NCBI GenBank assembly: GCA_009773205.1 | Contig: WPAE01000009.1 | Location: forward strand, 1 to 42,968 | Direction: 5' to 3' | DNA from: Ignavibacteria bacterium | GTDB lineage: Bacteria; Bacteroidota; Ignavibacteria; Ignavibacteriales; Melioribacteraceae | DNA length: 42,968 nt | In this document: positions 1 through 42,968 of the stretch, piece by piece | Numbering within the stretch: position 1 is the first letter of the stretch | How the letters are laid out: every line of letters starts with the position of its first letter | The notes under the pieces: generated by a model | What the model saw: only the letters and a program-made list of their open reading frames with translations | Told to the model about the DNA's origin: nothing | Database searches by the model: none | Translations under genes and position numbers: made by a program

Positions 1-92
1 TAGGAGGCATTTAATATGAAAAAATAAAAGCGGTATCTTTACATTTAAGGTGAGGAATGAAGTGAACCTGGAACTGGGGAATAAAATGGTTT

Positions 93-632
93 TTGACATC
101 GAGAACTATCATTGAAACATTCAGGAAAAAGATAAATGAATTGACTGTTCTTGATAAAGGAGAAGCTGAAATAAGAGAGTTTATTAAGATCAGCAAAACG
201 AGACCGTTTGTAGTTAAAGATCAAGGATATCTGATTCCTAAAAAATGCGTCTTCAACAGAATAATTGGAGACAGTAATTTGGAGTTGAGATTTGCAAATT
301 ATTTAGAGAGTTGTGAGGATATAGTTTCATACGTAAAGAACTATTTTGCTGTCCATTTCAAAATAGATTATAAAAATGCAGATGGAGACATTTCTAATTT
401 TTATCCAGATTTTCTTGTTAAGGTCGATTCTAAAAATGTATATGTTGTTGAAACGAAAGGAAGAGAAGATTTAGATGATCCGTTGAAAATCGAAAGATTG
501 AAACAATGGTGTAAAGATATTAATGAAGCACAAACTAAGATTAGATACAGTTGGTTATACATCAAAGAGGATGATTTTGATGCACAAAAGTTACATTCAT
601 TTAAGCAATTGATTACGCTTTTTAAGGAGTAA
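93..632 (+). pseudogene. C-terminal remnant of a type III restriction enzyme Res subunit
   Basis: The 179 codons resemble only the C-terminal nuclease part of a type III restriction (Res) subunit, which is normally about 900-1000 residues. A PD-(E)xK-like site is visible: YPDF, then about 20 residues later VVETKG. Conserved Res-like stretches precede it (KKCVFN, IIGDS, FANYLE, YVKNYFAVHF). The helicase motor domains are absent: in the same frame there are TGA codons at 51 and 63 and a TAA at 12, and no ATG lies near the start, so the nominal start is TTG at 93. No methyltransferase (Mod) partner is visible in the window. It is most likely a decayed or truncated defence gene. A break by assembly or frameshift near the left edge is also possible. 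Confidence 0.65.
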
Positions 633-780
633 AAACTGAGTTCGGAAAAAATGGTGAGAGAGCATCTTTCGGATTAGGCAAATTGTACCCACAAAAGCAT
701 CCAATATTTGCCTTATAGAAAATTTGGGATAAACTAATTAAATTGATTAAGCCATAACACTTAACTATAAGGAAATAGAA

Positions 781-2649
781 ATGAAAATTAGTAAAATTAA
801 TAGTGTACAAATAACACTTTCAAAAACTCTAATCATCCTTTTGTTTCTTGCCGCAAACATTTATGCGCAGCCTTCCGGCGGCCCATACGGACCAATTCCT
901 ACTAATTACGAAATTCCTAAAACCACAGCAAATATTTTCTATGTATCAACAGATGGCAGCGCTGAAAATACAGGTAGGGAAATTTCTGCGCCTACAACTA
1001 TTGAGGAGGCAGTTGCAAAAGCTCACACAGGAGATGTTTTAATTCTTCGAGGCGGAACTTACAGAACAGGAAATCTTATTTTTAATCAAGGGATAACAAT
1101 ACAGCCTTATAAGGATGAGCAGCCGGTATTAAAAGGGACTCTAATTGCAAAGGAGTGGACTAACTTAGGCAACGGATTGTGGACAACAAAATGGAATAAA
1201 CTATTTCCTTCTGAGCCGGCTGATTGGTGGCGCAGGCATAGAGAAGGTAAAAAAACGCCGATGCACCGCTTTAACAACGATATGGTTTTTGTTGATGGGA
1301 AATTTCTTCAATCTGCGGGTTGGGAAGGGGAAGTTGATGAGAATACTTTTTACATAGATTACAAAAGCGGTTTGGTTTATATCGGGATTGACCCAACAGA
1401 CAAGTTGGTTGAAATTACAGCCTTTGATTGTGCATTGTTGAGGACTATTAAAGATTACCACGGAAGGGGTTCAGACCGCAAAGGTCCGGTAATTCGAGGA
1501 ATTACATTTACACAGTATGCTTACCGCGCAATAGAAATTGAAGGAATTGAGCCGGAAGGACTTTCACCTGAAGCAAAACATGGTAAAGATGTTGTTGGTT
1601 CTGTCTTCGAAAACTGCACAATATCATTCTGCTCGCGGGTTGCTGGTTACTTTCGAGGGGACAAATTAGTAATGCGCAACTGCAAAATAAGCGATACAAG
1701 CACAGAAGGTGTCTATATTATCGGCTCATCGGATGTGCTTCTCGAAAAAAATATTTTTACAAGAAACAACATTGAGCAAATAACCGGTTATTATCCTGCA
1801 GCAGTAAAAATCTTTAATCAAAGTTATAGAGTTACTTGCAACGATAATCTTGTTATTGATCATCCATACTCAAACGGAATTTGGTATGACGTAGGAAATG
1901 TTGATGGTGTATTTACAAATAACTGGCTCGAGAACATTGGAAATAACAAAACCGGCTACGATAAAAAGCAACTCTGGCCAAGTGATAACGCTTTCTTTTT
2001 CGAGATTTCTAAAGGCGTTATTTGTGCTGGAAATGTTTTTGTTAATTGCGATCATGGTGTGTTAATATTAAATAGCAGCAATGCACAAATTTATAATAAC
2101 ACATTTGTAAACAGTATGGTTTGCATCGGGAGAAATACAAGAAGCGCTGTGGGCGATCATTTTGGCTGGCATCCAAGTACTGGCCCAGATGTAAATGAAA
2201 GAGATGGGAATGTTTTCGAGAATAACATTTTGTATGGTGACGAATTATTTACCAAAAGACCATTGATGTATGTTTGGCAGCCCGATGTTTTATGCAAGGA
2301 GCTTCCTAATTCTCAACTAAAAAGATTTGATTACAATGTGTTTATTAGCAAAACAAACAATGTTGAGCCTATCGTTTTATGGAGCCCGGCAAACCAGATG
2401 AATTGTCAAATTGGAATTAATCATTTAGAAGAACTGAATAAACTCTACCCAGAATTTATGAGGAACAGTAAATATTTTGGCGATGCGGCATCGCCATTTA
2501 AGAGTATCGAGTTAAAAAACTTTGAACTTGTTAGCACAAAACTAATAAGTTATAAGGCGGTTAAATTAGATTTCGATATTGCCAAGAAAACTGGTGTCTT
2601 AAAAGAGTACGTTGGAGCTTATCCACCTACAAATAAAACTAAGAAGTAA
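781..2649 (+). CDS. secreted right-handed parallel beta-helix protein (lyase-like)
   Basis: A 622-residue protein with a signal peptide (hydrophobic stretch about residues 15-28, predicted cleavage near YAQ). The mature N-terminus carries the YVSTDGS and GDVLILRGGTYR pattern seen at the start of many parallel beta-helix polysaccharide lyases and related proteins. Repeated short N-rich rungs follow (FENCTIS, MRNCKIS, LEKNIF, IYNNTFV, FENNIL). No T9SS sorting domain is present, so it probably stays in the periplasm. An AGGAA ribosome site precedes the ATG. The gene stands alone, convergent with the LacI-type regulator. Its substrate cannot be read from the sequence. Action on a uronate-containing polysaccharide would be an inference from the fold only. 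Confidence 0.7.
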   Translation: MKISKINSVQITLSKTLIILLFLAANIYAQPSGGPYGPIPTNYEIPKTTANIFYVSTDGSAENTGREISAPTTIEEAVAKAHTGDVLILRGGTYRTGNLIFNQGITIQPYKDEQPVLKGTLIAKEWTNLGNGLWTTKWNKLFPSEPADWWRRHREGKKTPMHRFNNDMVFVDGKFLQSAGWEGEVDENTFYIDYKSGLVYIGIDPTDKLVEITAFDCALLRTIKDYHGRGSDRKGPVIRGITFTQYAYRAIEIEGIEPEGLSPEAKHGKDVVGSVFENCTISFCSRVAGYFRGDKLVMRNCKISDTSTEGVYIIGSSDVLLEKNIFTRNNIEQITGYYPAAVKIFNQSYRVTCNDNLVIDHPYSNGIWYDVGNVDGVFTNNWLENIGNNKTGYDKKQLWPSDNAFFFEISKGVICAGNVFVNCDHGVLILNSSNAQIYNNTFVNSMVCIGRNTRSAVGDHFGWHPSTGPDVNERDGNVFENNILYGDELFTKRPLMYVWQPDVLCKELPNSQLKRFDYNVFISKTNNVEPIVLWSPANQMNCQIGINHLEELNKLYPEFMRNSKYFGDAASPFKSIELKNFELVSTKLISYKAVKLDFDIAKKTGVLKEYVGAYPPTNKTKK

Positions 2650-2679
2650 GCTTGCTTAGTTATTCATGAGCCGAATCTA

Positions 2680-2713
2680 ACCCGCCTGCCGTTTTATGGA
2701 TGGTTGGGCGGGT
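2680..2713. terminator. inverted repeat between convergent genes
   Basis: ACCCGCC (2680-2686) pairs perfectly with GGCGGGT (2707-2713) across a 20-nt loop, in the 83-bp gap between the convergent beta-helix and LacI-type genes. No strong T-run follows on either strand. It may be a bidirectional terminator or a dispersed palindromic repeat. The GC-rich arm CCCGCCTG recurs inside the MITE-like element near 8066. Confidence 0.4.
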
Positions 2714-2732
2714 AAGTCGAAAACAATGTTTT

Positions 2733-3791
2733 TTAATAATGATCATGACTTTTTATAGTAGGCTCATTTATAACTTTAGTAGAGTCTCTTATAATAAACT
2801 CTGTTTCAAAAATTACACGTTCGTTAGGAAGCAGAGTTGAAGACTCAATATTATTGATTAATATTTCTGCTGCCTTCATACCAATTTCGTGCAGAGGCGC
2901 GTGTATTGTAGTAAGTGGTACAGGATAAATTTTTGCGTAGTAAATATCATCGTTACCAACAATCGAAATTTCATCCGGGACTTTTATATCCAAATCTCTT
3001 AAAGCAAGCATTACAGCTAATGCCTGCTGGTCATTAAAACAAACTATTGCTGTAGGATATTCTTCTCTTGGCTTGTCCTTAAAATATTCTATCGTTTTTG
3101 CATAACTTTCTTCGTTATGAGAGCCTATAAACACAATAAGATCCTTATTAAAAACTAAAGTACTTTCGCTGAAGGCATATCTAAACCCATCAATTCTTTC
3201 ATGAGTATGAGTAGAGCTTGGCGGTCCGGCGAAGTGAACAATTTTTTTGTGTCCAGATTTTATTAAGTATTTAACGGCTCTCTTTATAGCTTTAATATTA
3301 TCTATAGCAACAACATTGGCTTGAATTCCTCTAATGTCTTCGAGAAGGACGAATGGATAATTTATCATTTTTAGTTTGAATAAGTGTTCAATCTCGGCAG
3401 TTCCTTCAGCTACAGGCGCTATAATAATTCCTTTAATATCTTTTATAGAAAATAAATGAGAAAACCTTTTTTCACTTTTATGATCATTGTCTGAACTAGT
3501 TATGATTACAGAGTAGCCTTTACTGTTAGCGTATTCTGTAACGCCGGAAGCAATGGAAGTATAGAATGGGTAATTGAGATCTTTTATGATGAAGCCAATG
3601 CTCTTATCTTGATTTATGCTCTTTAAATTTCTTGCAACGCCTTTAGGTCTAAAATTAAGTTCTTTCATCACATTCAGAATATGATCGCGTGTGGTAGGTT
3701 TTACAGATGTCTTTGCATTAATTACTGCAGAAACTGTTCCTTTTGAAACACCTGCCCTTCTGGCTACATCTTCGATAGTAATTTTTTTCAT
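2733..3791 (-). CDS. LacI-family transcriptional regulator
   Basis: A 352-residue protein with a classic LacI helix-turn-helix at residues 4-26 (TIEDVARRAGVSKGTVSAVI) and the hinge-proximal PKGVARNLK segment. A periplasmic-binding-protein-like sensor domain follows (about 60-335), including the typical IGFIIKDLNYPFYTSIASG start and GNDD. The start is well supported by a strong GGGAGAGG site just upstream. It is divergent from the GH3/symporter pair across a 510-bp region. A perfect inverted repeat overlaps the predicted GH3 promoter there, and a weaker LacI-like palindrome lies 34 bp upstream of its own start. It is therefore likely to repress the GH3 operon, and perhaps itself, in response to a xylan-derived sugar. 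The ligand is not known. Confidence 0.9.
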   Translation of the reverse strand: MKKITIEDVARRAGVSKGTVSAVINAKTSVKPTTRDHILNVMKELNFRPKGVARNLKSINQDKSIGFIIKDLNYPFYTSIASGVTEYANSKGYSVIITSSDNDHKSEKRFSHLFSIKDIKGIIIAPVAEGTAEIEHLFKLKMINYPFVLLEDIRGIQANVVAIDNIKAIKRAVKYLIKSGHKKIVHFAGPPSSTHTHERIDGFRYAFSESTLVFNKDLIVFIGSHNEESYAKTIEYFKDKPREEYPTAIVCFNDQQALAVMLALRDLDIKVPDEISIVGNDDIYYAKIYPVPLTTIHAPLHEIGMKAAEILINNIESSTLLPNERVIFETEFIIRDSTKVINEPTIKSHDHY

Positions 3792-4151
3792 TTTCCTCTC
3801 CCTAATTGCACTATACAGAATATATTAAAACGGTTTGAAAATTTATCTTTTGTTCAAAAATACTTTAAGAGGCATCAAATATCAAGAATATTATTACTTT
3901 TTCAGAAATTATGGAGAAGATACATACGTTAAGGAATTTATTCCCGTTAAATCTTTTTTGAAAGAGAGTGTAATTTTTGAACTACAATATAAGTTTTGTA
4001 CTTTTCCTTAGAATGAAGGATTTTTGCAAAACGCTCCATTTTCTAGTATTTGCTTTCTCCATTTACACATAAATGGCAGTAATACTCCAACCAAAAGTTA
4101 GATTTGCTCAAAAATAATTTTCATTTTTTAAGTTAGCGCTGCCTTTTTTTA

Positions 4152-4180
4152 TTGACAATAAACTCTAAACTTCATATTAT
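4152..4180 (+). promoter_or_regulatory. sigma70-like promoter for the GH3/symporter operon
   Basis: A consensus -35 box TTGACA (4152-4157) is followed after exactly 17 bp by TATTAT (4175-4180). It lies about 120 bp upstream of the GH3 start codon. This is the TTGACA/TATAAT form rather than the TTTG/TANNTTTG form known from Bacteroides. The adjacent operator at 4176-4197 supports its use. Confidence 0.6.
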
Positions 4181-4197
4181 TGAATCGGTTCAATAAT
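4176..4197. promoter_or_regulatory. predicted LacI-family operator
   Basis: A perfect inverted repeat with 9-bp arms, ATTATTGAA and TTCAATAAT, around a TCGG centre. The CG core flanked by TTGAA/TTCAA arms is the usual shape of LacI-family operators. It begins one base inside the predicted -10 box and runs across the expected transcription start, a position suited to repression. The adjacent divergent LacI-type gene is the obvious binding candidate. Confidence 0.65.
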
Positions 4198-4301
4198 CAT
4201 TGAACGTAATTTATTTGTTTTAAAATTCAAGTTTGTGTAAAATAAAAGTAGAATCGTTTTCTACCTTGTAAACTATTCATCTTTTAATATGGAATATTAT
4301 T

Positions 4302-6617
4302 ATGAGTGATCAACAAACGAACGAAATTTTAGAAGTAACCGAAACACTTCCTTACAAGAACTCAACTTTTCCAATTAACGAACGCGTGAAAGACTTAATT
4401 GGCAGAATGACACTCGAAGAAAAAATTGCTCAGATGTTATGTATTTGGGGACAGAAGAAAATTTTAATGTTGGATGACGATGGTAAACTGAATATTGAAA
4501 ATCTATCAGTGCATTTACCAAACGGTATCGGTCAAATAGCCAGGTTAAGTGATACAACCGGAGAGTTAACTGCAATTGGAATGGCAGAGCTGTCAAATAA
4601 AATTCAAAAACATTTTGTTGAAAAAACTCGTCTTGGAATTCCGGTTATCTTTCACGAAGAATGTTTGCATGGTTTAGCTGGAAAAGAAGCAACAAGTTAC
4701 CCTCAGCCAATTGGCTTAGCAGCAACTTTTAATACCGAGCTGGTTGAAAAAATTTATTCAGCTGTTGCAGAAGATACGCGTTCTCGCGGCGCTCATCAAG
4801 CATTAACTCCTGTTGTTGATGTTGCCAGAGAACCACGATGGGGAAGAGTTGAAGAAACTTTTGGTGAAGACCCTTACTTAGTAACTCAAATGGGAATTGC
4901 ATCTGTAAAAGGGTTTCAAGGAGATGCTTCTTTTACAGATAAGAAAAGAGTTATAGCAACACTAAAGCATTTCGCAGCGCACGGTCAGCCAGAATCTGGC
5001 ACAAACTGCGCTCCTGTAAATGTTTCGGAAAGGTTGTTGAGAGATACTTTTTTGCTTCCTTTCAAACAAGTAATAGAAAAATCGAACGCTTTAAGTGTAA
5101 TGGCTTCTTATAACGAAATTGATGGTGTTTCCTCTCACGCGAACAAATGGTTGTTAAGAAAAATTTTAAGAGAAGAATGGGGATTTAAAGGTTTTGTAGT
5201 GTCAGATTATTATGCAGTTGCAGAACTTAACATTCGCGAAGAAGCTGTTAGCCATTGTATGGCTAAAGATAAGTTAGAAGCTGCCAAGCTTGCAGTTGAA
5301 GCCGGCGTAAACATAGAATTTCCGGATCCTGATTGCTATCCATATCTTGTTCAATTAGTACAAGATGGAAGTGTTAATGAAGATTTAATTGATGAACTTG
5401 TTTCTTCACTGTTGTACTACAAATTTCAGCTTGGCTTATTTGAAGATCCATATGTTGAGCCAACAGATATAAACATAGAAACAAGATTAGAAAAAGAGAG
5501 AGAGTTAGCGCTCGAGGCTGCTCATCAAGTAATTACACTTTTGAAAAACGAAAATAACTTCCTGCCGCTTGATTCTAAATCGAAAAAAACTATTGCTGTT
5601 ATTGGACCAAACGCAGATAGACTTCTAATAGGCGGTTACAGCGGCGAACCGAAATATTTTACTTCCGTCTTGAAAGGTATAAAAGATAAGGCAGGAAAAG
5701 ACATTAATATTTTGCACAGCGAAGGCTGCAAGCTAACAATTGGCGGTTCTTGGAATGAAGATGAAATTACTTTTCCTACACACGAAGAAAATCTGAAGCT
5801 CATAGAGCAAGCAATTAAAACAGCCGAACAAGCAGATGAAGTAATTCTTGTATTGGGAGATAACGAGCAAACCTCGCGCGAAGCATGGAATAAAACGCAC
5901 ATGGGCGACCGTGCAAATTTAGATCTGTTTGGCATGCAAAACCAATTAGCTGAGGCAATAGTAGAATTAGGCAAACCAGTTACAGTTGTGCTTATTAACG
6001 GAAGGCCAATTTCTATTAATTATTTATCTACAAAAGCAAAAGCAATTTTGGAATGCTGGTATTTAGGACAGGAATTAGGCAATGCTGTAGCTGATGTTAT
6101 TTTTGGGAACTACAATCCTGGCGGTAAACTTCCAATCTCTTTCCCTCGCTCGGGCGCTCACGTTCCAGTTTATTATAATTTTAAACCTTCAGCAAGAAGA
6201 GGATATTTAATAGATGATATTTCTCCACTTTACACGTTTGGATTTGGATTAAGCTATACAACTTTCGAAATGAAAAATGTTAAACTGGCAAAAGCTGTAA
6301 TAGAAAAAGGTGAAACAACTTCTGTTACAGTTGAAATTAAAAATACTGGAAAGTTAAAAGGTGAAGAAGTTGTGCAAATGTACATTAGAGATATGTTTAG
6401 CTCGGTTACCCGGCCTGTTAAAGAGTTGAAAGGTTTTAAGCGAATTTCGCTTGAGGCAGGCGAAACAAAGACAATCATGTTTCCTATTACATACGAACAC
6501 TTAGCCTTTACTAATATAGATATGCAGTATGTTGTTGAAGCAGGAGATTTTGAAATTATGGTTGGCAACTCTTCGCGGGATGAAGATTTGGCTAAAGTGA
6601 TTCTGCAGGTAATTTAG
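4302..6617 (+). CDS. GH3 beta-xylosidase/beta-glucosidase, cytoplasmic
   Basis: A 771-residue glycoside hydrolase family 3 enzyme. An N-terminal TIM-barrel domain (about 25-370) contains KHFAAHGQPESGTN and the nucleophile motif GFVVSDY with Asp302. An alpha/beta sandwich domain follows (about 410-620, with LLKNENNFLPL and AVIGPNAD). A C-terminal fibronectin-III-like domain (about 660-770) carries the usual GEEVVQMY and RPVKELKGF motifs. There is no signal peptide, unlike most other hydrolases in this region, so it should act on imported oligosaccharides. It lies 30 bp upstream of the GPH symporter and is probably co-transcribed with it from the promoter at 4152. GH3 enzymes of this layout include beta-xylosidases, beta-glucosidases and alpha-arabinosidases. 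The xylan context favours xylosidase. Confidence 0.9.
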   Translation: MSDQQTNEILEVTETLPYKNSTFPINERVKDLIGRMTLEEKIAQMLCIWGQKKILMLDDDGKLNIENLSVHLPNGIGQIARLSDTTGELTAIGMAELSNKIQKHFVEKTRLGIPVIFHEECLHGLAGKEATSYPQPIGLAATFNTELVEKIYSAVAEDTRSRGAHQALTPVVDVAREPRWGRVEETFGEDPYLVTQMGIASVKGFQGDASFTDKKRVIATLKHFAAHGQPESGTNCAPVNVSERLLRDTFLLPFKQVIEKSNALSVMASYNEIDGVSSHANKWLLRKILREEWGFKGFVVSDYYAVAELNIREEAVSHCMAKDKLEAAKLAVEAGVNIEFPDPDCYPYLVQLVQDGSVNEDLIDELVSSLLYYKFQLGLFEDPYVEPTDINIETRLEKERELALEAAHQVITLLKNENNFLPLDSKSKKTIAVIGPNADRLLIGGYSGEPKYFTSVLKGIKDKAGKDINILHSEGCKLTIGGSWNEDEITFPTHEENLKLIEQAIKTAEQADEVILVLGDNEQTSREAWNKTHMGDRANLDLFGMQNQLAEAIVELGKPVTVVLINGRPISINYLSTKAKAILECWYLGQELGNAVADVIFGNYNPGGKLPISFPRSGAHVPVYYNFKPSARRGYLIDDISPLYTFGFGLSYTTFEMKNVKLAKAVIEKGETTSVTVEIKNTGKLKGEEVVQMYIRDMFSSVTRPVKELKGFKRISLEAGETKTIMFPITYEHLAFTNIDMQYVVEAGDFEIMVGNSSRDEDLAKVILQVI

Positions 6618-6647
6618 AATTAATCATAAACATTTTCGGAGTTAATC

Positions 6648-8006
6648 TTGAGTACTATTTCGGAAAAGCTTTCTGTAAAAGAAAAAGTTGGCTATGCTTT
6701 AGGGGATACAGCGGCAAATTTTATTTTTCAAACAATGGTTATGTTCCAATTAGTGTTCTATACAGATACTTTTGGAATCTCTGCTGTTGCAGCCGGAACT
6801 TTATTAGTGATTGTTAGAGTTTGGGATGCAATATTTGACCCAATTATGGGAATAATTGCAGATAGAACAAAAACAAAATGGGGAAAATTTCGTCCATGGA
6901 TTTTATGGACAGCATTACCTTTCGGCATAATGGGATTCTTAACTTTTGTTACGCCAGATTTTAGCTCCGAAGGCAAACTTATTTATGCTTATGTAACTTA
7001 CATAATATTGATGATGATTTACTCTGCAAACAATTTACCATACTCGGCTCTTAGCGGTGTAATGACGGGTGACCTTGGCGAACGTACAAGCTTGTCATCC
7101 TACAGATTTGTGTTTGCCATGTTAGCCCAGCTTATAATTCAAGGGTTAGCGCTGCCTATGGTACATCATTTTGGTGGTGGAGACAGCGCCAAAGGCTATC
7201 AATATACTATGGCAATATTTTCTGCTTTAGCTGTAGTTTTATTTGTAATTACTTTTTCAACTACAAGAGAAAGAATACAACCAGCACCTACACAAAAAGC
7301 TACAATTAAAGAGCACTTTGCCGATTTACTAAAAAATGGTCCAGCAATTGCTATGTTTTTCTTAACAATTGTGCTTTTCATTACTCTTGCAATGAGAGGA
7401 AGTATAGTTGTTTACTACTTTAGATACTACGTGGGACAAGAAAATTTGTTCAGTATGTTTAACGTACTTGGAACAGTAGCTACTATTATAGGGATTTTCT
7501 TCTCCAAAAAACTTTCGATGCGTTTTGGGAAGCGAAACGTGTTTATCACGGGACTATTTGGGACAGCATTTTTCACAATGACATTTATTTTCATTCCTTC
7601 TTCAGATATAACATTATTGTTCGCTTCAGAAATAATTAGGCAGTTTGTTTACGGCTTTACAATTCCGCTGCTATGGGCTATGATGGCAGATGTGGCAGAT
7701 TATTCTGAATGGAAGAACAACCGTCGTGCAACAGGAATAATTTTTGCTGCAATTGTTTTTGGATTAAAAGCCGGGCTTGGTTTTGGAGGCGCCATTGCAG
7801 GTTATATCTTATCTCTTTACGGTTATGTTCCAAACATCGAGCAAACTGCAAGTGCGTTAAATGGAATTATGCTTACTATGAGTTTATTCCCTGCAATAAC
7901 TTTTGCCATTTGTGCAGTTATACTCTTTTTCTACAAAATAAATAAACAGTTAGAAATACAAATAACAGATGAATTAAATGAAAGGAGAAAGTCTTTTCAG
8001 AGTTAA
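6648..8006 (+). CDS. GPH-family sugar:cation symporter (xyloside/oligosaccharide importer)
   Basis: A 452-residue membrane protein with about 12 hydrophobic segments. It has the hallmarks of the glycoside-pentoside-hexuronide (MelB/XynT/UidB-like) family: N-terminal KVGYALGDTAANF, then DAIFDPIMGIIADRTKTKWGKFRPW. The start is TTG at 6648, preceded by CGGAG at a good distance. No better ATG exists before the conserved N-terminus. It follows the GH3 gene by 30 bp, and the pair would import and hydrolyse short xylosides. Members of the family also carry glucuronides, so uptake of (4-O-methyl)glucuronate or aldouronic acids is possible. The stop codon abuts the target duplication of the MITE-like element, so the operon may end here. 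Confidence 0.9.
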   Translation: MSTISEKLSVKEKVGYALGDTAANFIFQTMVMFQLVFYTDTFGISAVAAGTLLVIVRVWDAIFDPIMGIIADRTKTKWGKFRPWILWTALPFGIMGFLTFVTPDFSSEGKLIYAYVTYIILMMIYSANNLPYSALSGVMTGDLGERTSLSSYRFVFAMLAQLIIQGLALPMVHHFGGGDSAKGYQYTMAIFSALAVVLFVITFSTTRERIQPAPTQKATIKEHFADLLKNGPAIAMFFLTIVLFITLAMRGSIVVYYFRYYVGQENLFSMFNVLGTVATIIGIFFSKKLSMRFGKRNVFITGLFGTAFFTMTFIFIPSSDITLLFASEIIRQFVYGFTIPLLWAMMADVADYSEWKNNRRATGIIFAAIVFGLKAGLGFGGAIAGYILSLYGYVPNIEQTASALNGIMLTMSLFPAITFAICAVILFFYKINKQLEIQITDELNERRKSFQS

Positions 8007-8195
8007 TAGCAGGGACCTCTGAAAAATTAAGTTGCAATACGCTGTGTGTCAGACGGAGCTTGTCGCCCGCCTGATGAGCCGACGGCGTACGCCTCGGCTA
8101 GCCGGCGAGGCAGGAAGTCTGGCTTTTTAAAGGATTTCGTCATGGTTCGACAGGCTCACCATGACTCTGTAATAATTTTTCAGAAGTCTCTAGCA
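8007..8195. mobile_element. MITE-like element with 18-bp inverted termini and 5-bp target duplication
   Basis: GGGACCTCTGAAAAATTA at 8012-8029 is matched by the reverse complement of 8173-8190, with two mismatches in 18. Both ends are flanked by the direct repeat TAGCA (8007-8011 and 8191-8195). The 179-bp body has no ORF. It is more GC-rich than its flanks and holds a hairpin AGCCGA/TCGGCT (8077-8082/8094-8099) enclosing GGCGTACGCC. A second hairpin pairs GTCATGGT with ACCATGAC (8139-8146/8158-8165). It sits directly after the symporter stop codon and 47 bp before the TonB receptor start. No transposase is present, so movement would need one elsewhere in the genome. The hairpins could also act as a terminator. 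Confidence 0.75.
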
Positions 8196-8242
8196 GTTAT
8201 AAATAAATGACAAATGAAAATCAAAAAAAACAGGAGAATAAA

Positions 8243-11200
8243 ATGCAGCTTAGATACTCGTTAAAAAGTATTCTGAAATACTGCTTGCTCATCGCATTTA
8301 TGTTCTTCCATCCGTTGTTAGCACAAGTTGGAAATTTAAGGGGGACAGTTTCTGATAAATCAACAAAAGATGGATTAGCTGCGGCAATAGTTGTTGTAAA
8401 GGGGACTAACATTGGCGTTGCCGCAGATTTGGATGGTGTTTATTTAATTAAGAACATTCCCGCAGGATTGCAGACAATTATTTACTCTTATGTTGGATAC
8501 GAGCCCGTTACTTTAGTAATTAACATTCCAAGAGATGGAAAAACCGTAAATCAAAATGTAGAGTTGAATGCAACAACAATAGAAGGAAAAGAAGTAGTAG
8601 TATCGGCTCAAGCTCAAGGGCAGGCTTCGGCTATTCAACAACAATTAGCCTCTAACAAAATTGTAAATGTTGTATCCGAGCAGAGAATTCAGCAGCTTCC
8701 AGATTTTAACGCTGCACAAGCTATTAGCCGTTTGCCCGGTGTTTCTACAACAGAAAGCTCTGGTGAAGCTAATAAAGTTGTAATTAGAGGGTTGGCTCCA
8801 CAATACGTAGCCGTTGCAGTAAGCGGTATTTCGATGGCTTCAACAGGAAGCACTTCTATTGGAGTTACTTCTACAGGTGTAGGAGCCGGTAATGTTAACA
8901 CAGATAGAAGCGTTGATCTTACTATGGTTACTCCTTACATGATTAAGTCCATCGAATTATTTAAATCATTAACGCCCGATTTCAATGCAAATGCTATAGG
9001 CGGTATGGTAAATATGAATTTGCGCGAAGCTCCTACTGGACTTAGAACTGACGTAATGTGGCAATCTGGCTTTACTGCAAAAACAAGTAATTACGGTAAC
9101 TACCGTGGTGTTGCAAGTGTAAGCACAAGGTTTTTTGATGACGCTGTTGGAATTTATGTTTTAGGAAATATGGAAAAGTATGACCGTGATTCTGATAATA
9201 TGAATGCTAACTATACAGTTGCAAGCGATAACCCGAACGAACCTTTTAATCCAGTTCAAGTAACGGGAATTACATTAAACAGGCACAGAGAAGTAAGAAA
9301 GCGTTATGGTGGAAACCTTATTGCAGATTATAAATTTTCTACCGGCATAATTCGTTCAATAAATATGTTTAGCGAACTTAACTCGGATTACGTTGATTAT
9401 AACCAAGGATTAGATTTTAAGAACAACCAAATAAATTTTACAAACAGATCTGGAATAAACACAATTTCTTCTGGTGTTCATTCACTCGAGTTTGAAAATG
9501 ATTTCGGCTTTATGAAAGTTCAATTAAAAGCTGCTGGTATTTACTCCAAAAACGATTTGCCATGGTCTCCATATTTTCTTTTTCAACAAACCGGCGGTGT
9601 AGCAACTGGCGCTGTTCCTGTTAACACTTCTCCGGAAGAATTAATTAGAAACGTAAAATACAATGGCGCAGATTTATCTTACTTAACAAGTGTAAACTTG
9701 TTTAGTTCTACATATCAAGAAAAAAAGAATTTATTTAAAGCCGATTTCACAATTCCATTTTCTGCTGGCAATGTTCTAAATGGATTCTTCAAATTTGGCG
9801 GCGAGTATGTTTCCGGCAAACATACTAACGATCAAACTACTCCTTACTTTGATCCAAGAGCTGCAGGCGCAAGTGCAGGTACAAAAGATATTAACAGAAT
9901 GATTATGGATGGGCTTATTTCTCAATACGGCTTTAGAAGAGATGTTGCCGTAGGTAGATTTTATGCCAGCAATTTTACAACTTCAGATAACAAATTATTA
10001 GACCCATTTCTTGACGATAAATTTGGAAGAGTGTTCTGGGCTCCAAACTTAACCAACTTATACGGTATGGTAAACTTTGTAAGCGGCAATCCAGATTTTA
10101 ATGCTGCTAATGCTTCTGCAGTAGTTCCCGGCGGTTGGTTTTTGACTGAGTACCAGAAGCTGCCTAACGATTATGATTATGTTGAAAAATACAGTGCTGG
10201 CTATTTAATGTCGCAAGTAAACTTAGGCGGCATCTTTACAGCGGTAGGCGGTGTACGCTGGGAAAATGTTGAATCTGCTTTCCATGCTTATATTTTGCTT
10301 GATGCAAGAGATGCAACAAAACAAAAAGCAAATGTTAAAGAAATTACCGTTCATCCTTCTAACCATTTTCTGCTGCCTATGGTTCAGTTCAAGTTCTCAC
10401 CGGTTGAATGGGCAGATCTTAGATATTCATTTACACAAACATTAGCCAGACCAGATTTTCATCAGCTGACGCCTCATTTTACAATTGCAAATGGAAGTAA
10501 CTTTGTTCGTTCTGGCAATCCAAACTTAAAGCCTGCACAAGCATATAACCACGACCTAATGTTAACTTTTTACGGCAACGAGTTGGGCTTACTTACCATT
10601 GGCGGTTTCTATAAAGAAATTAAGAACTTTACCTATGCAACTTCTTACAGGCTGCGTTCTGCCAAATTTACTTTACCTGGAAGAGACTCTGTAAAATCTT
10701 TCGATGCTTTAGGTTCGCCTCCAATTGATGGAGCTACATTGGCTACGTTCATTAACAGTCCATTCAAAGCGTACATAAGAGGACTTGAGTTTGACTTCCA
10801 AACAAGATTCTGGTACTTACCATTTCCGCTTGACGGCTTGTTGTTAGGAATAAACTACACTTACATTAATTCTCAAACCAGATATCCTTGGACAAAAGAA
10901 AGAGTAGGCGGTACAAGAGTTAGACCAACATACATTCAAATTGACAGCTCAAGAGCAGGCAGATTGATCTTTCAGCCTAATGATATTGCTAACATTTATC
11001 TCGGTTATGATTACGAAGGATTCTCGGCAAAGGTTTCTTTTGTTTTCCAGGGCAACTCGGTTTCTTATGTAGGCGCTTGGCCAGAAGCTGATGGCTTTAC
11101 AGACGATTATTTTAGAATAGACATTGCGCTTAGACAAAAACTGCCATGGTACGATCTTCAGGTATTTCTAGATGTAAACAATTTGAACAATAGACAAAAT

Positions 11201-11296
11201 ATTTCGCGGCAGACAACTATTAACGGATTTACAAACCAGAAGAATTATGGGCTAACTGCAAACTTAGGCGTAAGATTTAATCTAAACATGCAATAA
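8243..11296 (+). CDS. TonB-dependent outer-membrane receptor (oligosaccharide import)
   Basis: About 1017 residues from the ATG at 8243, chosen because AGGAG lies 8 bases upstream and the signal peptide follows at once (cleavage near LAQ). An ATG at 8207 in the same frame lacks such a site. Domains in order: carboxypeptidase-like regulatory domain (about 25-110, GTVSDKSTKDGLAAAIVVVKGT), TonB plug (about 125-260, with LPDFNAAQAISRLPGVSTT and VVIRGLAPQY), and a large beta-barrel ending in GVRFNLNMQ. No SusD-like gene is adjacent, so this is not a standard SusC/SusD pair. The next two genes encode surface-sorted proteins that could take the capture role. A strong terminator follows. Confidence 0.9.
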   Translation: MQLRYSLKSILKYCLLIAFMFFHPLLAQVGNLRGTVSDKSTKDGLAAAIVVVKGTNIGVAADLDGVYLIKNIPAGLQTIIYSYVGYEPVTLVINIPRDGKTVNQNVELNATTIEGKEVVVSAQAQGQASAIQQQLASNKIVNVVSEQRIQQLPDFNAAQAISRLPGVSTTESSGEANKVVIRGLAPQYVAVAVSGISMASTGSTSIGVTSTGVGAGNVNTDRSVDLTMVTPYMIKSIELFKSLTPDFNANAIGGMVNMNLREAPTGLRTDVMWQSGFTAKTSNYGNYRGVASVSTRFFDDAVGIYVLGNMEKYDRDSDNMNANYTVASDNPNEPFNPVQVTGITLNRHREVRKRYGGNLIADYKFSTGIIRSINMFSELNSDYVDYNQGLDFKNNQINFTNRSGINTISSGVHSLEFENDFGFMKVQLKAAGIYSKNDLPWSPYFLFQQTGGVATGAVPVNTSPEELIRNVKYNGADLSYLTSVNLFSSTYQEKKNLFKADFTIPFSAGNVLNGFFKFGGEYVSGKHTNDQTTPYFDPRAAGASAGTKDINRMIMDGLISQYGFRRDVAVGRFYASNFTTSDNKLLDPFLDDKFGRVFWAPNLTNLYGMVNFVSGNPDFNAANASAVVPGGWFLTEYQKLPNDYDYVEKYSAGYLMSQVNLGGIFTAVGGVRWENVESAFHAYILLDARDATKQKANVKEITVHPSNHFLLPMVQFKFSPVEWADLRYSFTQTLARPDFHQLTPHFTIANGSNFVRSGNPNLKPAQAYNHDLMLTFYGNELGLLTIGGFYKEIKNFTYATSYRLRSAKFTLPGRDSVKSFDALGSPPIDGATLATFINSPFKAYIRGLEFDFQTRFWYLPFPLDGLLLGINYTYINSQTRYPWTKERVGGTRVRPTYIQIDSSRAGRLIFQPNDIANIYLGYDYEGFSAKVSFVFQGNSVSYVGAWPEADGFTDDYFRIDIALRQKLPWYDLQVFLDVNNLNNRQNISRQTTINGFTNQKNYGLTANLGVRFNLNMQ

Positions 11297-11309
11297 AAAT
11301 TTATAGTAT

Positions 11310-11340
11310 GGGAACAAAGTAATCTCTTTGTTCCCTTTCA
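11310..11340 (+). terminator. rho-independent terminator after the TonB receptor
   Basis: Perfect 10-bp stem GGGAACAAAG (11310-11319) and CTTTGTTCCC (11326-11335) with a 6-nt loop, followed by TTTCATTT. It separates the receptor from the next gene and could reduce or uncouple downstream expression. Confidence 0.75.
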
Positions 11341-11379
11341 TTTATGAACAAGTTTAATCATTAATAAGGAGGCTCCAAA

Positions 11380-13134
11380 ATGAAGAAAGTTATAACCACA
11401 TTTTTTGTTGTTGCTCTTCTTTTACCTGTCTTGTCGTTCGGACAGTCGGTAGTTAAAGTACCAAGCGATGCTTTTGGCGGTACGGGTGGCAATCTAAATA
11501 AAGCTATTCAAGCAGCCAAAGACGCTAAGGTTCTTTCAAATACTATTTTCGAATTAGAACCATACGGCTACTACGTTTCAACTGGAACAATCGAAGTTCC
11601 TGCCGGGCAAAAATTAACTCTTACGGCTCCAAACCCAGGCACTACACAACAAACCGGCTTGCCGCAAATTCTTTGGACTGCCGCCGAAGGCGTAAATAGA
11701 GATTATATGATTGCTGCATACGGAGATTTACATTGCAAGAATATATGGTTCATGTTTGCCAATGTTCTTGGAGATCAGGTTGGTACTGTAATCTCTTTAG
11801 AAGATGCACCTGGCGTTAAAAAGTCTGTTTCGTTTGAAGGCTGTTTAATTGAATATGGAAGCGCTGCTCAAGGCGCGGGCTCAATTACTGTTAAAACGCA
11901 ATCTGTTGATATATCAATTAAAAACACCTATTTCAGAAATAATGTTGATAAGCACTTTAGATATTATGGAAGAGCCGTTTCGTTTCCTTACAGCAGCACA
12001 GGTTGGAAAATTAATTCTGTATTCTTTGAAAACTGCACGTTCGCCAACATTGGCTATGTATATATGCAAGAAGGCGGTGAGTATGGCGATGATGTTAGGT
12101 TTAATCACTGTACATTCTTAAACGTAGTTATGTTTACGCTGCAATCGGGCTGGTGGAGAACCATGTATGTAACAAATTCTCTATTCCTTAACACCTTTAT
12201 GTTTGGCGATATTCCTGCAACAAGAGGTGCAGGCGATCAAAACGGTGGAACTATTAGAATAGACAGTATTAAGAATTTTGGTTTTGTTCCTCCTTTTACT
12301 GAAGCCGATAGAAAAGTCTATTTCGGTTACAACAGCTATGCTCTCGAACCTTGGTTAATTGACTGGATGGCTAACTCTCCATATTCTCAATTAAAAAGAA
12401 GAAATAGAGAAAACGATCAAATCCCTATTCCTCAGCCAATGTTGAGCAGAGGAACTCTCCGCTTCTTTGATACTGTTAATGTTGCCACTGGAAAGAAAGT
12501 TTTCCCATTAATGAATAAAGAATTTTTGTATGATAATCAGGTCCCTGGGTTTATAAAACCTCCAACAAATTTGGATTCATTAAAATCTTTTATGAACAGA
12601 AAATGGGATGATAATACAGATGTTGATTGGTCCTGGAAAGTTAAAGAAAACAGCATGGCGGGTCTTTGGCCTGTAGAAGAAAACCTAGCTTATACTAACC
12701 CAACTTTAAAAACAGGCGGTATGGGAGGTTTTCCATTGGGCGATTTATATCACTGGTGGCCCGCAGACTATACAAGGTGGAGAGCGCAATCTGCTGCAGA
12801 ATATGCAACGATAGAAAATAAACTAACAAAAGGTTTAACTGATGTAAAAGAAGTTGCTGGGCAAATTCCTACTACATACTCACTAAGTCAAAATTATCCT
12901 AACCCGTTTAATCCTTCAACTCAGATTAGCTATTCAGTTCCTAAATATGGTCATGTTTCGCTTAAAGTCTACAACATGTTGGGACAGTTAGTTGCTACTT
13001 TGTTTGACGGTATGCAGCAAGTTGGAAATTATAAAGCTGATTTTAACGGTTATAACTTAGCAAGCGGTGTTTATGTGTATAAGCTCCAAGCAGAAAATGT
13101 TTCGATTTCCAAAAAACTTGTTCTTATGAAGTAA
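11380..13134 (+). CDS. T9SS-sorted beta-helix-like surface protein
   Basis: A 584-residue protein with a strong AAGGAGG ribosome site and a signal peptide (cleavage near SFGQ). A central region of rung-like repeats suggests a right-handed beta-helix (SFEGCLIEYG, ISIKNTYFRNN, FFENCTFANIG, RFNHCTFLNV, YVTNSLFLN). The C-terminal 80 residues form a T9SS type A sorting domain, with YSLSQNYPNPFNPSTQI and SGVYVYKL ending in KKLVLMK. No catalytic signature could be recognised. It lies between the TonB receptor and the four-repeat protein, each followed by its own terminator. A glycan-binding or structural role at the cell surface is possible, and a lyase-like activity is not excluded. Confidence 0.75.
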   Translation: MKKVITTFFVVALLLPVLSFGQSVVKVPSDAFGGTGGNLNKAIQAAKDAKVLSNTIFELEPYGYYVSTGTIEVPAGQKLTLTAPNPGTTQQTGLPQILWTAAEGVNRDYMIAAYGDLHCKNIWFMFANVLGDQVGTVISLEDAPGVKKSVSFEGCLIEYGSAAQGAGSITVKTQSVDISIKNTYFRNNVDKHFRYYGRAVSFPYSSTGWKINSVFFENCTFANIGYVYMQEGGEYGDDVRFNHCTFLNVVMFTLQSGWWRTMYVTNSLFLNTFMFGDIPATRGAGDQNGGTIRIDSIKNFGFVPPFTEADRKVYFGYNSYALEPWLIDWMANSPYSQLKRRNRENDQIPIPQPMLSRGTLRFFDTVNVATGKKVFPLMNKEFLYDNQVPGFIKPPTNLDSLKSFMNRKWDDNTDVDWSWKVKENSMAGLWPVEENLAYTNPTLKTGGMGGFPLGDLYHWWPADYTRWRAQSAAEYATIENKLTKGLTDVKEVAGQIPTTYSLSQNYPNPFNPSTQISYSVPKYGHVSLKVYNMLGQLVATLFDGMQQVGNYKADFNGYNLASGVYVYKLQAENVSISKKLVLMK

Positions 13135-13145
13135 AATGCTTCTTG

Positions 13146-13174
13146 AGTTCTGGTTGATGCCAGAACTTTTTTAT
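13146..13174 (+). terminator. rho-independent terminator
   Basis: Stem AGTTCTGG (13146-13153) and CCAGAACT (13160-13167) with a 6-nt loop, followed by a run of T (13167-13172). It lies 11 bp after the beta-helix gene. Confidence 0.75.
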
Positions 13175-13233
13175 AAAAACTTTTTAATTAATCTAAATAA
13201 ATCGTTGTAAAATAAATCAAGTTAAGGAGGAAC

Positions 13234-16200
13234 ATGAAAAAGTTAGCATACACTTCCAGAGTACTTGTGTTTGCGATTATCTTAATTAGTGGTGCAATTA
13301 TAAATGCGCAAACTGCAATAACTCAGTGGGGATTTTTAGGAGCAAATGGACCTACAAGAACAGGCGGCTGGAGTTTTGTGCCGGGAACAGGTGGTAATGC
13401 AGGTGTTGCAGGAAACCAGTCACCCAACGGAACATGGTCTGTAATTCGTGGCGCATTTGATGCCATTACCCCTACTGCAGAACAAGCAATTGTAATAACC
13501 GGCAAAATTCAGTTTACTGGAGCAGGACCATCTACTTGGAGCGGATTAAGATTTGGTCTATTTAGGCACGATAATCCAGGCGCCTTACAAAACGCAGGTA
13601 CTTCTACTGCGGTTTGGAGTGGTTCGGAAGGCTCAAGTTTTGGCTATATGTTTGCGCCTCATAGCGGAACTAACAATCTTGTTAGTTGGGCATCGGGTGG
13701 AAATGGAACACAAGGCGTAATTAGAGGCGGAACTTGGTTAAGTACTTTTGGTAGTGCTCACAGATCGCTTGGAGTTATTACTCCAAAACCATCTAGAGCA
13801 GTTTTGTCTGCAGGCACATATGATTTTGCAATTTCTGTAAGACCTACCTCAGATGGAAAAAACGAATTGAAATATTTCTTAATGAAAGAGGATAAAAGTT
13901 ATTGGATTGGCGGTACTTTCTTTGATGATGAAAAAATAACAGCTTCTTTTAACGGCGTTTGTTTTGGATTAAACGGCGGAAATGGTGCTGAAACTTCTAC
14001 AATTAGAGGAATGAGTTTAATTGGAGTGAGAGCCGGGCTTGGAGCAGCCATCACGATTCCAGAAGCTCCTTGGGTAGATTATTATATTCCGGATTGGGGT
14101 TTTGTTGGCAACAAAGCAGCCACTAGAACCGGCGGATGGGATTTTGTTCCTGGAGATGTAATTGGTAATGCAGGTGTTAAAGGCACAAAAGCTCCTAACG
14201 GAACATGGTCGGCAGTACGCGGTCAATTTTTAGAGCCTATTACTCCAACTGTAACAAAAGCTCTTACAATTACCGGCAAAATTAAGTTTGTAGGCGCTGG
14301 CCCTTCAACTTGGAGCGGATTACGCTTTGGTGTTTTTAGACATGATTCTGCAGGTGTATTAAGAGATACAACTAAGCCAACTGCATTTTGGACCGGCAAA
14401 GAAGCAGATGCATTTGGATATATGTTTGTACCACGCAGCGGTTCTAACGAACAGGTTAGCTGGTCAAACGGTAATGGAACACAAGGTGTTATTAGAGGCG
14501 GCTCTTGGATTAGCACATTTGGTAATTCACACAAATCTTTAGGTGTAATTAATAACAGACCTGTTCGCTCTGTAATGGATGCGGGTACTTATAATTTTGC
14601 TATGTCTGTAAGACCTACAGCGGATGGCAAAAATGAAATTAAGTTTTTCCTTATTAAAGAAGATAACAAGTATTGGTACGGCGGAACGGTAATTGATGAC
14701 GAAAGAATAACAACCTCTTTTAACGGTGTTTGCTTTGCGTTAAACGGAGGAAACGGAGCAGAAACATCAACGATTAGAGAGATGAGTTTGCTTGATGTAA
14801 AAGTTTCTATGGGTAATGTGCTAACTGTTCCGGAAGCACCATGGCAGGCTTACTATGTAGATGCTTGGGGAAACACTCCGCAAGGAAGAAACTGGCCTAT
14901 ATTAAATACAGCAGATTATATAATTGGTAATGCAAGCATGGGCGCTGATAAAAGACCTTCAGGCTGGGCAACTATAAAGGGCGGCTTCGCAGAAACACAC
15001 ACTCCAACTGTACAAAAAGCATTAATTGTAAAAGGTACTTTTGAATATGTTGGCGGCGGAGCAAATAATGCTTACACATGGTTACGTTACGCTTTAACTT
15101 TCCAAGACAGCGCAAAACTTAATGATCAAAATAAAACTACAGCAAATTGGACTGGCACAAGACATTTTGGTTATCAGTTTACTCCAAGATCCGGCGTAGG
15201 TGAATTGGCTAATGGCGCCGGCGGAAGCGGAAGTTTATGGACTATTAGAGATGGAAACTGGAACAGTACATGGAGCAATAATGGCGGACCTGTAACTACT
15301 GTCTTACAAGCTCCAGCTCGCGCAGTTGCAACTGCTGGTGTGTATGATTGGGCTATTTCTGTTCAACCATTAGCAAATGGTTCCAACGAAATAAGATGGT
15401 ACTTTGTAAAGAAAGCAGCTGCAGGTAAGCCAACAGATTACTGGTTTGGCGGATCGTATATTGACCCAAATCCTGTTAGCACAAAATTTAACGGAATACT
15501 TTTTGGCGTTGCAAATGATTTAGATGAAACTTGTAAACAAGTAAATATTAATGATGTGCAAGTTGATATGGGTAATCCAATCGTTGTTCCAGAAGCACCT
15601 TGGCAGTCTTTCTATGTTGATACTTGGGGCATTTTAGGACAAAGAAGAGGTAACGCTGGCTGGGTAATGACTCCTGGCGATGTTGTTGGTGATGTTACAA
15701 TATCTGGAAAAGCTGCACCGGCAACAGACTTTGCAGTTGTAAGAGGGCAATTTGCAACTACAGTTACGCCTTCAACGGCTAAAGCTCTTTTAGTTACCGG
15801 CAAGTTTGAATTAGTTGGCGGTGGATTTGATAACTGGGGATTACGTTATGGACTTTTTAACAGTGATGCTGGAAAAGTTGAAACCACACTTTTTTATAAC
15901 TGGTTAGGCTCAGAAACAAATCACTCTGGCTACTTATTCTTTGCTCAATCTAATAGTAAGCACGCTTGGTCTTGGCCTGGTGGAACAACAGGTTCTTTCG
16001 GCGGAATAATTAATGGTATTCCAATTTATAATTACGGCGCCACAGATTATCCGGTAGGAACTGCACTTTCAACCCCACAAACTGCAGTTTCGAGAGCCGG
16101 TGTTTATGATTTCGCAATATCAGTTCAACCGCTTGCAGATGGAACAGCAGAAATTAGACATTTCTTAACAAGCAGAGATAAGAGATATTATTGGGCAGAA

Positions 16201-16638
16201 CGAGCTGTTGATAAAAATAACCCGCGAGCAACCACAAGATTTAATTCGATAGTTTTTGGATTAAACAGCAGCAGCACAACTGCAATGAAGATTCACGATG
16301 TTAAAGTTGATATTGGCAGTCCAATTACTATTCCTACACCGGTTTCTGTGGAAGATAATATCTCATCTCTACCAACAGAATATCAATTGAACCAAAACTA
16401 TCCAAATCCATTCAACCCAACTACTACAATTGAATTCGCTCTACCAAAAGCAGGGCAAGTTAAGTTGGTTGTTTATGATGTATTGGGCAGTGTTGTTGCA
16501 GAATTAGTTAATAAAGAGTTAAACGCAGGCTATCATAAAGTTGATTTTAATGCTGCTAACATTTCTTCTGGTGTTTACTTCTATTCAATTAAAACAGGAG
16601 AGTTTAACAGCGTTAAGAAGCTTATCCTATTGAAGTAA
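13234..16638 (+). CDS. T9SS-sorted surface protein with four ~250-residue repeats
   Basis: A 1134-residue protein with an AAGGAGG site and a signal peptide (cleavage near NAQ). Four tandem repeats of about 245-258 residues begin near residues 27, 283, 541 and 794. Each opens with an aromatic-rich W-G motif (TQWGFLG, PDWGFVG, VDAWGNT, VDTWGIL). Each continues with a TPT.xKAL.(I/V).GK(I/F) strand, a WSGLRFGLFRHD-like or W.LRY.L segment, and a G.YDFAISVRP strand. Repeats are joined by VPEAPW-type linkers. Repeats 1 and 2 are the most alike. A T9SS sorting domain occupies about 1048-1134 (NYPNPFNPTT). I do not recognise the repeat as a known family. Secretion, repeat structure and position beside the TonB receptor and xylanases suggest a surface glycan-binding protein, by inference. 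Confidence 0.8.
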   Translation: MKKLAYTSRVLVFAIILISGAIINAQTAITQWGFLGANGPTRTGGWSFVPGTGGNAGVAGNQSPNGTWSVIRGAFDAITPTAEQAIVITGKIQFTGAGPSTWSGLRFGLFRHDNPGALQNAGTSTAVWSGSEGSSFGYMFAPHSGTNNLVSWASGGNGTQGVIRGGTWLSTFGSAHRSLGVITPKPSRAVLSAGTYDFAISVRPTSDGKNELKYFLMKEDKSYWIGGTFFDDEKITASFNGVCFGLNGGNGAETSTIRGMSLIGVRAGLGAAITIPEAPWVDYYIPDWGFVGNKAATRTGGWDFVPGDVIGNAGVKGTKAPNGTWSAVRGQFLEPITPTVTKALTITGKIKFVGAGPSTWSGLRFGVFRHDSAGVLRDTTKPTAFWTGKEADAFGYMFVPRSGSNEQVSWSNGNGTQGVIRGGSWISTFGNSHKSLGVINNRPVRSVMDAGTYNFAMSVRPTADGKNEIKFFLIKEDNKYWYGGTVIDDERITTSFNGVCFALNGGNGAETSTIREMSLLDVKVSMGNVLTVPEAPWQAYYVDAWGNTPQGRNWPILNTADYIIGNASMGADKRPSGWATIKGGFAETHTPTVQKALIVKGTFEYVGGGANNAYTWLRYALTFQDSAKLNDQNKTTANWTGTRHFGYQFTPRSGVGELANGAGGSGSLWTIRDGNWNSTWSNNGGPVTTVLQAPARAVATAGVYDWAISVQPLANGSNEIRWYFVKKAAAGKPTDYWFGGSYIDPNPVSTKFNGILFGVANDLDETCKQVNINDVQVDMGNPIVVPEAPWQSFYVDTWGILGQRRGNAGWVMTPGDVVGDVTISGKAAPATDFAVVRGQFATTVTPSTAKALLVTGKFELVGGGFDNWGLRYGLFNSDAGKVETTLFYNWLGSETNHSGYLFFAQSNSKHAWSWPGGTTGSFGGIINGIPIYNYGATDYPVGTALSTPQTAVSRAGVYDFAISVQPLADGTAEIRHFLTSRDKRYYWAERAVDKNNPRATTRFNSIVFGLNSSSTTAMKIHDVKVDIGSPITIPTPVSVEDNISSLPTEYQLNQNYPNPFNPTTTIEFALPKAGQVKLVVYDVLGSVVAELVNKELNAGYHKVDFNAANISSGVYFYSIKTGEFNSVKKLILLK

Positions 16639-16647
16639 TGCTATTTG

Positions 16648-16684
16648 CAGTTACACTTCTTTAGTCGGAGTGTAACTGTTTTAA
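16648..16684 (+). terminator. rho-independent terminator 1 after the four-repeat gene
   Basis: Perfect 10-bp stem CAGTTACACT (16648-16657) and AGTGTAACTG (16669-16678) followed by TTTTA. Confidence 0.75.
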
Positions 16685-16709
16685 TACTTCTGTTCTTTTA
16701 AGTAATTAC

Positions 16710-16744
16710 AGCCTGTCAAGTTTTACCTGGCAGGCTTTTTTTAA
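16710..16744 (+). terminator. rho-independent terminator 2 after the four-repeat gene
   Basis: Stem AGCCTGTCA (16710-16718) and TGGCAGGCT (16728-16736), 9 bp with one G-T wobble, followed by a T-run of seven or more. It is a second terminator within 60 bp of the first. Confidence 0.75.
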
Positions 16745-16776
16745 ATAACTGATGCTCTATTCATATTTGATCGGCT

Positions 16777-18495
16777 ATGAAAAACTATTTTATAAAATGT
16801 TTTCTTGTTGCATCTCTCATTTTAAGTTCTGCAAGGTTACTAAACGGACAGGCAATAGAAACTAATGTTCCGGCATTGAAGGATGTTTTCAAAAATGATT
16901 TTTACATAGGCTGCCTGCTTTCTTATCCGCATATTGGTTTTGCTACAGATCCAGTTGTGCCGGGGCAAAGCGCTGTTGTTAGTTCAACAGGCGGCAATTT
17001 AATTAAGTATCACATGAATTCAATGTCGCCCGGCAACAATATGAAGCCGCAATACACTGTGGATTTATCCGGCAGTGCCGCTGCTTATAACACCGCTGCA
17101 ACTCAAGCTCTAAAAGATTCGATTAATGTAAACCCAATAATTAGATTTAATGGAAACTTAATTGCTCAGCTCAACTGGGCAAAGAGACAAGGTTTTACTT
17201 TTCGAGGACATACTTTAGTTTGGCATAGTCAAACTCCAGGCACAGCTTTTTTCAGAACGGGTTACTCATCAACTGGTGCGCGTCTTACAAAAGAAAAAAT
17301 GACTGAACGGATGGGAAATTATATTAAAGAAGTTATAAGAATTTTGCACGAATCTTGGCCCGGGTTACTTTCTGCTTTTGATGTAGTAAATGAAGCTGTT
17401 AACGATAGCGGAAACGATAGAACAACCGACAGCGAATGGTACATTACTTTTGGTGATAACTCATATTTGATGAAAGCTTTTGAATTAACAAGAAAGTACA
17501 CTTTGCAATATGGTGAACCACAAATAAAACTTTATTACAACGATTATAACACTCACGTTCCATCTAAAGCTGATGGGATTGTGAGAATATGCAAGCCAAT
17601 TTTTGATGCTGGATTCTTAGATGGAATCGGCATGCAAGACCATGATCAGATGAACTCACCTTCGGCAGCACAATGGATTGCGTCTTACAATAAGTTTTTT
17701 TCTGTTTGTAATGAGATGGCTGTAACTGAGCTTGATGTTTCTACTGGAAGCGGAACGAATAATCCACCAGCAAGCGTTTTGGCATCGCAGGCAAACCAAT
17801 ATGCCCAACTCTTTAAATGCTTTGTAGAAAGAAGCTATTTTTCCAAAAGAGGCAAAGTAATTAGTGTCTCGAAAGATGGGTTGAATGATCAGTACACATT
17901 TGTTACTAATCAATCTTCTTCTTTATGGGATACTAGAAACCAATGCAAGCCGGCGTTTTATGCTGTTGTGGATGTTGGCATTTATTACAACAAATTAGAT
18001 TCGTTATTGAACTTTACAAACACTCTTAAAGAAAATGATTACACTACCGCTTCGTGGACATCATATACAACAGCATTATCATCTTCTAAAGCTGTAAAAG
18101 GTTTTAATTATAACACAGGTGTTTCTGCGGCAGATGCTTTGAAAAAAGCTTTTACAGATTTGGATGCCTCTATAAAAAGTTTAGTGCTTAAAACCGCAGA
18201 TGTGCAAACAGAGTTTGGAATTCCTGTTAAGTATAAGCTTGAGCAGAACTATCCAAATCCTTTTAATCCAAGCACGGTAATTAGTTATCATTTGCCAGAG
18301 TCCGGACTGGTAACTTTAAGAGTATTTGATGTTTTAGGAAGTGTTGTTGCTGAGTTAGTAAATGAGTTCAAAGGTGCAGGCAAGTATAATTATGAGTTTG
18401 TAACAAGCAATTACCAACTTGTAAGCGGTGTTTATTTCTACAGTTTGGAGTGTGGAAATTTCAAAGATACTAAGAAATTCGTATTGCTGCGTTAG
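16777..18495 (+). CDS. GH10 endo-1,4-beta-xylanase with T9SS sorting domain
   Basis: A 572-residue secreted enzyme. The signal peptide is residues 1-25 (cleavage near NGQA). The GH10 barrel (about 35-420) carries the substrate-site motif GHTLVWHSQTP, the acid/base in FDVVNEAV (Glu206) and the nucleophile in MAVTELDVS (Glu318). The barrel is more divergent than those of the other two GH10 proteins here and has extra residues near the N-terminus. A helical linker of about 60 residues leads to a T9SS domain (about 487-572, YKLEQNYPNPFNPSTVI). It should cut the xylan backbone at the cell surface. Two terminators lie upstream, and the GH2 gene follows after a 33-bp gap. Confidence 0.92.
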   Translation: MKNYFIKCFLVASLILSSARLLNGQAIETNVPALKDVFKNDFYIGCLLSYPHIGFATDPVVPGQSAVVSSTGGNLIKYHMNSMSPGNNMKPQYTVDLSGSAAAYNTAATQALKDSINVNPIIRFNGNLIAQLNWAKRQGFTFRGHTLVWHSQTPGTAFFRTGYSSTGARLTKEKMTERMGNYIKEVIRILHESWPGLLSAFDVVNEAVNDSGNDRTTDSEWYITFGDNSYLMKAFELTRKYTLQYGEPQIKLYYNDYNTHVPSKADGIVRICKPIFDAGFLDGIGMQDHDQMNSPSAAQWIASYNKFFSVCNEMAVTELDVSTGSGTNNPPASVLASQANQYAQLFKCFVERSYFSKRGKVISVSKDGLNDQYTFVTNQSSSLWDTRNQCKPAFYAVVDVGIYYNKLDSLLNFTNTLKENDYTTASWTSYTTALSSSKAVKGFNYNTGVSAADALKKAFTDLDASIKSLVLKTADVQTEFGIPVKYKLEQNYPNPFNPSTVISYHLPESGLVTLRVFDVLGSVVAELVNEFKGAGKYNYEFVTSNYQLVSGVYFYSLECGNFKDTKKFVLLR

Positions 18496-18528
18496 TTAAT
18501 GCGATTCAATGAAAATTTTAAGGTTCCG

Positions 18529-21297
18529 ATGAAAACACAAAATGGATATAATTGCTTAAGTAGAAAAATATTTATCCTGCCGGTATTGCTTATTGCATTC
18601 TCTTGTGCACATATAACCGCACAAACAATTAAAGTGAAAAATACTCTTTCACGAGAGCGAATTTCCTTAAATGAAAAATGGTTCTTCTATAAATATGATT
18701 CTAATACAAAGACAGATGATTTGATCTACGACGTGCGCCCGGAAATAAATAATTTTTACGATGGCGTTCCAGCCGATACAAAACCAACCGAAGCTGAAAA
18801 TACTAAAACACATAATGCAGTTCTTAAACCTTGGATTTTACCAAGCGGAAATGATTTTATAAAAGATATTTCAAAACAGCATACACGCCCAGATGGAAAT
18901 CCAGGTAAAGATTTTTCTTTTGTTCAAAAAAAATTTGATGATAAAGAATGGGAAGTTGTAAATCTTCCGCACGATTGGGCAATTAAAGGTCCATTTTATG
19001 AAGGTGTGAATCCAAAAGTTGGAGGCGGAATGGGACGCCTGCCCAGCCACGGTGTAGCTTGGTACAGAAAGAAAATTACTTTTACAGATGATGACAAAGA
19101 CAAATCAATTTTTCTTGACGTTGATGGAGCTATGTCTTATGCTATTGTTTGGTTAAATGGAAATCTTGTTGGCGGCTGGCCTTATGGTTATTCATCTTGG
19201 CGTTTAGATCTTACTTCTTACATTTTACCGGGCGAAGTAAACCAGCTTGCAATCCGTTTGGATAACCCGAACAATTCATCGCGTTGGTATCCCGGCGGCG
19301 GCATATACCGTAATGTTTGGTTAACAAAAACTAATAAAATTAATGTAGCGCATTTGGGCACATTTATTACCACGCCTGAAGTATCTAAAGAAAATGCGTT
19401 AATTAAATACGAAGTTACAATTGATAATGATTCTAAATACGATGCAGATATTAAAACTGATACACAAATTTTTGCTCTCGATGAGAATGGCAAAAAAAGA
19501 GGAAAGGCTGCTGCTTCGTTCGAGCCAATTGATATTTTAATTGCGCCGGGCGAAAGCAAAAAAGTTGAAAGTTTAGTTAGACTGAAAAACCCAAAACTTT
19601 GGGGACCGCACCCAACTCAAACACCAAATTTGTATGCTGCAGTTACAACACTTTGGCAGAAAAGTAAAAAGATAGATGAATATGAAACTAAGTTTGGAAT
19701 TCGTTCACTTGGTTTTGACCCTAAAAACGGATTGTATGTTAATGACGAGTTAATAAAGTTTAAAGGTGTAAATCAACATCACGATTTAGGCGCACTTGGC
19801 GCAGCTTTTAATACACGCGCTGCTGAGCGCCAGCTTGAAATCTTACAAGAAATGGGATGCAATGCAATCCGCATGGCACATAATCCTCCCGCGCCAGAAC
19901 TGCTTGAATTAACAGACAAGATGGGCTTCTTAGTTGTTGATGAAGTTTTCGATTCGTGGATTCTCAAAAAAACTCCGTACGATTTTCATTTAATATTTCC
20001 GGATTGGTATGAACAGGATTTGCGGGCAATGATCCGCCGAGATCGTAATAATCCTTCTGTTGTAATGTGGAGTTACGGCAACGAAGTAGGCGAACAATAT
20101 ACTGACAGTAAAGGCGCTGCAATTGCAAAACAACTTCATGAGATTATTAAGGAAGAAGACACAACCCGGCCAACAACAAGCGCAATGAATTGGGCTAAGC
20201 CTGATATGCCTTTTCCGGAAGTGATGGATGTAATTGGGCTTAACTATCAAGGCGAAGGAATTAGACAAAGCCCGGAGTTTGAAGGCACAGAAAGGATTCG
20301 TACAGCGCCGCAGTACTCAGCTTTTTTTACAAAGTTTCCGGATAAAGTGATTTATAGCGCTGAGACCGCATCGGCAGCAAGCAGCCGCGGTGTTTATCTT
20401 TTTCCTGTAACTAAAGAAAATTCTTCTACAATACGCGAGAATAAAGGCGGAGATTCCAAAATTCATCACGTTAGTTCGTATGAGTTGTATGCGGTAGATT
20501 TTGGCTCATCGGCAGATAAAGTTTTTGCTTCGCTTGATAAACATCCTTTTGTTGCCGGAGAGTTTGTGTGGAATGGTTTCGACTACATTGGCGAACCAAC
20601 GCCTTATTACGATGCGCGTAGCTCTTACACCGGAATTATTGATTTAGCTGGATTCAAAAAAGATAGATTTTATCTTTATCAATCAAGATGGAGAACGGAA
20701 TTACCAATGGCGCACATTATTCCGCATTGGAACTGGCAAAATCGTTTGGGCGAAATTACTCCGGTTCATGTTTTTACTTCGGGCAATGAAGCAGAATTAT
20801 TTCTTAACGGCAACTCTCTTGGTAAGAAAATGAAAGCTCAGTATGAATACCGCTTACGCTGGGATGATGTTAAGTATGAGCCGGGCGAATTGAAAGTTAT
20901 TGCTTACAAGAACGGAAAGAAGTGGTCTGAAAATTCTGTTAGAACAACCGGAGAAGCGGAAACGTTAGAAATGTTGCCCGACAGAAACGCTATTTATGAT
21001 AATGGAAAAGATTTAGCTTTTATTACCATTGAAGTAAAAGATAAAAATGGTTTAACAGTTCCAACTGCTGAAAACAAAATAAAAATTATTGTTACCGGCG
21101 GCGGCGAGTTAGCTGCTACAGATAATGGCGACCCAACTAACTTTGTTCCTTTCCCTTCAAACGAAAGAGAAGCCTTTAGCGGAATGATGTTAGCGATTGT
21201 TCGTTCAATTCCCAATGATAAAACGCCGATTAACATTACGGCAAAATCTAATGGACTTATCGAATCGAAAATTGTAATTAGAAAAAAGAACAACTAA
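18529..21297 (+). CDS. GH2 family glycosidase (beta-galactosidase-like), secreted
   Basis: About 922 residues from the ATG at 18529, preferred because AAGG precedes it and the signal peptide begins there. An in-frame ATG at 18499 lacks a ribosome site. Cleavage is likely near ITAQ; the FSC before it is a poor lipobox. GH2 order is clear: sugar-binding jelly roll (LPHDWAIKGPF, GVAWYRKKI), immunoglobulin-like domain, then the TIM barrel (KFKGVNQHHDLGALG, MAHNPP) with acid/base in WSYGNEVGEQ (Glu519) and nucleophile in IYSAETAS (Glu612). Extra C-terminal beta domains follow. No T9SS tag is present, so a periplasmic location is likely. Galactosidase, exo-xylosidase or another exo-activity on xylan side chains is possible; the sequence alone does not decide. 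Confidence 0.85.
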   Translation: MKTQNGYNCLSRKIFILPVLLIAFSCAHITAQTIKVKNTLSRERISLNEKWFFYKYDSNTKTDDLIYDVRPEINNFYDGVPADTKPTEAENTKTHNAVLKPWILPSGNDFIKDISKQHTRPDGNPGKDFSFVQKKFDDKEWEVVNLPHDWAIKGPFYEGVNPKVGGGMGRLPSHGVAWYRKKITFTDDDKDKSIFLDVDGAMSYAIVWLNGNLVGGWPYGYSSWRLDLTSYILPGEVNQLAIRLDNPNNSSRWYPGGGIYRNVWLTKTNKINVAHLGTFITTPEVSKENALIKYEVTIDNDSKYDADIKTDTQIFALDENGKKRGKAAASFEPIDILIAPGESKKVESLVRLKNPKLWGPHPTQTPNLYAAVTTLWQKSKKIDEYETKFGIRSLGFDPKNGLYVNDELIKFKGVNQHHDLGALGAAFNTRAAERQLEILQEMGCNAIRMAHNPPAPELLELTDKMGFLVVDEVFDSWILKKTPYDFHLIFPDWYEQDLRAMIRRDRNNPSVVMWSYGNEVGEQYTDSKGAAIAKQLHEIIKEEDTTRPTTSAMNWAKPDMPFPEVMDVIGLNYQGEGIRQSPEFEGTERIRTAPQYSAFFTKFPDKVIYSAETASAASSRGVYLFPVTKENSSTIRENKGGDSKIHHVSSYELYAVDFGSSADKVFASLDKHPFVAGEFVWNGFDYIGEPTPYYDARSSYTGIIDLAGFKKDRFYLYQSRWRTELPMAHIIPHWNWQNRLGEITPVHVFTSGNEAELFLNGNSLGKKMKAQYEYRLRWDDVKYEPGELKVIAYKNGKKWSENSVRTTGEAETLEMLPDRNAIYDNGKDLAFITIEVKDKNGLTVPTAENKIKIIVTGGGELAATDNGDPTNFVPFPSNEREAFSGMMLAIVRSIPNDKTPINITAKSNGLIESKIVIRKKNN

Positions 21298-21551
21298 ATA
21301 ACGGAACGCAAGAGAGACTTAATACCGCCCATTTAACTTTCGAGATGTCTATCTACATAAAGTTGTATGGCGGACTTAGCCAATGATATTTTGCAAATCG
21401 GGAATACAGTATTTATAACAGTTTAATTCCCGCTTAAATTCTCTCTCTTTTTTCAGAAGTAATGAGAGAGCGTGAGCGTGGCTTGTGAGTAATTTGCAAT
21501 ATTAAACCGCTCTGCGTATCACAACTTAATAAAACTAAATTTGTGAAGAAT
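21298..21551. other. non-coding gap rich in inverted repeats
   Basis: A 254-bp gap with no ORF and three inverted repeats. A long imperfect hairpin runs from CCGCC (21325-21329) to GGCGG (21369-21373), enclosing AACTTT/AAAGTT (21335-21340/21359-21364) and ATGT/ACAT. CGGGAAT and ATTCCCG form a second, and CTCTCTC and GAGAGAG a third. No terminal repeat with a target duplication was found. It may hold a terminator for the GH2 gene and the promoter for the following GH10 pair. Confidence 0.4.
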
Positions 21552-22862
21552 ATGAAAACAATACTTTATGAGAAGCTGTTTACTTTCAGCATACTATTCG
21601 TTCTTTTGATTGTAACGATACTCACAACCAGAAGTTTAACTGCACAGCCGCTTGCAAGCGGGCAGTCTAAGTTTCTTGGCGCAGGCTCAAGTCATTTTCT
21701 TTGGAGATATTTTGATCAATATTGGAACCAGATAACTCCGGGCAACGAAGGAAAGTGGGGAGTTGTTTCTCCTTCAAAAGATACTTACAATTGGGGCAAC
21801 TTAGATAAGATTTATAATTATGCAAGAAACAGAAACTTACAGTTTAAGCAGCATACTTTTGTTTGGGGGCAGCAAGCTCCTGGTTGGGTAGCCTCGCTCG
21901 ATTCTGCATCTCAAAGAGCTTCTGTAGAACATTGGATTAAGTCATTTGGCGAACGATATCCGCTTACAGTTATGGCAGATGTTGTAAACGAACCTTTCCA
22001 CGCAGTTCCTTCTTACGCAAAAGGTCTTGGCGGAAACGGCAAAACCGGCTGGGATTGGGTAATTACCTCTTTTGAGCTTGCTAGAAAATACATGCCGCAA
22101 GGCTGCAAGCTTATCTTAAATGAGTATAATGTTCTTCATAGTAACACGGTTACAAATAACTATATCAATATCATCAACTTATTAAAGGACAGAAATCTTA
22201 TAGATGGAATTGGAATACAAGGACATTACTTTGAATTTAGAAGCCACATTGACGCATCAAGCAACATATATGTATGGAATGTAAATACGATTAAATCGAA
22301 TTTAGACAAACTTGCCGCAACAGGAATACCAATTTATATAACAGAGTTCGATATTGATGAAAAGGATGATGCAAATCAGCTTGCTTCATACAAATTATAT
22401 TTCCCTATTTTCTGGTCTCACCCAGCTGTAAAAGGGATTACTCTTTGGGGCTACATTAGCAGCGATGTTTGGTCTGCTCACCCAACAACTTTTTTGATAG
22501 TTGATGACGGTTCAAATGGAATTGAGCGCCCCGCTCTTAAATGGTTGAGAGATTATATAAACAACCCAACTAATGTTAAGGAAGCAGTTAATATTCCTGC
22601 TCGGTTTAAGTTAGAGCAAAACTACCCTAATCCTTTTAATCCAACAACGCGAATTAAATATTCAGTTTCTAAGAGTGCCCATGTATCACTTAAAGTTTAT
22701 AATCTGCTTGGGCAAGAAGTATCAACTTTGTTTGAAGGGAATAGACAGCCGGGCAATTATAATGCAACTTTTGATGGAAGCGGTTTAGCAAGCGGAGTAT
22801 ATTTATACAAGATGCAATCAGTGGAATTCTCGGAAGCTAAAAAACTAATGATTATAAAGTAA
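21552..22862 (+). CDS. GH10 endo-1,4-beta-xylanase with T9SS sorting domain
   Basis: About 436 residues from the ATG at 21552 (an in-frame GTG lies 9 bp upstream). The signal peptide ends near TAQP. The compact GH10 barrel (about 30-345) has the motifs FKQHTFVWGQQAP, ADVVNEPFHA with acid/base Glu147, LILNEYNV, and IYITEFDID with nucleophile Glu265. A T9SS domain (about 355-436, FKLEQNYPNPFNPTT and SGVYLYKM) follows directly without a binding module. Together with the adjacent GH10 gene 30 bp downstream it looks like a tandem duplicate: both mature proteins start PLAS and share a 54-nt block of near-identical DNA around the nucleophile. Confidence 0.93.
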   Translation: MKTILYEKLFTFSILFVLLIVTILTTRSLTAQPLASGQSKFLGAGSSHFLWRYFDQYWNQITPGNEGKWGVVSPSKDTYNWGNLDKIYNYARNRNLQFKQHTFVWGQQAPGWVASLDSASQRASVEHWIKSFGERYPLTVMADVVNEPFHAVPSYAKGLGGNGKTGWDWVITSFELARKYMPQGCKLILNEYNVLHSNTVTNNYINIINLLKDRNLIDGIGIQGHYFEFRSHIDASSNIYVWNVNTIKSNLDKLAATGIPIYITEFDIDEKDDANQLASYKLYFPIFWSHPAVKGITLWGYISSDVWSAHPTTFLIVDDGSNGIERPALKWLRDYINNPTNVKEAVNIPARFKLEQNYPNPFNPTTRIKYSVSKSAHVSLKVYNLLGQEVSTLFEGNRQPGNYNATFDGSGLASGVYLYKMQSVEFSEAKKLMIIK

Positions 22863-22892
22863 CGTATAACTACAAAAGTAAGTGAGTTTGAA

Positions 22893-24500
22893 ATGAACAA
22901 AAAAAGAGAAAGACAAAGTGTTAGTTCCTGCAATATTATTATAAAGCTTGTTATGTTAATTACGTTACTCGTTTTCGTGTCAATTAATAATTTACCGGCT
23001 CAGCCTCTTGCAAGCGCAAAGAGCAAGTTTGTTGGCAACATTATTGGCAATGCTTACAACATTCGTTCAGATTTTACCAAGTATTGGAACCAAGTTACGC
23101 CGGAAAATGCAAGTAAATGGGGAAGCGTAGAAGGAACTCCGGGCAGCTATAATTGGACTGCATTAGACCTCATCTACAATTTTGCTTTGAATAATAACAT
23201 CCCATTTAAGCATCATACGTTGGTTTGGGGGCAGCAGTACCCATCGTTTGTAGCAACATTAGATTCTGCCACGCTCTATCAAAGAATAGAAGCTTGGATT
23301 AAAATTTGCGGCGAAAGATATCCTAAAACAGCAATGGTTGATGTAGTTAATGAACCGCTTCATGCATTTACAGGCACCGGAGCAAATTTAATTAAAGCTC
23401 TTGGCGGCGCGGGTTCTACAGGTTGGGATTGGGTTGCAAAAGCTTTCGAATTAACAAGAAAGTATTGGCCTGCAAGCACAAAGCTAATTCTGAATGATTA
23501 TAATATTATTAACAGCGCAACTAAAACAAACAATCTTATAAGTATTGTAAATGTGCTTAAAGCAAAAGGATTGATTGACGGTATTGGAATACAAGCGCAT
23601 GGTTTTGAAGTTGACGGACCATCGCCCGCTACATTAAGCGGCAATTTAGATAAACTTGCCGCAACAGGAATTCCAATTTATATAACAGAGTTCGATCTTA
23701 GCAGTGCGGACGATGCAATTCATTTGCAAAAATACAGAACTATTTTTCCTGTATTGTATGAACATCCAGGCGTTGTTGGTATTACACTTTGGGGTTATGT
23801 CTTTGGTCAGACATGGAGAGCCGATGCACATTTACTTACAGATAGAAATGCTGAGAGGCCTTCGCTTCAATGGCTAAGAAATTATCTGCTTGCACCTTTT
23901 AGACCGGCTTTGCTTTATCCTGTAGGAACGAGAGATGAAGTTCGTAATCCAATAGTGAAATGGAGGGCTTCGCAATCGGCAACGGCGTATCGCTTACAAA
24001 TTTCAGATAATAGACTTCTTACAACTATGGTTGTAGATACAGTTGTTGCCGATACTGTTTTCCAATGCAAAACTCTTGAAAGCGGATCAACATATTACTG
24101 GCGTGTTAGCGCAAAAAATAATAAAGCCGATGGAGAATTTACCGCTGTTGCTAGCTTTGTAACCGGTTCTAAAATTGTGTCCGTTAAAAATGAACAATTG
24201 CCAAACTCTTTTGAACTAAAACAAAACTATCCAAATCCGTTTAATCCGAGCACAGTTATAAGCTACATAGTACCTGTAGCAAGCCGCGTAACTCTTAAAG
24301 TTTACGATGTATTAGGAAGAGAAGTGGCAACGTTAGTTGATGAATACATGCCGGCTGGAACTCACTCTACACTCTTCATGCCTCGACTGGCGAAAGAAAA
24401 GGCGGGCGCTCTTAGTTCTTCGTTCTCCTCCGGCGTTTACTTATACAGATTAGCAACACCAACTGCCGCAATAACAAAGAAAATGATATTAGTACAATAA
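22893..24500 (+). CDS. GH10 endo-1,4-beta-xylanase with fibronectin-like and T9SS domains
   Basis: A 535-residue secreted enzyme with a signal peptide ending near PAQP. The GH10 barrel (about 40-340) has FKHHTLVWGQQYP, VDVVNEPLHA with acid/base Glu154, LILNDYNI, and IYITEFDLS with nucleophile Glu266. A fibronectin-III-like module follows (about 345-430, AYRLQISDN and SGSTYYWRVSAKN), then a T9SS sorting domain (about 440-535, FELKQNYPNPFNPSTVI). The T9SS domain contains an unusual insertion (RLAKEKAGALSSSF) before the SGVYLYRL strand. It probably arose by tandem duplication with the preceding GH10 gene. The GH8 gene follows after 23 bp, so co-transcription is likely. Confidence 0.93.
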   Translation: MNKKRERQSVSSCNIIIKLVMLITLLVFVSINNLPAQPLASAKSKFVGNIIGNAYNIRSDFTKYWNQVTPENASKWGSVEGTPGSYNWTALDLIYNFALNNNIPFKHHTLVWGQQYPSFVATLDSATLYQRIEAWIKICGERYPKTAMVDVVNEPLHAFTGTGANLIKALGGAGSTGWDWVAKAFELTRKYWPASTKLILNDYNIINSATKTNNLISIVNVLKAKGLIDGIGIQAHGFEVDGPSPATLSGNLDKLAATGIPIYITEFDLSSADDAIHLQKYRTIFPVLYEHPGVVGITLWGYVFGQTWRADAHLLTDRNAERPSLQWLRNYLLAPFRPALLYPVGTRDEVRNPIVKWRASQSATAYRLQISDNRLLTTMVVDTVVADTVFQCKTLESGSTYYWRVSAKNNKADGEFTAVASFVTGSKIVSVKNEQLPNSFELKQNYPNPFNPSTVISYIVPVASRVTLKVYDVLGREVATLVDEYMPAGTHSTLFMPRLAKEKAGALSSSFSSGVYLYRLATPTAAITKKMILVQ

Positions 24501-24523
24501 ATAAAAATTAATTAGAGGTTTAC

Positions 24524-25783
24524 ATGTCTCGCGAAAACAAAATTCTCATTCTACTGCTCATGTTTTTGTTATCATTTTTCTGTACAAGATTAATTTTTGC
24601 CGGAGAGCCTTCTAAAGAAAGCAGAAAAAAAGGAGCTTTCTACACTGGAAAATATCCTAACCTTTTTAAGAAACTTCTTAACAAAAAGGATTCCGAAATA
24701 AACGACAAGATTGGTAAAGCATTTCAGCAGTTCTTCTACGGTAACGATGAAACAGAGCGGATTTACTATTCCGTTGAACCTGACATGGCTTATATAACAG
24801 ATATAAATAATAACGATGTACGTACAGAAGGTATGTCCTACGGAATGATGATTTCTGTTCAGATGAATAAGAAGAATGAGTTTGACAGATTATGGAAGTG
24901 GGCAAAAACTTATATGCAGCATCAAACAAAAAAGAGAGAAGGCTATTTTGCATGGCACTGTAGAACTGACGGAAGTAAAATAGACTCTAACTCTGCCTCG
25001 GATGGAGAAGTATGGTTTGTAACATCGCTCTTCTTTGCATCTGCTAGATGGGGAGACGGCGAGGGCATATATAATTACAAAAAAGAAGCTCAGCATATTC
25101 TTGATGCGATGTTAAACAAAATTGAATCATCAAATGTGCGCGGCGAAGTAACAAATATGTTTAACAAGAAAGCTAAACAAGTTGTTTTTGTGCCGAGCGG
25201 CGAAGCAGATGATTTTACCGATCCGTCTTATCATGTTCCTCATTACTACCAACTATGGGCAAGATGGGCAGATAAAGAAAATCAGTTTTGGCGGGATGTT
25301 GCAGATACAAGCAGAGCATTCTTGAAACGTGCTGTTCATCCGGTTACAGGATTAGCTCCAGATTATTCCCTTTTCGATGGAACGCCATTTAGGTTTGGAA
25401 ATGGAACACAACATAATTTTCAGTACGATGCTTGGCGCGTTGCTATGAATGTTGCATTAGACTACACTTGGTTCGCAAAAGATAAATGGGCGGTAATGCA
25501 GTCAAACCGTCTCCTCAATTTCTTTCACTCGATTGGTGTAAAAAAATTCGGTCAAGTTTATACATTGGATGGAAAACAATTAGTTGATGATCACAGCGCC
25601 GGTATTATTTCGATGAATGCTGTTGCTGCTTTAGCTTCAACTAATGATAACAGAAAAGAATTTGTACAAGAAATTTGGGATGTTGAACTACCAACCGGCA
25701 GATACAGATACTACGATGGAATTTTATATATGATGGCAATGCTTCAGTTGAGCGGCAATTTTAGAGTTTGGCATGTTAAGTAA
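24524..25783 (+). CDS. GH8 xylanase / reducing-end xylose-releasing exo-oligoxylanase
   Basis: A 419-residue GH8 (alpha/alpha)6-barrel protein with a signal peptide (about 1-27, cleavage near IFAG). Family catalytic positions are visible: general acid Glu102 in RTEGMSYGM, Asp160 in SASDGEVWF, and the base Asp302 in FQYDAWRVAMN. Length and motifs fit the GH8 subgroup that contains reducing-end exo-oligoxylanases (Rex) as well as endo-xylanases, but the distinguishing loop cannot be judged by eye. There is no T9SS tag, in contrast to the GH10 enzymes, so it is predicted to act on oligosaccharides in the periplasm. Confidence 0.88.
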   Translation: MSRENKILILLLMFLLSFFCTRLIFAGEPSKESRKKGAFYTGKYPNLFKKLLNKKDSEINDKIGKAFQQFFYGNDETERIYYSVEPDMAYITDINNNDVRTEGMSYGMMISVQMNKKNEFDRLWKWAKTYMQHQTKKREGYFAWHCRTDGSKIDSNSASDGEVWFVTSLFFASARWGDGEGIYNYKKEAQHILDAMLNKIESSNVRGEVTNMFNKKAKQVVFVPSGEADDFTDPSYHVPHYYQLWARWADKENQFWRDVADTSRAFLKRAVHPVTGLAPDYSLFDGTPFRFGNGTQHNFQYDAWRVAMNVALDYTWFAKDKWAVMQSNRLLNFFHSIGVKKFGQVYTLDGKQLVDDHSAGIISMNAVAALASTNDNRKEFVQEIWDVELPTGRYRYYDGILYMMAMLQLSGNFRVWHVK

Positions 25784-25785
25784 CT

Positions 25786-25836
25786 CACCTTACGCAAGGT
25801 GTCATTCCGAATCCGCTTTAGCAGATTCAGAATGAC
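25786..25836. repeat. paired palindromes between GH8 and esterase genes
   Basis: CACCTT and AAGGTG form a 6-bp stem with a 4-nt loop (25786-25801). GTCATTCCGAATC (25801-25813) then pairs with GATTCAGAATGAC (25824-25836) with one mismatch in 13. No clear T-run follows. The second palindrome has the form of a dispersed intergenic repeat and may also serve as a processing or termination signal. Confidence 0.5.
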
Positions 25837-25893
25837 AATAATTTACATTTCTGTGTAATGTGACTTAAGGAAATTAAAATTGTAAGAGGAAAA

Positions 25894-27840
25894 ATGAATC
25901 GAATGGCTTCTTCGAAAAAACTATTAATAGCAATAATATTACTTGCTGCTTCATTGGTTTATCCGCAAATAAAACTGCCAAAACTTATTAGCGATGGAAT
26001 GGTTTTACAAAGAGAAGTAAAACTTAAAATTTGGGGATGGGCTTCGCCAAAAGAAAATGTTACGGTTAAATTTCTTGGTAAGAATTATTACACTAATGCC
26101 GATTCGAACGGCGCTTGGCTAATTAATCTTCCTAAACAAAAAGCGGGTGGACCATTTAGAATGGAGATTGATGCAAGCAATTCAATAGTAATAAATAATA
26201 TTCTTATTGGCGATGTTTGGGTTTGCTCTGGTCAATCAAATATGGAATTGCCGATGCGGCGTGTCAGCCCGCTATATCAAGAAGAAATTGCTAACTCCCA
26301 AAATGATTACATAAGACAATTTACAGTTCCTCAAAAATATAATTTTAAAACACCTCAAAAAGATTTTGAAACCGGAAGTTGGAAATCTGCCGACCCAATT
26401 AACGTTCTCGATTTTTCTGCCGCTGCATATTTTTTTGCAAAGGAAATCTATTCCAAACATAAAGTACCAATTGGTATTATAAGTACAAGTCTTGGCGGCT
26501 CGCCCGCACAAGCGTGGCTTAGCCAAGAAGCGCTAAAAGAATTTCCTCGTTACTATGACGAGGCTCAAAAATTTAAAGACGATAACCTTATTAAAGAGAT
26601 TGAAGAAAGCGACAGCAAAAGGATTAACGCATGGTACAGTTTGCTTAATCAAAAAGATGAAGGGTATAAAGGAAATACAGTTAAATGGATTAGTGAAAAA
26701 TTGAACACGGGCGATTGGGACACGATGAAAATCCCCGGGTACTGGGCAAATACAAAACTTGGCGCTGTAAACGGAGCTTTTTGGTTTAGAAAAAACTTTC
26801 TTGTTACCAAATCAATGGCGCAAAAAGAAGCAAAACTTAATCTCGGTTGTATAGTTGATGCAGATTCGACTTTTGTTAATGGAATTTTTGTTGGAAACGT
26901 TACTTATCAATATCCGCCAAGGCGATATGAAATACCTGCAAATGTTTTAAAGGAAGGTGAAAATACAATCGTAGTTCGTGTTGTAAACAGTTCTGGCAGA
27001 GGCGGTTTTGTGTTAGGTAAAGATTACGAAATTGAGGCAGGCGATGAAAAAATTGATCTTAAAGGCGAGTGGATTTACAAACTTGGAACTAAAATGGAAC
27101 CGCTTGGAAGTCAAACTTTTATTCGCTGGAAAGCAGGCGGACTTCATAACGCAATGCTTGCACCGCTTTTCAACTTTGCTATTAAAGGCGCTGCTTGGTA
27201 TCAAGGTGAATCTAACACTTGGAATCCGGCTGAGTACAGAAAACTACTTCCTGCATTAATAAATGATTGGCGGAATCAATGGAACGTAGGAGATTTTCCT
27301 TTTCTAATTATGCAGTTAGCAAATTTTATGGAAGCCAAACCATATCCAACCGAAAGTAATTGGGCAATGTTAAGAGAAGCTCAGCTAAAAACTTTATCTG
27401 TTAAGAATACTGCTTTAGCTGTAGGAATTGATATTGGTGAGTGGAATGATATTCATCCTTTGAATAAAAAAGATGTTGGTAAACGCTTAGCATTAGCCGC
27501 AGAAAAAATTGCATATAATAACAAAAGTATAATTTCATCCGGACCAATCTTCAAATCAATTAAGATAGAGGGTAGCAAAGCGGTTTTATCGTTTACAAAT
27601 ATTGGCGGCGGTTTAGTTGCTAAAGGAAATGGACAGCTTAAAGAGTTTGCTATTGCCGGCGCAGACAAAAAATTTGTTTGGGCTAAAGCAGAAATAGTTG
27701 GCAGCAAAATTATTGTTTGGAGCCAAGAAGTAACTTCTCCCGTAGCTGTTAGATATGCGTGGGCTGATAATCCGGCAGAAGCAAATTTATTTAACAAGGA
27801 AGGCTTGCCGGCCTCTCCTTTTAGAACTGATGATTTTTAA
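25894..27840 (+). CDS. SGNH-type O-acetylesterase (sialate O-acetylesterase family, likely acetylxylan esterase)
   Basis: A 648-residue secreted protein (signal peptide about 1-24, cleavage near YPQI). The N-terminal beta domain ends in IGDVWVCSGQSNME, the nucleophile motif of the sialate-O-acetylesterase (SASA) family with Ser115. The catalytic Asp/His pair is in WNDIHPLNK (Asp519, His521). A jelly-roll insertion (about 265-390, GDWDTMKIPGYW to ENTIVVRVVNSSG) splits the catalytic domain, as is common in this family. The gene lies between GH8 and GH115 and is 15 bp from GH115. Members found in xylan loci deacetylate xylose residues, which is the favoured role here. No T9SS tag, so periplasmic. 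Confidence 0.85.
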   Translation: MNRMASSKKLLIAIILLAASLVYPQIKLPKLISDGMVLQREVKLKIWGWASPKENVTVKFLGKNYYTNADSNGAWLINLPKQKAGGPFRMEIDASNSIVINNILIGDVWVCSGQSNMELPMRRVSPLYQEEIANSQNDYIRQFTVPQKYNFKTPQKDFETGSWKSADPINVLDFSAAAYFFAKEIYSKHKVPIGIISTSLGGSPAQAWLSQEALKEFPRYYDEAQKFKDDNLIKEIEESDSKRINAWYSLLNQKDEGYKGNTVKWISEKLNTGDWDTMKIPGYWANTKLGAVNGAFWFRKNFLVTKSMAQKEAKLNLGCIVDADSTFVNGIFVGNVTYQYPPRRYEIPANVLKEGENTIVVRVVNSSGRGGFVLGKDYEIEAGDEKIDLKGEWIYKLGTKMEPLGSQTFIRWKAGGLHNAMLAPLFNFAIKGAAWYQGESNTWNPAEYRKLLPALINDWRNQWNVGDFPFLIMQLANFMEAKPYPTESNWAMLREAQLKTLSVKNTALAVGIDIGEWNDIHPLNKKDVGKRLALAAEKIAYNNKSIISSGPIFKSIKIEGSKAVLSFTNIGGGLVAKGNGQLKEFAIAGADKKFVWAKAEIVGSKIIVWSQEVTSPVAVRYAWADNPAEANLFNKEGLPASPFRTDDF

Positions 27841-27855
27841 AAATACAGGTGAAAT

Positions 27856-30753
27856 GTGAAACTAATAGGTAAAGTGTTTATTTCGGTAATAGTGATTTTT
27901 TCTTTGGCAGTAAATGATTTATTAGCTCAAAAGTTAGTCTGGACAGAGCTAAATAAAAGTGGAAGTTTTGCGCTATCAACAAATGGCAAAACGGCTTCGT
28001 TGTTATTAAGTCAAAAAGATTTTCCCGGGGTGTTAAGAGTAAGCAATCATCTTCAGACCGATATTAAGAGCGTTACCGGCGTTAAACCCAAAGTTTTGTT
28101 CGATGAAGTTAATGCATCTGAAATTGTTATTGTTGGAACGATTGGCAGGAATTCTCTCATTGATAAACTAATCGAATCAAAAAAAATTAGTGCCGAGGAA
28201 ATCAAAGGAAAGAACGAAACATTTTTGATTGAGATTGTAGATAATCCAACGCCAAATATTAAACAAGCATTAGTAATAGCCGGAAGCGATAAGCGTGGAA
28301 CGATTTACGGAATGTATCATCTCTCTGAAATGATTGGCGTTTCACCGTGGTATTGGTGGGCAGATGTTCCGGTGAAAAAACATTCTGAGATATTTATTGA
28401 AAGAGGAAAATACTCTCTTGGAGAACCGAAGGTAAAGTATAGAGGCATTTTTATTAATGATGAAGCGCCGGCGCTTTCGGGCTGGTCAGATGAAAAATTC
28501 GGCGGCTTCAACAGCAAATTTTATGAGCATGTGTTTGAATTGATTCTCCGCTTAAAAGGAAATTTCCTTTGGCCTGCAATGTGGAACGATTCTTTTGCAA
28601 CCGATGATCTGTTAACACCAAAACTTGCAGATGAGTATGGAGTTGTTGTTAGTACTTCGCATCACGAACCGATGATGAGAGCTTGGAAAGAATGGGAACG
28701 TGCAGGCAATAAAAAGGGAAGCTGGGATTACTCGAAGAACGCTGAAAATCTGAAAGAGTTTTGGAGAGAAGGAATACACCGAACAAAAGATTTTGAAAAA
28801 GTAGTTACGCTTGCTATGAGAGGCGACGGCGATGAAGCAATGAATGAAGAGGCAAACATTTCTCTTTTGCAAAATATTGTTAAAGACCAGCGCAAGATTA
28901 TTGAGGAAGTAACCGAAAAAGATGCTGCCGAGGTTCCTCAAGTTTGGGCGCTCTACAAAGAAGTGCAAGAATATTATGATAAAGGAATGCGCGTTCCGGA
29001 TGATGTTACAATTTTATTCTGCGATGATAACTGGGGCAACTTACGAAAACTTCCTAAGCTGAATTATGAACAACGCAAAGGTGGTTTTGGTGTTTATTAT
29101 CACTACGATTATGTTGGCGGACCGCGTAACTACAAATGGTTAAACACAAGCCAAATTGAAAGAGTGTGGGAACAGATGCACCTTGCTTATGAATACGGCG
29201 CAAAACAGATATGGGTTGTAAATGTTGGCGATATCAAACCAATGGAGTTTCCAATAAGCTTCTTTTTGGATTTCGCATGGAACCCGGAGAAAATAAATGC
29301 CGAAGATTTGCCAAAATACTATAAAAACTGGGCTGTTCAGCAGTTTGGATCTAAGTATTCAGACGAAATTGCTGAGTTGATAGCTCTTTACACAAAATAC
29401 AACGCTCGTATAAAACCCGAACTTCTTTCAAGTGAAACTTACAGCATAACAAATTACAGAGAAGCAGAAAACGTAGTTCGTGATTTCAATTACTTGAGTG
29501 AGAAAGCAAATAAAATTTTTAATGAACTGCCTCAAGATTATAAAGATGCTTTCTACCAGTTGGTTCTCTTTCCAATAGCCGCATGCGCAAATCTAAACGA
29601 AATGTATTACTACACAGCATTAAACCATCTTTATGCAAAACAAGGAAGGGTGCTTACAGATAGTTTAGCAGAAAAAGTTAAGAGCTTGTTTAAAAAAGAT
29701 GCTGAGTTAACTCATTACCACAATAAAATATTATCCGGTGGCAAATGGAATCACATGATGAATCAAACTCACATTGGTTACTTATACTGGCAGCAGCCGG
29801 ATTCAAACTATATTCCAATTACATATAAAATCGAATCTCCTAACAATCGAGAAATTGGAGTGGCTGTTGAAGGCTCCGATAAGTGGTGGCCTTATGAACA
29901 AAGCTCTGCTAAACTTCCAGAGTATGATCGCTTTAACAAGCAATCTTACTACATCGAAGTTTTTAACAGAGGGAAAAAACTTTTTGATTATCGAATTACT
30001 GCAAGAGATTCTTGGGTTCAGATTTCTGAACCTAAGGGCAAGATAGAAAAACAGGAAAAAATTCTTATCAGTATTGATTGGAATAAAGCCCCGATTGGAA
30101 AAAGCAAAACTTCTATTACAGTAATTGGCCCGAACGATAAATATATTCCTGTGCAGATTGCAATTAATAATCCAGATGAAATCATACTCAAAGATTTTGA
30201 AGGATTTATCGAGGCGGATAATTATGCATCTATTAATTCAGAGAACTATAGCAAAGCAGTTAATACTTCAGAAATTAATTGGAAAGTAATACCAAACCTT
30301 GGAAGAACAGGCTCGGCGGTTTCTGCATTTCCTGTTACAAAAAATATTGCTTCTCTAAGCGAGAGTTCACCGAGGCTCGAATATAATGTCTTTCTATTCG
30401 GTAGTGGAGAAATAAAAATAATGGCTTACTTCTCTCCAACTTTGAATTTTCTTAATAATCCAAACGGAATTAGATATGCTGTTTCGATAAATGATGAGAA
30501 GCCGCAGATATTTAATCTTACTAATCATCCAAACCCGGCGGATTTGAATTATGATCCGGTTTGGAATAAATGGGTAGCTGATAATATTAATATTCAGGTT
30601 TCAAAACACAATATTGAAAAACCGGGAAAGCAAGTTGTTAAGTTCTGGTTTCTAGATCCGGGAGTTGTGCTTCAGAAATTAGTTGTAGAGACAAACGAAA
30701 TTAAACCAAGTTATTTGGGACCTCCGGAAAGTTTTTTATTAAAGAACAATTAG
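27856..30753 (+). CDS. GH115 xylan alpha-1,2-(4-O-methyl)glucuronidase
   Basis: A 965-residue secreted protein starting at GTG, with a signal peptide (about 1-24, cleavage near LLAQ). It matches GH115 along its length. The N-terminal domain contains SDKRGTIYGMYHLSE. The catalytic barrel carries KYRGIFINDEAP (Arg196), LKGNFLWPAMW (about 233-243), STSHHEPMMRAW and CDDNWGN. C-terminal beta domains complete the usual length for the family. GH115 enzymes remove (4-O-methyl)glucuronic acid from internal and terminal xylose residues of glucuronoxylan. This is the key clue that the locus handles methylated uronate. It lies in a tight series with the esterase, without a T9SS tag. Confidence 0.93.
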   Translation: MKLIGKVFISVIVIFSLAVNDLLAQKLVWTELNKSGSFALSTNGKTASLLLSQKDFPGVLRVSNHLQTDIKSVTGVKPKVLFDEVNASEIVIVGTIGRNSLIDKLIESKKISAEEIKGKNETFLIEIVDNPTPNIKQALVIAGSDKRGTIYGMYHLSEMIGVSPWYWWADVPVKKHSEIFIERGKYSLGEPKVKYRGIFINDEAPALSGWSDEKFGGFNSKFYEHVFELILRLKGNFLWPAMWNDSFATDDLLTPKLADEYGVVVSTSHHEPMMRAWKEWERAGNKKGSWDYSKNAENLKEFWREGIHRTKDFEKVVTLAMRGDGDEAMNEEANISLLQNIVKDQRKIIEEVTEKDAAEVPQVWALYKEVQEYYDKGMRVPDDVTILFCDDNWGNLRKLPKLNYEQRKGGFGVYYHYDYVGGPRNYKWLNTSQIERVWEQMHLAYEYGAKQIWVVNVGDIKPMEFPISFFLDFAWNPEKINAEDLPKYYKNWAVQQFGSKYSDEIAELIALYTKYNARIKPELLSSETYSITNYREAENVVRDFNYLSEKANKIFNELPQDYKDAFYQLVLFPIAACANLNEMYYYTALNHLYAKQGRVLTDSLAEKVKSLFKKDAELTHYHNKILSGGKWNHMMNQTHIGYLYWQQPDSNYIPITYKIESPNNREIGVAVEGSDKWWPYEQSSAKLPEYDRFNKQSYYIEVFNRGKKLFDYRITARDSWVQISEPKGKIEKQEKILISIDWNKAPIGKSKTSITVIGPNDKYIPVQIAINNPDEIILKDFEGFIEADNYASINSENYSKAVNTSEINWKVIPNLGRTGSAVSAFPVTKNIASLSESSPRLEYNVFLFGSGEIKIMAYFSPTLNFLNNPNGIRYAVSINDEKPQIFNLTNHPNPADLNYDPVWNKWVADNINIQVSKHNIEKPGKQVVKFWFLDPGVVLQKLVVETNEIKPSYLGPPESFLLKNN

Positions 30754-30828
30754 GAATTGAAATGTTCGTTGGCCAAATTAAAGAACAAAAGCTGCATAGG
30801 TGCCTCCTAGCACAAACGGAGAGTAGTG

Positions 30829-32529
30829 ATGAATAAGAAAATGTTTTCTCTAAGAATCTTTTTATTGCTGTTCTCCGTTTTGTTTTCAACTGCCTTTTCT
30901 CAGTCAGAAAAAGTATTTCGCAATCCAATTCTTTCTGGCTTTTATCCAGATCCAAGCATCTGCAAAGTAGGAGATGATTACTACTTAATCAATTCTACTT
31001 TTGGGTACTTTCCAGGTATTCCGGTCTTCCATAGCAAAGATTTAGTTAACTGGAATTTGTTAGGACATGTACTCGATCGCCCGGAACAACTCAACCTTGA
31101 AGGAGTTGGATTAACAAGAGGATTGTTTGCGCCGGCAATTGAACATAGTAATGGGAAATTTTTTGTAGTATGTACCTTGATTGATGGAGGCGGAAATTTT
31201 GTTGTTACCGCAGATAAGCCCGAAGGACCTTGGTCAAATCTGGTTTGGCTGCCAGAAGTAAACGGAATTGATCCTTCTCTCTTTTTTGATGATGACGGAA
31301 AAACGTATTTGCTTTTTAACAGCGATGCGCCGGACAACAAACCACTTTACAACGGGCACCGTACAATTAGAATCCGCGAGTTCGATCCCATAAATTTAAA
31401 AGTTAGTAACGAAGAAAAAATTATTGTTAACGGCGGTGTTGATCTCAGCAAAAAACCGGTGTGGATTGAAGGACCGCATATTTATAAAGTTGATGGTAAG
31501 TATTTTTTAACCGCTGCAGAAGGCGGAACAGCCGAAGATCACTCCCAAGTAATTTTTAGAAGCGATAATGTTTTTGGCCCTTTCATTCCGTATGAAAAAA
31601 ATCCAATTCTAACGCAAAGACATCTTAAGCCAGATAGGAAAAATCCGGTTACTTGCACAGGTCATGCAGATTTTGTACAAAATGAAAAAGGTGATTGGTG
31701 GACAGTGTTTTTAGCTTGCAGACCGCACGAGCCTTTCATTGAGAACAATTACAATACAGGGCGCGAAACTTTTTTAGCTCCAATAACTTGGGTGGATGGC
31801 TGGCCTGTTATTAATTACGGATTTGAAGAAGTGCAGCATTACTATCCTTTACCAACCAATGTTAAAGGTAAAGCCAAAATTCCATTCAGCGGAGATTTTA
31901 CAATTAAAGAAAATTTTGATGCTAGCGTTCTGCCGAACTATTTTATGTTCATCAAAACACCAACAGAAAATTGGTATAACCTATCATCGAGAAAAGGGTT
32001 TTTAGAAATTAAACTTAGACCGGAAACGGTTTCCGGAAAAAGGAATCCCAGTTTTATTGCCAGAAGACAGCAGCATTCATACTGTTCGTTCTCAACTGTT
32101 ATGGAGTTCGATGCTGCAAGTGAAAATGAAAAAGCAGGAATTATTGCTTTTCAAATGGAAGAATATTTTTATTATTTCTGTAAATCAAAAATTGCGGGGA
32201 AGGATGTTCTTCAGCTTTATAAATCCAACAAAGATCAAATGGTTTACAATATGGAGCTGTTATATCAAATAGAAATTGATGAAAGCAAAAATCTCTATTT
32301 GAAAATTGATGCAAGCGGAAATGAATATTCTTTTTATTATGCTTTCGATAAAAATGATTGGAAGCTGTTTCAAAATAAGGTTGATGCTTCCTATTTGAGT
32401 CCGAGAAATGTTTATGGCTTTGTTGGAACTGTGTTTGGAATGTATGCAACTTCCCTTGGTAAGCAGAGCAGAAACAAAGTATATTTTGATTGGCTGGAAT
32501 ATTCCGGAATGGACAAATTAACCAACTAA
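30829..32529 (+). CDS. GH43 beta-xylosidase/arabinofuranosidase with C-terminal beta-sandwich
   Basis: About 566 residues from the ATG at 30829 (an in-frame GTG precedes it directly, and GGAGAG lies upstream). The signal peptide is about 1-24. The five-bladed propeller has the GH43 triad: base Asp41 in FYPDPS, Asp148 in NGIDPS and acid Glu214 in WIEGPH. A C-terminal sandwich domain (about 350-560, ENWYNLSSRKGFLEI) is typical of GH43 beta-xylosidases. It should release xylose or arabinose from oligosaccharides; a signal peptide on this type is notable because many homologues are cytoplasmic. It is the last hydrolase of the series and lies 12 bp before the corrinoid protein gene, so the two systems may share a transcript. 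Confidence 0.9.
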   Translation: MNKKMFSLRIFLLLFSVLFSTAFSQSEKVFRNPILSGFYPDPSICKVGDDYYLINSTFGYFPGIPVFHSKDLVNWNLLGHVLDRPEQLNLEGVGLTRGLFAPAIEHSNGKFFVVCTLIDGGGNFVVTADKPEGPWSNLVWLPEVNGIDPSLFFDDDGKTYLLFNSDAPDNKPLYNGHRTIRIREFDPINLKVSNEEKIIVNGGVDLSKKPVWIEGPHIYKVDGKYFLTAAEGGTAEDHSQVIFRSDNVFGPFIPYEKNPILTQRHLKPDRKNPVTCTGHADFVQNEKGDWWTVFLACRPHEPFIENNYNTGRETFLAPITWVDGWPVINYGFEEVQHYYPLPTNVKGKAKIPFSGDFTIKENFDASVLPNYFMFIKTPTENWYNLSSRKGFLEIKLRPETVSGKRNPSFIARRQQHSYCSFSTVMEFDAASENEKAGIIAFQMEEYFYYFCKSKIAGKDVLQLYKSNKDQMVYNMELLYQIEIDESKNLYLKIDASGNEYSFYYAFDKNDWKLFQNKVDASYLSPRNVYGFVGTVFGMYATSLGKQSRNKVYFDWLEYSGMDKLTN

Positions 32530-32541
32530 AATTATTGGGAA

Positions 32542-33219
32542 ATGGAAACTCAAGAGTTAATCGAAAAAATTGGGCTCTGTGTAGCACGCGGTAAAGTTAA
32601 CATAGCATCGCCATTTCCTAAAGATATGTTAGGACAAGAAGGAACGGATGAACTAACAAGGAGAGCGTTGGAGATTGAATGCCCGCCCGATAAAATCTTG
32701 CTGGCATGTAATGACGGCATGCAAGTAATAGGCTCAAAGTTTGGGAGAGGAGAAGCGTTTGTACCAGAATTATTAATGTCTGCAAAGGCAATGAATGCTG
32801 TGATGGCTCATCTAAAACCATTTTTCAAGGCGGGAACTGTAAAAACAAAAGGAAAATTTCTGCTGGGAACTGTGATGGGTGATTTGCATGACATAGGCAA
32901 AAATTTGGTTTCGATGGTTGTTGAAGGAAACGGATGGGAAGTAATTGATCTTGGCGTTGATTGCAAAACTCAAAAGTTTATTGATAAGATAAAAGAAAAT
33001 CCGGGTTGCATAGTTGGTCTTAGTGCGTTGCTAACTACAACAATGGCTAACATGGCAAAAACGGTAGAAGAAATTAAAGCTCAATTTCCAGAAACAAAAG
33101 TAATTGTTGGCGGCGCACCTCTTTCTATTGGTGCTGCAATTAAAATGGGCGCAGATGGTTATTCTCCTAATCCGCAAGGCGCAGTTGAGTATTTAAATAA
33201 CTGTTTGATTGCAAGTTAA
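32542..33219 (+). CDS. corrinoid-binding methyltransferase protein (MtaC/MtbC-like)
   Basis: A 225-residue protein of the MtaC/MtbC/MetH-corrinoid type. The N-terminal helical cap is residues 1-90. The C-terminal Rossmann-like B12 domain has the base-off ligand motif GDLHDIGKN (His116), GLSALLTTTM and VGGAP. It carries a methyl group on cobalt between a substrate methyltransferase and an acceptor methyltransferase. There is no signal peptide, so it acts in the cytoplasm. It heads a five-gene set and lies only 12 bp after the GH43 gene, which ties methyl transfer to xylan use. By position the likely methyl donor is a xylan-derived methyl ether, an inference. Confidence 0.9.
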   Translation: METQELIEKIGLCVARGKVNIASPFPKDMLGQEGTDELTRRALEIECPPDKILLACNDGMQVIGSKFGRGEAFVPELLMSAKAMNAVMAHLKPFFKAGTVKTKGKFLLGTVMGDLHDIGKNLVSMVVEGNGWEVIDLGVDCKTQKFIDKIKENPGCIVGLSALLTTTMANMAKTVEEIKAQFPETKVIVGGAPLSIGAAIKMGADGYSPNPQGAVEYLNNCLIAS

Positions 33220-33230
33220 AGAGAAATTTT

Positions 33231-34118
33231 ATGAAATCTTTATTGGAAGAATTAAAGAAAGGGAAAGTACTTGTTTCCGATGGAGCTTGGGGAACATTTT
33301 TATTTCAGCGGGGATTGCAGCAAGGCGAATGCCCAGAACTATGGAATATTACTCACAGAGAAGATGTTTTTGCAATTGCCAAAAGTTACATAGATGCCGG
33401 CGCTAATATGATTCTAACAAACAGCTTTGGCGGCAGCCCGGTTAGATTAAAACATTTTGAATTAAGCGGCAGAGCTGTAGAGTTGAACGAAGAAGCAGCA
33501 AAAATTTCGAGAGAAGCTGCGGGTGATAATCACTTTGTGCTTGGTTCTATTGGTTCATCCGGCGCTCTGTTAATGATGGGCGAAATAACGGAAGAAGAAC
33601 TTTTTGAGGGATTCTATATTCAAGCTCAAGCGCTTAAACAAGGCGGCGTTGATGCAATCTGTATCGAGACTATGACTGATATTCAAGAAGCTGCTATTGC
33701 TATACGCGCTGCAAAAGAGGCAACAAAACTTGAAGTTGTCTGCACTTTTACTTTCAACAAAATTTCTTCAGGTGAGTTTAGAACTATAATGGGAATTTCT
33801 CCTGAAGAAATGGTTTCTGCAATGAAAGATGAAGGGGCAGATATAATTGGCACTAATTGTGGGAACGGATTTGAAAATATGATTGGCATTGTAAAAGAAA
33901 TTCGCCAGGTTGATAAAACAACACCGATACTTGTTCATGCAAATGCTGGACTTCCGATTTTCCACGAGGGTAAAGTTGAGTACCCAGAAACACCGGAAAC
34001 AATGGCAAGCCGTGTTAATGATTTAATTGATTGCGGCGCAAACATAATTGGAGGCTGCTGCGGAACAACTCCGTTTCACATTAGAGCAATTGCTGATATT
34101 ATAAGTAAACGAAAATGA
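33231..34118 (+). CDS. homocysteine S-methyltransferase (MetH N-terminal-type domain)
   Basis: A 295-residue single-domain protein matching the homocysteine-binding barrel found at the N-terminus of cobalamin-dependent methionine synthase: SDGAWGTFLFQRGL, LTNSFGG, CIETMTD. The zinc-thiolate ligands are Cys210 (GTNCGNG) and Cys276/Cys277 (GGCCGTTP). It should accept the methyl group from the adjacent corrinoid protein to make methionine. The pterin-binding domain that normally supplies methyl groups in MetH is absent. The stop overlaps the next start (ATGA), showing tight coupling. BHMT-type use of a different donor is an alternative, but the corrinoid neighbour argues against it. Confidence 0.88.
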   Translation: MKSLLEELKKGKVLVSDGAWGTFLFQRGLQQGECPELWNITHREDVFAIAKSYIDAGANMILTNSFGGSPVRLKHFELSGRAVELNEEAAKISREAAGDNHFVLGSIGSSGALLMMGEITEEELFEGFYIQAQALKQGGVDAICIETMTDIQEAAIAIRAAKEATKLEVVCTFTFNKISSGEFRTIMGISPEEMVSAMKDEGADIIGTNCGNGFENMIGIVKEIRQVDKTTPILVHANAGLPIFHEGKVEYPETPETMASRVNDLIDCGANIIGGCCGTTPFHIRAIADIISKRK

Positions 34119-34858
34119 AAAAATTTCTTCAAGAGAATTATGTTGGCGGTAATACTTTTGGAGTTGTAATCAACTATTCTGACATTACAGTTAAAGAAGA
34201 AGAAATTGAGTTGCTGCTTGGTTATCCGCCCTACCACACACCGGATCCTTTCAAAGAATTGATACGTGAGGCAATCGAAGAATCCAAAAGAATAATTGAA
34301 ATTAAGGCGGGATACAAAATTGCTGATGTTGCATCCAAACAAGAAGATTTGACTGGTTTGACAATTGCCGAAAAATATTTTGATTTACAAAAAATTGTAA
34401 CTGGTGTTCTTAAAAAGTCTGACAGCATTGCTGTTTTTAGTTTAACAATTGGTGATGCTTTGGAAGCAAAATCTAAAGAACTTTTGAAAAAGGGAGATTT
34501 GGTTGCAGGATACATCTACGATGCTGTAGCATCAATTACTGCAGAAGCATGTGCCGACACATTACACGAGCACATTAAAGCAAAAATGCTCCGCAAAAAT
34601 CAAAAAGTTACGAACAGATACAGTCCGGGCTACTGCAACTGGAATGTAATTGAGCAGCACATTCTTTTTTCTCTTCTGCCAAAAAACTTTTGCGGAATAA
34701 CTTTAACAGATTCCGCACTGATGTCACCAATAAAATCTATCAGCGGGATAATAGGAATTGGAGAAAATGTAAAATATTTGGAGTACAGTTGTAATGAATG
34801 CAATATTAAAGATTGCACTTATAGAACCATTAACTACTTGAAGAAGAAGACAAATTAG
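34115..34858 (+). CDS. stand-alone MetH-type activation domain protein
   Basis: A 247-residue protein resembling the C-terminal reactivation domain of methionine synthase. It has the S-adenosylmethionine-site motif RYSPGYCNW (residues 168-176) and the LMSPIKSISGIIGIG segment. The C-terminus has a cysteine cluster (SCNECNIKDC) seen in free-standing members linked to anaerobic corrinoid methyltransferases. The expected role is reductive remethylation of cobalamin that has slipped to Co(II), using S-adenosylmethionine. The start overlaps the preceding stop by 4 bp. The cysteine cluster may bind metal or take part in electron transfer, but this is not shown by the sequence. Confidence 0.8.
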   Translation: MKKFLQENYVGGNTFGVVINYSDITVKEEEIELLLGYPPYHTPDPFKELIREAIEESKRIIEIKAGYKIADVASKQEDLTGLTIAEKYFDLQKIVTGVLKKSDSIAVFSLTIGDALEAKSKELLKKGDLVAGYIYDAVASITAEACADTLHEHIKAKMLRKNQKVTNRYSPGYCNWNVIEQHILFSLLPKNFCGITLTDSALMSPIKSISGIIGIGENVKYLEYSCNECNIKDCTYRTINYLKKKTN

Positions 34859-34876
34859 ATTTATGAGGTAAACAAA

Positions 34877-35905
34877 ATGACAGATCAACATTGGGAATTA
34901 TTGCAACGAGTAATCAAAGGCGAAGTTGTTAATCCTATGCCAACCGGCTTTATAATTGACTGCCCTTGGCTGCCTAACTGGTACGGTGTAAATATTATTG
35001 ATTATTTCTCTAACGACCAGATATGGATCGATTCAAACTTAAAAGCGATAAATGATTTTCCAGACACAATGTTCCTTCCCGGTTTCTGGTCAGAGTTTGG
35101 TATGTGTACAGAACCATCTGCATTTGGAGCGCGCTGTACTTTCCCACCAAATGAATTTCCTCACGCTCACAAAATAATTCATTCATGGGACGATATTGAT
35201 AATTTGCCGGAACCAAATCCTAAGACAGATGGACTTCTTCCTTTTATGCTCAACAGATTAAAACTCGCTCAGCCTAAAATTGAAGCAGCCGGACACAAAA
35301 TTCGCTTTTCCGTTTCAAGAGGTCCATTGAATGTTGCAAGTTATTTAATGGGAACAACAGAATTTTTAACAATGCTAATGATGGAACCTGATAAAGCCGA
35401 ATTGCTTGTTAGAAAAATAACTGCTTACTTAAAAAACTGGCATGAATTACAAATGGAAACTTTTCCTACAATTGATGGAATGCTCATGCTTGATGACATA
35501 ATTGGCTTTATGGGCGAAGATGAATTTCGCCAATTCGGACTGCCATATTTTCAAGAGCTTTATGGATTAAATACTTCTGTTAAGTTTCTGCATAACGATG
35601 CTCCTTGCAGGGTTTCTGCTCCTTTACTGCCGGAAATGGGAGTTAATTTATTCAATATGGGTTTTGAAGTAACACTGAATGACTTAAAAGAACTCACGCA
35701 AAACAAAGTAACCATGTTAGGAAATCTTCCGCCTAGAGATGTGCTTGCAGCCGCAGCTCCGGAAGAAGTTTACAAGGCAACAACTGAATTAGTTGGTTCA
35801 CTCAAGGATAGAACAAGAATAATTATGTCTTGCGGAGGTGGAATGCCGCCGGCAGTTTCCACAGAAAATATTTCTGCGTTCCTAAATGCAGTTAAGAATG
35901 GTTAA
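34877..35905 (+). CDS. UroD-family corrinoid methyltransferase (candidate substrate O-demethylase)
   Basis: A 342-residue member of the uroporphyrinogen decarboxylase superfamily. It is not heme HemE: it lacks the HemE context and has a metal-site pattern of methyltransferases, with His239 and Cys244 (KFLHNDAPC) and Cys319 (MSCGGGMPP). The H-x4-C spacing differs from the classic H-x-C of MtaA/MtbA and of its neighbour. In such pairs one protein usually takes the methyl group from the substrate and another passes it on. The divergent site makes this one the better candidate for binding a methoxylated sugar acid. The gene has a GAGGT ribosome site and follows the activation-domain gene by 18 bp. 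Confidence 0.8.
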   Translation: MTDQHWELLQRVIKGEVVNPMPTGFIIDCPWLPNWYGVNIIDYFSNDQIWIDSNLKAINDFPDTMFLPGFWSEFGMCTEPSAFGARCTFPPNEFPHAHKIIHSWDDIDNLPEPNPKTDGLLPFMLNRLKLAQPKIEAAGHKIRFSVSRGPLNVASYLMGTTEFLTMLMMEPDKAELLVRKITAYLKNWHELQMETFPTIDGMLMLDDIIGFMGEDEFRQFGLPYFQELYGLNTSVKFLHNDAPCRVSAPLLPEMGVNLFNMGFEVTLNDLKELTQNKVTMLGNLPPRDVLAAAAPEEVYKATTELVGSLKDRTRIIMSCGGGMPPAVSTENISAFLNAVKNG

Positions 35906-35931
35906 TGTATGTTTGCTGAACATCTGAGAAA

Positions 35932-36954
35932 ATGAAACAGAAAAAACTAAAACATATTACAGATATGTATTATAGCGAAGGAAAGAGATTGGTTGCTCCT
36001 CTTGTTGGTTTTCCTGGTGTTAAACTTGTGGGATCAAGCATCAAACTTTCACAGCAAAACAGCTGCGAACACTTGAAAGTTATTAATTCTATTAACGAAA
36101 GATTTCACCCGGATCTTTTATTCCCTCTTATGGATCTTTCTGTTGAAGCTAATGCTGTTGGAAGACAGACAATTATTTTGCCTAATGAATCCGCTACAGT
36201 TGTTATTGAAGATTTTGATATCGCACGTCTGAATACTTTAAAAAATATCGCTGTAGAATATGATAGCAGATTGCTTGCTTTTACCGAAACAGTTAAGAAA
36301 ATGAAATTACACTTGCCAGACTCTGTAATGAAAGGAGCTTATGTAACAGGACCTTATACATTAGCCGGATTAATATTAGGCGCAGAAAACGCTGCAATAA
36401 AAAGTATTCTTGATCAAGACGAACTAAAAGAAATTTGTGAATTCACAATCAGCGTAATTCTGAAATATGTTGCTTCGTTAATCACAAGCGGCGCGCAGCT
36501 AATCTGCGTTTTAGAACCTTCGGCAGTTATGCTTGGTCCGGATGAGTTTGAATTATTCTCCGCTAACTATGTTAAAAGAATCTGTGATTATTGTGATGAA
36601 AAAAACATTGCTGCTGTTTATCATATTTGCGGGAATTCATCTCACCTGGTAAACAAAATGTGTGAAGCCGGTGTTGATGCTCTGAGCCTTGATTCTAAAG
36701 AAGCATGAATTAATTTACCACAAATTGCAAAGTTAATACCAAGCGATGTTGTATTAATTGGTAATCTAAATCCTGTTGGTTCTATTCTAAATGGCGTACC
36801 AGAAAAAGTAATAGAAGATGTGAACATTCTTCTTAATTCGATGAAAGCATTTCCAAATTTTATTCTTAGTACCGGCTGCGATTTGCCGCTAGAAGTTCCA
36901 CTTGAAAACATTGACGCATTTATGAAAGCAGGGCGTGAGTATAGAATCCGTTAA
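35932..36954 (+). pseudogene. UroD-family corrinoid methyltransferase (MtaA/MtbA-like) with in-frame TGA
   Basis: The reading frame runs 258 codons to a TGA at 36706-36708 and then continues in the same frame, with intact family sequence, to TAA at 36952-36954. The total of 340 codons matches its 342-residue neighbour. The zinc motif of MtaA/MtbA-type methyltransferases is split by the TGA: His231 and Cys233 (YHICGN) lie before it and Cys316 (STGCDLP) after it, so the short product would lack a ligand. The downstream part (DVVLIGNLNPVGS) is clearly conserved. A recent nonsense change, a sequencing error (for example GGA to TGA) or recoding are all possible. It ends flush against the convergent uxuA gene. 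Confidence 0.8.
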
Positions 36955-38145
36955 TTATAGTTTCAATTCTCTTCTTATCGCTAATTCCATTCCGCGTAAT
37001 TCTGCTAAGCCTCGCATTCTACCAAACAAAGAATAACCTGGATAAATACCTTCCCGTTTCATATCGGGTATCATTAAGTGTCCATGATCCGGCCTGTAAG
37101 GCATTCTAAAATCTTTTCTTCCGTCTGTTATTCTTTTTTCTTGTGCCAATATTAACTCGCGCATTACAGAGTATAAATCAATATCACCTTCAAGATGATT
37201 TTCTTCTATGAAATCTCTGCTCTCGTTTCGCCAAACATTTCTCAAGTGCATAAAATTAATTCTGCATCCAAAACTTTTTGCCATTTCTACTAAATCGTTA
37301 CTTGTATCTGCGCCGAAAGAGCCGGTACAAAGAGTTAATCCGTTGTGTGGCGAATTGTATGCGTTTAACAAAAGCTCAACATCATTTTTGTTGCTTACAA
37401 CTCTTGGTAAACCGAGCAGCGGCCAAGGCGGGTCATCGGCATGAATAACCAAATAAATTCCTGCTTCCTCTGCTGTTGGTGTTATTTGTTTTATGAAGTA
37501 ATAAAGATTCTCTCGTAATTCTAAATCAACGATTGCTGCATATTCTTTAATTGCCAATTTGACTTCATCTAATGTGTAAGATTGGAGTGAGCCGGGCAAT
37601 CCAAACAAAACCGTGCTTTGTAAAGTTTGCTTCTGTTTTTCGCTTAGATTATTAAAGTATTCTTCCGCCTGTTTAATCCGTTCTTCGGTGTAATCTTTTT
37701 CAGCATTATCTCTTCTAAGAATAAAAAGATCAAAAGCTGCAAATGCTCTAGCTTCAAACTTAGATGTAATAGAGCCATCTTTGTAAACAACATCTAAATC
37801 TGTGCGCGACCAATCCAAAATCGGCATAAAGTTGTAACAGACTAAATCAACTCTGCATTTGCCTAAATTAACAATGGTCTGTTTATAGTTTTCAATTAGT
37901 TGTTTGTAATTGCCTTTTCTCTTTTTAATGTTTTCGTGAACTGGAACGCTTTCAACTACTGACCAAGTTAGCCCTACTTTCTCTATTATTTTTTTGCGGT
38001 GTAGAATCGCCTCGGTTGACCAAACTTCACCAACCGGTATTTGATGAAGAGCGGTTACAATTCCAGTAGCACCAGTTTGCTTTATTTCTTCAAGCGAGAT
38101 TGAATCGTTAGGACCGAACCATCGCCAAGTTTGTTCAAAATTCAT
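36955..38145 (-). CDS. uxuA: mannonate dehydratase
   Basis: A 396-residue UxuA: D-mannonate to 2-keto-3-deoxygluconate. The start at 38145 gives the conserved N-terminus MNFEQTWRWFGPND with AAAGG upstream and a length close to E. coli UxuA. A longer in-frame start at 38196 would overlap the SDR gene and is rejected. Family motifs: GATGIVTALHQIP, HADDPPWPLLGLPR, HLRNVWR, and YRPDHGHL near the C-terminus. The gene is the last of a minus-strand series (regulator, SDR, uxuA) with a 16-bp gap after the SDR gene. Downstream enzymes (2-keto-3-deoxygluconate kinase, aldolase) and uronate isomerase are not in the window. Confidence 0.95.
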   Translation of the reverse strand: MNFEQTWRWFGPNDSISLEEIKQTGATGIVTALHQIPVGEVWSTEAILHRKKIIEKVGLTWSVVESVPVHENIKKRKGNYKQLIENYKQTIVNLGKCRVDLVCYNFMPILDWSRTDLDVVYKDGSITSKFEARAFAAFDLFILRRDNAEKDYTEERIKQAEEYFNNLSEKQKQTLQSTVLFGLPGSLQSYTLDEVKLAIKEYAAIVDLELRENLYYFIKQITPTAEEAGIYLVIHADDPPWPLLGLPRVVSNKNDVELLLNAYNSPHNGLTLCTGSFGADTSNDLVEMAKSFGCRINFMHLRNVWRNESRDFIEENHLEGDIDLYSVMRELILAQEKRITDGRKDFRMPYRPDHGHLMIPDMKREGIYPGYSLFGRMRGLAELRGMELAIRRELKL

Positions 38146-38161
38146 TTTTGCCTTTTGTTTA

Positions 38162-38986
38162 TTACACACCGCTGAAAGAACTGAAACCGCCATCAATTGG
38201 AATTACAGTACCAGTAACAAAACTGGAAGCATTGCTTGCAAGCCATAACATTACTCCAGAGAGTTCTTCTGGCTTTCCAAATCGCTTAAACGGAGTCATC
38301 TCAATTATTCTGTGTCCACGTTCTGTGTAAGAACCATCTAAATTTGTAAGCAGCTCTCTGTTTTGGTTTGAAATTAAAAAACCGGGTGCAATTGCATTAA
38401 CACGAATTTGATTGCTGAATTTTAATGCCATCTCCATCGCCATCCATTTGGTAAAAATTTCTACAGCGGCTTTCGCGGTAGAATACCCAAAAGCTCTTGT
38501 TATTGCGCGTTGTGATGCCATAGAAGAAATATTAATGACAGAACCCGAGTTTTGTGCAGCCATTGCTTTTCCAAAAACTAAAGTAGGAAGTACGGTGCCG
38601 CCAAGGTTAAGTTCGTTCACTTTATTAAAGTCATCAATCTGCATATCAAAAACACTTTGCCCAACACCAATTACTGCGCCTGGAACGTGACCGCCGGCAG
38701 CATTGACTAAAACATCAATTCTACCAAATTGCTTCAGAACATTATTGTTAGTTTCTTCTAAGTTTACTTTATTCAAAACGTCGCAAGTGAATCCAAGAAC
38801 GGTGCTTTGATTATTCTGAAGCTCTGAGATAATTTTGTTTAGTGCTTCGGTATTGCGTCCAAGTAAAATTACATTAGCTTCAGCTTGATTAAATGCTTTC
38901 GCAATTTCGCTGCCAATTACGCCTGTTCCTCCGGTGATAACAACTACTTTGCCTTTTAAGCCGAATACGCTTTCCAAATAATTCAT
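38162..38986 (-). CDS. uxuB: SDR-type D-mannonate oxidoreductase (fructuronate reductase)
   Basis: A 274-residue short-chain dehydrogenase: NAD(P)-binding TGGTGVIG (about residues 18-25), VNAAGGHVPG, Ser in NISSMAS and the YSTAK catalytic pair. The sequence resembles the Bacillus-type SDR mannonate oxidoreductase rather than the unrelated E. coli UxuB. Pairing with uxuA on the same strand, 16 bp apart, supports the reaction fructuronate to mannonate. An AAAGGA site precedes the start. Together with GH115 it indicates a route for glucuronate released from xylan. Confidence 0.85.
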   Translation of the reverse strand: MNYLESVFGLKGKVVVITGGTGVIGSEIAKAFNQAEANVILLGRNTEALNKIISELQNNQSTVLGFTCDVLNKVNLEETNNNVLKQFGRIDVLVNAAGGHVPGAVIGVGQSVFDMQIDDFNKVNELNLGGTVLPTLVFGKAMAAQNSGSVINISSMASQRAITRAFGYSTAKAAVEIFTKWMAMEMALKFSNQIRVNAIAPGFLISNQNRELLTNLDGSYTERGHRIIEMTPFKRFGKPEELSGVMLWLASNASSFVTGTVIPIDGGFSSFSGV

Positions 38987-39013
38987 CTAATTAATCCTTT
39001 CATCATTTCAATA

Positions 39014-39703
39014 TTATAGTTCAAAGATGAAGCCTTTTTCCTTTAGCTTATTATAAATATGCTTATCAAACTTGTATAAATATGCAGCGCGGGTTTTACT
39101 ATTTGCTTCTTTTTCTTTCAGCTTTCTTATCAAATCTACTTTGCTAATTTTCTTTCTAAAATTTCTCTTGTCAAGATTCTTCCCAAGAATTGCCTCATAA
39201 AGTTTTTGCAATTGAGGAAGAGTAAATTTTTTTGGCAGCAATTCAAAACCAATTGGTCTATAACGTACTCTCGTTCTTAATTTACTTAGAGCAACATCAA
39301 TAATTTTCTGATGATCAAATTGAAGCTTTGGTAGTTCATCAATTTTAAACCACTTAACTTCTGTAGTATCTATACCTGTTGTAATAGAATAAGTATCCGG
39401 ACTGATGAGGGCGAAATGCCCAATTGTAAAAACACGCCAAGATGGAAATCTATCAACACCGTCAAAAACGGCAATCTCTTCCAAATAAATATTATTGATG
39501 CCGGTGGTTTCAAATAGAATTCTGTTTGCAGCGGCATCAACCAATTCTTTCTTTTTGATAAAGCCGCCAGGCAATGCCCATTTACCTTGATGAGGCTGTC
39601 TTGCTCGTTTTACAAGCAGTATTTCAAGTGCATTCTTTTCAAAACCAAAGATTACACAGTCTATTGATACATTGCGAATTACATCTTTTAATTTATGAGA
39701 CAT
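39014..39703 (-). CDS. Nudix-type (NrtR/AraR-like) transcriptional regulator of xylose/uronate genes
   Basis: About 229 residues from the ATG at 39703; an in-frame TTG start at 39727 would add eight residues. A Nudix-fold domain (about 10-145) is followed by a winged-helix domain (about 155-229, LPKKFTLPQLQKLYEAI and NFRKKI), the layout of NrtR-family regulators. The Nudix box is degenerate: Gly47, Glu53, Arg61, Glu65 and Gly68 are kept, but the expected Glu at 62 is Ile and at 66 is Thr, so hydrolysis is unlikely and sugar sensing likely. It is divergent from xylB/xylA over two matching palindromes and upstream of uxuB/uxuA, suggesting control of both units. Related Nudix regulators in Bacteroidota respond to arabinose or xylose. 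Confidence 0.85.
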   Translation of the reverse strand: MSHKLKDVIRNVSIDCVIFGFEKNALEILLVKRARQPHQGKWALPGGFIKKKELVDAAANRILFETTGINNIYLEEIAVFDGVDRFPSWRVFTIGHFALISPDTYSITTGIDTTEVKWFKIDELPKLQFDHQKIIDVALSKLRTRVRYRPIGFELLPKKFTLPQLQKLYEAILGKNLDKRNFRKKISKVDLIRKLKEKEANSKTRAAYLYKFDKHIYNKLKEKGFIFEL

Positions 39704-39763
39704 TGTAAGCCATAATTGATACTGCAATTATATAACAATGTTGGTTGAAGTCAAAAAATAAAA

Positions 39764-39778
39764 GTGTAGAACGTACAC
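39764..39778. promoter_or_regulatory. predicted operator site 1 (GTGTA-N5-TACAC)
   Basis: GTGTAGAACGTACAC, a perfect 5-bp-arm palindrome in the divergent gap between the Nudix-type regulator and xylB. It is identical in both arms, and in the following C, to site 2. The centres are 42 bp apart, close to four helical turns, so both sites would lie on the same face of the DNA. Confidence 0.7.
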
Positions 39779-39805
39779 CATTCTTTTGTAATATTTGAAA
39801 TAGAA

Positions 39806-39820
39806 GTGTATTTTGTACAC
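39806..39820. promoter_or_regulatory. predicted operator site 2 (GTGTA-N5-TACAC)
   Basis: GTGTATTTTGTACAC, the second copy of the palindrome, ending 24 bp before the xylB start codon, a position suited to repression of xylB. Both copies are preceded by AA and followed by CCAT. Confidence 0.7.
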
Positions 39821-39844
39821 CATAAAAATTATTCTGAGTATAAA

Positions 39845-41329
39845 ATGTATTCACTGGGTTTTGATATTGGAAGCTCTTCAATTAAGGCATCTGTTTTAGA
39901 TGTAGAGAGCGGTAAAGTTTTAGCAGCAGGATATTATCCAAAAGAAGAAATGATAATAAGTTCGCCCAAACAAGGTTTTGCAGAGCAAGACCCAGAAACT
40001 TGGTGGGAATATGCTAAACTGCTGCTGATGAAGTTAATAGAAGAAAATAATGTTGATGGTAAAAAAATTAAGGCAATCGGAATTTCTTATCAAATGCACG
40101 GCTTAGTTTTAGTTGATAAAAATTACAAAGTATTACGCCCTTCAATTATTTGGTGCGATAGCAGGGCGGTTGAAATTGGCAGTGAAGCATTTTTTTCGCT
40201 TGGTGAACAATTTTGTCTGCGCAACTTGTTGAACTCTCCCGGAAATTTTACTGCTTCTAAACTTGCATGGGTTAAGAAAAATGAGCCGGAAATATTTAGT
40301 AAGGTTTACAAATTTATGCTGCCTGGCGATTTTATCGCAATGAAACTGACGGGAGAAATTTCAACCACTCTTTCTGGTTTATCCGAAGGAATATTCTGGG
40401 ACTTTGCAAAGAACAAAATTTCGGATGAAATTCTTGAACACTACGGAATACCAAATTCCTTTGTGCCGTATGTTCATCCTACTTTTTCTGTACAAGGCAG
40501 AGTTACAAAATCAGCCGCCGAAGAGCTTGGTATTTCAACTGATGCTGTAGTTTCTTATAGAGCTGGAGATCAACCAAATAATGCTTTCTCTTTAAATGTT
40601 TTGAATGCGGGTGAAGTTGCCGCAACTGCCGGAACTTCAGGCGTAGTTTATGGAGTGATTGATCAAGTTAATTATGATGAATTAAGCAGGGTTAATCCTT
40701 TTGCACATCTGAATCATTCGCAAGATAAAATTAGTCTGGGTGTTTTGTTGTGTATTAACGGAACCGGAATTCAAAACTCATGGCTTCGCAAAAACTTTGC
40801 TTCAACTTTATCTTACGACGAAATAAATCAACTTGCATCTAAAATTTCAATCGGTTCTGATGGTGTTTCTGTTCTGCCATTTGGTAACGGAGCCGAAAGA
40901 GTTCTACAAAATAAAAATATAGGAAGTCAAATTAGCGGCTTGGATTTTAACCGCCACACTCCAGCGCATGTATTTCGAGCAGCGCAAGAGGGAATAGTCT
41001 TCTCTTTCAAATATGGTGTTGATATTATGAAAGAGATGGGGCTGAACATAAATGTTATTCGCGCGGGAAAAGGAAACATGTTTTTGAGTGAAATATTTCG
41101 CAATACACTTGCCAACATAACGGGGGCATCAATAGAACTTTACGAAACAGATGGTGCGCAAGGTGCGGCAAGAGGTGCGGCTGTTGGAAGCGGTCAATAC
41201 AAATCATTTAACGAAGCTTTTGCTTCTCTAAAGAAATTAGAAATAATACAACCAAATGCAAAACTAATTAGTGAAACAGAATCAGCTTATTCTAATTGGC
41301 TGAATAATCTTGAAAAGGCATTGCAATAA
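39845..41329 (+). CDS. xylB: xylulokinase
   Basis: A 494-residue FGGY-family sugar kinase. The start at 39845 gives the conserved N-terminus MYSLGFDIGSSSIKASVLD (phosphate-binding loop); a GTG at 39806 in the same frame would lie within the operator. Family motifs follow: QMHGLVLVD, IIWCDSRAVE, LPGDFIAMKLTGE, the catalytic-Asp region RAGDQPNNAF and AATAGTSGVVYG. It phosphorylates D-xylulose to xylulose 5-phosphate. It is the first gene of the xylB-xylA pair, 26 bp upstream of xylA, and controlled by the divergent operator region. Confidence 0.93.
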   Translation: MYSLGFDIGSSSIKASVLDVESGKVLAAGYYPKEEMIISSPKQGFAEQDPETWWEYAKLLLMKLIEENNVDGKKIKAIGISYQMHGLVLVDKNYKVLRPSIIWCDSRAVEIGSEAFFSLGEQFCLRNLLNSPGNFTASKLAWVKKNEPEIFSKVYKFMLPGDFIAMKLTGEISTTLSGLSEGIFWDFAKNKISDEILEHYGIPNSFVPYVHPTFSVQGRVTKSAAEELGISTDAVVSYRAGDQPNNAFSLNVLNAGEVAATAGTSGVVYGVIDQVNYDELSRVNPFAHLNHSQDKISLGVLLCINGTGIQNSWLRKNFASTLSYDEINQLASKISIGSDGVSVLPFGNGAERVLQNKNIGSQISGLDFNRHTPAHVFRAAQEGIVFSFKYGVDIMKEMGLNINVIRAGKGNMFLSEIFRNTLANITGASIELYETDGAQGAARGAAVGSGQYKSFNEAFASLKKLEIIQPNAKLISETESAYSNWLNNLEKALQ

Positions 41330-41355
41330 AAATTCAAATTAAATAAGAGGTGAAT

Positions 41356-42684
41356 ATGAGTTACTTAGTTGGAGAAAAAGAGTATTTCAAAGGAATCGGC
41401 AAAATTCAGTATGAAGGACCCGAATCGAAAAATCATTTAGCTTACAAGTGGTACGATGAAAACAAAGTAGTTTTCGGAAAAACTATGAAGGATTATTTCC
41501 GTTTTGCCGTTGCTTATTGGCACTCACTATGCGGAACGGGCGGAGATCCGTTTGGACCAGGCACAAAAAAATTAGAATGGAATGAAGGAAACGATGCGAT
41601 TGCCCGCGGTAAACAAAAAATGGATGCGGCATTTGAACTCATTACAAAACTTGGTATCCCTTATTATTGCTTTCACGATAACGATGTAGTTGATGAAGGC
41701 GATTCAATTGCTGAAACTGACAAACGTATGCAGGAAATTGTTGAGTATGCAAAACGAAAACAAAAAGATTCCGGTGTTAAATTGCTTTGGGGAACTGCAA
41801 ACTTGTTTTCTAATCCGCGCTATATGAATGGCGCCGCAACAAATCCGGATTTTAATGTTGTAGCATTTGCGGCAACTCAAGTTAAAAGGGCTTTGGATTC
41901 AACAATTGCTCTTGGCGGCGAGAACTATGTTTTCTGGGGCGGGCGCGAAGGCTATAGCTCTTTGTTAAACACTCAAATGAAACGTGAAAAAGATAACCTT
42001 GGAAGATTCTTAGGTATGGCAAGAGATTACGCACGATCTCAAGGATTTACCGGTACTTTCTTGATCGAACCAAAACCAATGGAACCTTCAAAACATCAAT
42101 ATGATTTTGATACTGAAACAGTAATTGGTTTCTTGCGCTATTATGGTTTGGATAAAGATTTTAAATTGAATATTGAAGTAAACCACGCAACACTTGCAGG
42201 ACATACATTTCAGCATGAAATACAATGTGCGGTTGATGCCGGTATGTTTGGAAGCATTGACGCTAACCGAGGCGATTATCAAAACGGCTGGGATACAGAT
42301 CAATTTCCCATAAATATTTATGAATTGATTGAAACTATGTTGGTTATTGCAGAAGCCGGCGGATTTGGAAATGGTGGAGTTAATTTTGATGCTAAAGTGA
42401 GAAGAAATTCTACTGATCCTGAAGATTTATTCATTGCCCATATTGCCGGTATGGATGTCTTTGCTAGGGCGATAATTATTGCAGAAAAAATCTTAACTCA
42501 ATCCGATTACAAGGAAATGCGTAAGAATAGATACGCTTCTTTTGAAAACGGAGACGGCGCAGCATTTGAAGCAGGAAAACTTGGATTGGTTGATTTGTGT
42601 AACATTGCTGTAAAGAATGGAGAACCAAAACAACTAAGTGGCAAGCAAGAGAAATATGAACAACTGATTAATATGTACATATAA
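41356..42684 (+). CDS. xylA: xylose isomerase
   Basis: A 442-residue XylA: D-xylose to D-xylulose. The ATG at 41356 follows an AGAGGTG site; a GTG at 41350 would add two residues. Active-site His107 is in YCFHDNDV and metal ligands include Glu238 in [16 protein letters not shown], with [12 protein letters not shown] and [17 protein letters not shown] following. This is the long (group II) form found in Bacteroidota, E. coli and clostridia. A terminator follows. Confidence 0.97.
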
Positions 42685-42691
42685 TCTGTCT

Positions 42692-42729
42692 GGGACTAGA
42701 TAATTAATCTAGTTCCGGTTTCTTTTATT
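42692..42729 (+). terminator. rho-independent terminator after xylA
   Basis: Stem GGGACTAGAT (42692-42701) and ATCTAGTTCC (42707-42716), 10 bp with one G-T wobble and a 5-nt loop, followed by GGTTTCTTTTATT. It marks the end of the xylB-xylA transcript. The 135 bp beyond it show no gene. Confidence 0.75.
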
Positions 42730-42866
42730 GAAGTTGTAACTTGTGATGGACTGTTTATTTGAAAGATATATCATTATAAAAATCTGTAAGATCAAAAACT
42801 GTTTTTAATTTGGCTTTCTAAAGAATTTATTAAGTAAAAATTTAGTTATAGATGTGCGTAGTTTAT

Positions 42867-42968
42867 AGGCGCGGGTAGGGCTCGAACCTACATCCCGACA
42901 GAGTCGGGATAACAGCCGTTGTTAAATGTTAATCTCTCCATTGAGCAGTTTAACGATCATTTTCCTAC
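42867..42968 (-). pseudogene. tRNA-like remnant interrupted by a palindrome, cut by the window edge
   Basis: On the minus strand a good T-arm (stem GTAGG/CCTAC with loop TTCGAGC, 42875-42891) is followed by CCGCGCC. Upstream of it are AACGGCTGTTA, like the 5' anticodon stem and loop of tRNA-Asn(GTT), and a D-arm-like GCTCAATGGAGAG. The 3' anticodon stem is missing. In its place stands a perfect 8-bp hairpin, ATCCCGAC/GTCGGGAT (42892-42910). No 5' strand pairing with the acceptor end is visible in the window. It therefore looks like a degenerate tRNA disrupted by a small palindromic repeat. It could instead be an unusual structured RNA, and the right edge limits judgement. Confidence 0.35.

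Follow-up and report, generated by a model that had tools for sequence, protein, structure and literature searches.

Among the closest described relatives of the system discussed here are the Odm, Vdm, Mtv and Mto O-demethylases of acetogens and archaea and the chloromethane system CdmBCA, which have in common a UroD-fold methyltransferase I and a corrinoid protein and whose donor is a methyl ether or a halide (PMC13222342). The cassette described below differs from all of these in its proposed donor, a sugar methyl ether. It differs also in its accessory proteins, as O-demethylases use an ATP-dependent activase (PMC6739815), whereas here a MetH-type activation protein and a homocysteine-methylating module are present. 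The folate methyltransferase II found in classical O-demethylases is absent from the cassette, and no gene for an ATP-dependent reductive activase (RACE) is present among the cassette proteins, to which this search was confined. Separate MetH modules, shared by a donor enzyme and homocysteine methylation, are common to the cassette and the MtgBCDE glycine betaine demethylase/split methionine synthase, but the donor enzyme there is a pfam06253 protein acting on glycine betaine, while here it is of the UroD family and stands in a xylan context (PMC12478193). Type 1 mlp clusters likewise hold several UroD-family proteins and a corrinoid protein; the Mlps are His-Cys-Cys sulfur or selenium methyltransferases with a Ram/RACE activase (PMC10418091), whereas the first UroD-family protein of the cassette, UROD1, has His-Asp-Gly and the cassette contains no RACE gene. 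A polysaccharide-derived sugar methyl ether is also the substrate when marine bacteria demethylate 6-O-methyl-D-galactose by cytochrome P450, although that route uses a monooxygenase and makes formaldehyde, in contrast to the cobalamin methyl transfer proposed here (PMC10033563). An enzyme that removes the O4 methyl group of 4-O-methylglucuronate was not found described in the literature searched, the coverage of which is incomplete.

The window, by which we mean the whole stretch of 42,968 nucleotides analysed, has a glucuronoxylan context that starts at about 2.7 kb and comprises a LacI-family regulator (2733..3791, minus strand), GH3, a GPH-family (glycoside-pentoside-hexuronide) symporter, a TonB receptor, three GH10, GH8 and a SASA-family esterase. 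The symporter (6648..8006, plus strand; TIGR00792, 419 bits, over the cut-off) is a possible importer, and a LacI homologue sharing 69-76% identity with the regulator is found close to UROD1 in 10 of the 80 other loci surveyed, which are those of the 80 best relatives among at least 460. The sequence-only reading had placed a GH115 gene and a GH43 gene ahead of a corrinoid protein, a homocysteine methyltransferase, an activation protein and two UroD-family genes, with uxuA and uxuB convergent, and open reading frames together with profile matches bear out every position and strand. GH115 (27856..30753, plus; PF15979, E 2.2e-154; PF17829, E 2.5e-56) has a hydrophobic, secretion-type N terminus and would, judging from these matches, free (4-O-methyl)glucuronic acid from xylan. 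The GH43 gene, of the beta-xylosidase/arabinofuranosidase type (30826..32529, plus; PF04616, E 9.7e-93; PF17851), is separated by 12 bp from CORR (32542..33219, plus; PF02310, PF02607), a corrinoid methyl carrier with the DxHxxG motif as DLHDIG at residue 114. HMT, the homocysteine S-methyltransferase module (33231..34118, plus; PF02574, E 2.9e-69), carries the zinc-site motifs NCG and GGCCG. It overlaps by 4 bp with ACT (34115..34858, plus; PF02965, E 2.9e-15), a protein of the MetH-type, AdoMet-binding activation domain with the motif RYSPGY, whose role is probably Co(II) reactivation. UROD1 (34877..35905, plus; PF01208, E 6e-31) and UROD2 (35932..36954, plus) follow. On the minus strand (36955-38986) are uxuA, D-mannonate dehydratase (36955..38196; PF03786, E 3.5e-121; TIGR00695 above cut-off), listed with a TTG start, the true start probably being lower, and an SDR-type, uxuB-like D-mannonate oxidoreductase (38162..38986; NF006132 of NCBIfam, 344 bits vs a cut-off of 281); a Nudix/NrtR-AraR-like regulator (39014..39727, minus; PF21906, PF19368, PF00293) comes next. 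Riboswitch control was set aside, as no Rfam match of any kind reached the gathering score in the window; promoter and terminator scans gave counts at or below those of shuffled sequence, and the viral contigs scanned gave no match.

The three cassette genes CORR, HMT and ACT thus hold the homocysteine, cobalamin and activation modules of MetH (PF02574, PF02310/PF02607 and PF02965), while no MetH folate-binding module is found in the cassette and no folate methyltransferase II (PF00809) in the cassette of the window. We consider it likely, on the strength of gene content and sequence comparison, that CORR, HMT, ACT and UROD1 make up a split, methionine-synthase-like methyl-transfer system in which UROD1 stands in the place of the folate module and the donor is 4-O-methylglucuronate or a near metabolite; activity, substrate, direction, acceptor, transport and the role of UROD2 are all inferred. 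The resemblance to MetH, and the His-Cys-Cys site of UROD2, would also suit an alternative methionine synthase or an mlp-type salvage of methyl-sulfur or methyl-selenium compounds lying beside xylan genes by chance, as would G035, a member of the source genome's own genus that keeps CORR (83%) and, on another contig, a free-standing S-methyl_trans gene without UROD1 or a glucuronidase. We give this very little credence: UROD1 lacks both Cys ligands, a full-length MetH frame and one more S-methyl_trans gene are present in the genome itself, and an association with GH115/GH67, such as is described below, would not be expected of either mlp or MetH. A plain methionine synthase was rejected in view of the separate MetH, which (frame C251) accounts for one of the two Pterin_bind matches in the genome, the other being a 399-aa frame that is DHPS by inference.

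The predicted metal site of UROD1 differs from that of S-type enzymes. With an HND/GGG signature, the protein carries Asp and Gly at the positions that are Cys in MtaA and UROD2, as seen in alignment alone. H239, N240, D241, R127, R148, W71 and E73 are invariant in 77/77 aligned rows, and all 77 rows of the family have HND together with Gly in the third-ligand column; two misread ORFs (o_L024 and o_L026, 2 of 74 rows) entered the family set, and the tree was repeated without them. In O-type methyl enzymes the Cys metal ligands are replaced, whereas S-type enzymes have His-Cys-Cys (PMC10418091), and the non-thiol His-Asp site predicted for UROD1 is a match to the O-type side of this published rule. 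HemE was ruled out for UROD1 by its score against that model (49.2 bits, below the cut-off of 302.95), with a much stronger URO-D match at C155 in the same genome. UROD1b forms a distant sister clade of UROD1 with the same operon type. More distant UROD1 relatives adjoin DUF6807, Gfo/Idh/MocA or sulfatase genes.

A survey of co-occurrence with GH115 or GH67 had been set beforehand as a test that could refute the proposal, and the association was found. Among 245 genomes of the class, 28 have UROD1 or UROD1b and 217 have neither; GH115 is present in 24 of the 28 and in 0/217 of the others, and GH115 or GH67 in 25/28 vs 2/217 (Fisher p ~1e-28, uncorrected for kinship), both being absent from the remaining 3/28. 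Since Fisher tests ignore kinship, we also give genus counts and contrasts within genera: UROD1 or UROD1b occurs in 16 of 129 genera, with GH115 in 15 of these 16 vs 0/113 of the rest, and those members of genera g1, g6 and g28 that are without UROD1 (G035, G062 and G390) have neither GH115 nor GH67. In 13 of the 28 genomes the distance from UROD1/1b to a glucuronidase is no more than 10 kb, where about 0.28 would be expected. The association might merely mark degraders of plant cell walls, UROD1 having a function unrelated to uronates, and GH10 is indeed present in 26/28 genomes with UROD1/1b. However, the link to glucuronidase holds among the 40 genomes with GH10, counted by Pfam model (25/26 with UROD1 vs 1/14 without), and in many loci UROD1 adjoins GH115 or GH67, so that we regard this explanation as highly improbable, even though the 26 loci with relatives of 60-65% identity are mostly outside xylan loci, just 1/26 having a glucuronidase at a distance of up to 10 kb. 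The tie does not run both ways. Across the wider phylum UROD1 is missing from 38 of 47 GH115-bearing genomes, and other ways of handling the methyl group must therefore exist. CORR homologues are found in 28/28 genomes with UROD1/1b vs 10/21 UROD1-less genomes searched alike, and because CORR occurs without UROD1 the acceptor modules also serve other donors.

Beyond the class, we surveyed 80 relatives from many phyla, the best-scoring among at least 460 that were confirmed, a sample that for this reason leans to close relatives; some genomes are common to both surveys, which are thus not independent. GH115 or GH67 lies up to 10 kb from UROD1 in 29 of these best 80 loci. Any xylan or uronate gene is nearby in 43 of the 80 (same best 80 of at least 460), as judged by tblastn with the C-terminal sorting domain trimmed from the GH10 query, since this domain picks up further secreted proteins as well; where gene-order lists carry a GH10 label, it is possibly such a tail match and was not relied on. 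Of the 51 loci without a nearby glucuronidase, 50 genomes were checked: 36 have one elsewhere and 14 are without both. Local absences are weak evidence, because in 54/80 loci the sequence ends before 10 kb on at least one side. On the UROD1 tree the xylan/uronate label changes 11 times vs a shuffled mean of 22.4. Neighbouring genes were clustered for 76 of the 80 loci, no UROD1 ORF having been picked in L063, L073, L083 and L107, and only cluster representatives were scanned for their families.

The gene order GH115-GH43-CORR-HMT-(ACT)-UROD1 is found again in other genomes, and this recurrence indicates that the cassette is more than chance. Operons of UROD1b read GH115-GH43-UROD1b-CORR-HMT, and one of them, in G228, additionally has a folate methyltransferase (PF00809) and MTHFR. 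The donor could instead be an aryl methyl ether, such as ferulate or a lignin fragment, rather than a sugar acid, as the UroD-family O-demethylases OdmB, VdmB, MtvB and MtoB use methoxylated aromatics; an esterase gene also immediately follows UROD1 in 7/76 loci (from the survey of the 80 best relatives among at least 460), and its representative has weak PDB matches to feruloyl esterases, beneath stronger IroE-like ones. We nevertheless think an aryl donor improbable. UROD1 is distant from CdmB, the solved relative of the aryl enzymes (a weak match, E 1.3e-5 with an alignment profile, OdmB and VdmB sequences being outside the comparison), the co-occurring genes are alpha-glucuronidases, specifically so even within GH10 genomes, and in G433 and G477 GH115-GH43 is joined to UROD1b-CORR-HMT with zero intervening genes.

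The uronic side chains of hardwood xylan are mainly 4-O-methylglucuronate, whose O4 methyl group blocks lower uronate catabolism because aldol cleavage of methylated KDG leaves methylated glyceraldehyde. In the favoured scheme, demethylation by the UROD1 system, GH115 (and GH67) would free 4-O-methylglucuronic acid extracellularly and a sugar-acid transporter would import it. In 12/80 loci (best 80 of at least 460) an MFS gene of the sugar-acid type is located no more than 10 kb from UROD1; its representative has a D-galactonate transporter both as top NCBIfam model (268 bits, under the cut-off of 395) and as top PDB match. UROD1 would then bind this acid or a compound formed early from it, the His-Asp metal site polarising the O4 methyl ether, and Co(I) on CORR would take the methyl group from the bound substrate. 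HMT may pass the methyl group from CORR to homocysteine, giving methionine, while ACT would rescue CORR after its oxidation to the Co(II) state. Once demethylated, the glucuronate would go through UxuB and UxuA towards 2-keto-3-deoxygluconate. By our own estimate, stoichiometric methyl release would saturate homocysteine as sole acceptor, which counts against it, and an intact UROD2 may pass the methyl group to another thiol when homocysteine is insufficient. The O4-demethylase proposed in the sequence-only reading is supported by the GH115 co-occurrence, the non-thiol motif of UROD1 and the sister operons, with its activity, substrate and acceptor remaining inferences.

As a non-exclusive sub-case of this scheme, the substrate may be a later intermediate, namely 4-O-methyl-fructuronate, -mannonate or -KDG, or 2-O-methylglyceraldehyde phosphate. 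The genes uxuA and uxuB are convergent with or near UROD1 in the source locus and in relatives, and an extra SDR gene stands right before UROD1 in L061, L065, L069, L080, L082 and L159 (the L061 copy was scanned as L158). The SDR pairing is not general, though, and sequence cannot distinguish the intermediates, and we hold a later substrate to be possible but on the doubtful side. If the scheme is true, the use of the whole xylan side chain by anaerobes would be explained, hemicellulose would be linked to one-carbon metabolism and B12, with one-carbon units gained without oxygen, and sugar ethers would join the substrates of UroD-family methyltransferases. With somewhat less assurance than for the window itself, we lean towards the broader view that UROD1 and UROD1b are a new family of corrinoid methyltransferases cleaving sugar methyl ethers, which in glucuronoxylan degraders of many phyla would convert the O4 methyl group to methionine in systems of the window type and to methyl-folate in those of the UROD1b type, distant relatives acting on other O-methylated sugars.

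Of the two UroD-family methyltransferases, only UROD1 fits the donor enzyme. Both genes are there, yet the second, UROD2, is not intact: its frame stops at an in-frame TGA (36706-36708) and then runs on in the same frame to 36954. Selenocysteine was rejected at this codon, as the position is glycine in 16/16 full-length relatives aligned (5 of the 16 rows repeat genomes already in the set, leaving 11 distinct), and for the same reason we attribute the TGA either to a nonsense mutation or to faulty assembly. The metal site of UROD2 is His-Cys-Cys, of the S-type, as in MtaA.

Within the class, GH115 occurs solely in genomes that carry UROD1, the proposed 4-O-methylglucuronate:corrinoid methyltransferase, or its distant sister clade UROD1b (together UROD1/1b), which bears out the co-occurrence with GH115 or GH67 that the sequence-only reading had proposed to survey. 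At a threshold of E <= 1e-40, UROD1/1b was found in 28 of the 245 class genomes (21 close, at 59-100% identity, and 7 distant, at 32-33%), and all 24 genomes with GH115 are among these 28. GH67 is present in 23 class genomes, 21 of them UROD1/1b carriers and the others being G224 and G495, and three carriers (G358, G469, G485) have neither glucuronidase. Among the 40 class genomes with GH10, a glucuronidase is present in 25 of the 26 that carry UROD1/1b, compared to 1 of the 14 that do not. In 13/28 genomes UROD1/1b has GH115 or GH67 no more than 10 kb away, where about 0.28 would be expected under random placing. Fisher values for this link take no account of kinship; counted by genus, UROD1/1b is found in 16/129 genera, and GH115 in 15 genera, each of them among those 16. 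In the phylum survey of 296 genomes, GH115 is present in 47, of which 9 have UROD1/1b and 38, all outside the window's class, do not, so UROD1 is not a general partner of GH115.

A search of genome contigs gave at least 460 confirmed relatives of UROD1, of which we analysed the best 80 (60-77% identity), with record names that include Ignavibacteria, Bacteroidetes, KSB1, Calditrichaceae/Calditrichaeota, Chitinispirillaceae, Fibrobacteres, Spirochaetes, Opitutaceae/Opitutales, Lentisphaerae, Neomarinimicrobiota, WOR-3, Aminicenantes and others. In flanks of up to 10 kb around UROD1, GH115 or GH67 is encoded at 29 of these best 80 loci, at least one of GH115, GH67, GH10, GH43, GH8 and UxuA at 43, the corrinoid protein (CORR) at 32, and the homocysteine S-methyltransferase (HMT) and MetH-type activation protein (ACT) at 28 each. 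For 50 of the 51 loci without a local glucuronidase the search was made genome-wide, giving GH115 in 31, GH67 in 29, either in 36 and neither in 14. The split of xylan context by identity to UROD1 is sharp: a local glucuronidase is found in 28/54 loci at 65% identity or more compared to 1/26 at 60-65%, and any local xylan or uronate gene in 40/54 compared to 3/26. A quick IQ-TREE tree requires 11 changes of the xylan label, against a shuffled mean of 22.4; none of the 500 shuffles needed so few.

The neighbours of relatives at 60-65% identity are for the most part other genes (among them DUF6807, Gfo/Idh/MocA, a sulfatase and GH127, by the representatives scanned), which suggests other substrates. 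At five loci with Bacteroidetes-type records (L106, L111, L115, L124, L125) the neighbours are DUF6807 and Gfo/Idh/MocA, with a sulfatase too in L115, a hint that other methylated sugars may be demethylated there. An aryl ether also remains possible as the methyl donor of UROD1, since an esterase gene comes next after UROD1 in 7/76 loci and its representative has feruloyl-esterase matches in the PDB, weaker than those to IroE-like proteins. Free 4-O-methylglucuronate is the simplest donor, and sequence cannot separate later intermediates from the free acid. Among the matches listed, which leave the subscription literature mostly uncovered, we found no report of enzymatic 4-O-methylglucuronate demethylation or of GH115 together with corrinoid methyltransferases.

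UROD1 (34877-35905, forward strand) aligns His-Asn-Asp with the His-x-Cys of MtaA, and its third-ligand column is Gly, within SCGGG or SVGGG. H239, N240, D241, W71, E73, R127 and R148 are invariant in 77/77 aligned rows, six of them from UROD1b, at 31-33% identity. When 72 UroD-family sequences were placed on a FastTree tree, UROD1 and UROD1b grouped together with support 0.999, separate from HemE and UROD2; the closest sequence outside the group was one uncharacterised UroD gene of G116. According to PMC10418091, S-methyltransferases of the family bind zinc by His-Cys-Cys, and O-methyl enzymes have carboxylates or non-ligands in place of one or both Cys; judged from alignment alone, UROD1 fits the O type.

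Gene calls together with Pfam and NCBIfam scans confirmed each gene named in the sequence-only reading. The window spans a complete contig (G000:C202) from a genome of 4.14 Mb in 476 contigs, and the scans found a larger glucuronoxylan locus ahead of GH115 (27856-30753), GH43 (30826-32529) and the cassette (32542-36954): a LacI regulator, GH3, a GPH symporter, a TonB receptor, three GH10, GH2, GH8 and a SASA-type esterase. Beyond the genes first named follow a xylulokinase-like kinase and xylose isomerase. A Nudix-domain NrtR/AraR-like regulator (39014-39727), a sugar-locus regulator from a family of NAD control, adjoins uxuB and the kinase gene.

After GH43, the genes for CORR, HMT, ACT, UROD1 and UROD2 follow at gaps of 12, 11, -4, 18 and 26 bp. 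CORR has DLHDIG, HMT has NCG and GGCCG, and ACT has RYSPGY. From family knowledge, UROD1 would act as methyltransferase I (an inferred activity), CORR would carry the methyl group, HMT would pass it to homocysteine and ACT would provide AdoMet-dependent rescue. Cobalamin-dependent methionine synthase has four modules, of which HMT, CORR and ACT represent three, on separate genes; the folate module is absent from the cassette, and UROD1 occupies its place in a split methionine-synthase-like set. Split MetH with glycine betaine, and CdmB, are treated in PMC12478193 and PMC13222342, respectively; PMC10033563 concerns oxidative cytochrome P450 demethylation of 6-O-methyl-D-galactose in marine bacteria, and PMC6739815 the ATP-dependent activase of O-demethylases. 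A separate full-length MetH (C251), whose single 1282-aa frame holds both the homocysteine and the pterin domain, means that the cassette is not the cell's sole methionine synthase. No free-standing folate:corrinoid methyltransferase was found in this genome, whose only two Pterin_bind matches lie within MetH and within a 399-aa frame that we take for DHPS. By our estimate catabolism should release more methyl groups than are needed for methionine, so that an overflow methyl acceptor is likely, perhaps by way of UROD2.

UROD1 is accompanied in its run of genes by CORR and/or HMT in 16 of the 21 close genomes of the class (13 of the 15 in one gene-order set, plus G051, G188 and the window). A CORR homologue occurs somewhere in all 28 UROD1/1b genomes, and also in 10 of 21 UROD1-less genomes put through the same search. 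G035, of the window's genus, lacks UROD1 and retains both CORR and a free-standing S-methyl_trans gene; there (L167, 10035-11776) CORR is 83% identical and followed by a YdjC-like deacetylase gene, in a genome also without glucuronidases. The genome of L171 (G116:C19, 14000-33999) has no UROD1; this locus combines CORR-ACT-HMT with several further genes of the UroD family, so the same acceptor set may serve other donors.

The order UROD1b-CORR-HMT is found in 6/7 UROD1b genomes, preceded by GH115-GH43 in G433 and G477. The operon of G228 continues with an MTHFR-type protein, a type confirmed in G477, and a methyl-folate:corrinoid-type methyltransferase, which indicates that the UROD1b clade, at least there, has the chain from donor through corrinoid to folate known from classical O-demethylases, unlike the homocysteine chain of the UROD1 clade. 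Six UROD1b loci (L163, L164, L165, L166, L045, L046) share this context, with CORR and HMT genes of their own; where scanned, genes for MTHFR and a folate:corrinoid methyltransferase are present too.

UROD2 is present as the second UroD-family gene first read there, but not intact: its frame is cut by a TGA at 36706-36708, past which it runs on to 36954. In 16/16 aligned full-length relatives (11 distinct genomes) this codon is glycine. The relatives keep His-x-Cys...Cys, which phmmer aligns with the same motif of MtaA (4ay7). Since UROD2 is likewise in two short pieces in L064 (12209-13004), the gene may be degenerating in some of the genomes that carry it.

Among the best 80 of the at least 460 relatives, 12 loci have an MFS gene no more than 10 kb from UROD1; the sole representative scanned most resembles D-galactonate transporters, with a score under the model's cut-off. 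A second SDR gene, about one third identical to UxuB, stands directly 5' of UROD1 in L061 (the contig of L158, 8524-9414), L065, L069, L080, L082 and L159, and could serve to oxidise the sugar acid, either ahead of demethylation or afterwards. The GH88/GH105 family usually acts on unsaturated uronides, and its presence is therefore odd for xylan degradation; judged from one representative scanned, a gene of this family lies within 10 kb in 11 of the same best 80 loci (L061, L062, L065, L066, L069, L084, L089, L114 and others), often directly after UROD1.
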